Position numbers and translations under genes: made by a program. 64,000 nt of DNA from Scardovia inopinata JCM 12537 (GTDB lineage Bacteria > Actinomycetota > Actinomycetes > Actinomycetales > Bifidobacteriaceae): contig NZ_AP012334.1 of the NCBI RefSeq assembly GCF_001042695.1, positions 62,001 to 126,000 on the forward strand, in the 5' to 3' direction. The notes beneath the pieces were generated by a model. The model was not told the DNA's origin, made no database searches, and saw only the letters and a program-made list of their open reading frames with translations. Positions 1 to 64,000 of this stretch are shown in pieces. Every line of letters starts with the position of its first letter. The first letter of the stretch is position 1.

Positions 1-552
1 GACCCAGTTTTTAGCACCCATTTTTTCGCTGGGATTGTAAAAGGATTCTCCCCTGGTAATGTCAGTATTTCCGCCGATGGTAAAGTTCCCTCGGGGAGTG
101 CTTCCGTCCAGTCCTGTGCTTGCCACCATCGTGTAGATGGTTTTCCCATCTGCCTTAATGTACACTCTTTGCCGGGCCAGATCTACTTCTAAAGAAATCG
201 CTGATTGTTTGCTTAACTGGGGGTAGGGTCCGCCGGTGGGTTTGGCCCAGTCTATAGCTGTGGTTGATAAAGTAGTGGCAGAGCTTTCGCCCTTTTGGCG
301 GGGAAGATGCCTGGACTTCTTCGCTTTCCTCTTGGTACTGCTCTCTTGAGTCTGACTTCCTGATTGCACCAGCCCGGCTGTCTGATTCTTCCCCTTGGAA
401 GTGGGACTTCCTGTGAGAGCCGGTCCCAGCAAGGCCCCGCCTACGATGCAGACAGCTACAAGAACAGCCAAGAGGAGGACTGCCTGATCCTTGGAAATAC
501 GGCAGCGCAGACGATGCCACAAAGAGAGGAAGGGCTTCATCAGATTCATCAT
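1..552 (-). CDS. L,D-transpeptidase (YkuD family), 3' part cut by window edge
   Basis: This frame is open from an ATG at 552 to the window edge (184 codons, no stop). The product begins with about 20 basic residues and a hydrophobic anchor (LLLAVLVAVCIVGGALL), then a Ser/Thr/Lys-rich linker, then the opening of a YkuD catalytic domain: VDLARQRVYIKADGK, TMVASTGLDGSTPRGNF. Enzymes of this family make 3-3 peptidoglycan cross-links or attach proteins to the wall, outside the membrane. The catalytic HGxx...SHGC segment lies beyond the window and cannot be checked. An in-frame TGA lies nine codons or so upstream of the ATG, so the start is bounded, but no strong ribosome site is visible. It is divergent from the HD-domain gene. 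Confidence 0.85.
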   Translation of the reverse strand, partial: MMNLMKPFLSLWHRLRCRISKDQAVLLLAVLVAVCIVGGALLGPALTGSPTSKGKNQTAGLVQSGSQTQESSTKRKAKKSRHLPRQKGESSATTLSTTAIDWAKPTGGPYPQLSKQSAISLEVDLARQRVYIKADGKTIYTMVASTGLDGSTPRGNFTIGGNTDITRGESFYNPSEKMGAKNWV

Positions 553-594
553 TGTTTTTATTATACTGCGCAGTCATTATCTCCCGCATATTCC

Positions 595-632
595 CTCATA
601 CTCCCTCGCGCTCCTCATACCCTCTCACGCTC
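595..632. repeat. Imperfect 19-bp tandem duplication upstream of the HD gene
   Basis: Two adjacent 19-bp copies beginning CTCATAC (595-613 and 614-632) match at 16 of 19 positions. They lie in the gap between the divergent L,D-transpeptidase and HD-domain genes, a pyrimidine-rich stretch where promoters for both would be expected. Confidence 0.6.
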
Positions 633-696
633 CTCCTTTTCCACCTTTTCTTTCATCCTGCAAGAAACGTTCGATTATCAGTCCTATGATGAAAAT

Positions 697-1449
697 ATGA
701 CCGGACCAGATGTGACTGAAACTGAATTTGCTCTCGAATTCGAAGCCGATCCCTGGCGCTCGCGGATTCTGGATGATCTTCTTCCCCGGCTTGATCTTCC
801 GGATGAAACCATCAACTGGGCCCTGGGCCTGCATAAAGATCAGGCTCCCAGCCCGCGGGCTTTCTACCTGATTGCCTCTCACTGCGCTATAGTTGCTTTC
901 CTTGCCCAGGAACTCTGCCAGACCGATCCTGCCGGGAACAGTTTAAATGCCAGACTGGCCGTTGCCGGAAGCCTGATTCACGACATTGGAACCTATCAGC
1001 TGGTTGACGATCCCGGTTCCTATGCCCCCGGACTGACTGGAAAACAAGCTGAGGAGGAGGGAAGGAAGGTCACCTTCCACCATAATTATATTCAGCATGG
1101 GATTCTGGGATATCGCTATCTTCTGGAGGTTGGAGCCGACGAATCTTTAGCTGCCTTTGCCCGTAACCATACTGGCCTAGGCCTGAGCAGGAAAGCCGTT
1201 CATGATCAGGGTCTGGATCTTCCTCCTGATGATTATCTTCCTCAAACTCCCGAGCAGGAAATCGTCATGTATGCGGACAAATTCAACAGTAAATCAGACC
1301 CGCTCACCTTTGTTTCTGCTGAGAATTACCAGCACCGATCGGCCCGATTCGGGAAAGATAATGAGGAACGATGGCTTCAGATAGTGAAAAAATATGGGGT
1401 TCCCCATATCTACTCCTTGGCAGATAAGTACAACCTGCAGGTGGTTTAA
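697..1449 (+). CDS. HD-domain phosphohydrolase-like protein
   Basis: Codes for 250 residues from the ATG at 697; the open frame continues upstream but that part is low-complexity and overlaps the divergent gene. The sequence has metal-binding features of the HD superfamily: a first histidine in YLIASHCAIVAFLAQEL, the HD pair in GSLIHDIGTYQL, then HHNYIQHGILGYRYL and ARNHTGLGL, and a late aspartate in VMYADKFNSK. HD proteins hydrolyse phosphomonoesters or nucleotides in the cytoplasm; the substrate cannot be named from sequence. The end resembles HDIG-type proteins with QxxVMYADKF. Its stop is one base from the stop of the convergent sdaA gene. Confidence 0.75.
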   Translation: MTGPDVTETEFALEFEADPWRSRILDDLLPRLDLPDETINWALGLHKDQAPSPRAFYLIASHCAIVAFLAQELCQTDPAGNSLNARLAVAGSLIHDIGTYQLVDDPGSYAPGLTGKQAEEEGRKVTFHHNYIQHGILGYRYLLEVGADESLAAFARNHTGLGLSRKAVHDQGLDLPPDDYLPQTPEQEIVMYADKFNSKSDPLTFVSAENYQHRSARFGKDNEERWLQIVKKYGVPHIYSLADKYNLQVV

Positions 1450-1450
1450 G

Positions 1451-2827
1451 CTAGCACTCCACGACGTTAACGGCCAGCCCTCCCTGGGAGGTTTCCTTAT
1501 ACTTGGCCATCATGTCATGACCAGTTTGCTTCATGGTTTCTATGGCTGAATCCAGGGAGACCAGGTGGGAGCCATCGCTGAGCAAAGCCATGTGGGCTGC
1601 GTTGATGGCAGTGTTGGCAGCCATGGCGTTACGTTCAATGCAAGGGATTTGTACCAGTCCTCCCACGGGATCACAGGTGAGGCCTAAGTTGTGCTCAATC
1701 CCAATTTCAGCTGCGTTTTCTACTTGCTGGGGGCTTCCGCCCATAACGGCGCAGAGGCCTGCTGCCGCCATGGAGCAGGCAGATCCTACCTCCCCCTGGC
1801 AACCCACTTCAGCTCCAGATATGGAGGCGTTGGTTTTGAAAAGATATCCAATAGCGCAGGCGGTCAGCAGGAAGGTCATTACTCCCCCCGAATTTGCCCC
1901 CTCCACAAAGTTCCAATAATAATGAAGAACAGCCGGAACGATTCCGGCTGCCCCATTAGTGGGAGCAGTGACGATTCGTCCTCCTGAAGCGTTCTCTTCA
2001 TTGACTGCTAAGGCGTAAAGGTCAACCCATTCCATGGGATGGATCAGGCTTTTCCCCTTGCACTGGGTTTCTTTCAGCATTGTGTAGAGACCAGGTGCCC
2101 TCCGGCGCACATTTAGGCCCCCGGGCAGAATTTTCTGCTGGCTGTGGCAGCCGGATTTTACACATTCCTGCATGATGGTCCACAGGGTGTCCGCATACTC
2201 TCTGATCTGACTTTCCGGCCGCAGAGCAAGTTCGTTGGCCCAGACAATGTCAGCTATGGATTGTGATTCCTTCCTGCAGATGTCAACTAGATCAGTCGCA
2301 CTGGTGAAGGGATAGGGAACTGCTGTCTCACAGGTCTGCTGCTGAGTTTGATTGTCAATATCTGCCTGATGTACAATAAAACCTCCGCCTACCGAGTAGA
2401 CGGTATCGGTGAACACAACCTGGCCGTTCTGCCCATAGGCTTCCAGCTTCATCCCGTTGGGATGGTAGGGGAGGGTGGTCCAGAAATCAAACTCAATGTC
2501 AGAAGAGGAGAAGGGAATTTTTCTTGATCCAGCAAGTGTCAGCTTCCCTTGACGGTCGCATTCATCCAGGACAGTCAGAACATGATTTGTGTCTGCTGTT
2601 TCCGGATCGCAGCCTTCCAAGCCGGCAGCTACTGCCCTGTCTGTTCCGTGGCCTTTCCCTGTGCGCGACAGGGATCCATACAGGGTGACATGAATTCTGC
2701 TGATTTGATTTAGCAGGCCTTTATTTTCAAGGCTGCGGGCGAAAGCTTTCCCTGCCCGCATGGGGCCAACGGTGTGGGAGGAAGAAGGACCAATACCGAT
2801 AGTGAACATATCAAAAATACTGAGCAT
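1451..2827 (-). CDS. sdaA: L-serine dehydratase (L-serine ammonia-lyase), single chain, 4Fe-4S
   Basis: 458 residues, full length for the single-chain iron-sulfur L-serine dehydratase, which converts L-serine to pyruvate and ammonia in the cytoplasm. The N-terminus has the serine-binding [16 protein letters not shown]. The cluster cysteines are C343 ([14 protein letters not shown]), C385 ([10 protein letters not shown]) and C396 (QIPCIERN), and the chain ends with Cys458 (VNVVEC). In the characterised Legionella enzyme the terminal cysteine folds back as a ligand of the cluster; the same architecture is seen here. The ATG at 2827 opens directly on the conserved [11 protein letters not shown] block. 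Monocistronic by layout; convergent with the HD gene. Confidence 0.96.
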
Positions 2828-2931
2828 AGGCGCGATTCGCTTCCCCTTTTATGGAGTGATAATTTTACGGAGTGGTAAATTCCCATTGTCATGCTGTACT
2901 TTTTGTAAAGCAGACTACAAGCTGGTTTTAA

Positions 2932-2967
2932 TCTTCTTAGTCTTCTTAATCCTCTTAACCCGCTTAA
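2932..2967. repeat. Four 9-bp tandem units at the upp stop codon
   Basis: Units at 2932, 2941, 2950 and 2959 read TCTTCTTAG, TCTTCTTAA, TCCTCTTAA and CCCGCTTAA. On the minus strand each contains TAA in the upp reading frame, so the real stop (2966-2964) is followed by in-frame TAA at 2957, 2948, 2939 and 2930. It looks like slipped-strand expansion of the end of the gene. Confidence 0.8.
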
Positions 2968-3608
2968 TCCACCAGGCCATACAAGCGGTCTCCGGCGTCA
3001 CCCAACCCGGGAACAATATATGCTTTGTCGTTTAATTTGTCGTCCACAGCGCAGACCACAACCTTGAAATCAATAGCAGGATCGACTTCCTTTTCCAGCC
3101 TGCTCAAGCCTTCGGGGGCAGCGAGGATGTCAATAGCAGTAATATCTTTAGCTCCGCGTTCCTTCAAATACTGGATAGCGGCTACCAGAGTACCTCCGGT
3201 TGCCAGCATGGGGTCCAGGAGAAAGCATTGACGGTTGGTCAGATCATCAGGTAAACGGTTGGCATAGGTAATAATATCAAGGGTGTTTTCATCTCTCTTC
3301 ATTCCCAGAAAACCTACTTCGGCTGTGGGCAGAAGGCGGGTCATTCCATCCAGCATACCTAGACCGGCGCGGAGGATGGGCACAACCATGGGCTTGGGGC
3401 CGGCCAGATACTTGCCTACTGTGGGAGCAACCGGTGTTTCAATAGGGCGGTCTTCAACGGCCAGATCCCGCGTTGCCTCGTATGCCTCCAGAGTGACCAG
3501 TTCGCTGATCAGGTCACGGAAAATATTAGATGGGGTACCCTTATCCCTTAAAACAGTGAGCTTGTGGTCTACTAGGGGATGATCGAGAACTGTAAGATGC
3601 ATAGTCAT
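2964..3608 (-). CDS. upp: Uracil phosphoribosyltransferase
   Basis: About 214 residues, normal for the family. It salvages uracil with PRPP to give UMP in the cytoplasm. The PRPP-binding loop is seen as [16 protein letters not shown], the uracil/flexible region as [13 protein letters not shown] and [11 protein letters not shown], and the C-terminus has [14 protein letters not shown]. The frame opens earlier at 3632, but the conserved N-terminus ([15 protein letters not shown]) and a G-rich run upstream favour the ATG at 3608 or the one at 3602. The gene ends inside a 9-bp tandem repeat that repeats its own stop codon. Divergent from tadA, with about 80 bases between. Confidence 0.96.
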
Positions 3609-3687
3609 AACTTTTATGATACCCCCCAGCATGGGCGGATAGGTCGCTTGTGGCGGACCAGTAGGGAAGGGATGAGATAATCAGGGT

Positions 3688-4245
3688 ATGACAGTAGGAA
3701 TAGGCAAGGTATCTGCGCAAGGCTCGTCGGAGGACGGCTTGTCTGACGATGGCTTGTCTGGTGATGGCTTACCTGAGGAGAGCCTGTCTGATGAGCAGGC
3801 CATGGCCTTGGCCCTGAAAAATGCTGTCAGGGCTGCGCAGGCTGGTGATGTTCCCGTGGGGGCTGTTCTGCTTGATAATCGGGGCCGGCTGATTTCCCAG
3901 GGGTACAATCAACGTCAGGCCCGGGCAGATCCTCTGTCGCATGCGGAAATAGAAGCGCTCAGAGCGGCAGGTCAGGTCAAGGGCGACTGGAATCTTGCCG
4001 GTTGCAGCCTGATTGTCACTATGGAACCGTGCCCTATGTGTGCCGGGGCAGCGGTAAGTGTTCATCTGGGCAGAATTGTTTTTGGAACCTGGGACCCTAA
4101 AATGGGGGCCTGCGGGTCGGTCTGGGATATTCCCCGCGATCCGCATGTTGGTTCTCAGCCTGAAGTTGTGGGAGGAATTCTCCGACAGGACTGTTCTCGT
4201 CTTTTATCTCATTTCTTCCAGAAAACTCGTTCTCAGAACGAATAG
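3688..4245 (+). CDS. tadA: tRNA-specific adenosine-34 deaminase
   Basis: 185 residues. The deaminase domain spans about 39-180 and has both zinc and catalytic motifs: H85-A-E87 (SHAEIEALRAAG) and P114-C115-xx-C118 (TMEPCPMCAGAAV). TadA converts adenosine to inosine at the wobble base of tRNA-Arg. The N-terminus is unusual: residues 12-36 are five copies of a five-residue acidic unit (GSSED, GLSDD, GLSGD, GLPEE, SLSDE) encoded by a tandem repeat. A start at the internal ATG 3802 would give a normal-length enzyme without the repeat; the ATG at 3688 is the furthest upstream. Neither has a strong ribosome site, so the start is uncertain. Confidence 0.92.
   Translation: MTVGIGKVSAQGSSEDGLSDDGLSGDGLPEESLSDEQAMALALKNAVRAAQAGDVPVGAVLLDNRGRLISQGYNQRQARADPLSHAEIEALRAAGQVKGDWNLAGCSLIVTMEPCPMCAGAAVSVHLGRIVFGTWDPKMGACGSVWDIPRDPHVGSQPEVVGGILRQDCSRLLSHFFQKTRSQNE
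3721..3795 (+). repeat. 15-bp tandem repeat, five copies, coding in tadA
   Basis: Five in-frame 15-bp units start at 3721, 3736, 3751, 3766 and 3781; units two and three differ at only two positions. They encode the acidic pentapeptides at the N-terminus of TadA. Because the unit is a multiple of three, copy-number changes would alter the length of the tail without breaking the frame. Confidence 0.85.
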
Positions 4246-4448
4246 GCAGGTCTCCTGCAGTGCGAGCGCCGCCTCAGCTTGCCTGGTAGCTCTCAAGTTG
4301 TTTAATTTATTTTCTATATGATTTAGCCACGCCCGGGCAGGGAAAATAATCCTCCTGCTTTCACCTGCCGATATATAGTTATGATATGGGAACAGCCAGG
4401 ATTTACTTAACTTATTGAACTTGAACTCAACAGAGGAGAACATTACCC

Positions 4449-6767
4449 ATGACTGTTACGGCACATAATCAGCGACTGGTTCGTACCTTCACCACAACGA
4501 CAATTCGGGGAAGTAATTTGACCACTGTCTACCTGGAAAATGGCTCGGTTGGTCTTGCCCTGGCTTTCCCCTGCGACGGGCTTCCCTGGATTGTTCACTG
4601 GGGTCGCCCCCTGGCTGATCCTCAGTCGGCCTCCAATCTGTATGATGCCTTGGCTCCGCAGAATGTTTCGGGAAATCTGGATGGTACCCTCTTCCCCAGC
4701 ATCATTCCTACCCAGGCTGAGTCATGGTCGGGAAGGAGCCGGTTTGTAGTTCGCCGCCATGGGGTGGAACTCTTCTGTCGTTTTTCTGTTACCTCTCTGA
4801 CGGCAGATCAGGAGGGCAAGCTGGTTGACCCCCTGTCTCCTCTTGCTACACAGTTGATCTCCTACAAGCCTTCTCAGCTGGAGCAGGCTATGAAGTCAAG
4901 CCCTACCTATCCCCGGCAGGAAAATGTTCCTCATGTGATTGTTCAGGCTGAAGACGCTGAACAGGGGGTCTGCCTGTACTGGGAGCTGCAGCTTCTGGAC
5001 TCCGGCCTGGTTCGGCAGAGGGTAAAAGTTGTCAATAGTCAGTCAGACCTCCTGTCTGTTCAAACCGTTGAGTTGGGTTACAATCTGCCCTCGGTGGTCA
5101 GCGAAGTCCTGACCACAACCGGGCATCATCTGCGTGAGCGGTCTCCTCAGCGGCAGGAGTTGGTCAAGGGTCGTCTGGAAAAGAATTCTTTGATGGGCCG
5201 GCCTGATTTTGATGCCACCCTTCTGATGAATGTTGGTACCCGCGGTTTTGGTTTTGAACAGGGTGAGATTTACAGCGTTCATGTGGGTTGCAGCGGGAAC
5301 AGCACAGTCAGCGTGGAAGCTATCCCCTTTGCCAGCCCGGTCCTGGGCGGGGGAGAACTTCTGTTTGGAGGTGAGGCTGACCTGGGGGAATCAGAGGAAT
5401 ACACCAGTCCTTGGGTATACGGCAGTTATGGCCACGGTCTCAACCAGGTGTCCCATCGCTTCCATGATCTTCTCAGGCAGCTGCATCCCAATCTGGCTGC
5501 CAAACCACGGCCGGTAATCCTGAATACCTGGGAAGCCGTGTATTTTCAACATTCTTTTCCTACCCTTCGGTCTTTGGCAGACAAAGCGGCTGACTGTGGA
5601 GTGGAGCGTTTTGTGGTTGATGATGGCTGGTTTGGATCCCGCCGCAGTGACCATTCCGGCCTGGGGGACTGGCAGGTTTCTCCTGAAGTCTGGCCTCAGG
5701 GTCTGAAGCCTCTGGCTGATTATGTGCATAATAAAGATATGGAATTTGGCCTCTGGTTTGAACCGGAGATGATTAATCTTGATTCTGACACAGCACGAGC
5801 CCATCCTGACTGGATCCTGTCGCCAACGGTCCATAGGTCTGCTGTCCAGGGACGGTACCAGCAGGTCATTGATCTGACTAACCCTGAGGTCCTGGATTAT
5901 GTTTTTTCTGCCATGGATTCCCTGGTCGAGCAGATTGGGATCGATTACATCAAATGGGACCACAATAAGCTGGTGTCTGAGCCAGTTTCCCGCCTGACTG
6001 GTCTGCCTGCCGTGCACAGACAGACAGAGGCTGTCTATGCTATTATTGATGCTCTTAAACTGCGGCATCCTGGCCTGGAGATTGAGTCCTGCAGTTCAGG
6101 AGGCGGCAGAGTAGATATGGGTATTCTTACCCGCTGCGACCGCATTTGGGTTTCAGACTGCGTGGATCCGGTAGAAAGAGCAACTATTCAGCCTTACACG
6201 TCCCTTCTGGTTGCTCCCGAAATGATGGGGGAGCATATCGGTGATTCTCCCGCTCATTCCACAGCTCGAGTAACCTCCCTGCCCCTGAGGGCTGCAATGT
6301 CTCTGTTGGGACACCTGGGGGTGGAATGGAATCTGAATACGGTCAGTCAGGATCAGCTGGAGCAGCTTCGTGATTGGATTGCTGTTTATAAACAGTCACG
6401 TCTCCTGGTTGCGGATGGACAGGCTCAGCTTGTTCACGCCGATAGCCCTGATCCATCTGTCCGCTTGGATGGCCTGGTTTCTGCGGATAAAACTCAGGCC
6501 CTTTTCCGCTTTACCCAGGTAACCACGTCAGTGAATTATCCTGCTGCTCCTATCCGTCTGCCTGGTTTGGATCCTCAGGCTCTTTACCGGATTTGCCCCC
6601 TGCCGGTCAGCCAGGATTTAAGCCAGATTGGCAATGGACAGACCCCTCTTTCCTGGTGGTCTCAGCAGGGCCTGACAGTCAACGGGGAAGCCCTGCAGAC
6701 GTATGGAGTGAGGCCTCCTCAGTTGCATCCGGCTCAGGCTGTAGTTTTTTCTGCTCGCACAGTGTAG
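4449..6767 (+). CDS. aga: Alpha-galactosidase, GH36
   Basis: 772 residues, near the usual length of bacterial GH36 alpha-galactosidases that release galactose from melibiose, raffinose and stachyose; no signal peptide, so cytoplasmic. The N-terminal beta-sandwich is followed by a TIM barrel with FVVDDGWFGSRRSD and LWFEPEMINLDSD. The nucleophile is D504 in YIKWDHNK and the acid/base lies in WVSDCVDP (D570/D573), after the glycine-rich CSSGGGRVDMGIL. The start is set by GAGGAGA just ahead of the ATG. It sits beside the ROK regulator and the sugar ABC genes, which suggests that imported alpha-galactosides are the substrate. Confidence 0.95.
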   Translation: MTVTAHNQRLVRTFTTTTIRGSNLTTVYLENGSVGLALAFPCDGLPWIVHWGRPLADPQSASNLYDALAPQNVSGNLDGTLFPSIIPTQAESWSGRSRFVVRRHGVELFCRFSVTSLTADQEGKLVDPLSPLATQLISYKPSQLEQAMKSSPTYPRQENVPHVIVQAEDAEQGVCLYWELQLLDSGLVRQRVKVVNSQSDLLSVQTVELGYNLPSVVSEVLTTTGHHLRERSPQRQELVKGRLEKNSLMGRPDFDATLLMNVGTRGFGFEQGEIYSVHVGCSGNSTVSVEAIPFASPVLGGGELLFGGEADLGESEEYTSPWVYGSYGHGLNQVSHRFHDLLRQLHPNLAAKPRPVILNTWEAVYFQHSFPTLRSLADKAADCGVERFVVDDGWFGSRRSDHSGLGDWQVSPEVWPQGLKPLADYVHNKDMEFGLWFEPEMINLDSDTARAHPDWILSPTVHRSAVQGRYQQVIDLTNPEVLDYVFSAMDSLVEQIGIDYIKWDHNKLVSEPVSRLTGLPAVHRQTEAVYAIIDALKLRHPGLEIESCSSGGGRVDMGILTRCDRIWVSDCVDPVERATIQPYTSLLVAPEMMGEHIGDSPAHSTARVTSLPLRAAMSLLGHLGVEWNLNTVSQDQLEQLRDWIAVYKQSRLLVADGQAQLVHADSPDPSVRLDGLVSADKTQALFRFTQVTTSVNYPAAPIRLPGLDPQALYRICPLPVSQDLSQIGNGQTPLSWWSQQGLTVNGEALQTYGVRPPQLHPAQAVVFSARTV

Positions 6768-6826
6768 ACGAGGGGTAAACTCCTGTCTTCTGCTGCTGGA
6801 CAGCAAGCAGGTTCTGCTTTTGAACC

Positions 6827-8089
6827 TTACTTGAGGATGGACAGGGCTATTACCCGGGAAGCTCCTCCCAGGGCCCACTGCTCCCATTCATAGCTGAGAA
6901 TTTCAAATGCAACTGGCTGAGCCTGGCTGTGCCTGTAACGGGTGATTCCTGTTCGTATTGATTCCATGGCGGTGGTAGCCAGATGGGCGGCTTCTCCGCC
7001 GATGAGAATTTTCTCTGGCATGGCCATGTTGGCAATTGTGGACAGAAGTACCCCCAGGCGGTAGCAGGAGTTCTCAATCAGATGCCTGGCAATGGGTTTC
7101 CCCGCTTCCACGTTGGCGGCAAAATCATCAAAACTCATGGGCTGACCCATGAGTTGGGAGTACTCCATGGCCAGGGAAGGAGAGGTCAGACATTGAGAGC
7201 AGCCTTTGTGGCCGGCTGAACAGGTAGGGCCGTCAGGATCCACCAGCACATGCCCGGCCAGACCATAACTCTTATCCGGATAATCAACTGATTGCCCGCC
7301 TTCGCAGAGGGCGTATCCAATGCCCAGACCAATAGTCACCAGGGCAAAACGCTGCATTCCCCGGCCGGATCCAAACCAGCTTTCGTAGACCAGCAGGGAA
7401 TCCAAATCATTGAAAATTGCCGTGGGAATCTGGCATCGATCCTGAATCATATCTCCCAGCTTGACTGGTCCATTCCACCGCAGAAAAGGGGCATAGGTAA
7501 CAGTATTATCCTCCACAATGTGGCCGCCCACGGTGATTCCCACTGCGCTGGGCTTGCTGAGCCCTGCCTGTTCAGCTTTCTGAATCAGCTGCCTAATGCC
7601 TCCTGACAGGGCGTCGACTATCGCTGTGGGTCTGGTATCTGTGTAGGAAACAATCAACGGATCAGTCAGGGGGTGGCACATGGCGTCAGTCAGCATCATG
7701 ACGGATTCAAAGGTATGAACATTAATGCCAATATAGGTTCTGGATTCAGCATGAATCATCAGCCCCACCTGAGGACGGCCGCGGCCGTTTGCACCGTCCC
7801 TTGCCACCTGTCTTTCCAACTCTTCTGTATAGTCAATTCCCTTTTTAATTCTCTCTTTACTTCCCTCTTCCTGATCTGCGTTTTTCCTGTCTTCCTGTGG
7901 CGTCTTTTGCTCATCAATAATTTTCTGATAGATCAGCTCGCTGGTGATTTTTGACAGGGTACCGGCAGAAAGACGGTGGTCCCGGGCCAGCTTAGACCGG
8001 GAGACAGGGCCGTTTCGCATAATATCCACAACAATGTCGTGGGTATTGTCCGACAGGGAGAACCATAAAGGGATCCTATTTTTTTCCAT
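6827..8089 (-). CDS. ROK-family transcriptional regulator
   Basis: 420 residues: a winged helix-turn-helix at about 15-60 (NGPVSRSKLARDHRLSAGTL), a basic/acidic linker to about 105, then a ROK sugar-binding domain. The domain has AVGITVGGHI, an ATP-site-like VTIGLGIGYALCEGG, and the cysteine-rich zinc motif CSAGHKGCSQCLTSPSL. ROK repressors release DNA when they bind a sugar or sugar phosphate. It is divergent from the binding-protein gene; the 139-bp gap holds a 12-bp palindrome and a 9-bp inverted repeat that may be its operators. It ends about 60 bases from the convergent alpha-galactosidase gene. Its effector is not known from sequence. Confidence 0.92.
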   Translation of the reverse strand: MEKNRIPLWFSLSDNTHDIVVDIMRNGPVSRSKLARDHRLSAGTLSKITSELIYQKIIDEQKTPQEDRKNADQEEGSKERIKKGIDYTEELERQVARDGANGRGRPQVGLMIHAESRTYIGINVHTFESVMMLTDAMCHPLTDPLIVSYTDTRPTAIVDALSGGIRQLIQKAEQAGLSKPSAVGITVGGHIVEDNTVTYAPFLRWNGPVKLGDMIQDRCQIPTAIFNDLDSLLVYESWFGSGRGMQRFALVTIGLGIGYALCEGGQSVDYPDKSYGLAGHVLVDPDGPTCSAGHKGCSQCLTSPSLAMEYSQLMGQPMSFDDFAANVEAGKPIARHLIENSCYRLGVLLSTIANMAMPEKILIGGEAAHLATTAMESIRTGITRYRHSQAQPVAFEILSYEWEQWALGGASRVIALSILK

Positions 8090-8118
8090 AAATTATAAAA
8101 TATCATTTTTTACTTTCT

Positions 8119-8130
8119 TTTGCGCGCAAA
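8119..8130. promoter_or_regulatory. 12-bp perfect palindrome, candidate operator
   Basis: TTTGCGCGCAAA is a perfect palindrome 30 bases upstream of the ROK start codon, in the regulator/transport intergenic gap. Size and symmetry suit a homodimeric repressor. No second copy was noticed elsewhere in the window, so autoregulation is inference. Confidence 0.45.
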
Positions 8131-8187
8131 CATGCCGGAGCTAGAAAACTTATTTAAAGAAATTAAAATAGAAAAAGTATATCAGTT

Positions 8188-8211
8188 AGTTATGGCCAGC
8201 TTGCCATAACT
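8188..8211. promoter_or_regulatory. 9-bp inverted repeat just upstream of the binding-protein gene
   Basis: AGTTATGGC (8188-8196) and its exact complement GCCATAACT (8203-8211) flank a 6-base spacer. The right arm ends four bases before the AAAGGAG ribosome site (8215). It could be an operator for the divergent ROK regulator or a 5' leader hairpin near the translation start. Confidence 0.5.
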
Positions 8212-8228
8212 TGACAAAAGGAGTCATT

Positions 8229-9509
8229 ATGAAGAATGGCACCCTTAAAACGAAAAAATTCATCAGTCGACTCATTGCGCTTGCAGCTGTTGTATCGCTG
8301 ACTGGCTCCTTGCTTGGTGCCTGCGGAACCTCTAGCTCAGGCACGGTCACCCTTGATTTTTTCCAGTTTAAGGCAGAAGCTGCTTCCTGGTTTACGGCCA
8401 AGGCCCGTGAATTTGAGAAGCTGCATACGAACATTAAAATTAATGTCAACAACACAGCCAACGCGCAGACAGATATGCGCACCCGCCTGGTTAAGGGCCG
8501 TGTTCCCGATGTCATCACCCTCAATGGAGACATCTCTTACGGTATGTTTGCGGCTTCCGGTGTCTACCACAATTGGGAGGGAGACCCCATTACCAAGAAG
8601 CTTAACAAAGGTATGCTTCAAATTTCCCGCGATTTAGTGCAAACTACCGATCCTTCCCAGAAGAAGCTGTATGCTTTGCCTTATGCGGGCAATGCTTCCG
8701 GTTACATTATCAATGTTGATTTATGGAAGAAAGCTGGTCTCAATCCAGCCAAACCTCCTCAGACCTGGAATGATTTTATTGCCGCACTGAAAAAAATCAA
8801 AGCTGCAGGAATCACTCCGGTAGAAGCGTCCTGGGCCGATACCTGGACTCTGCAGGCACCCTTGGCTTCATTAAATGGCACCCTTGTTCCCCTCAGCAAA
8901 TATACCGATCTGAAAAAGGGGACCACTAATTTTGCCAAGCTTTGGACTGAGACAGCCAAGAAGGAATACACCCTCTTCACCTACGCTCAGTCTAACAAGG
9001 GAGTGACCTACCAGCAGGCTACTCAGGATTTTGCTAATGGCAGGGCTGCCATTCTTCCCCTGGGAACCTATGCTATTCCGCAGATCACCTCTGTCAACAA
9101 GAAGATCAAGCTGCGCTTTGCCAATATGCCGGCCAACAACCAGGCTTCTGCCCAAAAGCTGACTGCCGGCGATGACGTGGTTCTGACCATGGGGGCCACC
9201 ACCAAGCACGAAAAAGAAGCCCGTATGTTCATTGAGTTCCTTTTGGAAAAGAAGAACGTAATGGAATATGCCAAAGCTCAGTATGCCTTCACGCCCCTGA
9301 AAGAAACTCAGGCCGGCGGCAAAGAAATTGCCTCCGTTCTGCCCTTCTTCAAGTCCAATCGAATTGTTGATTTCTGTGATCATCAGATTCCCTCTTCTAT
9401 TAACCTCGCTGGCTTCCTTCAGACTCTGGTTTCCACCGGAAATTCCCAGCGATTCACCGATTCCATGCAGAAGGAATGGAATAAGGTCCAGGCCAGGAAC
9501 TTCAACTAG
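8229..9509 (+). CDS. ABC transporter sugar-binding lipoprotein
   Basis: 426 residues. The ATG at 8229 is chosen because AAAGGAG lies seven bases ahead; an upstream start at 8211 has none. The N-terminus is a lipoprotein signal with lipobox LLGAC, so the mature protein is tethered outside the membrane. The rest is a family 1 extracellular solute-binding protein: [47 protein letters not shown], and [19 protein letters not shown]. It delivers sugars to the two permeases that follow, with an 11-base gap to the first. An alpha-galactoside or alpha-glucoside ligand is inferred from neighbours. Confidence 0.93.
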
Positions 9510-9520
9510 GAGGTAACGTT

Positions 9521-10435
9521 ATGTCATCTGCATCATCTGCGCGCGCAGTCCCCAGGGCTGCTGCCCCCGGGAAGAAATTGAAGTTTGATCGTACCTACTA
9601 CTGGATGACTGTTCCGGCAGCGATTATCTTTGCTTTCTTCCTCTATGTTCCCTTCATTCAGGGCATTTTGTACTCTTTTACAAATTCCCAAGGTTTCGGA
9701 AAGTATAAGTGGATTGGTCTGAGCAATTACAAGGCCCTCTTCCAGGATGACCGGGTGTGGCATGCGTATGGCTTTTCCATCTTCATTGCCCTTGTCTGCT
9801 CCATCCTCATCAACCTGATTGCCATGTTCCTGGCGGTTCTTCTTAATTCACGGATCGCTTTTAAGAATGGTTTCAGGGCTATTTTCTTCATCCCCTACAC
9901 CTTAGCCGTCCTGGTTATTGGTTATGTGTTCAAGTACATCTTCATGGTTCCCCTGCCTGCCCTGGGCCAGGCTCTCCATATTGACTGGCTGAGTACATCT
10001 ATGATTACCAATGCCCAGCTTGCCTGGATTCCCATTGTCTTCCTGACTGTCTGGCAGTCGGTTGCTTACAACACTCTCCTTTATTTGGCTGGCCTTCAAA
10101 CTATTGATCAGGAGATCTATGAGGCAGCTGAGATTGATGGAGCCAATGCCTGGCAAGGATTCTGGCAGATCACTTTTCCCCTCCTGGGACCCTTCGTGAC
10201 CATCAATGCTGTGCTGTCGCTCAAGAATACCCTTGGCGCCTTCGACCAGATTGTGGCCCTGACCGCCGGCGGTCCTGATTCCGCAACGGAAACGGTCTCC
10301 TATTTGATTTATAACAACGGTCTTACTGGCGGCGAATATGCCTATCAGACGGCGGATGCGGTTATCTACTTCATCCTTCTGGCAATAATCGCCTTCATCC
10401 AGTTGAAGTTCTTCTCGAACAGGGAGCAGATCTGA
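9521..10435 (+). CDS. Sugar ABC transporter permease, MalF/UgpA type
   Basis: 304 residues with six predicted membrane segments, the first at about 25-47 (MTVPAAIIFAFFLYVPF). The cytoplasmic EAA loop that contacts the ATPase reads EAAEIDGANAWQGFWQITFP. AGGAGG precedes the ATG at 9521. Its TGA overlaps by one base the ATG of the second permease, so the two are translationally coupled. No ATPase gene is present in the cluster; in bifidobacteria such transporters commonly share one MsmK-type ATPase coded elsewhere. Confidence 0.93.
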   Translation: MSSASSARAVPRAAAPGKKLKFDRTYYWMTVPAAIIFAFFLYVPFIQGILYSFTNSQGFGKYKWIGLSNYKALFQDDRVWHAYGFSIFIALVCSILINLIAMFLAVLLNSRIAFKNGFRAIFFIPYTLAVLVIGYVFKYIFMVPLPALGQALHIDWLSTSMITNAQLAWIPIVFLTVWQSVAYNTLLYLAGLQTIDQEIYEAAEIDGANAWQGFWQITFPLLGPFVTINAVLSLKNTLGAFDQIVALTAGGPDSATETVSYLIYNNGLTGGEYAYQTADAVIYFILLAIIAFIQLKFFSNREQI

Positions 10436-11370
10436 TGAGTAATGCACAATCAAGCGCTCAGACGCAAAAATCACAGCTGGGATCCATGGGCCGGCAAGGG
10501 CGGAATGTAGCTGCAGGCAAGCGCTACGACCCAACTAAGGAAAAGATGAAGCTTTCCAAGCAGAACAGGGTCAGCTGGCCTTTGACTATTCTGACGGCCG
10601 TCCTTTCCTTGACTATTTTGGTTCCCCTTTACTTTGCCTTTATCTCTTCGGTCAAGACAAACGCCACTATCGGCGGCTTTGAGTTGCCCAAGGTATGGAA
10701 CTGGTCCAATTATGGTCAAGCCTGGAATCTGGTAAACTATCCTCATGCCGCCTGGACTACCTTGATAATCACGGTCTGCGCCACGGTTTTGACCCTCCTG
10801 TCCAATACCTTCGTGGCTTACGCCATTGCCAGGAACATGGACCGTCCCTTCTTTAAGTTCATGTACTACTTCTTCGTAGCTGCCATGTTCGTTCCCTTCA
10901 CAGTTATCATGCTGCCCCTGGCAAGGCAGATGGGGGTTCTCCACCTGGATAACCAGCTGGGTCTAATCATCCTCTACACCGTTCTGGGCCTGGGGACCAA
11001 TCTCTTTATTGGGATTGGATTCATCCGCTCCATCCCCATTTCCCTGGAGGAAGCTGCCCGTATGGATGGTGCTTCCACATGGAGAGTCTTCTGGACCATT
11101 ATCTTCCCCCTGATGGGACCGATTAATGCCACTATTGCCATTATGACCGTCCTGTGGGTCTGGAATGACTTCATGCTCCCCTTGATTATCCTGACTGATC
11201 AGTCCAACTCGACTATTCAGCTGTCACAGTATGTGTTCTCCTCTCAGTTCAGCACCAACTATCCGGTTGCCTTTGCTTCCTATTTGATGGCCATGGCTCC
11301 GGTACTGATTGTCTACATCTTCGCTCAGCGCTGGGTCGTTTCCGGTGTTATGCGCGGAGCTGTCAAGTAG
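10435..11370 (+). CDS. Sugar ABC transporter permease, MalG type
   Basis: 311 residues, six membrane segments, preceded by a 40-residue Gln/Ser/Lys-rich cytoplasmic tail. The EAA loop is seen as EEAARMDGASTWRVFWTIIF. It forms the membrane channel with the preceding permease, with which it overlaps by one base. The alpha-glucosidase gene starts 29 bases downstream, so binding protein, two permeases and hydrolase look like one transcription unit. Confidence 0.93.
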   Translation: MSNAQSSAQTQKSQLGSMGRQGRNVAAGKRYDPTKEKMKLSKQNRVSWPLTILTAVLSLTILVPLYFAFISSVKTNATIGGFELPKVWNWSNYGQAWNLVNYPHAAWTTLIITVCATVLTLLSNTFVAYAIARNMDRPFFKFMYYFFVAAMFVPFTVIMLPLARQMGVLHLDNQLGLIILYTVLGLGTNLFIGIGFIRSIPISLEEAARMDGASTWRVFWTIIFPLMGPINATIAIMTVLWVWNDFMLPLIILTDQSNSTIQLSQYVFSSQFSTNYPVAFASYLMAMAPVLIVYIFAQRWVVSGVMRGAVK

Positions 11371-11399
11371 GATTGTGATTTTTCTTTCGTAATGGATTG

Positions 11400-13247
11400 A
11401 TGATGACAAATTTTATTCCTCAGCAAGTCCGCACTAATGGGGCTTCTCCTAATCCTTGGTGGTCAAATGCCGTAGTTTACCAGGTGTATCCCCGATCTTT
11501 TCAGGATTCCAATGGCGATGGTTTTGGCGATCTGAGGGGAATAACATCCCGGTTGGATTATCTGGTTGATTTAGGGGTGGACGTGATCTGGCTTTCCCCG
11601 GTATACAAATCTCCTCAGGACGACAACGGCTACGATATTGTTGATTATCAGGATATAGACCCTATGTTTGGCACTGTGGACGACATGGATGAGCTTATTT
11701 CTCAGGCCCACCAGAAGGGTCTTAAGATCGTCATGGATCTGGTCGTCAATCATACTTCTGACGAGCATCCCTGGTTCCAGGCCTCCAGGAACAAGAATGA
11801 TCCCCACGCCGACTGGTATTGGTGGCGGCCGGCCCGGTCCGGGCATGATCCGGGAACTGCTGGAGCAGAACCTAACCGGTGGGGGTCATATTTTGGAGGC
11901 TCTGCCTGGGAGTTTGATCCTCAGCGGGGTCAGTATTATTTTCATCAGTTTTCCAAGAAGCAGCCTGATCTTAACTGGGAGAATCCTGAGGTCAGGAAGG
12001 CTGTGTATGACATGATGAATTGGTGGATGGACCGAGGGATAGACGGTTTCCGCATGGATGTCATCACCCTGATTTCTAAACAGGTAGACGCTTATGGGCA
12101 GCTTCCCGGTGTAGATGATTCCTTCCTGTCTGATGGTGACGTTGGGCCTGAAGGCTATTCCAGCCCTGCTCCTTTCTGCCAGGATGGCCCCCGGCTGGAT
12201 GAGTTCCTGGCAGAAATGCATCGGGAAGTTTTCGATTCCCGCCACGGTTATCTGACTGTGGGAGAGGCGCCGGGAATCAGCCCCGGGCGAGATCAGTTCA
12301 TCACCGATCCGGTTCACCGCGAGCTTGATATGCTCTTTATTTTTGACCATACTGACATAGATCACGGCCCCGATGGCAAGTGGTCCCTTGTCCCCTGGAA
12401 ATTGACTGATTTGAAGAAGGCCCTTGGCGCCCAGCAGGATGCGGTCAGAAGGGCTGGCTGGGCAAGCCTTTTCTTCAATAATCATGATCAGCCCAGGTCT
12501 GTTTCCCGCTGGGGAGATACCAGTACTGATGAGCTCAGAATTCGCTCTGCCAAAGCCTTGGCTCTCCTGATGCACTTGCATAGGGGAACCCCCTACATCT
12601 ACCAGGGTGAGGAGCTGGGCATGACCAATGCTGGCTTCACCAGCCTCAGCCAGTACCGGGATCTGGAATCAATCAATCTTTATCATCAGCGGGTAGACCA
12701 GGCTAAGGTGGCTACCAGGGAAGAGATGATGCAGGGCCTGGCCGCCATGAGCCGGGATAATTCCCGCACTCCCATGCAGTGGGATTCCAGCAAATTTGCA
12801 GGTTTTACTGCTGACTATGCCCCACATGAGCCTTGGATTTCAGTAAATCCTAATAAGGATGTTATTAACGCCAGGGATCAGGTGAAAGATCCGCAGTCGG
12901 TCTATTCCTTCTATAAGAAGCTGATTCAGCTCCGTCACGACAATATTTTGGTGTCGGCAGGAGAGTGGAATCTGCTCGATAAAGATGATCCCCAGGTATA
13001 TGCCTTTACCCGCAGCCTCCCGCAGGATCAGGCCCAGGGCTTGCCCGGGATTGAAGGACATCAGCTTCTAGTAGTGGTCAATGTTTCTTCGTCCTCGGCT
13101 AAGATACCTCCTCAGACCCGCAGCCTTATCAACGGTCGAGCCGGGGTTGACAATATCCTCATTTCGACCTACGAGCCCGAGCAGACAACAGCCTCCCTCC
13201 TGATCGGCAAGCTGTCTGCCTGGGAAGCTTTTGTTTACCTGCTCTAG
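11400..13247 (+). CDS. aglA: Alpha-glucosidase / oligo-1,6-glucosidase, GH13
   Basis: 615 residues, cytoplasmic. All GH13 landmarks are present: VNHTSDEHPWF, nucleophile D220 in GFRMDVITL, acid/base E289 in VGEAPG, and D363 in FFNNHDQPR. The TPMQWD segment before the C-terminal domain is typical of the oligo-1,6-glucosidase/alpha-glucosidase subfamily that splits alpha-1,6 or alpha-1,4 glucosidic ends of isomaltose, panose or similar sugars. A TTG at 11397 is also in frame, but ATG at 11400 or 11403 is more likely; the ribosome site is weak (GGAT), consistent with read-on from the permease. The substrate range cannot be fixed from the sequence. Confidence 0.93.
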   Translation: MMTNFIPQQVRTNGASPNPWWSNAVVYQVYPRSFQDSNGDGFGDLRGITSRLDYLVDLGVDVIWLSPVYKSPQDDNGYDIVDYQDIDPMFGTVDDMDELISQAHQKGLKIVMDLVVNHTSDEHPWFQASRNKNDPHADWYWWRPARSGHDPGTAGAEPNRWGSYFGGSAWEFDPQRGQYYFHQFSKKQPDLNWENPEVRKAVYDMMNWWMDRGIDGFRMDVITLISKQVDAYGQLPGVDDSFLSDGDVGPEGYSSPAPFCQDGPRLDEFLAEMHREVFDSRHGYLTVGEAPGISPGRDQFITDPVHRELDMLFIFDHTDIDHGPDGKWSLVPWKLTDLKKALGAQQDAVRRAGWASLFFNNHDQPRSVSRWGDTSTDELRIRSAKALALLMHLHRGTPYIYQGEELGMTNAGFTSLSQYRDLESINLYHQRVDQAKVATREEMMQGLAAMSRDNSRTPMQWDSSKFAGFTADYAPHEPWISVNPNKDVINARDQVKDPQSVYSFYKKLIQLRHDNILVSAGEWNLLDKDDPQVYAFTRSLPQDQAQGLPGIEGHQLLVVVNVSSSSAKIPPQTRSLINGRAGVDNILISTYEPEQTTASLLIGKLSAWEAFVYLL

Positions 13248-13271
13248 AGGTACCTGCTACCATAGGGAGTT

Positions 13272-14366
13272 ATGACATCTCGTTTTTTTACTCGTGCCCA
13301 TAAAAATCTGACTGCTGCTGTGAGTCCGGTAATCACAGCAGCTTCAGATTTACTGGGGTCTGCGACTTCTTCTCAGGGCAGGGCTTTTCCCACCAAGAGG
13401 TTGGCTATGGTCATTGTTACCTATAAGCGACAGAACCTGCTGGAAGAGCTATGCACATCCATTGAGAATCTCACCATCAAGCCTTGGCTGGTGGTGATTG
13501 TGGATAACGAGAATTCTGAACAGACCCGGCAGATTGCCGATCAGTTGAACGCTGCTCTTCAGCAGAGCAAGAAAAGGGGGCAATCCGTGGTTTACTTGCC
13601 TGTTGAGGCCAATACCGGCGGAGCGGGAGGCTTTTACCGGGGAGTAAAAAAAGCGTATGAACTGGGGGCTGAGTGGTTCTGGGTTATGGATGATGATGTT
13701 GCCGTCCTGCCCGATGCCCTGGAAAAGCTTTCCCCCTGGATGAGTAAGTTTGAAGCTATTCAGGGCGGCCGCTATGACTTTGATGGGGGAGATTTCTACT
13801 GGCAGTACCAGACCATCGTCCCCCTGGGTATTCCCAACCCCTTTTCTCCGCCTAAATTTGGCCCTTCCGGTTTTCACTATATGAATTCCATGTGCTTTGA
13901 AGGCGGTCTTTTCAAGAGAACTGTTGTGGAAAAGGTTGGCTTCCCCGATCCCCGTTTCTTCATTGCCTGGGATGATGCCAACTTTGGCTATCTGGCCAGC
14001 AAGGTGACCAGACCCATCATCATTAAAGATAAGATTCTTCGCAGAACCCGTACCCTGGCAAATCTGGACATTGCTGGTCTGCCTCAGATCAATTCCATGT
14101 CAGACATTAAGCGATTCTATCTGATGCGGAACCGGGGCTTCCTGGCCCGCTACTACATGGTTCACGGGGATTATTATCCTGCCGCCTTCTTCCTGGGGAA
14201 CCTTATAACTTTTATAAAAGAAATCATTCGTCTGGTCACGGTAGACCGCAAGAGCATTTCTTCTGGTCTTGTCCAAATCTGCCGCGGATGGGCAGCTGAG
14301 CACAAGATTCTTCACGACCCTGACTGGACCCCCATGCCTCCTGTAAATTCTCAGAAACTTCAATAA
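13272..14366 (+). CDS. Family 2 glycosyltransferase, galactofuranosyl/rhamnosyl-transferase like
   Basis: 364 residues. A GT-A fold starts at about residue 42 with MVIVTYKRQNLLEELCTSI, followed by VDNENSEQT, the NTGGAGGFYRGVKKA acceptor loop, and the metal/nucleotide DDD motif in FWVMDDDVAVLPDALE. The FIAWDDANFGYLA segment matches the catalytic region of GlfT- and rhamnosyltransferase-like members of GT2. It likely adds a sugar to a surface polysaccharide or glycolipid at the membrane. AGGGAG lies just ahead of the ATG. It follows the alpha-glucosidase by 24 bases, although its role is different, so co-transcription may be incidental. Confidence 0.88.
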   Translation: MTSRFFTRAHKNLTAAVSPVITAASDLLGSATSSQGRAFPTKRLAMVIVTYKRQNLLEELCTSIENLTIKPWLVVIVDNENSEQTRQIADQLNAALQQSKKRGQSVVYLPVEANTGGAGGFYRGVKKAYELGAEWFWVMDDDVAVLPDALEKLSPWMSKFEAIQGGRYDFDGGDFYWQYQTIVPLGIPNPFSPPKFGPSGFHYMNSMCFEGGLFKRTVVEKVGFPDPRFFIAWDDANFGYLASKVTRPIIIKDKILRRTRTLANLDIAGLPQINSMSDIKRFYLMRNRGFLARYYMVHGDYYPAAFFLGNLITFIKEIIRLVTVDRKSISSGLVQICRGWAAEHKILHDPDWTPMPPVNSQKLQ

Positions 14367-14379
14367 ATATACTCAAAAA

Positions 14380-14411
14380 TTGACAATAAGACTTTAATTT
14401 TCTGCTACAAT
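14380..14411 (+). promoter_or_regulatory. Possible promoter for the membrane-protein gene at 14481
   Basis: TTGACA (14380-14385) and an extended TGC-TACAAT (14403-14411) lie upstream of the gene. The spacer of 20 bases is longer than the optimum of 17, so the call is weak. Confidence 0.35.
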
Positions 14412-14480
14412 GGAGGTGAAACTTCAGGTTGTGCACAAAGATATGCATAATCGAGTTGTTATAAACAGAGAGGATTAAAA

Positions 14481-15446
14481 ATGTTCTCGGATATAACTAA
14501 ACGGGCAGGTAGCAAAGGTGCGGTTCTTATTGCTGTCTCCGTTGTTTTTACCTCAATTTTGCCCATGATTGCAGTTTTTATTGACAATGCGGTTGAAATT
14601 AACCCTATTCCGACTATTGTTATAGCCCTCTATGTTCTTCCCCAGCTGGTGGCCGGTATAATTATTACCGTCAAATACCCTCACTGGTCTACTGTAGGCT
14701 TAATGTGTCTGGCCTGCTTGGCCGGCATCATTATAGATGAGATCGTTTGGCTCATCTTCCTTCCCTATCTTGCTCCCTTTGGGTATTTCATGACAACATT
14801 GGGGCTATATTTAGGATTTCTGCTCCTTGGAGCCGGACTGGGTGCAGCAATGCGGGCTCTGGGAGCGCATGTGAATAAGGAGAATCCTCCCCGTGAGGAG
14901 GATATTAGGCATTTGACCGTGTTCATGCTCACTGGCAAGAACCTGTCTGCTCAGGAATATTCTCAGCAGGCTACCGGCTCTGATAAGAAGTCAGTGCTGG
15001 ATCAGGCTTTTTCACAGATCAAGCCTGGGCCTGCAATTCTTACGACAGTGCTCCTGCTGGTGTTTTACCCCGGTATTCTGCTGATTGCTGTCAACAATGA
15101 AAATCTCCGTGAATATGGATATCAGCAGCCGGTTTTGTATTTTGTGCTTCCAGCAGCTGTGATTATTTTTGCCCTGGTAGCCGGAATAAGCGGCCGCCTG
15201 AGGGTCTGCTTCAATTTGATGGCCATCAGCGCTTGTGTCTCTCTTCTTACCTACATCGTTCCTCTTGGCGGAGAGCCTTGCTCAGTTCCCTGCTCCACCA
15301 TCGCTGCCGCAGTAATAGGCACGGTAATTGGTCTGGGAATCCGCTCTTTGATCAAGCGTTCCCAGTCAAGAAAGCAGGTAGAACAGGCAGCACAGGGCGG
15401 ACAGCCGGTGCGCCGGTGGCAGCCAATGCAGGCGGCACAGCGGTAA
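14481..15446 (+). CDS. Polytopic membrane protein, paralogue of the convergent gene, function unknown
   Basis: 321 residues with about eight hydrophobic segments. AGAGGA precedes the ATG by seven bases. The only non-membrane stretch of note, about 130-165, contains IRHLTVFMLTGKNLSAQEY, a motif shared almost exactly with the convergent neighbour. The C-terminal tail is Gln/Arg-rich and probably cytoplasmic. I do not recognise a family; the pair may result from an inverted duplication. A possible 15-codon GTG leader frame (14431-14478) ends two bases before the start codon. No enzymatic motif is visible. Confidence 0.8.
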   Translation: MFSDITKRAGSKGAVLIAVSVVFTSILPMIAVFIDNAVEINPIPTIVIALYVLPQLVAGIIITVKYPHWSTVGLMCLACLAGIIIDEIVWLIFLPYLAPFGYFMTTLGLYLGFLLLGAGLGAAMRALGAHVNKENPPREEDIRHLTVFMLTGKNLSAQEYSQQATGSDKKSVLDQAFSQIKPGPAILTTVLLLVFYPGILLIAVNNENLREYGYQQPVLYFVLPAAVIIFALVAGISGRLRVCFNLMAISACVSLLTYIVPLGGEPCSVPCSTIAAAVIGTVIGLGIRSLIKRSQSRKQVEQAAQGGQPVRRWQPMQAAQR

Positions 15447-15459
15447 ATCCTGTCCTCCC

Positions 15460-15498
15460 ACTTACCGTTGCTGCTTGGCCAGGGCAACAACGGTAAGT
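15460..15498. repeat. 11-bp inverted repeat at convergent gene ends
   Basis: ACTTACCGTTG (15460-15470) and its exact complement (15488-15498) flank a 17-base spacer. The repeat covers the last codons of the minus-strand gene and lies just after the plus-strand stop. It could stop transcription from the plus side, but no T-run follows, so a factor-independent terminator is not assured. Confidence 0.5.
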
Positions 15499-16364
15499 CC
15501 CATCGCCAGACCAAAAGTCCCAAAAAGCACTGCGATGCTCCCCGCGAAAAAGGGCTCTCCTCCACTGGGGTAGAGGTAGGTGATGCTGCTGGCCAGGGCG
15601 TTGAAGAAGAGAAGAATAATGTAGGGTCTGAGAGTGTGTTTTTTGAGTCCCATAAAGAAAAAAATGAAGAGGACCAGGCAGGCAGTAAGGACGAGGATAC
15701 GCCAGATATTGTTTCGTATTAATGCTGAATTATGAAGCCCTAGCAGAGCGGAGCCAGGGTAGAGAAGCAGGAGCCCAATTATCAGAATTAAAGCGTGAAG
15801 GGGCCTGATTTTTTGCAGTTTCTGGCGAAGGATTTTTCCCCAAGACTTCAGCCTACTGTCGCAGTGAGCATATTCCTGAGCAGACAAATCTTTCCCTGTT
15901 AAAGCCCAGACGGCGAGGTGGCTGATATTTGTGCGGTAAGGAGGGTTAACTGCTGAAGCATCTGCAGCTGCGAAACGTATGAGGCAGCCCAGGCCACTGC
16001 CCATGAGCAAGGCAAGAAGATTCGCCCCCAAATCGAAGAGAAGATAAAAAAGAAAATCGCGAAGGCCCCAGGCGAGAACTATCGTCAAAACGATCCCTGC
16101 CAGTAGAATGCCTGCGGCTGTTACCGCTCCTATAAAGCCAGCCATGCGCAGTCGTGGATACTTAATACATATTATGCAGGCCGTCAGTGCTGTGACAGCT
16201 GTATATCCCAGATAGACAATCCCGGGTTCGGTATAGGGGTTGTAAGAGAAAGAAATAAGGGAAACCACCAGGGGGAGGATGACGGTTACGGCAAACAGAA
16301 CTGCAGCAGTCAGAATTAAGCCCCTGCGTCCTGCAAATTTAACTGCCTGAGTGAACATGTGCAC
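15462..16364 (-). CDS. Polytopic membrane protein, paralogue of the gene at 14481
   Basis: 300 residues, about eight hydrophobic segments, similar in layout to its convergent partner. The shared loop reads ISHLAVWALTGKDLSAQEY, compared with IRHLTVFMLTGKNLSAQEY in the partner; the N-terminal segments and the YPSGGEPF versus VPLGGEPC region near the C-terminus also correspond. It ends in LAKQQR. No known domain is recognised. The two stops are 16 bases apart, with an inverted repeat between and within their ends. Confidence 0.8.
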   Translation of the reverse strand: MHMFTQAVKFAGRRGLILTAAVLFAVTVILPLVVSLISFSYNPYTEPGIVYLGYTAVTALTACIICIKYPRLRMAGFIGAVTAAGILLAGIVLTIVLAWGLRDFLFYLLFDLGANLLALLMGSGLGCLIRFAAADASAVNPPYRTNISHLAVWALTGKDLSAQEYAHCDSRLKSWGKILRQKLQKIRPLHALILIIGLLLLYPGSALLGLHNSALIRNNIWRILVLTACLVLFIFFFMGLKKHTLRPYIILLFFNALASSITYLYPSGGEPFFAGSIAVLFGTFGLAMGLTVVALAKQQR

Positions 16365-16713
16365 GTCCCTTCCTTTTACTCAAGCTTACTCATATCTTTC
16401 TTTGAGATTATCTCCAGAATAGCAGACGGATACCGATCACTCAGATCGTGTCTCTTCTTTTCATACAATCAACACGGTTTATTCTGGTACTGATTCCAGT
16501 TTGCTTTCTGTTTCTTGTGCGATTATACTAGGTGTAGTCCTTAAGATCGTATGCGATGGTGCATATGAGGGACGGAAAGGATGGCGATAGTGCCATGATT
16601 AGCATAAGGAAGCATGTGAGCATGCCTGCATGGAGGCACCGGCGTCTATCCATCCGATATTCGAGATTCTCCACTTGTAAGAACTTACAGAACCCTTAAG
16701 TAGTTAATACCTA
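16365..16713. other. Intergenic gap, 349 bases
   Basis: No coding frame or RNA gene was recognised. It contains GCATG-TGA-GCATGC around 16611 and a 6-bp hairpin TGTAAG-AA-CTTACA around 16676, about 30 bases before the lipoprotein gene, which may be regulatory. Promoters for the two divergent genes should lie here but are not obvious. Confidence 0.4.
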
Positions 16714-18006
16714 ATGAAAAGTAATCTTTTAGCAAGGTTTGTCCGAGAGCTGGGGCGATATCTTATTTGTTTTCTCGCCCTGGCTCTCGTTCTTGGCTGC
16801 TCTCAAGCCTGCAGTGTGAGGCTGAAGAACTCCTCACATGAAGTAGATTTTTCAGACATTAAACTTGAACGTTATCAATTTGCCTTTTATGCCAGTCCTG
16901 ATTGGACAAGAAAAACATTTCTTTCTCGGGGATTAACGATTTTTATTACCCGAAATGGAGATTATGCCATCCATAAGCACGATATATTGGACAGTGGGAA
17001 GCTCTCGTGGACGAAGGATGGAATTTTTTATGCAGACCAGAAATATGATTACTGGCTTTCAGACAGGGGTAAGAATTACAAGATATATTCACGCAAACCA
17101 AATACCCAGGATGGAATAGCAACTTTGGAGGATAGCGGCACCAGAGTTGGTGTTTACAATGGAGGCTATACTCATGGTGGAAAAGGTTATAACGAACAAG
17201 TTGTTATCTCTAACAAGGGTCGTTCCCGCAGGCTCCGTTTTCACAATCAGTATGGAATGGTTATTGCCTGCAGGAACAGAGCTTACGGTATAACTAGTGA
17301 CATAGGCTCAAACGGCTTTGGTTTCAGCAGGCTTGATAACCTGGCAGAAGATCAAAAGTTTGTTTTTTCGCATGTCAAGCAGTGGGAAGATCCTCTGGGG
17401 GATGAGGGGGGTGTGTCTGACGGATCATGCAGAAACAATACCTTTGTTTATCTGGGTATGCATACTGCTGTCGAAGGACTGGCAATCAAGAAGAATGCGG
17501 TGACCAAACGGCTGCTTGCCGCTCAGCAGGCGCACAAAGAAGGAGGAAGGTTCACTGAAACCGTGGAGGTCATTAATATTCGAACAGGAAAGCGGGAATC
17601 TATACCGCTGATCAATCCTGATGGATCTTATTTTACCTCTCCCCGAGAAGGGTTTGACTATTCGAAGCAGGTGCAAAATTCTTTAATTGGCAGCACTCTT
17701 TATTGGCTTCATGGGGATAGCCGTATTCTCAAAACTGATACGAGAACCGGAATAACCAGGGTAATAAATAAGACGTTCTATAATCAGCGGATAGATTTTA
17801 CAGACCATACATGTCGCATTGCTATTATTGGCCATACAATGGTCATTACCAGGGGAGTGCCAGATGGAGATCTTCTTCTTTACTTCATTAATCTGAAGAC
17901 TGGAAAAGAAATGAAAAGAATCCGGGTTAAGGGCGTATGCAATCAGCTTCCGAATAACACCTTTATCAGTGATTTTGCTGTCAGACCCGGAAGACTTCTG
18001 AAGTGA
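16714..18006 (+). CDS. Secreted lipoprotein of unknown function
   Basis: 430 residues. A basic start and hydrophobic core (YLICFLALALVLGC) end in a lipobox-like LVLGC at about residue 29. The mature part is rich in Tyr, Gly, Arg and aromatic pairs, with repeated strand-like segments (ILDSGKLSWTKDGIFYAD, GSTLYWLHGDSRILKTDTRT, GHTMVITRGVPDGDLLLY) that suggest a beta-propeller or other all-beta fold. No family is recognised. The start ATG has only a weak ribosome site. It stands alone between the membrane-protein pair and the sucrose locus, and codon use looks host-like. Confidence 0.72.
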   Translation: MKSNLLARFVRELGRYLICFLALALVLGCSQACSVRLKNSSHEVDFSDIKLERYQFAFYASPDWTRKTFLSRGLTIFITRNGDYAIHKHDILDSGKLSWTKDGIFYADQKYDYWLSDRGKNYKIYSRKPNTQDGIATLEDSGTRVGVYNGGYTHGGKGYNEQVVISNKGRSRRLRFHNQYGMVIACRNRAYGITSDIGSNGFGFSRLDNLAEDQKFVFSHVKQWEDPLGDEGGVSDGSCRNNTFVYLGMHTAVEGLAIKKNAVTKRLLAAQQAHKEGGRFTETVEVINIRTGKRESIPLINPDGSYFTSPREGFDYSKQVQNSLIGSTLYWLHGDSRILKTDTRTGITRVINKTFYNQRIDFTDHTCRIAIIGHTMVITRGVPDGDLLLYFINLKTGKEMKRIRVKGVCNQLPNNTFISDFAVRPGRLLK

Positions 18007-18179
18007 AAAGATCATATTGGCGTGTTTCTTTCTTTAGGATAGAAAATAAGTGTTAGAGTAGTATATAGCACAACTTCATACTTAGATTAAGTCTCATGTT
18101 GTTATTTGAATTGCGGGGGGGCTTCTGCACTCCCGGTGCGACTTATAGTCTGAGGCTGTTCTAGGTGGTTATCAATAAA

Positions 18180-18213
18180 GCAAAAATCGACTGCTGCAGG
18201 TAATAATTTTTGC
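18180..18213. promoter_or_regulatory. Inverted repeat upstream of sucrose phosphorylase
   Basis: GCAAAAAT (18180-18187) and its complement ATTTTTGC (18206-18213) flank 18 bases that include CTGCAG. The right arm ends about 23 bases before the start codon, a position suited to an operator or leader hairpin. A G7 tract lies at 18115-18121 further upstream. Confidence 0.35.
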
Positions 18214-18236
18214 AAAAACTCAGGCAAGGAGGTCTG

Positions 18237-19745
18237 ATGAAGAATAAAGTCCAACTCATTACCTACGCCGATCGCTTAGGCGAGGGAACCATCAAATCAT
18301 TGACCGAGGTACTTCGTACCCGTTTCAATGGTGTCTATGAAGGAGTTCACATCCTTCCCTTCTTTACTCCTTTCGATGGAGCTGATGCTGGCTTTGATCC
18401 CATTGATCACACGGCTGTTGATCCTCGGCTGGGAACCTGGGATGATGTAGCTGAGCTTTCCAAGACTCACGACATTATGGTGGATGCCATTGTCAACCAT
18501 ATGTCATGGAAGTCAAAGCAATTCCAGGATGTCATGCGCAATGGCGAGAAATCACCCTATTATTCTATGTTTCTGACTATGTCTGCCGTCTTCCCGGACG
18601 GGGCTACTGAAGAGGATTTGGCTGGAATTTATCGCCCGCGACCAGGTCTGCCCTTTACTCACTATACTTGGGGAGACAAAACTCGACTGGTTTGGACCAC
18701 TTTTACTCCACAGCAGGTTGATATCAATACTGCTTCCGATGAAGGATGGGCTTATCTCATGTCTATTCTTGACCAGATGTCCCAGTCTCATGTGTCCTTT
18801 ATCCGTCTGGATGCAGTTGGATATGGGGCAAAGAAAGCCAAGACCAGCTGCTTTATGACTCCCGATACTTTTGATCTGATTGGCCGGATTAAGGAAGAAT
18901 CAGCCAAGCGCGGGATGGAAACCCTGATTGAAGTTCATTCTTATTACAAGAAACAGGTGGAGATTGCCAACAAGGTAGACCGTGTTTATGATTTTGCCAT
19001 TCCAGCTCTCCTGCTCCATGCGCTGAGTACAGGCAAGATCGGCCCCCTGGCTCATTGGCTGGGCGTTCGGCCGACCAATGCTGTGAATGTGCTTGACACT
19101 CATGATGGCATTGGGGTGATCGATGTAGGTTCAGACCAGATGGATCGGTCTATGAAGGGACTGGTTCCGGATGAAGAGGTTGATCAGCTGGTAGAGACCA
19201 TTAAGAAGAACTCCAATGGTGAGTCAGCAGCCGCAACCGGCGCCGCTGCCTCCAACCTGGATTTGTACCAGATTAACTGCACCTACTGTTCTGCCCTGGG
19301 CTGTGACGATCAGAAGTATATCGCTTCCCGAGCCGTTCAGTTCTACATGCCTGGCGTGCCTCAGGTTTACTATGTTGGCGCTCTGGCCGGCAAGAACGAT
19401 ATGGATTTGCTCAGGCGGACCAATGTGGGCCGTGATATTAACCGTCATTATTACACGGTTGAAGAGATCGACCAGAATATGAAGCGTCCTGTCGTCCAGG
19501 CTTTGAATGCCTTGGGGCGCTTCCGCAATACCCTCGATGCCTTTGATGGAGAGTTCTCCTTTGCAGAAGATGGGTTGTCGCTGACTATGACCTGGACCGG
19601 TCAAAATACCAGCACCACATTGACCTTCACTCCAGGGGAAGGGGTTGACCGTCAGAATGCGCCTGTCTGCACCATCTCCTGGACTGATTCTGCAGGTCAG
19701 CACTTTACGGATGATATTATTGCGAATCCTCCAGTAGTGGCCTAG
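18237..19745 (+). CDS. scrP: Sucrose phosphorylase, GH13 subfamily 18
   Basis: 502 residues. It converts sucrose and phosphate to alpha-glucose-1-phosphate and fructose in the cytoplasm, saving ATP. Catalytic residues fall at the same numbers as in the Bifidobacterium enzyme: nucleophile D192 (FIRLDAVGYG), acid/base E232 (LIEVHSYY) and transition-state stabiliser D290 (VLDTHDGIG). ADRLGEGTIKSL and HILPFFTPFDGADAGFDPID near the N-terminus are also typical. AGGAGG ahead of the ATG at 18237 fixes the start; a TTG at 18210 lacks one. It is followed by an MFS transporter, forming the usual sucrose uptake and phosphorolysis pair. The stop region is duplicated in tandem. Confidence 0.97.
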   Translation: MKNKVQLITYADRLGEGTIKSLTEVLRTRFNGVYEGVHILPFFTPFDGADAGFDPIDHTAVDPRLGTWDDVAELSKTHDIMVDAIVNHMSWKSKQFQDVMRNGEKSPYYSMFLTMSAVFPDGATEEDLAGIYRPRPGLPFTHYTWGDKTRLVWTTFTPQQVDINTASDEGWAYLMSILDQMSQSHVSFIRLDAVGYGAKKAKTSCFMTPDTFDLIGRIKEESAKRGMETLIEVHSYYKKQVEIANKVDRVYDFAIPALLLHALSTGKIGPLAHWLGVRPTNAVNVLDTHDGIGVIDVGSDQMDRSMKGLVPDEEVDQLVETIKKNSNGESAAATGAAASNLDLYQINCTYCSALGCDDQKYIASRAVQFYMPGVPQVYYVGALAGKNDMDLLRRTNVGRDINRHYYTVEEIDQNMKRPVVQALNALGRFRNTLDAFDGEFSFAEDGLSLTMTWTGQNTSTTLTFTPGEGVDRQNAPVCTISWTDSAGQHFTDDIIANPPVVA

Positions 19746-19840
19746 TTCAGTAGTGGCCTAGTTGTGTGGATTGCTGGACCAGGTGCTAGACCAGGTACCC
19801 GGCCCAGCAGGTTTCGGTACCAATCATCGGTACCAATCAT
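19732..19840. repeat. Three short tandem duplications after sucrose phosphorylase
   Basis: Within 110 bases there is a perfect 16-bp pair (19732-19747, 19748-19763) that duplicates the stop codon region, a 12-bp pair with one mismatch (19773-19784, 19785-19796; GCTGGACCAGGT type), and a perfect 13-bp pair CGGTACCAATCAT (19815-19827, 19828-19840). The remaining sequence up to the MFS gene is almost pure A/T. Confidence 0.85.
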
Positions 19841-19922
19841 AAATATTAAATATAAATATAATAAAATAATAAATATAAAAGTTACAGAGTAAGTTGATAA
19901 TTTGATAATTGAAAGGAGACTG

Positions 19923-21545
19923 ATGACTTCTGATGAGGAAAATGGAGGCAGTTCGAACCCTACTGGATTTGGTATGAATTTCAACGATTTCGTTCGCCCC
20001 GGCATTGACGACCGGCCAGATTTGAACGAGGCTTTGAGTCCGGAACAGAAACAGAACATAGAAAGATTAGCCGAGCCGATCCCGGAAGCTCAACCTGCCC
20101 AACCGGAAACAATGCGGAATCCTGATGTGCAGAATGTTCGCATGAGTGCAGAGTCCTCTGCTCCTGCCGTTGTCTTGGCTGATGTACCTGAGGCTCAGGC
20201 TCTGAATCTGGACTCCGCCTTGAATGATATGCGCAACCCTATGGCTGATGCTTCCGGTCATGTGCCTTCAAAAACTGAGATAGTACGTCTGGGAATTGGG
20301 TTTACCATCAATGCTGTGATCTGCGCCATTCCCTGGGTAGCTTTGAACTCCGTCATTCTTCCCCGAGTGCTGAACCAGATTAGTCCTGGAAATTATGCCA
20401 CACTGCTGGGAACTATCAACTCGGTTGGCGCTGTGGTTGCCTTGCTGGCTAATATAATTTTCGGAACTCTGTCAGATTTGACCCGATCCAGTCGCGGCAA
20501 GCGTTTCTGGTGGATTATTTCTGGCGGTTTTATTGCTGGTATTAATGTTGGTCTGATTGGTCTGACCAGGTCTTTTGGATTGATTGTATTTCTCTGGGCT
20601 ATGGCTCAGCTGGGATACAATATCATGCTCGCCCCCTTTGTTGCCACCATGTCTGACCGTGTTCCCGACAAGGTTCGGGGTACGGTGTCTGGCTTTTATG
20701 GTGCTGGAATTGCTGTTGGGCAGACTCTCGGTAATTATATTGGTGCTCGCCTGATTAAGCTGGGTAACTCCGGCATTTTTGCCGGTTGGATGATGGGTTA
20801 CGCTGTCTTCTGCATAATTGGTGTTGTCACCGTTGCAATTTGGCCTGCAGACAAGTCCAACCTGGACCAGCCTCGTGATAAGTTCTCCATGAAGATGATT
20901 CTGAAGTCTTTCACTCCGCCTCTTCACGCTCCGGATTTCTACTTTGCTCTGATCGGCCGCACAGTTATGATGGGCGGCTACTGGATGATCAACTCGTATC
21001 AGCTTTATATCTGTCAGTACTACATCTACGCAGGCGTTCCTAAAGCTAAGAGCAAGGCTGCCGATGTTATAGCGGTTATGGCTGTTATTACCCTTGTTGT
21101 TTCGCTGATTGCTGCTGTTACTGCCGGTCCCATTACTGATAAGATCCACATGCGTAAGTTGCCTGTCGCACTCGCCTCTTGCCTCTTTGCCCTTGGCGCT
21201 GCCATGCCCCTGTTTTTCCGCAGTCCTGTTGGGATGTATCTTTTCGCTAGCATTGCCGGTCTGGGTTATGGTATTTACAATGCTATTGATCAGGCTCTGA
21301 ATGTTGCTGTTCTGCCTAATCCTGAAGAAGCTGGCAAGGATTTGGGTATTCTCAACCTGGCCAATACACTCTCTCAGGTCATTGGCTCCCTGTTCACTTC
21401 AGCAGTTTTGACCATTGTTGCTCGCTGGATTATGCATCAGTCCTCCGGCTACTCTGTTCAAGCCTATGCCTCGGTCTTCGTTGTGTCCATTGTTCTGGTG
21501 CTGATCGCTGCTGTTCTGATTATGCAGATTAAGAAGGTCAAGTAG
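19923..21545 (+). CDS. scrT: MFS transporter, probable sucrose permease
   Basis: 540 residues. AAAGGAG five bases ahead fixes the ATG at 19923. A long, Pro/Glu-rich cytoplasmic tail of about 110 residues precedes 12 membrane segments. The family signature is seen as GTLSDLTRSSRGKRFWW in the first half, DRVPDKVRGTVSGFYGAG after segment four, and DKIHMRKLPVAL in the second half. Position directly after sucrose phosphorylase points to proton-linked sucrose uptake, as in the known bifidobacterial scrP-scrT pair; specificity is inferred from context only. The gap between the two genes is 177 bases of duplicated and A/T-rich sequence, so the permease may have its own promoter. Confidence 0.9.
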   Translation: MTSDEENGGSSNPTGFGMNFNDFVRPGIDDRPDLNEALSPEQKQNIERLAEPIPEAQPAQPETMRNPDVQNVRMSAESSAPAVVLADVPEAQALNLDSALNDMRNPMADASGHVPSKTEIVRLGIGFTINAVICAIPWVALNSVILPRVLNQISPGNYATLLGTINSVGAVVALLANIIFGTLSDLTRSSRGKRFWWIISGGFIAGINVGLIGLTRSFGLIVFLWAMAQLGYNIMLAPFVATMSDRVPDKVRGTVSGFYGAGIAVGQTLGNYIGARLIKLGNSGIFAGWMMGYAVFCIIGVVTVAIWPADKSNLDQPRDKFSMKMILKSFTPPLHAPDFYFALIGRTVMMGGYWMINSYQLYICQYYIYAGVPKAKSKAADVIAVMAVITLVVSLIAAVTAGPITDKIHMRKLPVALASCLFALGAAMPLFFRSPVGMYLFASIAGLGYGIYNAIDQALNVAVLPNPEEAGKDLGILNLANTLSQVIGSLFTSAVLTIVARWIMHQSSGYSVQAYASVFVVSIVLVLIAAVLIMQIKKVK

Positions 21546-21849
21546 AAAAAGGGAACAGGGCGATTCCCCCGCTAAACGGATGGGCGCAATTGGTATGTGT
21601 GCGATTGGGATGAGCGCGATTGGCTTCCCTGCCCCCGGTTTATGCAAGTCCATCAGCCTTCCATGGTCCCCAATATTGTGCACAAATGAGGGAAATTCTG
21701 CAGAAAATAGCCATTATTCACCTGGCATTATTAGCATAGATTATTTAGAAGTAAAATAATGCATCATAACAGCCCGCGAAACAGCGTTATCAGAGACAAA
21801 TCCTGACCGTGATGACGCAGGCGGAGACGAATTTGGGGGTGGTGGATAA
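21546..21849. other. Intergenic gap, 304 bases, with degenerate repeats
   Basis: No gene seen. Between about 21576 and 21625 a roughly 16-base unit containing GCGATTGG or GCAATTGG recurs three times, another case of short tandem duplication. The second half is A/T-richer and probably holds the promoter of the amino-acid permease gene. Confidence 0.45.
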
Positions 21850-23496
21850 ATGGCAAAGAATATGAATCGCCAAAGCTACGATCAAGACAGTCAAGGCAAG
21901 CTGGCAAATCAGCAGCTCTCTTCTCAGAGTCACAGTTCAGGCGATGGCCAGTCTCACCCTCACAAGCAGCCTGATTCCTTGCATTCAGTCAAGGACCTGG
22001 ACCTGGATACCCATAACAGCCTGGAAAGAGGCCTCAGCAACCGTCATGTGCAGTTCATTGCCATAGGTGGAACCATTGGGACTGGCCTCTTTCTGGGATC
22101 CGGCAAGTCCATCGCCCTGACTGGGCCCTCTATCGTCCTGGTGTATATTGCTGTGGGCTTGATCATGTTTATTCTCATGCGAGCTATCGGTGAGATGATG
22201 TACCAGGATCCCAGCCAGCATACTTTCATAAATTTTATTACCCGCTATGTTGGTAGAGATTGGGGAGATTTCTGTCAATGGTCGTATTGGATTGTTCTTG
22301 TTCTGATCGGCATGACCGAATTAACGGCTGTTTCTCGTTATTTTGTTGAGTTTTTCAAAACCTACAATATAGATCTGACTGCCTGGAAATGGTTGATAGA
22401 AATCGGTTTCCTTGCAACTCTGGTCCTGGTGAATCTGATAGCTGTCAAATTTTTTGGAGAAGCAGAGTTTTGGTTCTCCATGATTAAGATAACCTTGATA
22501 ATAGGTATGATAGTTACTGCTATTGTTATGCTCATCGCCCATTATCACTATTCGGCGGTAACTATTCCCACAACCGGTTCTGTTATTAAATCCCCGGCGG
22601 GGCAGGTGACCTTTGCGAATATTTTCCGAGATTTTTCTTTGGCTCCCAACGGCTGGCGTAATCTGGTCATTGCCTTTCCCATGGTTTTCTTTGCCTATCA
22701 GCAGATTGAATTCGTGGGGGTAACAGTGTCGGAAACCAAAAACCCTCGACCGGTTCTGAAAAAGGCCACAAACCAGATTATTTACCGGATTCTGATTTTT
22801 TATGTTGGTGCTCTTATCGCCATCATGACTATTGTTCCCTGGCGTAATTTTGTGCCTGACAAGGCAGGAGAATTCGTTTCCCCCTTCATCATGGTCTTTA
22901 AATATGCAGGATTGGATTGGGCTGCTGCCCTTGTTTTCTTTGTGGTGATTACTGCAGCCAGTTCCTCTCTGAATTCTCTACTTTTCTCTGCCGGCCGTCA
23001 TCTTTACCAGGTGGCCAATGAGTCAGATCAAAATTCTTTCCTTCGCTTCTTCAGCCTGGAACAGGTTTCTTCGCATAAAGTCCCGGCCAGGGCCATAATC
23101 TTTTCAGCATTATTTATACTGATTTCTCCGGCTGTCAGTCTTTTCCCCGCAATAACCCAAGCCTTTACCTGGTTTTCCAGCGCGTCCAGCTCAGTAATCA
23201 TCGTAATTTATACTTTGACCATCGTTGCTCACTGGAAGTACCGGCAGAGCAAGGACTTCAGCCCAGATGGCTTCCTCCTTCCTGCCTATAAGGTTTTAGA
23301 TTCCTTGGCAATCATTTTTTTCGCAGCGGTCTACCTGACCCTCTTTTTGGCTCCCGATACTGTCTGGCTGGCCATTGCGGGTCTGATCTGGCTAGTATTT
23401 TTTAGCACCTGGTGCCATATCCATGATCGTCGCAGGAAAGCCAGGGGAGAAAGCAGCCGACCTATCGGTGAAAAATTGGAAAAACTCGAATTCTAG
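21850..23496 (+). CDS. Amino-acid permease, APC superfamily (AAT type)
   Basis: 548 residues. A Gln/Ser/His-rich cytoplasmic tail of about 55 residues is followed by 12 membrane segments. The family hallmark is at the first segment: RHVQFIAIGGTIGTGLFLGSG, then IMRAIGEMMY, and after segment five AYQQIEFVGVTVSETKNP. It imports an amino acid by proton symport; the substrate cannot be named. A G-rich GGGGGTGGTGG stretch precedes the ATG at 21850. The last 105 bases overlap the end of the convergent apbE-type gene. Confidence 0.92.
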   Translation: MAKNMNRQSYDQDSQGKLANQQLSSQSHSSGDGQSHPHKQPDSLHSVKDLDLDTHNSLERGLSNRHVQFIAIGGTIGTGLFLGSGKSIALTGPSIVLVYIAVGLIMFILMRAIGEMMYQDPSQHTFINFITRYVGRDWGDFCQWSYWIVLVLIGMTELTAVSRYFVEFFKTYNIDLTAWKWLIEIGFLATLVLVNLIAVKFFGEAEFWFSMIKITLIIGMIVTAIVMLIAHYHYSAVTIPTTGSVIKSPAGQVTFANIFRDFSLAPNGWRNLVIAFPMVFFAYQQIEFVGVTVSETKNPRPVLKKATNQIIYRILIFYVGALIAIMTIVPWRNFVPDKAGEFVSPFIMVFKYAGLDWAAALVFFVVITAASSSLNSLLFSAGRHLYQVANESDQNSFLRFFSLEQVSSHKVPARAIIFSALFILISPAVSLFPAITQAFTWFSSASSSVIIVIYTLTIVAHWKYRQSKDFSPDGFLLPAYKVLDSLAIIFFAAVYLTLFLAPDTVWLAIAGLIWLVFFSTWCHIHDRRRKARGESSRPIGEKLEKLEF

Positions 23497-24585
23497 ATGG
23501 GGTAGTTTTGCATAAAGCTTCTGTGGATTACACAGAAATAAAGCAGTTGCCACCCCATCTGCCCAGGCGGTAGAAAATTGCTGATTTTCAACCAAGGCCC
23601 AGGTCGCGATGACGTTGTCTGCCGCAGCTGCATTGATAGCATTGACAATGTGATTCATGCGGATAACCGATTGCTTTTGATCTTCCACCAGCCAGTGACG
23701 GCGGCTGGTGGAAGAGGCGCACAGGGAGCAGCCGAATTCATGCGAGCGATCGACGGTCACGATTCCTAAAGCCTTCTTGCTATCTTCCGGATCTTCCAGA
23801 GCAACTTGGTTTGCTGCCGCTTGGCTTTCCCCGTCCGGGCAGAAGGCCCTATTGGCCGGCAGAGTCTTTGAAAAAGCTTTCGCTGCCCCAGCGTGGGAGA
23901 AATATAAATCACCGCCGGCATTAATGGTGAAAGATCCACAGTTTGTTGACAGGAGTTTGTCGGCTATTACATCGACCAGGAATCCCTTGCCCACAGCACC
24001 GAAATCCACGGTAACCGGCTGACTGACAGTCAGAGTGCTTCCTGGCCCAGCTTGTCGCAGAGACTCCCACTGTAGACGATGAATTTTTTTGCGCTTTTTT
24101 CTTTCCTTGGGGTTTCTTCCCTCAGGGTTTCTTTCTCCAGGAGTTTTTCCCCTGGTACTTCCTTCTCCACTTAAGTCTGCATAAATTTTTATAGGTTCTT
24201 CTGCTTTTATTAATTCAAAAGACTGAGAATAACCCAGACGGACTAGGTCTTCGCCAACGCATGGGTCGAAAGCACCATCAGTTGCTGTATAAAGATCATC
24301 ACATATGGTGAATAGGGGACTGAGATAATCAGGAAAAGTAATTATTCCCCCATTCCGATCAAGAAAACCCGGGTCAGAAAGGTGGGAAACTAGTGACTGA
24401 GGGAGAAAACGGGAAAGAACCCCTTCAAAAGAATGAATAAAATTTTTTATAGAAGTTTGATTCTCTTGGCTGATTTCACGGCTGCTGCTAATAATTATTC
24501 CTGTCCCTAGAGCTCCGGGAATGGGGAAAATATAAGGTTCGCCCGTTGCGGTCAGGGGTGAAAAAGGATCTGTTGGCGCTGTCAT
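23392..24585 (-). CDS. apbE: FAD:protein FMN transferase, ApbE family
   Basis: 397 residues, slightly longer than the usual 310-350. Enzymes of this family move FMN from FAD to a Ser or Thr of an FMN_bind domain. Seen: an N-terminal GTGIIISSS and FSRFLP-like segment, FDPCVGEDLVRLGY, VDFGAVGKGFLVDVIADKL, and TINAGGDLYFS; the late ADGVATALFL matches the Mg/FAD-binding end. There is no signal peptide, so a cytoplasmic or twin-start form is possible. A Lys/Arg insert occurs at about 145-165. The last 35 codons overlap the permease gene antisense, an unusual extension. A likely target, the FMN_bind fusion at 31712, lies 7 kb away. Confidence 0.9.
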   Translation of the reverse strand: MTAPTDPFSPLTATGEPYIFPIPGALGTGIIISSSREISQENQTSIKNFIHSFEGVLSRFLPQSLVSHLSDPGFLDRNGGIITFPDYLSPLFTICDDLYTATDGAFDPCVGEDLVRLGYSQSFELIKAEEPIKIYADLSGEGSTRGKTPGERNPEGRNPKERKKRKKIHRLQWESLRQAGPGSTLTVSQPVTVDFGAVGKGFLVDVIADKLLSTNCGSFTINAGGDLYFSHAGAAKAFSKTLPANRAFCPDGESQAAANQVALEDPEDSKKALGIVTVDRSHEFGCSLCASSTSRRHWLVEDQKQSVIRMNHIVNAINAAAADNVIATWALVENQQFSTAWADGVATALFLCNPQKLYAKLPHLEFEFFQFFTDRSAAFSPGFPATIMDMAPGAKKY

Positions 24586-24740
24586 CGTTACTTATTATAA
24601 AACTAGTCATTATAAAACGGATAAAACAGCAGTGAAAAAGAAGTGAGGTGCTCCCGGAATAGAAAATTTTTCAAAAAAGTCTTTACAAATAGATTTTTAT
24701 GTTTTATTTTGGAGTAAGCGGGTTCAACGTTAGGAGATTC

Positions 24741-26624
24741 GTGAGGAGCATAAGACACAGGTCCCCCCAGAAACAGCCAGGCAAAGGCAGTACATATGGT
24801 GTAAATTGGCTACCGGCAGCAGTAAAGCTGGCTGCAGCCTGCGCGATAGTTGTTGTTCTGCTTGTACTGTCTGTTGTCTCTTCAGCCCTCTGGCAGGCAG
24901 TTGCTTTCGCCTCTAGTTCCTCAGCTTCTTCTGCATATAACTATTCTTCCTGGAAAGCGGTATCAAAAAAGATATCAGAGGATTTGTCTGCTGCTGACAA
25001 AGCGTATAAAAATGCAGACACTGCAACTGCTGCAGCCTTGGCTAATCGTGCTTACAATACCGGGTATGTAGCGACTAATATGATTCGGGCCGTCCGCGAC
25101 CATGAAGGTCAGACAAAAAGCAGTCGTCAAACGGCAGTCTTTGCAGATATCTCATCCATCACCTATCAAGCAGCCACCAAAACGAGGGAGGACTCTCTTC
25201 ACCAAAAAATTTCCTCCTTGACATCAGATCTGGACCTTTCGGCCAGGAAACTGGACGCTTCTTCGCTGGGCTCTCCCCGTGCATATGGCCGCAGATTGCA
25301 GGATCAAACTACAAAAGAGCGCCGGAAGCTTGATGCTGCTATGGTACACAAAAATCAGGGGAAGGGGAGCCGAACATGGACGTCAATAGCCAAGGAAATG
25401 ACCATCCTTCTTGATCGGGCGTACAAGGCGGCAGTTTCGCAGAATAATGCGGAAAAGGGAGCTGCTCTGGTCAATGAAGCCTATTACAAATACTATGAAA
25501 AACTGGGCTTTGAAAAAACGGTCATGAGCGCTATCTCTGGTTCCCGAGTTTCGGCTGTGGAATATCAGTTCAAGCAAGCTCGTAAAGACATGATGGCTGG
25601 CAAGAGTCAGACAGTCATTAATAATGATATTAACCAGCTTAAAAGCATGCTGCTTACGGATGCCGGGATTCTCGACGGCACAGGCTCGGAGGGCAGCAGT
25701 GGTGCAGCGGCCCATATTAATCCCCTGACCAGCTTTTTCAGCTCAGCCTTTGGCCAAGCCTTTATTATTCTTATCAGGGAAGGGCTGGAAGCCATTCTGG
25801 TCGTGGCAGCCATTATTGCTTACCTGGTGAAAGCTGGCTATAAAAACAAACTTGCTTTTATTTATGCAGGAGTATTCCTGGGGTTGGCGGCTTCTGGTCT
25901 GATGGCTGTAATACTCAATCTTTTCTATGGGGCCAGTGGCTCCAACCAGGAAATGATCGAAGGGTTTACCGCCTTGATTGCCATGGTTATGCTCCTGTTT
26001 ACCAGCAATTGGATGCTTAATAAATCGTCAGTTGCAGGCTGGAATTCTTATATAAAAAATCAGACCGAACGCAGCATTTCCCATGGAAGTGTTGTCTCCC
26101 TGGCCTCGCTATCATTTCTGGCGGTTTTCAGGGAGGGCGCTGAAACGGTGCTCTTCTATCAGGCTCTGATTGGGATGGTATCCGATAATGATTACAGAGC
26201 TTTATATGGTGGGGCCAGCCTGGCCGCGGTCATTCTGATTATCGTCTTCCTCCTGATCCGTTTCACGTCGGTAAAAATCCCCATCCGTCCCTTCTTCGCT
26301 ATTACCAGCGGACTCATGTCTATCATGGTCGTGATTTTTGCAGGTTCTGGTCTACACGAGCTTATTGAAGCGGACATTATTGATGGTTCCTATCACAATT
26401 CTTGGATGACCAATGATTTCCTGGGGATTTATCCCTATACAGAGACTGTGGTTTTCCAGATATTGATAGCCGTTGTTGTGGTTTTCCTTACTGTGCTTTC
26501 TGTGACTAAACAGCTTAAACAAGGTCGGGAAAATAGTGAGAGTCAAACTGTTCAGATGGATTCTGCTGCTTTTGCTGATCAGGGAGGTCAGGCGGAAGCG
26601 CAGGGCGAAGGAAAGAAGCTATGA
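24741..26624 (+). CDS. FTR1-family iron permease with large extracellular N-terminal domain
   Basis: 627 residues from the GTG at 24741, which has TAGGAG five bases ahead; the ATG at 24699 (641 residues) has no ribosome site. An N-terminal anchor is followed by about 270 mainly helical, Lys/Ala-rich residues outside the membrane, then seven membrane segments. The two iron-binding signatures are present: REGLE at R346 (IIREGLEAILVVAA) and REGAE at R464 (FREGAETVLFYQ). FTR1 permeases move ferric iron through the membrane after oxidation or with a partner redox protein. It begins an apparent operon of iron and redox genes reaching to 33103. Confidence 0.93.
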   Translation: MRSIRHRSPQKQPGKGSTYGVNWLPAAVKLAAACAIVVVLLVLSVVSSALWQAVAFASSSSASSAYNYSSWKAVSKKISEDLSAADKAYKNADTATAAALANRAYNTGYVATNMIRAVRDHEGQTKSSRQTAVFADISSITYQAATKTREDSLHQKISSLTSDLDLSARKLDASSLGSPRAYGRRLQDQTTKERRKLDAAMVHKNQGKGSRTWTSIAKEMTILLDRAYKAAVSQNNAEKGAALVNEAYYKYYEKLGFEKTVMSAISGSRVSAVEYQFKQARKDMMAGKSQTVINNDINQLKSMLLTDAGILDGTGSEGSSGAAAHINPLTSFFSSAFGQAFIILIREGLEAILVVAAIIAYLVKAGYKNKLAFIYAGVFLGLAASGLMAVILNLFYGASGSNQEMIEGFTALIAMVMLLFTSNWMLNKSSVAGWNSYIKNQTERSISHGSVVSLASLSFLAVFREGAETVLFYQALIGMVSDNDYRALYGGASLAAVILIIVFLLIRFTSVKIPIRPFFAITSGLMSIMVVIFAGSGLHELIEADIIDGSYHNSWMTNDFLGIYPYTETVVFQILIAVVVVFLTVLSVTKQLKQGRENSESQTVQMDSAAFADQGGQAEAQGEGKKL

Positions 26625-26708
26625 CCCTATATAAGAGAAAGGAAAAATTATTCATATTACTGCCAACAATAACTACCAACAAGCGCAAGCAACAATCACT
26701 AACAAAGA

Positions 26709-27383
26709 ATGGAAACACCTATGAAAGAAGATAAGAAAAACCGACTGGTTTCGGGGCTAAAGAAAACTTTGACTGCTGCAACGTCTCTGATCTGTGCTGC
26801 TGTCCTCACTGTTACTGTGGCCGCCTGTGGAGTATCGCAGGGAGGGAACAGGGCATCCGGATCTGCCGGAAACAGCTCGACACTTTCTTCCAGCCAGGCA
26901 GGGGGGACTAAAGGATTTGAAGAATATCCCATTGGTCATGATCAGGAAATCGGACCCTTGAATGTTGCCATGGTCTATTTTCAGCCGGTAGATATGGAGC
27001 CTGCTGGGACTGGTTTGTCTGCTGCTGAATCCAGCTTCCATCTGGAGGCAGATATACACGCCCTTGCTAACAACAAGCTGGGTTATTCCAAGGGAGAATA
27101 TGTCCCTGATCTAACCGTGCAGTATGCCATTGTGGACCGGGCAAGCGGGAAAACTGCCGCGTCGGGTACCTTTATGCAGATGAATGCAGCTGATGGTCCT
27201 CACTATGGCGGCAATGTGAAGCTAGACAAAGCAGGTCAGTACACACTTACCCTTACTATTCACTCCCCTGCAGAAAAGGGGTGGGCTTTGCATGTAGACA
27301 AAGAGACAGGTGTCACCGGCCGTTTTTGGACGACTCCTCTTAAGGTCAGCTTTAATTGGAACTATACCCCTCACAAGTGGTAA
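26709..27383 (+). CDS. P19-type iron-transport lipoprotein
   Basis: 224 residues; lipobox VAAC at C40 (or C36 from the in-frame ATG at 26721), then a Ser/Gly-rich linker. The mature domain matches the P19/Tp34 family: VAMVYFQPVDMEP, FHLEADIHALANNKLGY, GPHYGGNVKL and SFNWNYTPHKW. The methionine, acidic and histidine residues are those that bind Cu/Fe in P19 proteins. These proteins hand metal to FTR1-type permeases outside the cell membrane, in line with its position just after the permease gene. No strong ribosome site precedes either ATG. Confidence 0.92.
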   Translation: METPMKEDKKNRLVSGLKKTLTAATSLICAAVLTVTVAACGVSQGGNRASGSAGNSSTLSSSQAGGTKGFEEYPIGHDQEIGPLNVAMVYFQPVDMEPAGTGLSAAESSFHLEADIHALANNKLGYSKGEYVPDLTVQYAIVDRASGKTAASGTFMQMNAADGPHYGGNVKLDKAGQYTLTLTIHSPAEKGWALHVDKETGVTGRFWTTPLKVSFNWNYTPHKW

Positions 27384-27497
27384 CAAAGTCAGGGGCGACA
27401 GTATTGCCAGTACGAGTGCCCAGAAGAAGATAAGCAAGAGAATCAAGATAAACAAGAGAATACAGAATACAGCGAGAAAAATACCGAGGACAATTTT

Positions 27498-28919
27498 GTG
27501 TTAAAACAATTCATCACCGCATTGTCAGGAACTCTGACCCCTGCGCTCTTATATATGCTTCTGTCTCTGGCCCTGCCTTCAAGAAAAGCACAGTCAGGTA
27601 AGGTCACGGGTAAGGTCAGTCGTATCTGCCGTCTTTTTGGCCTGATTCTTGGCCTTGCGGTGGCTCTTGTCTTTGCGCTGCTGCGCTCGATGGCAGTAGT
27701 CAGTCAACAAACCCCGATCTTGCGCCCGGCCCTGTGGGTCAATATTATTTCCCTGACCCTGACAGTTCTTGGATTAATCTTCACTTTCCTGAGTGGCATG
27801 GGGAAGAAGGATACAAAAAAGAATGGAACGATAGATCAGACAGGAAAAGCGGTAGAGCTAGACAAGGGGGAGAAGGCAGAGAATAGAGGAAATATAGAAA
27901 AGGCAAGAGAGCAAAGGCTCGTTTCACGTGAAACAAACCCAGGTCTTGTTCTTTTTACTAATCTTGCCGGTGCTATTGCTATAGCGTCGACGATCGTCTG
28001 CTTTATTCCCGATGTGATTATTCAGTTGGCAAATTTTGTGGAAACAGGCGAATCTGCTTTTACCTCTGCCATGTTGACCCGGGCCGTAGGCTTTCTCTTG
28101 GGTGTTGGTGCTGCCATGACAGTTGCGGCCATTTTCAGGACTTTGAAGACCAGCATATCCCCGGTGCTCCTTATGATCACGTCACTTCTCTTTCTGCTCC
28201 TGGTCCTGGTTCAACAGGTGACTGCCCTGACTCAGATTTTGGTTAATACAGCTGTTCTGGAACTTACCGATGCTGAATTTTCCCTCCTGGTAAGTCTGAT
28301 CAACCATAATAACAGCCTGATTATTGCTCAGACGGCTGTTTTTCTTCTACCGGCCGCGGCTGCTCTGATTGCTGGCATGAAAATGGGGCCAGAGGTTTCT
28401 GCCGCTTCCTCCGGGGCCCGTCAGCGATCCCTGCGCAAGTTCCGCCGCCATGCCTATGCGGCCACGGTTTGGTCTCTACTTGCTGTTCTTTTTGTCAGTC
28501 TAAGTCTGACCTCTGGAGTGGCCTTGACCACCCAGGAGGTGACCCTGTCTGCTCCCGAGAAGTATCAGTTGACAAAAACAACAGCTACCATTCCGTACTC
28601 TCAGTTGGCCGATGGACATCTTCACCGCTTCCAGTACAAGGCTAAAGACGGGACTGTTATGAGATTTATTATTATCAAAAAGAGCGGAGGCTCCTATGGA
28701 GTAGGCCTGGATGCCTGCGAAAATTGCGGAGATGCCGGTTATTACGAGAAGGATGGAAAAATCGTCTGCAAAAAGTGCGATGTAGCCATTAACCTGGCAA
28801 CTATTGGCTTTAAGGGAGGATGCAATCCCATCCCCCTGCCTTACCAGTCCTCAGGAGGAAAAATTACCATAAAAACCGCCGATCTGGACGCCCTATCCGG
28901 CCATTTTGCCATCTCATAA
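27498..28919 (+). CDS. DUF2318 membrane protein with Cys4 metal or Fe-S site
   Basis: 473 residues from a GTG at 27498, with GAGGA seven bases ahead. Seven or eight membrane segments are interrupted by a Lys/Glu-rich loop at about 95-140. The C-terminal domain outside the membrane is of DUF2318 type: ACENCGDAGYYEKDGKIVC followed by KKCDVAINLATIGFKGGCNP. The two CxxC pairs probably hold a metal or Fe-S centre. The family is repeatedly found next to P19 and FTR1 genes and is thought to take part in redox steps of iron uptake; this role is inference here. Confidence 0.9.
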   Translation: MLKQFITALSGTLTPALLYMLLSLALPSRKAQSGKVTGKVSRICRLFGLILGLAVALVFALLRSMAVVSQQTPILRPALWVNIISLTLTVLGLIFTFLSGMGKKDTKKNGTIDQTGKAVELDKGEKAENRGNIEKAREQRLVSRETNPGLVLFTNLAGAIAIASTIVCFIPDVIIQLANFVETGESAFTSAMLTRAVGFLLGVGAAMTVAAIFRTLKTSISPVLLMITSLLFLLLVLVQQVTALTQILVNTAVLELTDAEFSLLVSLINHNNSLIIAQTAVFLLPAAAALIAGMKMGPEVSAASSGARQRSLRKFRRHAYAATVWSLLAVLFVSLSLTSGVALTTQEVTLSAPEKYQLTKTTATIPYSQLADGHLHRFQYKAKDGTVMRFIIIKKSGGSYGVGLDACENCGDAGYYEKDGKIVCKKCDVAINLATIGFKGGCNPIPLPYQSSGGKITIKTADLDALSGHFAIS

Positions 28920-28934
28920 GGCCAGGTGATTATC

Positions 28935-30368
28935 ATGTTTTTCCTGCGATTGATTGGTAAGTCAGTGACCCGTCAGGCTCGGCGCCGGCTTCTGATTTCT
29001 TTGACTGTAGCCCTAGCGGCAGCAGTCAGCATAGCTATGCTGGGAATTGTTTATGATGTGGGTGACAAGCTGACCAATGAGCTGTCTGCATATGGATCCA
29101 ACATTACAGTCCGTCCCAAATCAGATGCTCTGATTTCAGAGCTTTACGGATCCAGCTCCTCCAATACTCCCAGCTCATCAACTGTAGACCCTTCTTCTTT
29201 TATCAAAGAGTCTAATCTTCAGAAAATCAAAACTATCTTCTGGGCTTACAACATCACCAATTTTGCCCCTCAACTCAATGTGCGGCTGACTGTGCAGAAT
29301 CACAAAACCGGCATCAAAGAAAGACGGATTCCTGTTGTCGGAACCTGGTTCAACAAGCAAGTGCATGTGTCAACAGGGGAAACCACGCTTGTGGGAGTGC
29401 AAAAAATGCGGCCCTGGTGGAAAATCCAGGGCTCCTGGCCTAAAGATTCTCAGTCTGAAGCCATGGTTGGCTCTGCTTTGGCAGCTAAACTCGGGATTTC
29501 AGTAGGGGATAGGGTCACAATTTCCAGTCAGAAAAAACTCTCAGGGAGAGTGGGCAAATCAGAATCTACAAGATCTACAGGATCCACAGAATCTACAGGA
29601 CTTACAGGATCTCATGACAGCGGCTCTGATTCGGTCAACGGCAGTTCGACTACTTCCCATAACTTGAAAGTTGTGGGGATTTACAGCTCACATGATGATG
29701 ACGATCAGGCTCTGTATACATCCACGTCCTGCGCCCAGGCTGTTTCTGGTCTGCAAGATAAGGTGGATTATGTAGAGGTTAAGGCTCTGACAACTCCGGA
29801 AAACGATCTGGCCCGCAAAGCGGCAAAGAATCCCGACGCCCTCTCTCAGGAGGAATGGGAGACCTGGTATTGCACGGCTTATCCCTCTTCTATTGCCTAC
29901 CAGATTCAGGAAGTGTTACCTAACGCCGTGGCTAAACAGGTCCGGCAGGTTGCGGCTTTGGAAGGCAATGTTTTGGCCAAAACCCGGTCTGTTATGATTG
30001 TGATGACCGCTCTGACGCTTATTGCAGCCACTATTGCTGTGGCTAACCTCATGTCCGCCGCTTTGGGGGAGCGTGCTTCGCAGCTGGCCCTTCTCAAGGC
30101 TTTAGGAGCCAGGAACAGTCAGATCTTCCGACTGATTATTTCTGAGACAGCTCTGATAGCCGCCTTGGGGGCCATGACCGGGTCTCTTCTGGGGGTAGGT
30201 TTGGCTCAGATTGTCAGCAGAGTTGTTTTTCACTCATCCATTACCATGAGGCCCATGGTTTTTGTCCTGGTTTTTGTTTTGTTGACTCTGACAGTCCTCG
30301 CTGCATCTGTCTCTTCTATCAGACAGATTCTTAAACTCCAACCAGCTCAAGTTCTGCATGGACGGTAA
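28935..30368 (+). CDS. FtsX/MacB-like ABC permease, first of a pair
   Basis: 477 residues. The ATG at 28935 has AGGTG six bases ahead; an in-frame GTG at 28926 is less likely. One membrane segment near the N-terminus, an extracellular domain of about 300 residues, then three segments at the C-terminus, as in MacB/FtsX permeases. MSAALGERASQLALLKALGA is the conserved cytoplasmic loop that meets the ATPase. A Ser/Thr/Gly insert at about residues 205-225 is coded by near-repeats of TCTACAGGA. It probably forms a heterodimer with the next gene and works with the ATPase domain at 31712. The cargo is unknown. Confidence 0.88.
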   Translation: MFFLRLIGKSVTRQARRRLLISLTVALAAAVSIAMLGIVYDVGDKLTNELSAYGSNITVRPKSDALISELYGSSSSNTPSSSTVDPSSFIKESNLQKIKTIFWAYNITNFAPQLNVRLTVQNHKTGIKERRIPVVGTWFNKQVHVSTGETTLVGVQKMRPWWKIQGSWPKDSQSEAMVGSALAAKLGISVGDRVTISSQKKLSGRVGKSESTRSTGSTESTGLTGSHDSGSDSVNGSSTTSHNLKVVGIYSSHDDDDQALYTSTSCAQAVSGLQDKVDYVEVKALTTPENDLARKAAKNPDALSQEEWETWYCTAYPSSIAYQIQEVLPNAVAKQVRQVAALEGNVLAKTRSVMIVMTALTLIAATIAVANLMSAALGERASQLALLKALGARNSQIFRLIISETALIAALGAMTGSLLGVGLAQIVSRVVFHSSITMRPMVFVLVFVLLTLTVLAASVSSIRQILKLQPAQVLHGR

Positions 30369-30378
30369 GGGGAAAGGC

Positions 30379-31638
30379 ATGAGAAAATCAGATAAGAAAG
30401 AGGACAAGGCTATGGCTGAGTCTGCGAATCACTTCAGACAGAAGAATCCTGCCCTGGCAGAGGCTGGGTTGCGATCTCAGCCTGCTGCAAACATCCGCAT
30501 GTTTTGGATTATGCTGTCCAGCGCTATTTTCCGCCGGAAATCCAGGGCATTGATGGCCATTATTGCATCCTTGGTTGGGTCAGCCACCCTTTTCTGCTTA
30601 ATCTCAGTGTGTTTGGTGGTTCCCCGCCAGATGACGGAAGAAATGCAGTCATACGGGGCTAATCTGATAGTAAAGTCCAACGGATCCGGAAAAACTAGGT
30701 CAGGTATCAGCTCGGCTCTCATTAACCACACGACCTCTATGCTGACTGCCCACGGGGATAGTGCTCAATGGGCATCATACCGTTATGAAAATGTACGCAT
30801 TCATTCGGCTCCTTACCAGGTTGCCGGTATAAACGTCGCCCAGACCCGGAAACTTAATCGTTTTTGGAATATTCAGGGTTCCTGGCCAGTCAAGGAAAAT
30901 CAAATCCTGATCGGCACCGATCTGGCTCAGGCTTTGAACCTTTCTGTTGGCAACAGTATAACTATTGGTTACAGGGCATCTGGCATCCTCGATACCTCAG
31001 GCAGATCCTTCAGCGTTGCTGGCATTGTGGATACGGGAGGTGCTGAAGATTCCATGATTTACATGACAAATCAGGCAGTCGACCGCCTGACCGGCGTCAA
31101 GCGCGGTGCCGATGTTGTTGAATATGCTTCTTCAGCTCAGGGGGCCGATCTGGACAGGTTAGTCCAGTCCATCAACACCATGACTGTTATGAGCGTAACC
31201 GCACAGAAAGTTGCGAAAATCTCCACAGCCAATGCTTCCATTATTACTATGCTGACCACTCTCTTTTGGATTATTTCGCTGGTAATCGTGGCTCTGACTA
31301 TGGTGGGGGTTTCTACCACTATGACTTCGATTGTTGCCCAGCGCCGCAGCGAAATTGGTTTGCGAAAGGCCTTGGGTGCTTCGTCCAGGGGTATAGCCAT
31401 CGAGTTTTTTGCTGAATCCGCTGTGTATGGATTTTTCGGGGGAATTATTGGCCTGGGTTTGGGTTATGCGGTTTCTCAGGCTCTGACCAGGGGAGTTTTT
31501 CAGAGATCCCTGTCTTTTAACCCTCTTCTGGCTGTAGCGTGTTTAATCATCAGTCTTGTCGTTGCTGTCTTCGCCTCCATTGGCCCAGTCAGGCAGGCGG
31601 TGACTATAGATCCGGCAGTGGTACTCAGTGATGAATAA
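30379..31638 (+). CDS. FtsX/MacB-like ABC permease, second of a pair
   Basis: 419 residues from the ATG at 30379, chosen because AAGGGGAAAGG lies just ahead; an ATG at 30358 would overlap the previous gene by 11 bases. Same plan as its partner: a segment at about 45-70, an extracellular domain of about 200 residues with FWNIQGSWPVKENQILIG (compare WWKIQGSWPKDSQSEAMVG in the partner), and three C-terminal segments. The ATPase-contact loop reads VAQRRSEIGLRKALGAS. Located in the iron operon, 73 bases before the ATPase-FMN_bind gene. Confidence 0.88.
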   Translation: MRKSDKKEDKAMAESANHFRQKNPALAEAGLRSQPAANIRMFWIMLSSAIFRRKSRALMAIIASLVGSATLFCLISVCLVVPRQMTEEMQSYGANLIVKSNGSGKTRSGISSALINHTTSMLTAHGDSAQWASYRYENVRIHSAPYQVAGINVAQTRKLNRFWNIQGSWPVKENQILIGTDLAQALNLSVGNSITIGYRASGILDTSGRSFSVAGIVDTGGAEDSMIYMTNQAVDRLTGVKRGADVVEYASSAQGADLDRLVQSINTMTVMSVTAQKVAKISTANASIITMLTTLFWIISLVIVALTMVGVSTTMTSIVAQRRSEIGLRKALGASSRGIAIEFFAESAVYGFFGGIIGLGLGYAVSQALTRGVFQRSLSFNPLLAVACLIISLVVAVFASIGPVRQAVTIDPAVVLSDE

Positions 31639-31711
31639 ATATGTAGTATATACAGACACGATATATCAGACACACTCTCATATCAGACGCACTCGCAGAT
31701 AGGAGCGGAAA

Positions 31712-33103
31712 ATGACCGACAATTCGCATAATTCCATGCTTTTACAGTTAGACCATATTTCTAAAATATACGGAGATCTCCATGCTCTGGACGATTTGAG
31801 TTTGGAAGTTTCCCGCGGCGAGTGGTTGGCGGTCGTTGGCTCTTCAGGTTCGGGGAAAACTACCCTGATGAATATTATTGGCTGTCTCGACCAAGCTTCC
31901 CGTGGATCAGTAATTCTTGACGGACAGAGTTTAGATGATCTTAATCAGTCTCAGCTGGCTGATGTCCGCAAAAATGTCATTGGCTTAGTTTTCCAAAAGT
32001 TCTATCTGGTTCCCCATCTGACCGCTGTGGAAAATGTGATGGTTGCCCAGTACTACCACTCAGTGGTAGATGAGAGGCAGGCCCTGGATGCCCTGGCTAA
32101 GGTTGGTCTTGCAGATCGAGCCCATCATCTTCCCAAAGAACTGTCTGGTGGGGAGCAACAGCGAGTTTGCATTGCCCGGGCCTTAATCAACGATCCAGAG
32201 CTGATTCTTGCTGATGAACCAACAGGCAACCTCGATGAGGCAAATGAGAAAATTGTTCTCCAGCTTTTCCGCGAGCTCAACGAGCAGGGGACAACTATTA
32301 TTGTAGTCACTCATGATGCCCTGGTGGCCTCCTGTGCCCAGAGGGAGATTATGCTTAATCATGGCCAGCTGGTCGGAGAGAAATGGAATGATGATCAGGC
32401 CCATCAGCGTTTTCTGGATGCGGGTGGACACCCAGCCCTCCACGGATCAGATGAAGTCTCTGCTCCGGCTCTTAATCCCACCAAGGCGTCTAAAGTTAAT
32501 CCTCTTTCCTCAGAAAGTGTTCAGCCTCTTAAATCCAGGAAGGACCTTCCGAAAAAGAAGAATCTGACTCGGAGGATTGCCGCAGGGGCCTTGAGCCTTG
32601 TCGCCACTGTTGGCCTCGCTGGTTGTGGTACCAGCAGTGCTGTCCCCGCTGATGATGAATATGCCGGAACCAGCGAGTCTTCGTCGTCGCCTTCCTCATC
32701 TGATTCTTCCTCTGCGTCATCCGGTTCTTCTGGCCGGACGTCCAAGCCCACTGCTTCAGCAGGAAACAGGCAAAAACTCGGTCCAGACACGGGAACCTAT
32801 GCAAATGGCCGTTTTACCTCAATCGCCACTTACGGTCCTGTCGGTGAGGACAAAATTGATGTGGCTATCACCGTTTCTGGTCAAAAAGTTTCTCAGGTAA
32901 CAGTTACCCCTCATCCGGCAACGCCGATTTCCAAAAAATATCAGACTGGTTTTGTCAAGGAAATCAAGTCTGCCATCGTAGGGAAACCTTTGAAAAACCT
33001 GAAGGTGAGCAAGGTTGCCGGAGCAAGCTGGACTTCCGATGCTTTCAATAAAGCATTGGAAGTTGTTCGCCAGGAAGCTTCCACGGCGGCTGGGAGGCAT
33101 TAA
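31712..33103 (+). CDS. Fusion protein: ABC ATPase plus lipoprotein-like anchor plus FMN_bind domain
   Basis: 463 residues in one unbroken frame, AGGAGCGG ahead of the ATG. Residues 8-225 are a complete LolD/MacB-type ATPase: Walker [10 protein letters not shown], signature LSGGEQQRV, Walker [10 protein letters not shown] linker to about 285 leads to basic residues and a hydrophobic run ending in LAGCG (C305), like a lipobox or a membrane anchor. After a Ser-rich stretch comes an FMN_bind domain (about 345-460) with the flavin-attachment motif AGAS439-W-T441-S442, where ApbE-type enzymes attach FMN. The parts are normally separate proteins on opposite membrane faces. It probably energises the two preceding permeases and carries electrons outside. 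Confidence 0.88.
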
Positions 33104-34617
33104 GCCTTGACAGGATGGACCAGGAAGGATCCAATCAGGAGGGCAACAACCCAGCAGGGGCCTAAAATTGCGGCAACCCGGTAACTGGGGTAAATCCACA
33201 TGAGCGCATAAAGTCCGGCCATACACAGGAGAATCAGCCAGGGAGTAACTCGGGCTGCGGGCAAGGGAAAGGTCAGCTTATCTTTACCTGAAGCTGTCTG
33301 CGCTCCGATCTTTTGCAAATCTGCTTCCTCTTTCTTTAGTCTCCTGCGGAACATCATGTGTGTAATGGCAATGAGAGACCAGTTCAGCAGGGCAGCAAAG
33401 GTAGCAATAGACATAAGATAATTAAAGGCAAAAGAAGGCCAGAGAAATACAACAATTACAGCAATAACGGTGATAGCTGCTGAGGTCAGGACTCCGGCAA
33501 CTGGCACTCCGCGTTTGCTCAGTTTACCCAAATAATGCGGCGCATTCCCTTGCTTTGCCAGGGAATAGAGCATTCGGGAGTTGGAGTAAAGACCTGAGTT
33601 GTAGACGCTGATGACTGCAGTCAGACAGACAAAATTGAGGATCCCGGCTGCAATATGAATGCCGGCAGAATCAAAGATCTGTACAAAGGGGCTGACAACG
33701 ACTCCGTGAGAGTTGGCTTTCCCAATCTGATTCCAGGGGACGACGGCCATAATGATGGCCAGAGCGCCAACGTAGAAAAGAAGAATCCTCCCGACAATCT
33801 GATTGGTTGCCTTGGGAATAGTGGTCTGCGGGTTTTCTGTTTCTGCTGCCGTGATCCCAATGAGCTCGGTCCCGCCAAAACTGAACATAACTACCACTAA
33901 AGCCATCAAGAGGCCTGTGAATTGGCCGTTCTCGCCACTACTTATCAGTCCGTGGGGGAGGAAACCTCCAGGGGAGTGTACCAGGTTTCCGAAGCTGGGA
34001 ATAACGCCATTAGTCTGGGGGACAGCGAAAATAATCAGGGTCAGGCCAACAATAATCATGGCTATGACAGCTACTATTTTGATGATGGCAAACCAGAATT
34101 CGAATTCTCCAAAAGCCTTGACTCCCAAGAGGTTAGCGCCGGTGATCAGGACCATGAAAACTGCTGCGCTGACCCAGGCGGGGATCTGCGGGAACCAATA
34201 CTGGACAAAAGTTCCGACCACGCTCAGCTCTACCATCGAGACCAGAATGTAGTTTGCCCAGTAATTCCACCCAGAGATGAAGCCAGCCCGGGGATTCCAG
34301 TAGCGGCTGGCGTAGTAGCTGAAGGCACCGGCTTTCGGATCATAGGTACTCATTTCGCCCAGGGCCCGCATAATCAGGAAAATGATGAATCCACCAACCA
34401 GGTAGGCAAGGAGGATGGACGGACCGGCCAGTTGTATGGACTCAGCCGATCCGTAGAAGAGGCCTGTCCCTATGGCTCCGCCCAGGGCAATCAGCTGAAT
34501 GTGACGGTTCTTCAGGTCGGTATGCAGGTGCCGGCTCTCCTGCATTGGCAAGATGGTAGACTGCTTGGTGGCAGCCTCTGCTTTTTCTTCTGGGTCTTGT
34601 CTTTCCGTATCTTCCAC
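33100..34617 (-). CDS. Amino-acid permease, APC superfamily
   Basis: 505 residues, 12 membrane segments, full length. Motifs: RHIQLIALGGAIGTGLFYGSA, IMRALGEMSTYDP, and FGGTELIGITAAETENP. The FSYYASRYWNPRAGFISGWNYW stretch (cut here to the family level) is close to the D-serine/alanine/glycine and proline-type permeases. The substrate is not fixed by sequence. Its stop overlaps the stop of the convergent FMN_bind fusion gene by three bases, so the two transcripts run into each other unless a terminator lies within the genes. It is distinct from the permease at 21850 in its tail and loops. Confidence 0.92.
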   Translation of the reverse strand: MEDTERQDPEEKAEAATKQSTILPMQESRHLHTDLKNRHIQLIALGGAIGTGLFYGSAESIQLAGPSILLAYLVGGFIIFLIMRALGEMSTYDPKAGAFSYYASRYWNPRAGFISGWNYWANYILVSMVELSVVGTFVQYWFPQIPAWVSAAVFMVLITGANLLGVKAFGEFEFWFAIIKIVAVIAMIIVGLTLIIFAVPQTNGVIPSFGNLVHSPGGFLPHGLISSGENGQFTGLLMALVVVMFSFGGTELIGITAAETENPQTTIPKATNQIVGRILLFYVGALAIIMAVVPWNQIGKANSHGVVVSPFVQIFDSAGIHIAAGILNFVCLTAVISVYNSGLYSNSRMLYSLAKQGNAPHYLGKLSKRGVPVAGVLTSAAITVIAVIVVFLWPSFAFNYLMSIATFAALLNWSLIAITHMMFRRRLKKEEADLQKIGAQTASGKDKLTFPLPAARVTPWLILLCMAGLYALMWIYPSYRVAAILGPCWVVALLIGSFLVHPVKA

Positions 34618-34668
34618 TATGCTGATTTACTTTCCTGACGAACTGGATGATTTGCTGGACTTGACTGA

Positions 34669-36459
34669 CTAGTTGGAGTTGCTCTTATTATTGGTGGAAT
34701 CAGAGTTATTTCCGCTGTTATTTCCGGAATTGCTGTTGGAGTTGTCGTTGTTGTCCGAATTGCCGTTGTCTGAACCATTGTCATCAGAATTATCATCATC
34801 CTGATTCTGATTATTCTGATCGTCCTGTTTCTGCTGTTCAGCCCGTCGCCGGGCATCCTCCTGCTGCTTTTTCAGTGCGTCTTGGCGAGCTTTTTCCTCG
34901 GCCGCAGCCTTATCGGCAGCAATTTTGGCATTCTTGGAATTTGTGACCGATGTCATGGCGTTCTTGACAGCCTGTGTTTCATCGGTGTACTCCTGAGTGG
35001 TAACTTCTTTTTCCTTCTTATCCAGGAGGGCAGTGGCTTTCTTGAGCTCGTTGTTCAGATCAACTCGGGTTTGATCATCTTGCACTTGACCCTTAGTGGT
35101 GGCATACAAGGTTTGGGCTTGAGCCGCAACTGCCTGCAGATCGTCCTTAGCGTCTGACTTTTCTTTAGCTGCCGCGCTCTTGCGCACCTCACCAATGGAG
35201 GTTTTAATGGAAGATGTATTTTTATGAGCCTGCTTGGTGAGATTAGTACTGAGCTGTGTGATTTCTTCCAGTCGGGTTTGAGTAAGCGTAGAGCTGCATG
35301 AATCGATAGAACTGATGTTGTTGGAAGTGCTTTTGCCGCTGGAAATAGCGTTCTGCAACCTAGTCACGGTGCCAGAATCAGATACGTCATCTGCGGTAAC
35401 AGAAGAGGTAACAGATTGGGCTTCTGTCAGTTGCGTACCCAGTGCCTTGCCTGCTTTCTGCATTTTGGACGTTGATGATTCGCAGTTGGACAGGGCGTTG
35501 TTGTACTCGCTGGTACGCATGGCCCGACGTACTGCTAATCCCCCATAAATCAAGGCAAAAGTGAGAATAATAGCTACCAGAGCCACTACGGTGGCAATGA
35601 TCAATCGCCGTTGGTTTTCATCGTCCTTGCGCTCGGCGACTGACACCCCGCCTGCTCCCAACTCCTGCGAATCTGATGTCCCTCGGGTTCCTGCTGCCCC
35701 GAAGTCACTCCTGGAATCGGTAGTATCTTCCCCAAAATCAGATACGAACTGTTCCAGGGTGGAATTCAGCTCATCGTTGGGTGTATTGGCTGTGGCGACC
35801 GGGTGACTGATAGTAGCCTTGTCGCCGCTGTCGTCCCTGTATTCGCTCTCTTTGTCAGCTGCACTGTCTTCGTTGCTGCTGATGCTTGTATAATCATCCC
35901 TGCTGGTGATGGCAGTGGTCGGTAAGCCTTCATCTTTCAGAGCACTATTGTCGCCGAGCACTGCGGGTGAAATTTGCTCTGTCGTTTCGCCGGCATCGGG
36001 AGAGCTCTCTTCCTCTCTTGTCCCTGTCAGTGTTGTCTCTTGGGCCACGGGTGCAGTCTGTGGGAAGATCAAAGTTGAGGTAGCGAAATCAGGGTTTGGA
36101 AGTACACTCGGCTTATCTTCAGGATTTATTGCATTCTGCGGGTTCGCTGCCCCTAAGCGTGCAGTTTCTTGGTTTCCAACCTCAGAAGTTCCCCTTGCTC
36201 CGGTTCCTCCTGCAGCATTGCCGGCATCATCAAAATCATCCAAAAGGGGATTAAACGCCTGTGTTTCTTCCAGGTGCTGACCTTCAGCTGTGGGATTCTC
36301 TGACAAACTATGATTATGCCGTTCCTTGTCCTCAGGCGTAATCAGCACAGGGTCGGCGATCGGCGGAATAGACTGAGTCGTCTCATCTTCCGATGGAGTC
36401 TCGGCGCCTGATACAGCCGATTCCTCATCATTCTCATCGCTCTTACGATAAATCGTCAT
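34669..36459 (-). CDS. Membrane protein with acidic cytoplasmic half and Asn-rich extracellular tail
   Basis: 596 residues. Residues 1-285 are acidic and Ser/Thr-rich without hydrophobic segments, presumably cytoplasmic. One membrane segment lies at about 288-312 (LIIATVVALVAIILTFALIYGG). Then come about 200 residues of coiled coil rich in Lys/Gln/Ala, and a last 65-residue tail made almost only of Asn, Asp, Ser and Gly. No enzyme motif is seen. The plan suggests a cell-envelope or wall-spanning factor. The N-terminal half resembles intrinsically disordered regulatory tails. It is divergent from the DUF4012 gene of the polysaccharide locus. Confidence 0.78.
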   Translation of the reverse strand: MTIYRKSDENDEESAVSGAETPSEDETTQSIPPIADPVLITPEDKERHNHSLSENPTAEGQHLEETQAFNPLLDDFDDAGNAAGGTGARGTSEVGNQETARLGAANPQNAINPEDKPSVLPNPDFATSTLIFPQTAPVAQETTLTGTREEESSPDAGETTEQISPAVLGDNSALKDEGLPTTAITSRDDYTSISSNEDSAADKESEYRDDSGDKATISHPVATANTPNDELNSTLEQFVSDFGEDTTDSRSDFGAAGTRGTSDSQELGAGGVSVAERKDDENQRRLIIATVVALVAIILTFALIYGGLAVRRAMRTSEYNNALSNCESSTSKMQKAGKALGTQLTEAQSVTSSVTADDVSDSGTVTRLQNAISSGKSTSNNISSIDSCSSTLTQTRLEEITQLSTNLTKQAHKNTSSIKTSIGEVRKSAAAKEKSDAKDDLQAVAAQAQTLYATTKGQVQDDQTRVDLNNELKKATALLDKKEKEVTTQEYTDETQAVKNAMTSVTNSKNAKIAADKAAAEEKARQDALKKQQEDARRRAEQQKQDDQNNQNQDDDNSDDNGSDNGNSDNNDNSNSNSGNNSGNNSDSTNNKSNSN

Positions 36460-36799
36460 AGCTCGTCCTTCATATGCCGCAGCGAATTATGTCCGCTAGC
36501 CCTAAGCGCTAGTCCTTAATATTTTACAGGAGCCTCAGGAATGCATAAAAATTTATATGAATTAGGCTGCCCTGTGCCTTATGATTTGCGCCAGGTTTCT
36601 GCCTGATTGGCATATTTTTAGCCAGGTGATGAGGACTTTAGCCGATTGGGGAAGGCGATTGAAGAAGCCGATTGGGGAAGAAGCCGGTTAGTGAAGGCTT
36701 CAGTCAGGTAAGTGGCAGTCAGTCTTGCATATGGAAGGGTACGGGTAGAATCAAAAAAGTATGTGAAGGTACATGAATTAAGTGAAGGTGAAGTTTCAC
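36460..36799. other. Divergent intergenic gap, 340 bases, with a 26-bp spaced repeat
   Basis: No gene seen. GCCGATTGGGGAAG occurs at 36641-36654 and again at 36667-36680, giving a 26-base repeat period with degenerate flanks. The segment should hold the promoters of the membrane-protein gene and the DUF4012 gene. Confidence 0.5.
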
Positions 36800-38677
36800 A
36801 TGGCAGAAGGTCGGCAGGTACGCAGTAGGCATGGATATGCGCATGGGAATCGTGATGGATATGATGGTGGCCGTGACGTCGGCCGTAAGCATCATCATGT
36901 AGCCTGGATTTTTCTTTTCCTGATTGTAGGTCTTCTAGCACTTGCTGCAATAGGCGGGTTGAAATTCTATCGCCAGGCCAAACAGGTTCAAGCCCACGAG
37001 CAGAAGGCTATTGCTGCGATTCAGTCAGTTGCTGGAAATGGGAATGTGAGCAGCTTAATTAGTTCCGATAATGGTTCTTCCTCCTCTGCCTCCTTGGATA
37101 ATCTGAACTCGAAGATTGCTATCGCTCAAAAAGAAACGAAAACAGCCCAAAATATTGCTCATGGCAGATTATGGACGATAGTCGCAAAAGTTCCCGGTAT
37201 CAGCAACGACATTGCCAACGTCCAGGGTTTGACGGACATTGCTTATGATCTTTCAAAGAATACTCTTCCGCAATTTACAACGGTCGTTCAGGGATTGAAA
37301 GGGGCTTCCTTCTCCACCGGCAACGGCCAGCTTAATATGGCACCTGTAATCAGCACAGGCGTAAAGCTTACAGCTGTCAATTCCAGCCTGAATAAGCAGG
37401 TAGAAGCCCTGAAAAAGCTTCCAACCCCAACAATCCAGCAGATTAAGAATGCGAATACCAAGGCTACTTCGGCAATCACTAGTCTCAGCGGCAAAATCAA
37501 CACGGCCACAGGGTTAATCAACTCTCTGCCCAACCTGCTTGGTGTCAACGGAGCCCGTAATTACATCGTGGTAGCACAAACAACGTCAGAAGCTCGTTCC
37601 GGGGGCGGCCTTGTCGGCTCTGTGGGCACCATGAATGCCACCAACGGGGTTATTACTATGGGGTCCTTCCACGCCAACACTGAGTTCACAAACACTGGTT
37701 CTGTCAGTAACCTGGTCACTCCGCAGCAGGCAGCAGCCCTGGTGTCAAACGGCTATCCCTGGTATGGCCACTACATCAATGATGTTTCGGTCAACCCTAA
37801 TTTCCCTGATACTGCTGCTCTTATCAGACAGATGTGGGAGTATCAACGGTTTGGCACTCGCGGCACCAGCGGAGTTATATCTTTGGATCCAGTTGCTCTC
37901 CAGCAAATTATCAGAGTAACCGGAAAGGTGACAATGCCCAATGGAAAGGTGTTGACTGGTTCTAATACCGCTGAATATCTTTTGAATAAAGTCTATATTG
38001 ATATTCCGGTTGCGTATCAGAATGCTTATTTTGAGGCCGTTGTCGCCCAAGTCACCAGGAACGCCTTTACTAATATGACAGCTGGGAAAATGCTCCGACT
38101 GGCTGATGTAATGTCAACTGCAGGCAGGAACCGGCATCTGTATGTATGGTCTTTTCAGAAGGAAGATCAGGCCACCCTCCGCCAAGCTGGAGTTACTGGG
38201 GAAGTTGATGGCGATAAAGCTTCATCAACGACAGGCATTTACAATGAAGAAATGGTTCCTTCCAAAATGGATTGGTACATTCGCCGATCCACTACTGTTA
38301 CAAAGACAGGGACGACCGCCAGCGGCGGCACTACTTATCGGGTCACATCAGTGATCCGCAATACTCTGGATTCGTCCACAGCTGCCCGACTCCCCAAATA
38401 CATCACCCCTGATTTTACTGGCAAGTCCCGGCTTCGTCTGTATATTTATCCACCAAAGGGAGGGGCAGTTAGCAATCTGTCCCTATCGTCCGGAACTGGT
38501 ACGCAGCCTTTTTCTCTACAGGGAAGAACAATTTTCCGCAGCGATGTTGTTGATCTTCTTCCGGGGGCTGCGGTTACTGTCAGCTATGATGTGACGGCAC
38601 CGGCGGGGGCTGATAATCTTATCTTGGATCAGTCTCCGATGGGTATTGAGGATCCGCAGGTAACGTATAAATACTGA
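36800..38677 (+). CDS. DUF4012 domain cell-surface protein
   Basis: 625 residues from the ATG at 36800; an in-frame GTG at 36782 is possible, and AAGGTGAAG lies between the two. After a His/Arg-rich tail there is one membrane segment (about 35-58: AWIFLFLIVGLLALAAIGG), then a Ser/Ala-rich helical region and the DUF4012 domain, recognised by LLGVNGARNYIVVAQTTSE, ARSGGGLVGSVGTM and the TFTPDF-like end. The domain is common in Actinobacteria and Chloroflexi next to polysaccharide genes; its chemistry is not known to me. It opens the surface polysaccharide locus here. Confidence 0.82.
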   Translation: MAEGRQVRSRHGYAHGNRDGYDGGRDVGRKHHHVAWIFLFLIVGLLALAAIGGLKFYRQAKQVQAHEQKAIAAIQSVAGNGNVSSLISSDNGSSSSASLDNLNSKIAIAQKETKTAQNIAHGRLWTIVAKVPGISNDIANVQGLTDIAYDLSKNTLPQFTTVVQGLKGASFSTGNGQLNMAPVISTGVKLTAVNSSLNKQVEALKKLPTPTIQQIKNANTKATSAITSLSGKINTATGLINSLPNLLGVNGARNYIVVAQTTSEARSGGGLVGSVGTMNATNGVITMGSFHANTEFTNTGSVSNLVTPQQAAALVSNGYPWYGHYINDVSVNPNFPDTAALIRQMWEYQRFGTRGTSGVISLDPVALQQIIRVTGKVTMPNGKVLTGSNTAEYLLNKVYIDIPVAYQNAYFEAVVAQVTRNAFTNMTAGKMLRLADVMSTAGRNRHLYVWSFQKEDQATLRQAGVTGEVDGDKASSTTGIYNEEMVPSKMDWYIRRSTTVTKTGTTASGGTTYRVTSVIRNTLDSSTAARLPKYITPDFTGKSRLRLYIYPPKGGAVSNLSLSSGTGTQPFSLQGRTIFRSDVVDLLPGAAVTVSYDVTAPAGADNLILDQSPMGIEDPQVTYKY

Positions 38678-38710
38678 ATATTGATAGATTAGTAGTGGAT
38701 AAATATTGAT

Positions 38711-38736
38711 ACTTATTTCTTATTTAAGAAATAAGT
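38711..38736. repeat. 11-bp perfect inverted repeat, A/T only plus C/G ends
   Basis: ACTTATTTCTT (38711-38721) and its exact complement (38726-38736) flank ATTT. It lies between the DUF4012 and DUF4422 genes. The weak stem and lack of a T-run make a classical terminator doubtful; it may be a symmetric protein site. Confidence 0.5.
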
Positions 38737-38767
38737 AAATAAAAGTAAATATAAATAAATAATATAA

Positions 38768-39793
38768 ATGGTAAAAGTGATGCAGATGTCAACAGAAGAT
38801 CAGACTGATAGGGGCCTGGCTCATGGCCGCCAAGCTGATGGCGGTATAAGCGGGCAAGGACCGGACAGTGAGCAGCATCGTCTGAATGAGCGGAAACCAG
38901 GCCGCCCCCGTAAAGATATCAAAGATATCTGCATTGCCGTAGCGGCCCACAAACCCTACCGTATGCCAACAGATCCCATGTATATGCCTATGCAGGTAGG
39001 CAAGGCCCTTCACCCGGATGTGAATCTTGGCCCGCAATTTACGCCTGATAACAGTGGCGATAATATTTCTGATCAAAATGCTTACTTCAGTGAGCTGACC
39101 GCCCTCTACTGGATGTGGAAAAATTGCCACAATAAGTATAAAGGCCTGGCTCATTATCGCCGCCACTTTGCTAGTAAGAGCCAGAGGGGGGCAGGCATCT
39201 TGCATCACGAGCGGCAGCAGTGGCAGCATCGGCAGCATCGGCAGCTCTCTTCAACTTTTGCTTCTGGACCATCTTCTGACCGCTTTTCGCGAATAGTCGG
39301 CAGGCAAGAGGTGAGTCGGCTTCTGGATACGACTGACATCATCCTGCCTAAAAAACGGCACTATTACATAGAAACTATCCGCTCTCACTATTCTCACACC
39401 ATGTATGTGGAGCAGCTAGACGAGACCAGGGCAATTCTTGTAGAGAAGTATCCCACTTTTGTCCCCGCCTTTGATCAGGTTATGAATGCCCGTAGTGCTC
39501 ATCTGTTCAACATGTTTATTATGCGTGCAGATAAATTTGATGAATATTGTGCATTCTTATTCCCTATTCTTTTTGAGCTTGAGTCCCGGCTGGATCCAGC
39601 TCAGTATGATGGTTTTCATGCCCGGTATGTGGGACGGGTCAGCGAACGGCTCCTGGACGTATGGCTGAAAACTCACCGATATAGTTATGCAGAACTTCCT
39701 GTCATGAGCCCTGAGCCAGTCAATTGGTGGAAGAAAGGAACCGCTTTTTTGACTGCGAAGTTCACCGGCAAAAAGTATGGGAGCAGCTTCTAG
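38768..39793 (+). CDS. DUF4422 glycosyltransferase-like protein
   Basis: 341 residues. From about residue 53 it matches DUF4422: ICIAVAAHKPYRMPTDPMY, ISDQNAYFSELTALYWMWKN, YKGLAHYRRHF, and DIILPKKRHYYIETI; the late FHARYVGRVSERLLDVWL is also typical. Members are found in capsule and exopolysaccharide clusters and are treated as glycosyltransferases, with nucleotide-sugar use inferred. Three possible ATG starts (38768, 38780, 38786) have no clear ribosome site. A His/Gln-rich insert (about 140-155) interrupts the domain. Confidence 0.82.
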   Translation: MVKVMQMSTEDQTDRGLAHGRQADGGISGQGPDSEQHRLNERKPGRPRKDIKDICIAVAAHKPYRMPTDPMYMPMQVGKALHPDVNLGPQFTPDNSGDNISDQNAYFSELTALYWMWKNCHNKYKGLAHYRRHFASKSQRGAGILHHERQQWQHRQHRQLSSTFASGPSSDRFSRIVGRQEVSRLLDTTDIILPKKRHYYIETIRSHYSHTMYVEQLDETRAILVEKYPTFVPAFDQVMNARSAHLFNMFIMRADKFDEYCAFLFPILFELESRLDPAQYDGFHARYVGRVSERLLDVWLKTHRYSYAELPVMSPEPVNWWKKGTAFLTAKFTGKKYGSSF

Positions 39794-39980
39794 GCAACGA
39801 GATAAGAGTTTTGTTTATAGATATCGATTATTGCCTATAGAATCAAGGTACAGAATCACAGTATGGTTAGCCAGTTAGCCTGCGGTGGTTCTGCAACGGT
39901 ATTCGTTGGTGATTCAGAACTATGGCGTGCGGGGTTTGACTTTCACCAGTTCAGGCTCCAGACGGAAAGGTATAAGGATA

Positions 39981-42050
39981 ATGTTGAAAGGTGAGGATAA
40001 GCCATCCGCAGATACTTCGCAGCCTCTCAACTCTCAGAATGGGGAGGGGCAGATGGATGCAGATGATGCAGATAGATCGCAGGCCCATTCCCGTCCTTCG
40101 ACTAGTCCTCACTCTCAGCCCCCCCCTGCCCGTCAGCAGCGCCAGCAGCGCCAACAGAGCTATTTCGATGGGTCCTTCTTGTCAACCTCGGACATCCCCA
40201 TCGTTGATTTTCGCAATACCAATACGTTCAGCATCAAGAAAACTGATCAGGCAGAAACGCCCACAGTTTCTTTCCCACCTGCGTCTTCATCTCCGCAACC
40301 TACCCAATACTCTGGTTTTTCTGCGTCCCAGGCCGATCTGAATGAGATCACTGAAATTACAGATGTGTCTGAATCATTCCCCTCCGTAGCCATGCATATG
40401 CCTGCCGAACCTGATCCCAGGATTGCTGAGTCTGGTTCCAGGACTAATGCAGGAACTGATTCTTCTCACCGCGTCTTTTCCTCAACTACTCGCCCTGCTA
40501 CTCGTCCTGCCCGGTCGCCCCGTTCTTCTCGCCGCCGTTCAGCCAGGCCTATGAGCTTTGCCACCAGTCGCGACACCAAAGGTAGTCTGCCTTCTGGCCG
40601 CTGGCACACCTTTTATATTTTAGGTGTGGGTTTGCTTGATACCCTTATGATTTTGGTCAGTTTTGTCATCTGTTTTGGCCTGACTCACCTGATTAACCCT
40701 GACTCTCTCAACAATCCTCTGGCTCGTCAGCCCTTGGCATATGTTGTACTGCTGATCATGTGCATCACCTGGGTTGTGGGCATGGGGGCGGCGAAAGCCT
40801 ATTCCACTCATACTATGGATGAAGGAATGGAGCTCTATTCCAGCATTACCAACGGTGCCATTGTTGCTTCTCTTATGATGGGCTCCATGCTCTTCCTGCT
40901 TCGCTGGCAGCCGCCCCGCGGCCTGGCAATCAGCACAGTAGTTTTGGCTTATGTTCTTACTCTGGTGGAACGCTGGCTGATGCGGCGTTACCTGCATGGC
41001 CGCCGCCGGCATGGGCATCATTTCTACCCAACGATTATTGTGGGTTCCCAGAGGGGAATTCGCCAGATGGTCAGCAAACTCAAGTCTTCCCCGGGCGTTG
41101 GTTACAAGGCTCTTGGTGTTTGCCCGATTTATGTGGATCAGGGATCGGGAATGATCTATTCTGATACTTTTGTTCCTGCCTCACAGGAGGAAGAAAATCT
41201 CCTGGTCATTCCTTTCAACCTTCACCTGCCTCAGAATGCTATGCGGGCCGGCGCTTATACCTTGCTGATTGCCGATGTGATTGATCGCGAATCTGAGGTT
41301 ATGCGGTCCTTGGCTCTGGCTACCGAATCCCAGGGACTGGAGTTGGCTATTGAGGCGTCTACCGCAGACATCGCCAGCAGCACTCTTCATCTGCGCCACA
41401 ACACCGAGGTCCCCATTCTGACAGCTCAGCTGCCTCAGTATTCTGGTTTAACCCGCGCTATTAAGCGGATTTTCGATATTCTCCTGTCTGGAGCTGCGCT
41501 CATTCTGACGTCACCCATTATGCTGATCACGGCTATTGCCATTCGGATGGAAGACAAGGGCCCGGCTATTTATAAACAGAAGCGGATTGGCCTCTATGGC
41601 AAGCCCTTCATTATGTATAAATTCAGATCTATGTATGTGGATGCAGATAAGCGTGATGCTGCCCTGGCTGCGGCTAGCGGCAAGGAGCACGGGGTTCTCT
41701 TTAAGATGAAGGATGACCCGCGCATCACCAAGGTTGGCAAGTTTATCCGCAAGACGTCCATCGATGAGCTTCCACAGTTTTGGAACGTTTTTAAGGGGGA
41801 TATGAGCTTGATAGGCCCGCGTCCTCAGCAGAGTTATGAGGTTGCCCAGTATGGCACCCTCTATTCCACCCGCCTCCTGGTTAAGCCTGGGATCAGCGGC
41901 ATGTGGCAGGTATCCGGCCGCAGCGACTTGAATCCGCAGGATGCCGAATACCTGGATGTCTCTTACGTTGAGAACTGGTCCCTGACCGGCGACTTCATTA
42001 TCGCCATCAAGACCATTAAAACCGTCTTCTCCGGAAGTGGAGCATACTAA
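39981..42050 (+). CDS. Undecaprenyl-phosphate sugar-1-phosphate transferase (priming enzyme)
   Basis: 689 residues. AAGGATA just ahead supports the ATG at 39981. About 195 Ser/Pro/Gln-rich cytoplasmic residues precede four membrane segments and a CoA-binding-like central domain. The catalytic bacterial sugar transferase domain is at about 490-689: KRIFDILLSGAALILTSP, YKQKRIGLYGKPFIMYKFRSM, RKTSIDELPQFWNVFKGDMS, LIGPRP and VKPGISGMWQVSGRSDL. It moves a sugar phosphate from a nucleotide sugar to the lipid carrier at the inner face of the membrane, the first step of polysaccharide repeat-unit synthesis. The partner genes wzx and wzy lie 4.6-10 kb downstream. Confidence 0.94.
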   Translation: MLKGEDKPSADTSQPLNSQNGEGQMDADDADRSQAHSRPSTSPHSQPPPARQQRQQRQQSYFDGSFLSTSDIPIVDFRNTNTFSIKKTDQAETPTVSFPPASSSPQPTQYSGFSASQADLNEITEITDVSESFPSVAMHMPAEPDPRIAESGSRTNAGTDSSHRVFSSTTRPATRPARSPRSSRRRSARPMSFATSRDTKGSLPSGRWHTFYILGVGLLDTLMILVSFVICFGLTHLINPDSLNNPLARQPLAYVVLLIMCITWVVGMGAAKAYSTHTMDEGMELYSSITNGAIVASLMMGSMLFLLRWQPPRGLAISTVVLAYVLTLVERWLMRRYLHGRRRHGHHFYPTIIVGSQRGIRQMVSKLKSSPGVGYKALGVCPIYVDQGSGMIYSDTFVPASQEEENLLVIPFNLHLPQNAMRAGAYTLLIADVIDRESEVMRSLALATESQGLELAIEASTADIASSTLHLRHNTEVPILTAQLPQYSGLTRAIKRIFDILLSGAALILTSPIMLITAIAIRMEDKGPAIYKQKRIGLYGKPFIMYKFRSMYVDADKRDAALAAASGKEHGVLFKMKDDPRITKVGKFIRKTSIDELPQFWNVFKGDMSLIGPRPQQSYEVAQYGTLYSTRLLVKPGISGMWQVSGRSDLNPQDAEYLDVSYVENWSLTGDFIIAIKTIKTVFSGSGAY

Positions 42051-42129
42051 ACATAAGTGCTAAACTGTGCTTACTAAATGATTAAAGTAAAAATCAAAAT
42101 CTAGTAGAACTAGCAGAAAGTGGAAAACA

Positions 42130-43203
42130 GTGTGTGAAATAACTGAACAAGCAAAATATAATATTCCTGATCCTATTCTTAATCAACGAGAACTGGATAA
42201 GATGGCGCAACTCAATGACAGGTATAAGAAAATGACTTCACCAAATAAAGTCCAACAGGTCTTTGGGAATGTCGGGAATGGACTTGTTAAAATAGTTCCC
42301 CAACAGGTGAAAGATGGAGCTAATTTCATCAAAGACAAGGCAGGCGATGCGGTAAACGGAGTAGTAGAGCAGCAGCTTGTTGCGAAGACTCTGGAAGTCA
42401 TAACGAAGAGTTTCGGCATTGTGCAACAGGAAGTTAGTAAATATACTATCAAGAAAGACTGAATCATTGGCGAAGTTAATAAGGTCTCTGGTAAGAATAA
42501 TATCCATAGCTTAGAAGAGTTTTGCTTAATAAGAAGCTATGACCTGTCCAAGGTGAATGCTTCACAGAAGAACCAGCATCTAGCACTAGCTGCAGTTGAA
42601 GGCGGTGCCTTTGGAGCGATGAACTTTGTAGGCATACCGCTAAGCATTGCAGTTAGTACTTTACTTTATTACAGGGCTGTTCAAGCCATTGCCCTTCAGT
42701 ACGGGTATGATGCGGTAGATGACCCAGATGAAATGGTTATTGCCAATGAGATTTTCAAGAGTTCAATGAGTCCCCAGGATTCCACTGGTACTTCAAGTTT
42801 ATCTACTACTTTGGCTAAAGTGCTCGCTTTGAGTGAAGTACAGGTTGTTAAGGATCTTAGTAAAAAAACATGGGTTCAATTTGCTGATAACGCTGTGGGC
42901 TTGCTTATTCTCCAGATGAGGGCGCTTGCTAATGCTGCAGCTAAGAAAGCACTTGAAAAAGCAGGAAAACAAGGGCTCGAAAAAAGTTTATTTCGGAGTA
43001 CTTTTACCCAGATAGGTAAGCATCTAACAAAAAAGAGTGTTGGAAAAATGGTCCCGTTTGTAGGTGCTGCTTTAGGCGCCGCTTTTGACACTGCACAGAT
43101 GGTGACTATTTGTGATTATGCCGATGTGTTCTACCAAAGGCGTTTTCTGCTTGAGAAAGGTGCACGAATCCGAGGCCTCAGTGATAGTGAACAAGGCAAG
43201 TAA
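42130..43203 (+). pseudogene. EcsC-family protein interrupted by one in-frame TGA
   Basis: Two open stretches (42130-42462 and from about 42463 to 43203) are in the same frame and are separated only by the TGA at 42460-42462. Read through, they give about 357 residues with the EcsC plan: VKDGANFIKDKAGDAVNG, HSLEEFCLIRSYDLSKVN, then the glycine-rich membrane-like EGGAFGAMNFVGIPLSIAV and ALQYGYDAVDDPDE. No frameshift is needed. Simplest reading: a nonsense mutation. The GTG start at 42130 has no strong ribosome site. A start in the second part at 42553 would make a 216-residue shortened protein. It lies where the composition turns A/T-rich. Confidence 0.75.
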
Positions 43204-43246
43204 ACATTAGTTATTAAGATTCATACCTATCATAAGCAGGCTAATT

Positions 43247-43582
43247 TTATTTTAGATGTCGTTTTATATCTCGTTTACCGTAGATTATGCGTGCAATAGT
43301 TATTGTTTTATCGGTCTCAGAAATCCAATAAAACAAAAGATAATTCCCAACTGCTACTCGTCTATAGTCATGAGAAAGTCTTTGTAATGGCCAGTAAATC
43401 TTATTGGCATATGGGAAGATTTTAATATCCTGGGTGACTTTCTGAAGCTTGCTGAGGAATGTTGCAGTTACCTTATAATTGTGAAGGACGCTGGCAATAT
43501 AGGTTACTGCATCATTTATGTCTTTATTGGCTTGGGGGAGAAAAACAATATGAAACTCTTCAGAAATATCTTGCTTTGGCAT
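43247..43582 (-). CDS. RelE/ParE-family toxin
   Basis: 111 residues. The fold is seen in FLPQANKDINDAVTYIAS, FLSKLQKVTQDIKIFP, YRRVAVGNYLLFYWI and ITIARIIYGKRDI, the beta-sheet end shared by ParE and RelE toxins. These block DNA gyrase or cut mRNA at the ribosome; which one cannot be told. An in-frame TAA sits directly ahead of the ATG at 43582, so the start is firm. The antitoxin gene ends 78 bases upstream, a wider gap than usual. Confidence 0.88.
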   Translation of the reverse strand: MPKQDISEEFHIVFLPQANKDINDAVTYIASVLHNYKVTATFLSKLQKVTQDIKIFPYANKIYWPLQRLSHDYRRVAVGNYLLFYWISETDKTITIARIIYGKRDIKRHLK

Positions 43583-43660
43583 TTAGGGAGGCCGATCTCT
43601 TGGAGGCAGTTTCGCCGTAGTTTTCTTACATTTTATATGTATCTGTAAACGTATATGGGC

Positions 43661-43957
43661 TTATTGTTCTTCTTCACTTTTCATAATAGTGTCAAGATTT
43701 TTTTGCGCAGATGCAAGTACTTCCTGTAAAGTAAAGCGTTTATCAGTAGTCTGCTCTTCACGCTCAGCCTCTAAAAGAGCAGCGAATATAGAGCTGTCAA
43801 GATGGAGATTTTCATATGCTTCCATACTTAGGACGACCATATCGCCGAACCCGTTTTTAGTAAGGAAAACCGGTTCCTTAGTTTCGTGAACTGTCTTGGA
43901 AATATCGGCAAAATTATTTCGTAAATCTGAAACGGGACGAATCATCTGTTGAGTCAT
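43661..43957 (-). CDS. Phd/YefM-family antitoxin
   Basis: 98 residues with AAAGGAGCGA ahead of the ATG. The DNA-binding N-terminus has RPVSDLRNNFADISKTV and EPVFLTKNGFGDMVVLSMEAYE, the Phd/YefM signature. The C-terminal half is acidic and helical (EAEREEQTTDKRF) and would wrap the toxin. Gene order antitoxin then toxin, both leftward. These pairs repress their own promoter; A/T-rich repeats upstream (44020-44060) are candidate sites. Confidence 0.88.
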   Translation of the reverse strand: MTQQMIRPVSDLRNNFADISKTVHETKEPVFLTKNGFGDMVVLSMEAYENLHLDSSIFAALLEAEREEQTTDKRFTLQEVLASAQKNLDTIMKSEEEQ

Positions 43958-44036
43958 CTTCGCTCCTTTCTTTACTGTTTCAGTAATAAATAGTATGTAG
44001 TACAGTTAAACTTACTAACGGTAAATTAGATCTCTA

Positions 44037-44060
44037 AATTTAGCATAATTACGCTAAATT
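44037..44060. promoter_or_regulatory. 8-bp inverted repeat upstream of the antitoxin gene
   Basis: AATTTAGC (44037-44044) and GCTAAATT (44053-44060) flank 8 bases. A further TAAATTAG copy lies at about 44022. They are 80-100 bases upstream of the antitoxin start, in a 315-base gap with no other gene, and could bind the antitoxin-toxin complex. Confidence 0.4.
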
Positions 44061-44272
44061 AGCAAATATCCTCTGAGAAAAATTCTTTAGCCTTGCAATA
44101 CCAAAGTATAAATATAATATATTTTTATTTAGTTCAAAGTTGCTTTGTGGAAATAAAACGTTAAAATCTGTTGTTTTGCAACGAATTACAATAAAATTAA
44201 AAGAAGTTGACAATTTATATTTTGAATATATAATTATAAATATGAAAATAATATTAACTAGAAAGGTAAATA

Positions 44273-45064
44273 ATGCAATATCTTGATCGAGTACTCCCAA
44301 CGCTTTTATCTATTCTGCCGATAATCTTTTCCGTAATGCAGTTTAAACAAGGTCAGAGAATGGAACAATATGAAAAGAGCCAGAAGATATATGATGATGC
44401 CAGGCATGCGCAGGAAGTTGAAGCTAAAGCTGCTTCGTTCATTTCACGTTATGATCAAGAACGCAGACTGATTCCGTTATGTGCAATAGCATCAATGTAT
44501 GATCGGAGTAAGAATTATTCAAGAAATATATATCGAGAATATTGTAGTTGCACAAGCGAAATTCAAAATTCGATATTGAAGGCTTGCGGACTTGACCTTA
44601 GAGTGAGAAGCATAGATAAGTTTTATGAAGTGTGTTTAGGTAAACTAACGCAAATGCTTGAAAAGACATTTCCTTCTGATAAAAAAATCTTTTATGATAA
44701 TGGTAAGTATTTCCAATTTTGTTTAGAAAGGTGTGGTTCTGAGTCTCTTTCTTATTTGGAATATGAATACGAAGATCGACTAACAGATATACTTTCATAT
44801 GCTTTTCGTAATGCAGATTCTTTTGCTACACCTATAAATACTGCTTGTAGAGAGTTTAACTTTGCAAAGTGTAGCGACAGAGAGGCCTGCCAGTTTGTAA
44901 CTACTATTGCAAGATATTCTGCAATTTATTACCGATCTGATGAAATTCTCACCTTGGAGAATAGCTTCGGCTCGCCAGAGTGGGATGAAGGAATACAGAC
45001 GATGGAAGATCTCTTTCTTATTGCATTATTTAATATATATGTTTATTTAGTATTAGTAAAATGA
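44273..45064 (+). CDS. Membrane-anchored protein of unknown function
   Basis: 263 residues, AAAGG ahead of the ATG. One hydrophobic segment at about 8-22 (LPTLLSILPIIFSVM) is followed by a charged helical stretch (FKQGQRMEQYEKSQKIYDD) and a mainly helical domain with many Cys, Tyr and Arg. The very A/T-rich codon use differs from the host-like genes to the left, which indicates transfer. No family is recognised; a small anchor plus helical domain occurs in several abortive-infection proteins, but nothing specific supports that here. The next 220 bases hold no clear gene. Confidence 0.65.
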   Translation: MQYLDRVLPTLLSILPIIFSVMQFKQGQRMEQYEKSQKIYDDARHAQEVEAKAASFISRYDQERRLIPLCAIASMYDRSKNYSRNIYREYCSCTSEIQNSILKACGLDLRVRSIDKFYEVCLGKLTQMLEKTFPSDKKIFYDNGKYFQFCLERCGSESLSYLEYEYEDRLTDILSYAFRNADSFATPINTACREFNFAKCSDREACQFVTTIARYSAIYYRSDEILTLENSFGSPEWDEGIQTMEDLFLIALFNIYVYLVLVK

Positions 45065-45284
45065 GCCTTGGAATATTTAAATAAGTGTATGCAGAAGTTA
45101 GTTGAAAAGACTAAAAATGCGGGAACTTTTTACTAAGTAGAGCATTTAAATATGTTCGAAACGACAAAATGTAAGAAAACAGCGTGCATTCATACAAGAC
45201 GACTCATATCAGCGTATTGATGTGGTTTGGTTTTTGTTCTTAGTAGATTCTCGCTTTATGTGGGTGAAAGGATATATTAGGAGC

Positions 45285-46529
45285 ATGAGTCACGGAACAT
45301 GGTATTTCTGAGGAATTCAAGGTACGTGCGGTAGGGCTTCTTGAAGAAGCACGCTATAACGCCAGGTTTGAGTCACAAGCAGTAAGGACAGTAGCCTCTT
45401 CGTTAGCAATAGCTCAGGAAACACTACGCCGGTGGAGTAAAAGCCAGGACGGGCTCGCTGTACCGTTTTTGTCTGCCCGGCAAGCCCAGGACGAGGTTAA
45501 AGGCTGTGTAGGGGGAATCGAGAGTTGAAGCGTGCGAATGAGATTTTGCAGACGGCGTCAGCTTTTTTCGCCTCCAGGATTGACCAGAACGGGCGTTAGA
45601 CATACAGTTCATAGACGTGTGCGCGTCACGGTATTGGTATCGAGCCTATCTGCACAGTATTATCTGCGAGTCTTCCTGGTGGGTTTATCACTGCTTGCGC
45701 TTACTATCAAGCGAAGAAGCGTAGCGTGTCACTGATGCGAGGACGCCATGAAGCGCTTGCAAGAGATATTTGAGAGATTTGATGCTGATGAGTATATGCG
45801 CGCTTGAGGGGCACACGGACAGTATTTCATGAACTAGTCAACCAGGGGTGGATAGTGGGTAGAGACCAGGTAGCTCGCGTGATGCGCGAACGTGGTATCC
45901 AGGGTGTGTGTCGGGGTAAACACCCTATCACCACGAGAAGTGTGAAAGGAACAGGAGGCAGACGCGATCTTGTGAACCGTGATTTCACGGCGTATGCACC
46001 TAACCGGCTGCACGTGGCAGAAATTCACGTATGTCAGACTCACATCTGGGGTTGTCGCGTATACGGCGTTTGTTACGGGCGTGTTCTCTCGTCGCATCGT
46101 GGGATGGGCGGTATCTTCCACAATGAAAACTACACAGTTACCGTTGAAGGCGTTGGAACAAAGTATTCACTGGGCTGTTTCTCATGGGGATACAAGCCGG
46201 CTTTCATCATAGTGATCATAGTGTTCACTACATGAGCAGCGTGTATCACAGTGTTGTACAACGGTTTCATATAGCAGCTTCTACAGGTACGGTGGGTGAC
46301 TCGTATGATAATGCCATGACAGAGTGTTCATGGCGCGTATAAAGCCGAGCTTATCCGTATATGCAGCCCGTTTCAGACAGTAAAAGCGTTGGAACAGGCA
46401 ACACTAAAATGGGTTTCATGGCCGAATACGAAACGCTTGCACGAGGCACTGGGATATAAAACACCAGCCCAAATCGAGCAAGAATCCTACCAAGAACAAA
46501 AAACAGGTAAACTACCAATAACAGCATAA
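45285..46529 (+). mobile_element. IS3-family insertion sequence remnant with frameshifted orfA/orfB
   Basis: Pieces of both IS3 transposase frames are visible in order. OrfA: ISEEFKVRAVGLLEEARY and ETLRRWSKSQDG, then ELKRANEILQTASAFFAS. OrfB: RGTRTVFHELVNQGWIVG, DQVARVMRERGIQGVCRG, FTAYAPNRLHVAE, FVTGVFSRRIVGWAVSS, VGDSYDNAMTE and KRLHEALGYKTPAQIEQES. At least four frame changes and several stops separate them, so no active transposase is made. GC content is higher than in the flanking genes. Clear terminal inverted repeats were not identified, so the element ends are approximate. Confidence 0.85.
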
Positions 46530-46675
46530 ACAAAAAACAATCCATATCATTACGTTACTAGAATTTCATCTGCACAATTGTATGTATGTTATGTAATTTA
46601 TGTGCATATCAATTGTGAAATACTGATAAGAGCAGAATAGACTTTGTATGAATAGGATATCTTGAAATGGATGCT

Positions 46676-48121
46676 CTAGTCTTTCCATTTAACGAGTCTA
46701 GGAAAGATTTCAGAGAATTCGGAATTCTTTGTCAATTCACACCAAACTAAAGATAAGACAAGATAGAAGGACGCACCAGCCGCTATCTCTATAAATAAAC
46801 TAGTAAGTGTGGAATTAATAATCGTGCTGATTAGTCTAGCTATCGCGAACATCAGCAAGCCAAAGACTGCAAAAGGAATGGTTCCAAGTATGCTACTCGT
46901 AATTTTGAGATCATGTCTGGTAACTCGAACTTGTGCGAGTAACACTATAAATTCAGCAAGTACGGTTGCAAATGCTGCTCCCATTGCACCAAAATGTGGT
47001 ATAGCAAAAATATTGATTATGATATTTGTGATTGCACCAAACACTACAGAGAGAGTATATGCGTTATCCTGGTGCGTAGGAAGAAGATATTGGACACCGA
47101 TTACGTTTGTAATACAGATTAATGGAATGACTAGTGAGAGTATGCGCATAAGTGGTATGCAACTTTCAAAGCCTTCACCAAAAAAAATTGGTACAAATTC
47201 TGGTGCGATGCTTGCTATCCCGAAGGCCAGCCCATATGCACAAAAGAGCATGAACCACATAGTTTTTTGTACTAGATGTTTCCCTTCTATTGTATGTCCG
47301 GCTGAGATTACCGCTGTCATTTTAGGAAGAACCACAGCTCCCAAAGCTGTTATAACCGCCATCGGAAGTTTAGATATTTTTTCTGCGTAATCATAATAAC
47401 CAGCCTGTCCCATACCTGACATTGCCCCAAGCATGACACGGTCTAGGAGTGTGTAGAGGCTTGTCGCTATGACAGGGATAAAAAGCGTTAAATTTGGTTT
47501 GATGTGAGAGAAAATTCCCTTCAGCGTTGGACGGATGAAATCTACATATTTGGGAATAAACGGCCATAATAGAAGGCTATTTAATAAGTAAGATGCTGCA
47601 ATCGCGAGAATATAAACCCATACGTCATTGGAATCTCGAACAAGCAGTAGAATCATGACTACAGAAATGAGTTTCGTTATAAAATTCCTGATCGTTGGCA
47701 TTTTGAATTCTTGGAGGCCAAAGAAAAGCCACGAGGTGTCTAATATAGAACCTATAACCCAAAAACCCCACAATATCCAATATTGAGTATATCTTCTGCC
47801 AAATGCAATAACGAAAAGAATATATGCAATTAGTACGAGTAATCCGATACCTGCGCTCATGGTGATTACTTCCCAAAAGACACGCGAGCGTTTTTTTCTG
47901 TCTCCATCGCACTCTGCAATTATTCGGACACCATAGTTAGATAAACCAAGCGTTGAGAACATAACAAAATAATTGACAATTGCCTGTGTATAAGCAAATA
48001 CCCCATTTCCAGATGATCCTATTGTTCTTGAAAGCCATGGGGTAGTAATTAAAGGAGTAATCATCAATAGTATTTGATAAGCAGAATTGTAGAAGAAGTT
48101 CTTCCTGAGGCTATGTGACAT
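46676..48121 (-). CDS. wzx: Wzx-type polysaccharide flippase
   Basis: 481 residues. The ATG at 48121 is preferred because AAGGAG lies five bases ahead, although the frame runs to 48160. About 12-14 membrane segments. The MOP-family start is seen as NFFYNSAYQILLMITPLIT, PWLSRTIGSSGNGVFAYTQ, and later ISKLPMAVITALGAVVLP. It would move lipid-linked repeat units to the outer face of the membrane. Unlike the other polysaccharide genes it is on the minus strand. A/T-rich codon use (many ATA, AAT) contrasts with the host flank. Confidence 0.92.
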   Translation of the reverse strand: MSHSLRKNFFYNSAYQILLMITPLITTPWLSRTIGSSGNGVFAYTQAIVNYFVMFSTLGLSNYGVRIIAECDGDRKKRSRVFWEVITMSAGIGLLVLIAYILFVIAFGRRYTQYWILWGFWVIGSILDTSWLFFGLQEFKMPTIRNFITKLISVVMILLLVRDSNDVWVYILAIAASYLLNSLLLWPFIPKYVDFIRPTLKGIFSHIKPNLTLFIPVIATSLYTLLDRVMLGAMSGMGQAGYYDYAEKISKLPMAVITALGAVVLPKMTAVISAGHTIEGKHLVQKTMWFMLFCAYGLAFGIASIAPEFVPIFFGEGFESCIPLMRILSLVIPLICITNVIGVQYLLPTHQDNAYTLSVVFGAITNIIINIFAIPHFGAMGAAFATVLAEFIVLLAQVRVTRHDLKITSSILGTIPFAVFGLLMFAIARLISTIINSTLTSLFIEIAAGASFYLVLSLVWCELTKNSEFSEIFPRLVKWKD

Positions 48122-48321
48122 TTCACTCCTTAAACCGATTTTCATGTTACTATATCGCATCTATCTCATGCTCGTTAAGAACTGTTCCAGAGTGTCTTCT
48201 GCCGATACGTTATCGTAGAATTAACTTAGCTCGAGGAGTTCTTGTAAGAAGTTGCAAGATGATAGCAAATGGTAATAAACGCTAAATTATTATTACCGCT
48301 GTTGATGGAGGAAATGTTATT

Positions 48322-49341
48322 GTGAGTACGCTCTCCAAATTGATACATCGTTTTATTCGACACACTCGAGTTTTCTCAATACGTTACGCTTTGATTGAAG
48401 TGCTCGTTGTTCTTGATAGGATACGTTGGAAGAATATTCCGTATGCGAAAATGTCGCATTTTTTATTGAATCAGAAAAGTAAATTTATTTTATGCTGGTG
48501 TCGGCAGTATTTTTCTGAAGAAATTGCAAAATATCAAAACTATTCTGCTGAGAGAGCAACGAATAGTACGCAAAAGATTTGGGTATGTTGGCTTCAAGGC
48601 ATTTCTAATGCTCCTGAAGTAGTCAGACTTTGCACTAAAAGCATAACTAAACATTCAAATCAACGTGAAGTTATTCTTCTCGATTGGTCAAACATTCCGC
48701 AGTACTGTGCATTGCCAAAGTACATACTTGATAAGTATAAAAATGGTATTATTAGTGCTCAACAGTTCACAGATATATTACGAGTTAATATTCTAGAAAA
48801 ATATGGTGGTCTATGGGTAGACGCAACAGTTCTTGTTACGAAAGAAATTCCTGAAACCGTATTTAAGCTTCCCGTATTTAATGTCAAGGGGATAAACCCC
48901 AATTTCAAGCATGCCTATGCTGTTATTGATTCCACGCAATATCAAAGCTATTTGATTGCTTCTTGCCCCCACTCTGTTACATACTCATTTCTTAATGAGT
49001 GTATCTTGAAATATTGGAAGGAACACGATACATTAGTCGATTATTTTCTACTCTTTTATATTGCAAAAATTGCTAGAGAAGAAATTCCAGGTGCAATGAG
49101 TGAATTCAATAAAGTACCGAATAATAATGAGTTATGTGAAATTCTTGGAGATGTATGCGCTAAGGGTATTCCATTCCGAAGGACAGCGTTGGATTTTTTT
49201 GCCAAAAATTCGACTTGGGCATATAAACTTTCTTGGAAAGATCAGTATCCTGTGAGGACAAGAGATGGGAGTCCTACTGTATGGGGATACATTATTGACC
49301 AAGATTACAACAGGAAATATGAAGAGAATTTTGTTTATTAA
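48322..49341 (+). CDS. Capsular polysaccharide synthesis glycosyltransferase (Caps_synth type)
   Basis: 339 residues from a GTG at 48322 with GGAGG ten bases ahead. It has the WVCWLQGISNAPEVVRLC opening and the nucleotide-sugar site QQFTDILRVNILEKYGGLWVD (shortened here to its key part YGGLWVDAT), the hallmark of Caps_synth and Gly_transf_sug families. It likely adds one sugar of the repeat unit in the cytoplasm. It begins a run of five rightward A/T-rich genes. Confidence 0.85.
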   Translation: MSTLSKLIHRFIRHTRVFSIRYALIEVLVVLDRIRWKNIPYAKMSHFLLNQKSKFILCWCRQYFSEEIAKYQNYSAERATNSTQKIWVCWLQGISNAPEVVRLCTKSITKHSNQREVILLDWSNIPQYCALPKYILDKYKNGIISAQQFTDILRVNILEKYGGLWVDATVLVTKEIPETVFKLPVFNVKGINPNFKHAYAVIDSTQYQSYLIASCPHSVTYSFLNECILKYWKEHDTLVDYFLLFYIAKIAREEIPGAMSEFNKVPNNNELCEILGDVCAKGIPFRRTALDFFAKNSTWAYKLSWKDQYPVRTRDGSPTVWGYIIDQDYNRKYEENFVY

Positions 49342-49391
49342 TATGGAGTTTTCTTAGGCTCGAGCATGGTTATACGGGGGTGAAATGGAAT

Positions 49392-50258
49392 ATGGATAAA
49401 GATACTTCTCAATTTCCAGATAGTAGGAAGATGCGCTATCGCAACCTATTTACTGTTGCGATAGAGGTTATTACTGTTGTAACTTTAATTCTTGCCACTG
49501 CGTCCTTTAAAGACAATGGAATTTCGACGAGCCAAATTCGTAGAGGTACAGTGACGCAAACATCACTTTCGAGGAATATCACCCTTAACGGTTCCGCTTC
49601 GATTACTACAAATAATCCTGGAGAAATAAACCTTACCCAAGATTCCCCATTACAATGTGGGAATGCAGTATTTAATATGGACCTCTATGCAACAAGTAGT
49701 TTCACTCTAAAAGGTTTAGTCTCCCTTGGTGATAAGAATGCTGAAAACGGCGGGGGAGATGGTATGTCGTTTTTCTTGTTTTCTGGGAACTTATTATCAC
49801 TTGGAAAGTGTGGCGGAGCATTGGGGCTCGGGGGTCTACCAGTCGCTTTTGGCTTCAAACTTGATACATATTATGATAGTTTGCGTGATAAGGAGCTTTA
49901 TTCCGCAGACCCAAGTAAATTCTCTAGAAATGCTTTCGGCGCTTTCGTTAATACGCAAGGCGTTGATTCGCGCGGGGTCAAGAGTACGAATATCCCTGTT
50001 GGATATGTTCAAACAGTTGAAGAGCCTGCACCTGCACAGATCCATTCACCGCAAAAAGATCGAATTTCTGAAATTATTGTGCAATATTCCGGTGACACTA
50101 AGACGTTGACTGTAGTCTATGAAAACCAAAAATGGTCTAAAAATATATCATCTTGGCTTGATCCTAATATGATTTATCATTTAGCCATTGCCGGGGCGTC
50201 TCATACTAACCATAATTTACAGAAGTTGTATTTTAAGAGTCTTTCCTATACTGTGTAA
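49392..50258 (+). CDS. Membrane-anchored L-type lectin-like protein in the polysaccharide cluster
   Basis: 288 residues from the ATG at 49392, with GGGGGTG nine bases ahead; a GTG at 49380 is possible. After about 18 polar residues there is a membrane segment (LFTVAIEVITVVTLILATA), then a beta-rich domain outside the membrane. The lectin core shows GGGDGMSFFLFSGN, GGALGLGGLPVAFGFKLDTY and a late ISEIIVQYSGDTKTLTVVY, in the order of legume-type (L-type) lectins, including the Asp of DGMSF and the DTY loop that bind Ca and sugar. A sugar-binding protein inside a polymer synthesis operon is unusual. The ligand is unknown. Confidence 0.78.
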   Translation: MDKDTSQFPDSRKMRYRNLFTVAIEVITVVTLILATASFKDNGISTSQIRRGTVTQTSLSRNITLNGSASITTNNPGEINLTQDSPLQCGNAVFNMDLYATSSFTLKGLVSLGDKNAENGGGDGMSFFLFSGNLLSLGKCGGALGLGGLPVAFGFKLDTYYDSLRDKELYSADPSKFSRNAFGAFVNTQGVDSRGVKSTNIPVGYVQTVEEPAPAQIHSPQKDRISEIIVQYSGDTKTLTVVYENQKWSKNISSWLDPNMIYHLAIAGASHTNHNLQKLYFKSLSYTV

Positions 50259-50273
50259 ACCTGAGGGAGTATT

Positions 50274-50885
50274 ATGAATGAAGTAATTAAAAAAAAATCT
50301 AACACTGTGTCTATTTTATTGGTAATGATTCTTTCTTTTATCTTTCTTCTGTTGTCTTCTACATATGGTGCCGTCCATGTATCCAAATATTTTCGAAGTT
50401 CAAGTTTAATCGCATTCAATAGAACCGCGCAAGAGATAATGGGCTGGGACCAAATTAAGATGCTTGACTTAGTACCAGCAATCACGAAGTCAAAAGAATT
50501 TATTTCAAATACGTCAAATGCTTGCACTGTTGATTGTGATGCTAGCGCTTTCGCAAAAGTAGAATTTGAGAATCAGACTACTAAGCTACAGATTAGCGTC
50601 ACAACAAGAAGCGCAAAATCTGCGCAAGAATCTAATTTTATTTTTGTAAACGCTCTCGTAGATAAATGGAATAAGACGCATAGTATGAAACTAATAGTTA
50701 CTGATAGCGCGTCATATCCTACAAGACCTTGTACTCCTCCGATACTATTAGCTGTTTGGATCTTCCTAATCTTTGAGTTGGGATTACTTGTTGCTATATA
50801 TGAAATAGTGCTTAGTTTGAGCAGGTCTTTCAAAGAAATTATTTTTTATAGTAAATATCACGGGAAGCATGCTGCTATAAACTAG
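50274..50885 (+). CDS. Wzz-like chain-length or co-polymerase membrane protein
   Basis: 203 residues, GAGGGAG five bases ahead of the ATG. One membrane segment at about 12-33 (SILLVMILSFIFLLLSSTYG) and one at about 155-178 (PILLAVWIFLIFELGLLVAI) flank a domain of 120 residues. A proline-rich TRPCTPP motif just before the second segment is typical of polysaccharide co-polymerases (Wzz, YveK, CapA type). It would control polymer length with Wzy. No kinase domain or partner is present. A run of nine A bases begins five codons after the start. Confidence 0.72.
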   Translation: MNEVIKKKSNTVSILLVMILSFIFLLLSSTYGAVHVSKYFRSSSLIAFNRTAQEIMGWDQIKMLDLVPAITKSKEFISNTSNACTVDCDASAFAKVEFENQTTKLQISVTTRSAKSAQESNFIFVNALVDKWNKTHSMKLIVTDSASYPTRPCTPPILLAVWIFLIFELGLLVAIYEIVLSLSRSFKEIIFYSKYHGKHAAIN

Positions 50886-50917
50886 CAGCATGGTTATTTA
50901 TATTGACAGAGGCACCA

Positions 50918-52189
50918 ATGTGTAGCACAAGCAATTCGAAAACAGTGCATGAGGATATATTACGTTTTCTAGATTTTCTATTAGTGTTTATTAGCATACT
51001 CACAAAATATGTCAATCAAGTTTATTATTATACACCATGGATGACATACCTGGGAGTATTCATAGTAAGTATTATTGCAATTTCAAAAATAGTATTAAAT
51101 AAACCATGGAATATACTTGGATTGAATAGATTCACTCTTGTAACAATAACCTGTTTAGCGGTTTCAATCCTTTATTACTTATGTTTGCATCGTATGGATT
51201 TGCTTCTGGGATTATTAATATATTTCGCAATCGCAAAGTCGTCATTGAATCTGTATATCTGCGATTTTGGGCTTAGCGCCGGAATAATTTCTTGTATAAA
51301 TATTGCCCTTTTTGCATCTGGGAATTTATCTGATCACGTTACATTGGTTAGAGTGGCAAGTAATGGTTTATCTAGCATAAGATCTTCAATAGGTCTTAAT
51401 CACCCCAATTATACTATTTGTTTTCTTTTACCCTTTATCTGTTATGGAATATATACACAAAGTCGGATTGCAAAGTTTTCAGTGTTTATTATTAGTTCAG
51501 AGATAACCTACTTCATAATGGAGGTAACTGATTCACGGACAGCTGTGATTTCCGCTGTACTTGGACTTTTATTTATTGTATTTTCGTTTGTTAGAAACAC
51601 TATTTTTCAGAGATTACTCTTGTATATTTTGTCGCTTATACCCTTTATTACTGCCATCTTAAGCATTATTATCGGTCTTAAATTCTGGAACAATGGTAGG
51701 CTAAATATTTTACTTTCGTCGAGACCTCAATCATGGCATATGGCCCTAGCAAATTCAAAATTTTTTGGGCCCAGTACGTATGCAAAAAGCATTTTTGCCG
51801 CGTCTGAGTCGATAGATAGTTTTTTTATTTACTATATTGGTGGTTATGGTTTTATTGCTGCTTTAGTACTTGTTATTCTTTTGTCAGCTATAGCATTATA
51901 TTCAGCAGGTATATCTTTGAGTAAAAAACATGGTCATTTTTCCTTGCGTTTTTCGCCAGAATCACTAAATTACGAGCTAGGCTTAATAATTTGTCTTTAT
52001 ATGTGTTATGGATTCACAGAGAGGCATGTTCTTGATTTTGGATATGGTGTATTAACTCCTATCTTATTCGCTTTTATTTTGTCACCTTCGTGGGTTCAAC
52101 GAGGGAAAACTACATCTGCATGTATACGCGGTCAATTTGATGCTCAGGATAGACCTCCTTTGCATGCATCACTTACAATACAAGACTAA
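50918..52189 (+). CDS. wzy: O-antigen/exopolysaccharide polymerase, Wzy type
   Basis: 423 residues from the ATG at 50918, with AGAGG five bases ahead; a TTG at 50903 is less likely. About eleven membrane segments and a long outer loop. GLNHPNYTICFLLPF matches the conserved LNHPNxxG region of Wzy polymerases and WaaL-type ligases, and an outer-loop arginine occurs in SSRPQSWHMALANS. It would join repeat units outside the membrane. The high hydrophobicity and low similarity among family members limit a finer call. Confidence 0.85.
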   Translation: MCSTSNSKTVHEDILRFLDFLLVFISILTKYVNQVYYYTPWMTYLGVFIVSIIAISKIVLNKPWNILGLNRFTLVTITCLAVSILYYLCLHRMDLLLGLLIYFAIAKSSLNLYICDFGLSAGIISCINIALFASGNLSDHVTLVRVASNGLSSIRSSIGLNHPNYTICFLLPFICYGIYTQSRIAKFSVFIISSEITYFIMEVTDSRTAVISAVLGLLFIVFSFVRNTIFQRLLLYILSLIPFITAILSIIIGLKFWNNGRLNILLSSRPQSWHMALANSKFFGPSTYAKSIFAASESIDSFFIYYIGGYGFIAALVLVILLSAIALYSAGISLSKKHGHFSLRFSPESLNYELGLIICLYMCYGFTERHVLDFGYGVLTPILFAFILSPSWVQRGKTTSACIRGQFDAQDRPPLHASLTIQD

Positions 52190-52218
52190 TTAAATATGGA
52201 TTACTGCAAGACGGGGGT

Positions 52219-53262
52219 ATGATGAATAGTAAGAAATACTTTATTAAAGAAACTAGTGAAGTTATTGAAAATCATGCTGGTTGGAAGGCACGCCAAGATA
52301 TTGAAGAGATTGCGCGTATGAACCGTTGGATTCCGATTGATGTGCGAAGGCAATTCAAGAATACAACACTCGAAAAGATGAAAGCGTCTTATGAAGTCTT
52401 TTTTGATTGGCGAAAAGTCTTCCACATGGTTCCAGCGAACAGTATTTTGTTGGTGCAATACCCATTGGCAACGTTTCAAAAGATCTCTATATTATCGCTA
52501 CACTGGTTACAACAGATGAAGAAAAAAGGTATTAAACTAGTGATGCTGATACATGATCTGGAAGAGTTACATCTTGGCGTGAATAATCTGGATACTCATT
52601 TTTTGCGACTGGCAGATATAATTATTTGTCATAACAGAATCATGAAGCAGTATCTTTCAGAGAAATATTCAGTTCCAATTCTCTCAATTGAAATTTTTGA
52701 TTATCTAATTTCAGATAGGATAGTATTAGATGATACAACAAAAATGCATAGTATCGATATTGCCGGTAACCTATCACCTACTAAAGCGGGATATATATAT
52801 AAGTTGTACCAAAGCTTTCCTCGTGCGCATTTTAACCTTTATGGACCGAACTTTCTCGAGAACTCGGAAGAGAAAATATGGTACCGTGGAAGTTTTCCCC
52901 CGTCTCAGCTTATTGAACAGATGCATGGACAATTTGGTTTGGTATGGGATGGAGCCTCAATTGATTCCTGCACGGGAGAGAGCGGCAGCTATCTCAAATA
53001 TAATAATCCGCATAAAATGTCTCTTTACCTTGCTGCTGCGAAGCCAGTTCTTATATGGGAGCAGGCTGCACAGGCGCAATTTGTCGAAGACCATAACATT
53101 GGTGTGGTCTGCTCCTCGATTGGTGCTGGGTTAAAAGAAATTTATTCGCTGAGTGAAGCGAAGATTAAATCAATGCAGCAAGCAACTCTTGATGTGTCAC
53201 GAAGGATACGAGAAGGATATTATACGTCAAGGGTTTTGGACCAGTCCCTGAGTTTACTCTAA
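52219..53262 (+). CDS. Glycosyltransferase, galactofuranosyltransferase-like
   Basis: 347 residues; GACGGGGGT precedes the double ATG at 52219/52222. The GT-B fold is seen in ILLVQYPLATFQKISIL, KLVMLIHDLEEL, IDIAGNLSPTKAGYIYKL and GLVWDGASIDSCTGESG, followed by YNNPHKMSLYLAAAKPVL. This set is typical of beta-1,6-galactofuranosyltransferases (WbbI-like). It probably adds the last sugar of the repeat. Its stop overlaps that of the convergent GT4 gene by three bases. Confidence 0.86.
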   Translation: MMNSKKYFIKETSEVIENHAGWKARQDIEEIARMNRWIPIDVRRQFKNTTLEKMKASYEVFFDWRKVFHMVPANSILLVQYPLATFQKISILSLHWLQQMKKKGIKLVMLIHDLEELHLGVNNLDTHFLRLADIIICHNRIMKQYLSEKYSVPILSIEIFDYLISDRIVLDDTTKMHSIDIAGNLSPTKAGYIYKLYQSFPRAHFNLYGPNFLENSEEKIWYRGSFPPSQLIEQMHGQFGLVWDGASIDSCTGESGSYLKYNNPHKMSLYLAAAKPVLIWEQAAQAQFVEDHNIGVVCSSIGAGLKEIYSLSEAKIKSMQQATLDVSRRIREGYYTSRVLDQSLSLL

Positions 53263-54389
53263 ATTCCTCGCTCATATATATGTTCTAGGTTTTTAATCAT
53301 ATCAATTATAGAATAACCTTCACGTTTTATGACATCGGCATAGTTTTTTCTTTCTCTGCCATGTTCAACAAAATTAGTGTGATATGAGATTGCGCGCTTT
53401 GCCCAAAATTTCGGTCCATATGTTAATTCCATTCGATTTACTAGTGGTGTTATCAATACTTCTTGTGGGAATGCTGTCGAGCAGAAAACAGGTAATCCGT
53501 TACATTGAGCCTCTAATACAGTTATTCCGAAACCCTCATAATGAGAAGCAGCGAAAAATAGATCGAATGCGGAATAATACTGAGCTGAACTTGATACCCG
53601 CCCAATTCGTATCACAGAAGAGTCCAGAGAATTATTAGATATATAGCTATCGATCTCTGCTTCAAGATCTCCTGCACCAATTAAGAGGAGAGCGGAATCA
53701 GGAATAATTTGATGAAGTTCGCGAAAAGCCTCCAGTACAAATAGCGGATTTTTTTGCTCCACCAATCTCCCTATAGCTCCAATAACTAATGTATGATCCG
53801 CAATTTGATATTTTCTTCTTAAGACCGATCTTCCTTCTGAATTATAGCGGTATTTTTCTGTATCAATTCCATTATGAAGTATAATAAACCGCTTTGAATC
53901 AAAAAGATATTTTCCTGCTGCAGAGCTGGTCGCAAGCCGTACGTTTGCAGTATTTCCAAGAAAAGTTTTCCCAAATTTATGTGCAAATGATTTTGCGAAA
54001 TAATGTCCTTCTCCAAAATTTGCATTGTGCGAGTGAACTATTCGAATATTGACATGCTCTAATAATGCAGCCGCTGAAAATGTAAATCCCATCCCATTCA
54101 TCGTATTGATATGTACGATATCGTAATGATTCTTATTCAGTAATTTTCTAAATTTGATAATTGAAAGAACTTGGCGTACAAGAAGGTTCGGCCTGTACCC
54201 GTGGAAGACAGTATAGCGATGTATATCGTATTTCTGGAGCTCTGAATCAAACAGACTATTAGAATCCCATGTAGAGAAAATATCAATCGTATACTTTGAA
54301 TGATCAATGTTCCTGATGATATCCATAATCAAGGTTTCAATCCCACCTATTCCCCAACTCTCGGAATAGAAGAGAATCCGTTTCTTCAT
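53259..54389 (-). CDS. Family 4 glycosyltransferase
   Basis: 376 residues, complete. Family 4 signatures: ILFYSESWGIGGIETLIMDI at the N-terminus, IVHSHNANFGEG, LHNGIDTEKYRY, LVIGAIGRLVEQKNPLFVLE and the ExFGITxxEA loop FAASHYEGFGITVLEAQ. It uses a nucleotide sugar with retention of configuration, in the cytoplasm, to extend the repeat unit. EpsF- or CapM-like. The start ATG at 54389 has no strong ribosome site. It is the last complete gene of the cluster before the flippase remnant. Confidence 0.92.
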   Translation of the reverse strand: MKKRILFYSESWGIGGIETLIMDIIRNIDHSKYTIDIFSTWDSNSLFDSELQKYDIHRYTVFHGYRPNLLVRQVLSIIKFRKLLNKNHYDIVHINTMNGMGFTFSAAALLEHVNIRIVHSHNANFGEGHYFAKSFAHKFGKTFLGNTANVRLATSSAAGKYLFDSKRFIILHNGIDTEKYRYNSEGRSVLRRKYQIADHTLVIGAIGRLVEQKNPLFVLEAFRELHQIIPDSALLLIGAGDLEAEIDSYISNNSLDSSVIRIGRVSSSAQYYSAFDLFFAASHYEGFGITVLEAQCNGLPVFCSTAFPQEVLITPLVNRMELTYGPKFWAKRAISYHTNFVEHGRERKNYADVIKREGYSIIDMIKNLEHIYERGI

Positions 54390-54601
54390 AATTGAATCCT
54401 TTGCTTTGATTTGTTGTTTTGCAGGATGTCCAAAATTATCTTTTATATTTGCCAGAGAAGAATTTGGAACTTGAACAAATCTTATTTCTAGATTAAATGA
54501 TGTATATGACGTACTTCCACGGGTTAATGATAGTACATGTCTTATTCCTCATGAACACATGAAAGTAGACAGCAAGATTTTTAATAGCAATATTTTCCTG
54601 A

Positions 54602-54964
54602 CTATTCCTGACTATTTTCTTGGCATCGCGTTTTGGCAGCATAGGCGCTGCTGTTTCATCCGGTATTGCTATGTTTGTCAGCAGCGGTTTGATTCTCAAC
54701 TGGTATTATGCTGTGAGGATTGGTTTGGATATGAAGGGGTACTGGAAGAGTGTGTTCCGGCAGGTTCTTCCTATGATTGGTGTTTGCCTTCTTGGCCTGT
54801 GGGCGTGGAATGCGCTGCGGCTTAACCCTTCCTGGGGCACTCTGCTCTTGGGGATTGTCATCTATGCTCTCGTTTTTGGCCTTGCTGCTTATTTCCTCAG
54901 TACCAATGATTATGAGCGTGGTCTGGTAAAAGGTTTTGCTCGTCGTTTTGCTAAAAGAGGGTGA
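54602..54964 (+). pseudogene. 3' remnant of a second polysaccharide flippase
   Basis: About 120 residues of the C-terminal part of a Wzx/MOP protein: FLASRFGSIGAAVSSGIAMF, LNWYYAVRIGLDMKGYWKS, VCLLGLWAWNALRL and AAYFLSTNDYERGLVKG. The frame is closed upstream by a TGA near 54596 and there is no start. Base composition is host-like, unlike the adjacent A/T-rich cluster, so it probably belongs to an earlier cluster that was replaced. The junction has a short repeat, CTGACTATT twice. Confidence 0.8.
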
Positions 54965-55068
54965 GATCTAAAGGTGATATTGTTATGAAAACAATGTAAT
55001 TTCCAATGCCTGGCCGTGATTCTGGTGATAAGGATTCGTAGCGCCGATTTACTTATTCTCAAGCAAAT

Positions 55069-55260
55069 CTATCTCCCATAAATAGCTTTTTGCCAGCGAA
55101 GTTTGCGGACGCAATAGTCAAGGAGCAGAGGAATCAGCACTCCAGCAAGTGTCAAAACGATCATGAGAACAATAGTGCTGCTTGCTGTGATGGGCAGATG
55201 CAGCAATTTAGTCACCATAATTCGTGCGCCAGCAACAACAAGGTATAGAAGTTGTTTGAT
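55069..55260 (-). pseudogene. C-terminal remnant of a membrane protein, perhaps an acyltransferase
   Basis: About 63 residues are open on the minus strand, ending at TAG 55069-55071: two hydrophobic segments (QLLYLVVAGARIMVTKLLHLP and IVLMIVLTLAGVLIPLLLDY, each shortened) and a basic tail (RKLRWQKAIYGR). The pattern resembles the end of acyltransferase-3 (OafA) proteins that decorate surface sugars, but it is too short for certainty. It stops abruptly at the border with the small gene at 55264, an A/T-rich foreign segment. Confidence 0.4.
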
Positions 55261-55263
55261 TAT

Positions 55264-55509
55264 TCAGTTTTTGGGAGTAGTCTCTACTTCATGTGCAGAA
55301 CTATTTTCTCTCCTTATTGCTTCATTGATAAGACTTTGTATAAGAGAATGCATGGTATCTGAATTCAGGATCCTGTCGAGTAAGGTCTGAAGCTCTTGCA
55401 TTGAGTTTATTTTTAAAGTATCTGAATATTTATCATGATATTCTGAAATACTGTCTTTGTCTAAAACAATAGTAGTTGGGTAGGCAATCTCATTGTATTC
55501 GACAAACAT
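55264..55509 (-). CDS. Small protein of unknown function, third gene of the nuclease operon
   Basis: 81 residues, acidic and helical, starting FVEYNEIAYPTTIVLDKDS and containing MQELQTLLDRILNSDTMHSL. No known domain. Starts 16 bases after the stop of the gene at 55526, same strand, so it is probably co-transcribed. A/T-rich. Confidence 0.6.
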   Translation of the reverse strand: MFVEYNEIAYPTTIVLDKDSISEYHDKYSDTLKINSMQELQTLLDRILNSDTMHSLIQSLINEAIRRENSSAHEVETTPKN

Positions 55510-55525
55510 GATTCTATACTTATAT

Positions 55526-55825
55526 TTATCTAGCCCTTTTTACTCTCAGATATACTTCATATCGATAGCGGTCAAAACTCAGTTCTCCTAAATCTTCTTG
55601 TATATCTACATCTACTGTATTGGATGTGTTCGATGGCTTGGTCAGAAGAGTAGTGAAAGAACCTCTAGAACTCTTTTTATAAGAACGTATTGGACCGCGG
55701 TAATCTGAAATTTCTCCTTGAACATAACCGTGGGTTTCTTCACTAATTTTCTTTAACTCGTTTTCAATTACTTGCTTCGGTGCAAAATTATCGGACAGTT
55801 GAAACGAATACTTATTTTTTACCAT
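55526..55825 (-). CDS. Small protein of unknown function, second gene of the nuclease operon
   Basis: 99 residues from the ATG at 55825, which has AAAGGAAA eight bases ahead; the frame is open to 55849. It overlaps the nuclease-like gene by 14 bases, which indicates coupled translation. Sequence: SFQLSDNFAPKQVIENELKK near the start, then TKPSNTSNTVDVDIQEDLG and a basic end (RYEVYLRVKRAR). No family recognised; size and coupling suit a partner or inhibitor of the nuclease-like protein. Confidence 0.65.
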   Translation of the reverse strand: MVKNKYSFQLSDNFAPKQVIENELKKISEETHGYVQGEISDYRGPIRSYKKSSRGSFTTLLTKPSNTSNTVDVDIQEDLGELSFDRYRYEVYLRVKRAR

Positions 55826-56633
55826 TATTGTTTCCTTTCGAGGTATCATCTATTTCACACATTATAGGAAAATGATCGCTTATTTTTGTATTTGGTCTGT
55901 CATTTTTATCATAGAGTGTGCCGTGGCTGCACTCAGTAATAATTTTAAGCTGGTCTATCACTAAATTTGGAGCAAGCTCTCTTGATAAAAGAAATTGATC
56001 CAAAATATACCACATAGGGGAATAAAGTTTTGAATTATTATAATAGTAAGTACCGGGTGGTGCTGAGAAATCACCAAAGAAATTCCACATCGGATTGTAA
56101 TACTCTCTATATAGTGTACCAGACACCATTCTGGTTTTCTTTTTGGTTGTTTTAAGTGCTGGTAATCCGTGGAAACCATCTGCGTTTAATAGTCCCTTGG
56201 AATAGGGCATATCGTTGAAATCTCCAACAATTATCGATTTAAAAGAATTAATTTCTTCTTCGGTATCATGTACATCTTTGATTATTTCACGAATTTTTGC
56301 GAAACGTTCTTCGCTGTTGTCTCCATGCAGATCTGATATGAGATGTAACCCGCAAAGTACATATGTATTATTGATTACCTGTATTGAATAATAAGAATTT
56401 TGTCCTCTTGGTTCAACATTACGATAATTACCCCAAATATTAATTCTGTTACAGCCAAGTGTCATGTACTCAATGAAGTAATCTTGGTTAGCACGAATGC
56501 TTGTAAAAAGATTATCTTTATCTGCACAATACTCTGCAAGCACAATGATATCGATTTGCTGATCTTTTATGACACTGCTGAGATATGGGTTAATGTTCCG
56601 GTTGTTATTGGTGTTCCAAAATAGGATTCTCAC
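55812..56633 (-). CDS. Endonuclease/exonuclease/phosphatase-fold protein
   Basis: 273 residues from a GTG at 56633; no other start codon or ribosome site is seen, so it may be leaderless or weakly expressed. The fold shows in order: MRILFWNTNNN (first Asn), IDIIVLAEYC (catalytic Glu), a late VGDFNDMP (Asp/Asn pair), and SDHFPIMCEI (Asp-His pair), which is the complete metal and catalytic set of the family. The substrate could be DNA, RNA or a phosphoester. It heads a three-gene operon with two unknown small proteins and is divergent from an RloC-like ATPase. Confidence 0.87.
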   Translation of the reverse strand: MRILFWNTNNNRNINPYLSSVIKDQQIDIIVLAEYCADKDNLFTSIRANQDYFIEYMTLGCNRINIWGNYRNVEPRGQNSYYSIQVINNTYVLCGLHLISDLHGDNSEERFAKIREIIKDVHDTEEEINSFKSIIVGDFNDMPYSKGLLNADGFHGLPALKTTKKKTRMVSGTLYREYYNPMWNFFGDFSAPPGTYYYNNSKLYSPMWYILDQFLLSRELAPNLVIDQLKIITECSHGTLYDKNDRPNTKISDHFPIMCEIDDTSKGNNNGKK

Positions 56634-56938
56634 AAGTGAAGTATTGCACGAGCTAATTACAATAAATATGGATCCACTCTTTATTATTAGAGTTATCCTT
56701 ATTCGGCATTTTTTCTCTTATAGGTTAGAATTGTGTTGCCTTTAGTTGCGCGTTGAATGTTAGAACAATGACAGGACATCCAAATGTATGAGATTAAGGT
56801 TACTTAAGATTATTTATCTAGATTCTGGATGTGGTCGGCATGAGCTAGACTAACACTTATCGATTTAAAAATCTTGCCATCGTCCTATTCTTATAGTTCA
56901 TAGAGTAGTAATAAACAGCGGTGAGGAAGAACGCTAAA
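56634..56938. other. Divergent intergenic gap between nuclease operon and AAA ATPase
   Basis: 305 bases, A/T-rich, no gene seen. It must contain the promoters of both transcripts. The shared gap suggests joint regulation, but no repeat or operator stands out. Confidence 0.4.
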
Positions 56939-59191
56939 ATGATTCAAGAATTTAATAATGTCTCTAGAAAATCTTTTAAAAATTATACATCAAAAGATTT
57001 GAACCTTCAACCAGTGAATGTAATATTTGGAATGAACGGCTCTGGGAAATCTGCACTTGCGGAATGGCTTTATGATTCATCGCGCACAGACACGCAACTT
57101 TTTAATACTGATTATGTTGAGCGGGAAATTCGTGTACGTAGTTCAATTAATGGAGTTCGTCTTATTGTAGGTAGTGATATTGAGGAAACTGAAAAAGTTG
57201 AAGAAAAAAGAAAAGAAAGAGACAAAATAAAAAAAGACATCGCCGGGATTGAAAGTGAAATGGAAAATGCGAAAAATTCATTGGCTGACCGGATTCAAGA
57301 AATTTTTACAAAAGAAAGTAAGAAATTTAACAATATTAAGATTCGTCAGAAGCCGAATCTTAAAGTACAACCTCATGTTGTATTTGAGAAGTGGAAACAG
57401 GAAGCCAAGAACGGTGAAGATTTATCAGAGGATCAGGATATTTCGGGTAATGATGATATTGAACGAAGAATTGATGCTTTGAAAACACGATTTAATGAAG
57501 CACCGCAGCCTTTTGAGAAAGAGGATATCGAATTAGTCCAAAAAGAACTAATCACGCAACTATCGCGTATTGTAATTAAACCACACGAGGAGTTTACTCA
57601 GAGCTTGTTGGATTGGTTATCGAGTGGTAAAGAATTGCATGACCAAAATGTAGAGAGACAGACTTGCAAATTCTGTGGTAATGAGTTCATTACAAGAGAA
57701 GTTTTTAAACGAATTGAGAATGCAGTCAGTGCTGAGTATTCACAGTTTTGTCAAAAGTTAAATTCTTTGAGTCAAGCGTTAGAGCGCATTAAAAAGTCTT
57801 TTACAACGATTACTCAAAAAAAAGAGATGAATGATAGTGATGAATCCTCTTTGGAAAAGGAGATAGAGTTCTTTCTTAACGCTCTCTGTGAAAAACAAAA
57901 GGACACGGAGACGCCAATCAATTGTGATTCATCTAGAGTAGAGCGGCTCATAAAATCTTTGTATAACACCCAGGAAGGCATTATTGGAAGCAGAGATAAA
58001 ATCAAAAGGGATATAGATAACTGGGAGGATAAGCTAAAGCATCAAGAAGATTTAGCCAAAATGCATATTGGCCGTTCTATTAGCTCTGACGCAGTATGTG
58101 TAAATAATTATAATAACTATATCGACCGTCACGATTGTCTGGTTCAGAAAACTGAACGACTTGATTCGTTGAAAAGAGATATTCAAAATTACAAATTGCA
58201 GAAAAGTAATCTCGGAGAATTTGAAAAAATTGTTAATCATGTATTCGAGCAAGAGGGGATTCCTTTTTCCATAATAGTTGATGATACGGGTCATAGTTAC
58301 ACACTTGTGTCTAAAGAAGATCCGCTATCTAGCACTAGAGCGCCTATTACAGCTAATGATTTGAGCGAAGGTGAGATACGTCTTCTTGGATTTTTACATT
58401 TTTATCTCTCATTATATGAAGGAACTAAAATAAGGAATAGCGAAAAAGAAAAAATTAATCTACAGCAGTTTTCTCCAACAGTTGATACAATTGTTATTGA
58501 TGATCCTGTAACCAGTCTTGACCTTAATAATCGTTTTACTTTACTAGAGATAATTAATAAATTATCAAAACAGGTAGTTGATCAACACAAACAATTGTTT
58601 ATCCTCACTCACTCGCCATTTGACTTTAATGATTATGCTTTTCACTGTTCTAAAGACAATAAGACTAGGCTTAGAATATATAAAGATGAAAATGGTAATA
58701 GCGTTATTGCTAGGTACGAGCATGATGTGTTTAATAACTATTATCATGAGCAATTCAATTTTGTTATGCAATTTGCGTTGGATGGGAAGGAAAATATTCA
58801 ATTAATTGAAAATCCGGTAAAATACGCAAACCCGATGCGATTCGTTTTAGAATCGCACGCAAGGACTCATTATGGTATTTCTGATTTTACACAGAAGAAT
58901 TACGACAAAATAAAAGAAAAATATTTGATTCCAGAAGAATGGAATAAAGATGAAATAATCAATGCCATAAATCTGATAAATGAATTATCGCATGGACTTT
59001 CATTTATGGACAGTGGTGCTCAAGCGATGTCGACAAGGAGTGTTCAAAAGGCAATCCGTCAATTAATCTGTGTTCTTTACAATAAAGATCCACAACATAT
59101 TGAGTCTTTGTATCAGCCAACGAGCAAAAGGAAGTGGAGCAACGCAAAGAGAAGTATCCAGGAATGGAGCCAAGGTCTAGTTCAGGCGTAG
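56939..59191 (+). CDS. AAA_13-type ATPase, RloC/PrrC-like, candidate anticodon nuclease
   Basis: 750 residues from the ATG at 56939 (GAGGA 11 bases ahead; GTG at 56921 possible). Walker A is FGMNGSGKSALAEWLYD (about 32-48), then long coiled coils, a zinc-hook-like C243-KF-C246 in RQTCKFCGNEF, a second coiled coil, ABC-signature-like NDLSEGEIRLLGFLHFYL (about 475), Walker B TIVIDDPVTSLD (D521) and the switch FILTHSPFDFND. The C-terminal part has R634-xxx-E638 and H685 (INELSHG), which resemble the R-E-H set of PrrC/RloC tRNA anticodon nucleases. A function in phage defence by tRNA cleavage is inference. Confidence 0.82.
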   Translation: MIQEFNNVSRKSFKNYTSKDLNLQPVNVIFGMNGSGKSALAEWLYDSSRTDTQLFNTDYVEREIRVRSSINGVRLIVGSDIEETEKVEEKRKERDKIKKDIAGIESEMENAKNSLADRIQEIFTKESKKFNNIKIRQKPNLKVQPHVVFEKWKQEAKNGEDLSEDQDISGNDDIERRIDALKTRFNEAPQPFEKEDIELVQKELITQLSRIVIKPHEEFTQSLLDWLSSGKELHDQNVERQTCKFCGNEFITREVFKRIENAVSAEYSQFCQKLNSLSQALERIKKSFTTITQKKEMNDSDESSLEKEIEFFLNALCEKQKDTETPINCDSSRVERLIKSLYNTQEGIIGSRDKIKRDIDNWEDKLKHQEDLAKMHIGRSISSDAVCVNNYNNYIDRHDCLVQKTERLDSLKRDIQNYKLQKSNLGEFEKIVNHVFEQEGIPFSIIVDDTGHSYTLVSKEDPLSSTRAPITANDLSEGEIRLLGFLHFYLSLYEGTKIRNSEKEKINLQQFSPTVDTIVIDDPVTSLDLNNRFTLLEIINKLSKQVVDQHKQLFILTHSPFDFNDYAFHCSKDNKTRLRIYKDENGNSVIARYEHDVFNNYYHEQFNFVMQFALDGKENIQLIENPVKYANPMRFVLESHARTHYGISDFTQKNYDKIKEKYLIPEEWNKDEIINAINLINELSHGLSFMDSGAQAMSTRSVQKAIRQLICVLYNKDPQHIESLYQPTSKRKWSNAKRSIQEWSQGLVQA

Positions 59192-59499
59192 GACGTCGTG
59201 GGCTATAGTGCAGTCCATTTTTTGTCCCTAATGCTTCTCGCTCATACAATCAAAACCAACCAATGCAAAAAGGGCTATACCAGCAAGCTAACAATGATCT
59301 ATCGTTTATCGTTGTTGCGAGTACAATTATTGCCGCGAGTGCCTATTGTTACTATAGTGACCTACCGATGAGCCACCCCCTGCACTTTAAAACTTATATA
59401 AGCTGTCAATCGCTAAGGCGTGGAATGCTCGACTCCTGCATTGTTGGCATCTTTTTCAATGCTGTGGACGCATGTAGGAAACTGTCATGTGAAATAGAT

Positions 59500-59678
59500 C
59501 TGCCAGATCTATCTCTATTCTGCCAAATCCGGCTCTATCGTTGCGAAGGAGGGCCAAGGTATTTACCTTCTTGGATGCCATCAAAACCAATATCGGCTAT
59601 ATCGTCTGGTACGCGAGCATGGAAAGTAGCCAGCGCTCGTAGAGTACTGATTGCAACTGAATTAGTTATGCAAAAATT
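59500..59678 (-). pseudogene. C-terminal half of a LacI-family regulator, decayed
   Basis: The minus strand from 59678 reads NFCITNSVAISTLRALATF, ARVPDDIADIGFDGIQEGKY and LGPPSQR then stop, the unmistakable end of a LacI-type effector domain. After the stop another frame gives EPDLAE, matching the usual LTTIxPDLAEIG. It is cut at 59678 by the IS1249-type element; the N-terminal part continues on the other side at 61056. The rest of the gap from 59192 holds no other recognisable gene. Confidence 0.7.
59671..59678. repeat. Target-site duplication, left copy
   Basis: CAAAAATT directly left of the IS element; the right copy at 61048-61055 is CAAAAATA. Eight bases with one difference, the size made by IS256-group transposases. 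Confidence 0.75.
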
Positions 59679-59713
59679 GGGTATCCGGAAGAATTGTGTG
59701 TCTTTATTTCGGG
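59679..59713. repeat. IS left inverted repeat
   Basis: Begins GGGTATCCGGAAGAATT and runs to CGGG; pairs with 61013-61047 with three mismatches. Confidence 0.88.
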
Positions 59714-59823
59714 GTTTGGGTTGGAATGACGGGCGAAACTGGGTGTAGTTAAGCTTTTGAGGCTTGTTCTTGGGTGTGTTTGACTTTCTTGGTAGACTGT
59801 GTTAGTTGCGGTTTGCTTAGTGT

Positions 59824-61007
59824 ATGGGTCGTAAGAAAAGCACACGCAAGTGTCCTATCTGTCAGCAAACTGGGATGAAAAGGAACGGGGTAATATCCTC
59901 GGGAAAGATCCGGTGGCGGTGCACGCAGTGCGGAGCATCGAGTAGTCGTCACAGGCCAGATGTCAGTCAGAAAGCCGTGTTCACAAGTTTTCTTGACTGG
60001 CTCATGGGGAAACTGTCAACCTCAGGTTAGTTCTTCTTTTACAGAACGGACGTTTAGAACACGAATAAGCTGGTGCTGGCAGGTGAAGCCTCGTATTTCT
60101 ATGACCGGGGAAATTTATAATCAAGTCCAGATTGATGGAACCTCTTTACCGTATGGCTGGTGTCTTCTGGTTGCTCTAGCCCAGGGCAAGGTTATCGCGT
60201 GGCAGTGGTGTGATAAAGAAAACAAGAACGCGTACCACGCTCTTTTTTCCAGGCTTGCCAACCCTCTTATGGTGGTTACGGATGGGCATGCTGCAGCACT
60301 AAGTCAAATCAGTAACTGTTGGCCGGATACTCGTGTTCAACGCTGTCTCGTGCACGTTAAACGTACCATTCGAACCTGCACGAGCATGCACCCACAACTG
60401 CCTGCAACACAAGCACTCTGGGGTTTAGCTAAACAGCTTGTTACTGTTCGTACGATTGAAGAATCGACCTACTGGTTAACTCTTCTGCACAAGTTTTATG
60501 AACAGTTTGCTCCATGGTTGAACGAGAAAACATGGCGCAGGAATACTCTTCCCGGTGATATTGCTCACTGGGTGAAATCCACCCAAGAATGGTGGTGGAC
60601 TCACTACAACGCTCGACGAGCGTATAAAACCCTGGAAAAACTTGGCGTAGGAAGGAACCCTCTTTACCTTTCTCGATCCTGAGCTCATCGCACAAACTCA
60701 CGAGAATCTCGCTTCAACAACAAATGCTCTTGAGGGTGGAGTGAACGCGCAAATCAAGAATCTCGTACGATACCACCGTGGGCTGTCTGAAGATCATATG
60801 AGACGAGCGGTGGAATGGTGGTGCTATCTGCACTCACCGAATCCCCAAGACCCAATCAGCCTCATCCACCAAACAGATCTAAAACTACACAAGAAACAAG
60901 AAACCATAGAACCAGAAACCGGACCAGCACATATTGACACCGGAATAGACCTCACCCACACGGACTACCTACCCGGAATCTCTATCAGAAAAGGACACGT
61001 AGGCTAA
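59824..61007 (+). pseudogene. IS1249-type transposase, two frameshifts
   Basis: Three frames give one protein in order. Frame 1 from 59824: a zinc-ribbon, KCPICQQTGMKRNGV and RWRCTQCGASSS, then FLDWLMGKL. Frame 2, entered near 60026: SWCWQVKPRI, VQIDGTSLPYGWCLLVAL (first catalytic Asp) and LMVVTDGHAAAL (second Asp), then QRCLVHVKRTIR. Frame 3, entered near 60658: TNALEGGVNAQIKNLVRYH (catalytic Glu) to the stop at 61007. The DDE residues survive, but the frame breaks at about 60026 and 60658 should prevent a full enzyme. Confidence 0.87.
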
Positions 61008-61012
61008 ACACA

Positions 61013-61047
61013 CCCGAAATAAAGACACACTTTTCTTCCAGATACCC
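61013..61047. repeat. IS right inverted repeat
   Basis: Reverse complement of 59679-59713 with three mismatches; starts six bases after the transposase stop codon. Confidence 0.88.
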
Positions 61048-61055
61048 CAAAAATA
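61048..61055. repeat. Target-site duplication, right copy
   Basis: CAAAAATA directly right of the IS element; matches the left copy CAAAAATT at seven of eight bases. Confidence 0.75.
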
Positions 61056-61400
61056 AGCTGTCTAATTTATCGCCTGACCGCAGCAGTCTACTCGTGGCTA
61101 CTTCGGCATTCTGGCTAGATCATTCGTAAGAAATACAAGCGTCAAGAGTTAAATTCTTCCTTTAAGCATGAAAGCTTTTCCTCCTGGGTTCTTCTCTCTG
61201 CAGTTGATGAGTCAATCGTGTTATTCACCCGTTTCGTGGGAGATTGTTGCAATCAGTTAGGAAAAGTATGGCTTATCAAGCTCATATATTGTTACACCGG
61301 TAATTTCGTTTCGGTTGATATGCAGTGACCCGGCAGAAAGATTTGTTGTATAAGGTAGGCGTATAAGGCAAGTGTTGGAGCAAAGAGACATAGAAAAGAG
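61056..61400 (-). pseudogene. N-terminal half of the same LacI-family regulator, decayed
   Basis: Read leftward from about 61400 in shifting frames: CRVTAYQPKRNYRCN (compare the GYxPNxxAR of LacI proteins), ITGVTIYELDKPYFS then LIATISHETG (compare DLxNPFFSxLI), and VNNTIDSSTAERRTQEEKL (compare NTxxDxxRQEEYL). Several stops and frame changes separate them, so the gene is dead. Order and strand fit the C-terminal piece beyond the IS element. The remaining bases to 61493 show no gene. Confidence 0.55.
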
Positions 61401-61493
61401 ACATAAAAATAAGGTGGCTGAGTTAGAGATATCTAGAGATACCTGGTGCCAACCACCGTATTGTTTTATAAGTAGGACATTATTTCTGAATGG

Positions 61494-62540
61494 CTATTTT
61501 GTTTTCATTAGGGATTGTGCTGCCTCCTGACACACTTCAAGGCTTGGACAGGTTGCGGGGCCATCCATCGTGGTGGATAAAGCACCTGCACAGTTTGCTA
61601 ACACTAAACTCTCATATAACGGTCTTCCAAGAAGAATTGAAGCGCAGAGTGCTCCAGAATGAGCATCTCCAGCGCCATTTGTGTCGATTGGTTTTACCTG
61701 AAGAGTTGGAATAAACTGGACACTCGACTCAGAAGCCATAGCTGCGCCGCAGTACCAAGCACCCTTTGCTCCTGCTCTAAGAATTACTGGTGTATTAAGG
61801 TAACGGGAAAGAGCTGAGCATTGGTGGGAATAGAAACGATTATCATCTTCTGCCGGAGAAAGATTAATACTAAATCGTTTGCACAAGATTGTTGCCTCTC
61901 TTTCGTTCACTGACCAAAGAAGTTTAAGGTTTTGAAGAGTCTCTATGCAAGAGTCCTCGATATCTGCGACCATTGGACCAACATCAAACAGGGTGGTACC
62001 AGCCCAGCCTTTATTTTTTCTGGCAAAACGCTCGATAGCTTCACGGTTGCTCTTGTGAGAGAATGAATATCCGCTAAGATACACTACATCACCTTCAGAC
62101 AGATTAATTGATTCATATGTTTCAGGAGGAACCATAGTTTCTGCCCCGCGAGTCGAGACAAAAGTACGTTCGCCAGAAGGTTCAGTCATGGCTACGCAAT
62201 AGCCTGTATCTATATTGGGCAGAGTTGGCCCTAACGTTTTTACTCCGATTTTATTTAGGGCTTCGACAGCCTTGTCAGCCATTGGTCCCGTTCCCAAAGC
62301 ACCCATATATACCGCAGGCGCGTGGAACCGCCGTATGGCAGTGAGTACATTGTAACCGCCGCCAACACTTATATCGTTACTAGTTGCAAAGATATCCCCG
62401 CCTCTTTCTGGCAGATGATCAATGTGAAGAGTCAGATCTACGATTACCTGTCCTAAGTGAAATACGCAAGGAGCGTGCGGAGAGGGAACAGCTTGTGCAG
62501 CACTTGGCTGTAATGGAGCATCATGAGTTAAAGAATTCAT
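61494..62540 (-). CDS. PfkB-family carbohydrate or nucleoside kinase
   Basis: 348 residues, cytoplasmic. After a 25-residue variable tail the ribokinase fold starts with VFHLGQVIVDLTLHIDHLP and the substrate site GGGYNVLTAIRRF. The PfkB signature with the catalytic Asp is VKPIDTNGAGDAHSGAL. The family phosphorylates ribose, fructose, nucleosides or pseudouridine; none of these can be chosen from sequence. It starts nine bases after the permease stop, so uptake and phosphorylation of one substrate are coupled. Downstream is the dead LacI regulator. Confidence 0.92.
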   Translation of the reverse strand: MNSLTHDAPLQPSAAQAVPSPHAPCVFHLGQVIVDLTLHIDHLPERGGDIFATSNDISVGGGYNVLTAIRRFHAPAVYMGALGTGPMADKAVEALNKIGVKTLGPTLPNIDTGYCVAMTEPSGERTFVSTRGAETMVPPETYESINLSEGDVVYLSGYSFSHKSNREAIERFARKNKGWAGTTLFDVGPMVADIEDSCIETLQNLKLLWSVNEREATILCKRFSINLSPAEDDNRFYSHQCSALSRYLNTPVILRAGAKGAWYCGAAMASESSVQFIPTLQVKPIDTNGAGDAHSGALCASILLGRPLYESLVLANCAGALSTTMDGPATCPSLEVCQEAAQSLMKTK

Positions 62541-62549
62541 GAGTAACCA

Positions 62550-63998
62550 CTAATCCTTAATTGTTTGACTTGTTTGTTTTAATCCGCCCAGTGCGGCGTA
62601 AAGAATGCCTGAGAGGAGTAGGGAAACTATCCAGGCAAGACCATTTTTCCCAATTGTGGTTGAAGCTAGTGGTCCAGAAAACCAAATCTCATTTTTTGAA
62701 ACTTGTGCCGTTACAAAAAGGAAACCAACGATAATTGCGGCCAACCAACTGATAAATGCTGGTAAATTGATTCCGTGCCAATACCAATACGATGATGTAG
62801 GAGTAAGATCAAGCAAGCCATCAGGGTCGTATTGCTTTCGTCGGATCATATCAGTCAGGAATATTCCTGTCCAAGCGCTCAACGGAACGGCTAAGAGAGA
62901 AATAAAGGTTACAAAAGGACCATAGAATCCACTTGAGCCGAGGGTGAAGTACAAAGCTCCGCTGGTAGTTACTACAACATCAAGGATAACAGCATAAACA
63001 CGAGGAATTCTGAAACCTAAAGTAATTGTAGTTAATCCCGCTGAATAAACTGAAAGGTTATTAGACATCAATAATCCTGCGAAAGCTGCTATGAGATAGG
63101 GTATTGAAACCCATGCCGGCAGCGCCATGCGTACTGCAGCGACAGGATCTGATGCAGTCGCAATTGATGAGTTTCCTGCGGTGAGAATAATTCCAAGACC
63201 AATGATTATGGTTAGGGGAATCCCTGCTCCAGTGGCAGCAACAAGAATCAATGAGTGAGATGAGACAGATGTTTTTTGGTATCGTGCCATGTCAGCACCA
63301 GAATTAACCCAACCTATACCTGTACCGGCGGCGATTGTACCGATTGCAATTAAGAAAGCACTCAACGATCCAGGTTTATTGCTTATAAACGATGCCCAAT
63401 TTACTGTAGTAGAGAGGTATATTGCAACAATCAGAGTGAGAGCTCCAAAAATATATGTAGCCCATTTCTGTACTGTTAGTATAAATGCATGTCCTGCAAC
63501 TGAGACAATAACCGTCAGCGCAACAAAAATTACAATGCAGAAGAAAGTTAGTACTGGTATCTTCTTTGCTTCTGCAGGAGTTCCAAAAATTATTGCGCTT
63601 AGTGACAAAAGTGCGAATGCACCAGTCATTGTATTGACAGTTTCCCATCCAAGGCGTGAAAGCAAAGCAACCAAGGTTGGGCCAATATTGCCTCGTACAC
63701 CAAAGATTGCGCGAGATAAGGTGAGAGATGGTGCCCCGCCATGTTTACCCGCGACAGAGATGAGTCCAACAAGCGCGAAAGAGCCGAATGATCCTAGAAT
63801 TGCCGCAAGTAAAGCTTGCCAAACATTAAGACCAAGGGCGACTAATGTTGCGCCAAGGGGTATCCCAAGAATAGAAATATTTGCAGCAAACCATACCCAG
63901 AATAACTGTGCAGGATTGCCATTGCGTTGATCCCTCGGAACTGGCTCAATGCCTCGTTGCTCAACACGGGAAAGAATCCCACCACTCTTCGTTGGCAT
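62550..63998 (-). CDS. NCS1-family purine/cytosine-type permease
   Basis: 482 residues if it starts at the ATG at 63998; the true start could be just outside the window. Twelve membrane segments. The family start is seen as NPAQLFWVWFAANISILGIP and LTLSRAIFGVRGN, followed by GWETVNTMTGAFALL and GIGWVNSGADMARYQ. NCS1 symporters take up nucleobases, hydantoins or nucleosides with protons or sodium. The neighbouring PfkB kinase suggests a nucleoside or similar ligand. A regulator of LacI type once followed on the same strand. Confidence 0.92.
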   Translation of the reverse strand: MPTKSGGILSRVEQRGIEPVPRDQRNGNPAQLFWVWFAANISILGIPLGATLVALGLNVWQALLAAILGSFGSFALVGLISVAGKHGGAPSLTLSRAIFGVRGNIGPTLVALLSRLGWETVNTMTGAFALLSLSAIIFGTPAEAKKIPVLTFFCIVIFVALTVIVSVAGHAFILTVQKWATYIFGALTLIVAIYLSTTVNWASFISNKPGSLSAFLIAIGTIAAGTGIGWVNSGADMARYQKTSVSSHSLILVAATGAGIPLTIIIGLGIILTAGNSSIATASDPVAAVRMALPAWVSIPYLIAAFAGLLMSNNLSVYSAGLTTITLGFRIPRVYAVILDVVVTTSGALYFTLGSSGFYGPFVTFISLLAVPLSAWTGIFLTDMIRRKQYDPDGLLDLTPTSSYWYWHGINLPAFISWLAAIIVGFLFVTAQVSKNEIWFSGPLASTTIGKNGLAWIVSLLLSGILYAALGGLKQTSQTIKD

Positions 63999-64000
63999 AA

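Follow-up and report, generated by a model that had tools for sequence, protein, structure and literature searches.

A sifD-sifE fusion in an iron-uptake locus of Scardovia inopinata places an ABC ATPase and a flavin-binding lipoprotein in one reading frame

Can a cytosolic ATPase and a flavin-binding domain that belongs on the other side of the membrane be encoded as one polypeptide, and would that polypeptide stay whole? The question is raised by an open reading frame in the window, a stretch of 64,000 nucleotides from the Scardovia inopinata JCM 12537 genome. From an ATG preceded by an SD-like AGGAG, the frame runs for 463 codons with zero internal stops, and its product has a calculated mass of 49.1 kDa, in line with the ~48 kDa given in the original prediction, which had described the ORF as an ATPase joined without a break to an FMN_bind domain. 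Both domains are recovered with Pfam, ABC_tran at residues 26-171 (E 1.4e-34) and FMN_bind (PF04205) at residues 380-450 (25.1 bits, against a gathering cut-off of 22). The ATPase motifs are likewise in place, with the Walker A sequence GSSGSGKT starting at residue 43, the signature LSGGEQQR at 144, and LILADEP at 164, while the C-terminal part carries LAGCG at residue 302 and AGASWT at 436. Between the halves, a tail of ~60 residues leads into a lipoprotein-type signal and then a Ser-rich linker. The features of the ORF are as follows.

31712..33103, + strand: sifD-sifE fusion ORF, 463 aa (frame, Pfam, comparison of relatives)
31712..32416, + strand: SifD part, LolD/MacB-type ABC ATPase, residues 1-235 (Pfam, motifs, PDB matches)
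32537..32544, + strand: SD-like AGGAAGGA, possible relict ribosome-binding site of a once-separate sifE (sequence)
32549..32551, + strand: CCG codon (Pro280) where S. wiggsiae has the sifE ATG (comparison with S. wiggsiae)
32576..32626, + strand: internal lipoprotein-type signal, residues 289-305, lipobox LAG-C ending at Cys305 (motif, hydrophobicity)
32771..33100, + strand: SifE part, FMN_bind domain, residues 354-463 (Pfam, predicted structure)
33026..33028, + strand: Ser439, last residue of the 7-mer SKVAGAS, predicted flavin acceptor (motif comparison)

The best PDB matches of the ATPase half include LolD (3e-54) and MacB (4e-54); the LolD chains among the listed matches are 218-241 residues long and, unlike the fusion, have no room for an extra domain. 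For the FMN half, the closest PDB sequence match is 8p2a (E 0.042), and the top Foldseek matches include the FMN domains 8p2a (TMt 0.77) and 8p2b, none of which reaches E 0.001, with unrelated proteins close behind. AlphaFold predicted residues 361-460 of this half with block-mean pLDDT values of 83-98. In the full-chain model the ABC half was poorly predicted from a thin alignment (mean pLDDT 55.7), and the model was therefore not used for contacts; a fold search with it returned ABC matches again.

The fusion ORF closes an array of genes encoding FTR1, P19, an FtrD/DUF2318 protein, two FtsX-type permeases, the ATPase, and the FMN-binding lipoprotein, with a divergent apbE gene on the far side of the FTR1 gene:

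23392..24585, - strand: ApbE flavin transferase, divergent from FTR1, without a recognisable export signal, the sole PF02424 match in the genome (profile search)
24699..26624, + strand: FTR1 iron permease, BfeU-like (Pfam)
26709..27383, + strand: P19/Iron_transport protein, BfeO-like by position (Pfam)
27498..28919, + strand: FtrD-like (DUF2318) membrane protein, SifA-like by position (Pfam)
28926..30368, + strand: FtsX-like permease 1, MacB_PCD, SifB-like (Pfam)
30358..31638, + strand: FtsX-like permease 2, SifC-like (Pfam)

PF02687 is found in both permeases and MacB_PCD in the first only. This is the iron-uptake setting originally proposed, with ApbE as an addition to the neighbours listed there. 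At its other end, the fusion ORF overlaps a convergent amino-acid permease gene (33100-34617, - strand) by 4 bases (33100-33103). Searches of the whole genome (1,797,862 bases, one contig) gave one ApbE, one FMN_bind match, which is the fusion ORF itself, one LspA, and one Lgt.

The array corresponds to known systems for iron uptake. In Bifidobacterium breve UCC2003, the published account describes bfeUO-sifABCDE as needed for growth in the presence of iron chelators, with the FTR1 permease BfeU, BfeO, the eight-span SifA, the FtsX permeases SifB and SifC, the ATPase SifD, and the FMN-binding SifE, termed a possible ferric iron reductase (PMC5449479); we matched the genes of S. inopinata to these by order and description only. 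Unlike in S. inopinata, SifD and SifE of B. breve are encoded by separate genes in that account. An apbE mutant from the screen that yielded the sif mutants also grew poorly under iron chelation (PMC5449479), and apbE (Bbr_1825), which adjoins the cluster in S. inopinata, is distant in B. breve from the cluster Bbr_0221-0227 by locus number. A survey of flavinylation counted 260 P19 clusters with an FMN-binding gene, suggesting redox help in iron uptake (PMC8238504); the S. inopinata locus shares the combination of P19, FTR1, and FMN-binding gene with these clusters, and the available text of the survey does not mention an FMN-binding gene fused to an ATPase. The fetMP-fetABCDEF system of Campylobacter jejuni needs fetA and fetBCD and is modelled as relaying reducing power to FetMP (PMC10783030). 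It resembles the present locus in FetA (DUF2318), the permeases FetB and FetC, the ATP-binding FetD, and the lipobox-bearing redox protein FetE, and differs in that thioredoxin-like FetE and FetF take the place of the FMN domain and the genes are separate (PMC10783030). The context of the 'integrated reductive iron-import machine' named in the original prediction holds, but its outline had already been published for bfeUO-sifABCDE, for the P19 clusters with an FMN-binding gene, and in the Campylobacter model.

Judged from gene order and homology, the ORF is a SifD-SifE fusion in a bfeUO-sifABCDE-type iron-uptake locus: the S. inopinata array is the one found in bfeUO-sifABCDE and Fet-type systems, and only the separation of sifD from sifE is missing. 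Because both halves have close orthologues, and relatives have the same gene order, the fusion goes beyond chance. In 12 of 12 larger regions the order is FTR1-P19-FtrD-FtsX-FtsX-ATPase-SifE, with sifD and sifE separate in 11. The iron-uptake system is known; the fusion is new, and its structural novelty is modest.

How widespread the fusion is was addressed by a search with the C-terminal part against 189 family genomes. Of these, 125 had a match, and 117 were counted as having SifE (E 3e-27 or better), the 8 genomes with weak matches (best E 5e-9 or weaker) not being counted. The 117 genomes contribute 119 loci, since second sifE copies in G123 (L136) and G073 (L137) were counted as loci and not as genomes; no ATPase with the usual tail precedes the second copy in G123, and the ATPase match found ahead of L136, with its 317-residue tail, is unlikely to be SifD. 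An ATPase match lies nearby in 118 loci, separate from sifE in 116 and fused to it in 2, which leaves no room for the fusion being common in the family. The fused genomes are S. inopinata and Pseudoscardovia suis, and 115 of the 117 are unfused. Absence of the fusion from every other genome, one of the refuting conditions named in the original prediction, therefore does not apply. The remaining locus, L131 (G052), has no ATPase match in its stretch and stands outside the 118, with G052 still among the 115 unfused genomes, and L127 has no readable lipobox; the 116 unfused loci therefore include L127 and omit L131 where separation is counted, and include L131 and omit L127 where signals and start codons are counted. 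Other candidates within the family did not hold up: the long frames in G030 (346 aa) and G014 (305 aa) prove to be separate genes whose frames overlap, the stretch in G091 (392 aa) contains unknown bases, and in G072 (listed at 543 aa, a length that was not reproduced) a stop codon parts sifD from sifE in both copies. At L043 of G072 (8313-9760) the two genes share a frame with the stop codon between them, an arrangement that resembles a stage close to fusion; L043 was omitted from A1 because of the stop within its stretch.

Wider scans covered the order, where 75 of 396 genomes had a match, and a phylum sample of 396 genomes, where among the matches listed S. inopinata alone matched the whole fusion profile. 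The only other listed frames above 400 aa in the order scan, in G244 (456 aa) and G491 (444 aa), come from loci without a SifD match. These scans scored up to 9 and 5 candidates per genome, respectively, and may therefore have missed rare fusions. In a search of plasmids, 0 of the best 5000 records cover 80% of the fusion protein in one place.

Relatives of both fused species are unfused, including P. radai and S. wiggsiae, and the fusion is present in one of the three Scardovia genomes searched. A tree built for 15 loci from 7 concatenated proteins unites the two Pseudoscardovia (support 100) and sets S. inopinata, S. wiggsiae, and G186, the latter two unfused, apart from the rest (support 100). 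With unfused relatives on each side, two independent fusion events are likely and make the simplest account. The linker of the P. suis fusion (L042, 7973-9451) contains the near-tandem repeat GDDAVGDDAVGDDAL, a possible source of a frame change.

The junction in S. inopinata still bears marks of two genes. In most loci the ATPase ends a few residues past a tail resembling DPTKAAKTGG, followed by SifE, and the fused ATPase retains the corresponding motif as NPTKASKV. The two S. wiggsiae genes overlap out of frame with each other, the reading frame of the ATPase stopping within the first sifE codons, and the distance from the tail motif to the lysines past the start is 61 nt versus 54 nt in S. 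inopinata, which brings the halves into one frame in the latter. The position of the S. wiggsiae ATG reads CCG in S. inopinata, with two bases changed, and AGGAAGGA persists just upstream at 32537. From 15 to 60 codons before Cys305, S. inopinata has zero ATG, GTG, or TTG codons; the same interval of the P. suis fusion has one ATG and two GTG codons, none preceded by an SD-like 4-mer. Ahead of SifE, 110 of the 116 unfused loci and neither of the 2 fused ones have a start codon preceded by an SD-like 4-mer; when control codons were counted over these stretches, the numbers were 38, 26, and 44 of 116 (with a stricter 4-mer set, 82 versus 23, 15, and 36). With no standard start for a separate sifE, translation of either fusion seems to rely on the start codon of the ATPase, although a non-standard start is possible.

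Such a start would be the basis of an alternative in which internal or non-canonical initiation, for example at CTG codon 285, yields a separate SifE from the same frame. CTG285 precedes the signal core, TTG294 is also in frame, and an SD-like site lies upstream; yet CTG285 sits 19 nt past that site, and initiation at TTG294 would leave 11 residues before the cysteine with zero positive charges. Spacing between an SD sequence and its start codon is usually shorter than 19 nt. We regard separate initiation as very unlikely.

The same SD-like sequence, just upstream of the former start, would fit a sequencing or assembly error that made the join, with the genes separate in the living strain. The join rests on one assembly, a search for a second sequence record of the species found none (near records may be omitted from that search), and had an indel occurred, sifE could start in one other frame, at an ATG (32451) or a GTG (32517). 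Against such an error, the frame runs open through the join, two bases of the former ATG are altered, neither the ATG at 32451 nor the GTG at 32517 is preceded by an SD-like 4-mer, and a second fusion is known in P. suis. An error is improbable on this evidence.

A further possibility is that the fusion is real but decaying, a recent allele that works poorly or is dead, as its presence in only one of three Scardovia genomes would allow. The ATPase motifs and A-G-A-S-W-T are nevertheless intact, and the ORF holds the genome's sole FMN_bind match. Between S. inopinata and S. wiggsiae, dN is 0.117 for the ABC half and 0.183 for the FMN half (dS was returned as -1, which we read as saturated); these low values suggest purifying selection on both halves, and we give decay hardly any weight.

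If a single precursor is made, its fate turns on the segment between the halves, which the original prediction rightly posed as either an anchor or a cleavage site. The segment has a charged n-region, a hydrophobic core, and a lipobox cysteine, as expected of a lipoprotein in a genome with Lgt and LspA, but it lies at residues 289-305 of 463 instead of at the N terminus. Over 19 residues its Kyte-Doolittle (KD) hydrophobicity is 1.68 and its uncharged run is 17 (2.01 and 19 in P. suis), whereas the 116 unfused SifE signals have a mean hydrophobicity of 1.85 (5-95% range 1.61-2.13) and a mean uncharged run of 18.6 (15-22). The LAGC lipobox is kept in both fusions. Since the lipobox is kept, the segment resembles an ordinary SifE signal, and both Lgt and LspA are present, we favour, by somewhat better than an even chance, lipidation of the precursor followed by its cleavage into SifD and SifE. 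FbcH, the Bradyrhizobium cytochrome b/c1 precursor, offers a parallel in which two proteins are made as one precursor and parted at an internal signal of the signal peptidase I type; it resembles the proposed SifD-SifE precursor in being split at an internal signal, and the proteins differ. A literature search found no precedent for cleavage of a lipoprotein signal behind ~290 cytosolic residues. Several points weigh against the favoured reading: the segment might just as well remain in the membrane as an anchor; over 19 residues its hydrophobicity is at the low end for signals of the family; the surviving SD-like site could also be explained by a very recent change or by an error; and the flavin motif departs from the published motif at two positions.

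In the competing reading, which we consider distinctly less probable, the signal is left uncut as an N-in/C-out anchor and each ATPase subunit permanently carries its own surface FMN domain. A cytosolic enzyme with a single membrane span and an outside domain is a known layout, as in PknB-type kinases, and this reading agrees with the presence of one ORF that has no standard start for a separate sifE and with a segment whose KD value over 19 residues is that of a borderline membrane span. However, a permanent anchor might be expected to bring a longer or more hydrophobic span or loss of the cysteine, and neither fusion has any of these, an argument that two cases can carry only weakly; Lgt and LspA are present, and the arrangement is absent from 115 of the 117 family genomes with SifE. 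The original prediction, in which one chain physically links ATP hydrolysis to flavin electron transfer, was thus overstated, with the lipobox, Lgt, and LspA pointing towards cleavage.

For the favoured reading, cleavage of the precursor, we envisage the following course. A single precursor would be translated from fused sifD-sifE, its ATPase would fold in the cytosol, and the old SifE signal, now internal, would send the C-terminal part across the membrane. Lgt and LspA would most likely lipidate and cut the chain between Gly304 and Cys305, giving a cytosolic ATPase with a short membrane tail and a surface flavin lipoprotein of ~16 kDa, which would feed electrons to iron handled by P19, FtrD, and FTR1. 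The frame, the domains, the gene order, the second fusion, the missing standard start of a separate sifE, and the retained lipobox are observed; export, cleavage, flavin attachment, and electron delivery are inferred. As for the ABC part, the ATPase half is nearest to LolD and MacB and has FtsX-type permease partners, as in the type VII complexes LolCDE, MacB, FtsEX, and YbbAP. Because LolD/MacB-type ATPases work with FtsX permeases, the ABC part may act on SifE, moving or activating this lipoprotein, instead of importing iron.

The published flavinylation 7-mer is given as D-x-x-[S/T]-G-A-[S/T], and a D-to-A change in it is reported to have had only minor effects (PMC12052999). The corresponding 7-mer of S. 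inopinata, S-K-V-A-G-A-S, keeps GAS and deviates at positions 1 and 4, so that the attachment motif of the original prediction stands in part, and the acceptor would be Ser439 and not the Thr of AGASWT. Among the 119 SifE loci, 95 have D at position 1, and all 119 have A at position 4 and S at position 7; A-G-A-S is present in 119 of 119, making Ala at position 4 a family-wide trait, unlike the published consensus.

ApbEs mostly appear to be secreted, with cytosolic ones also on record in the same source (PMC12052999). The S. inopinata ApbE has no visible signal peptide or lipobox, and its frame opens two codons before the ATG. A scan of 42 related loci found a recognisable ApbE core in 28, and in 27 of these, including S. 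inopinata, a 12-residue stretch with hydrophobicity >1.8 before the core is absent, the exception being L269; 6 of the 28, with just 11 codons ahead of the core, were scored as signal-less. The 14 that failed the core pattern were left unscored, and among them are the sif-linked L040, L254, and L255, leaderless by eye. Across the 189 genomes, both SifE and ApbE are found in 116, SifE only in 1, ApbE only in 9, and neither in 63, a count that ignores kinship. Another substrate for the S. inopinata ApbE was considered and set aside, the genome having no NqrB or RnfD match and no second FMN_bind, as was export of the folded flavoprotein by the Tat route, since the genome (96.9% complete) gave no match to TatC.

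A signal-less sole ApbE, no TatC, and the sole FMN_bind domain in the exported half lead us to propose, tentatively and as an unlikely rather than a leading possibility, that flavin is attached in the cytosol, with SifE flavinylated on the unfolded chain before or during Sec export. A seven-residue motif is reported to suffice for ApbE (PMC12052999), and SifE might therefore be modified while unfolded. The choice is among attachment before export, exit of ApbE by another route, and a different mode of flavin binding by SifE. The flavinylation literature that was searched, as available, yielded no treatment of a signal-less ApbE with an exported substrate. We judge the tether mechanism of the original prediction to be possible, though not the likeliest, and see more left to settle on the flavinylation side.

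In this locus, an iron-uptake system and a flavin electron carrier are linked. That precisely the ATPase has joined the flavin lipoprotein twice, apparently independently, suggests that the two are parts of one complex, a hint that is testable for the Sif/Fet system. Whether a lipoprotein signal still functions and is cleaved when it sits ~290 residues into a chain is a question for which the fusion provides a natural test. The ApbE, with no visible export signal, makes one ask on which side of the membrane flavin attachment takes place in these bacteria. Cytosolic attachment, if it occurs, would find its extreme form in the fusion: with the ATPase keeping it at the inner face, the chain would be a redox lipoprotein that crosses the membrane loaded with its cofactor.
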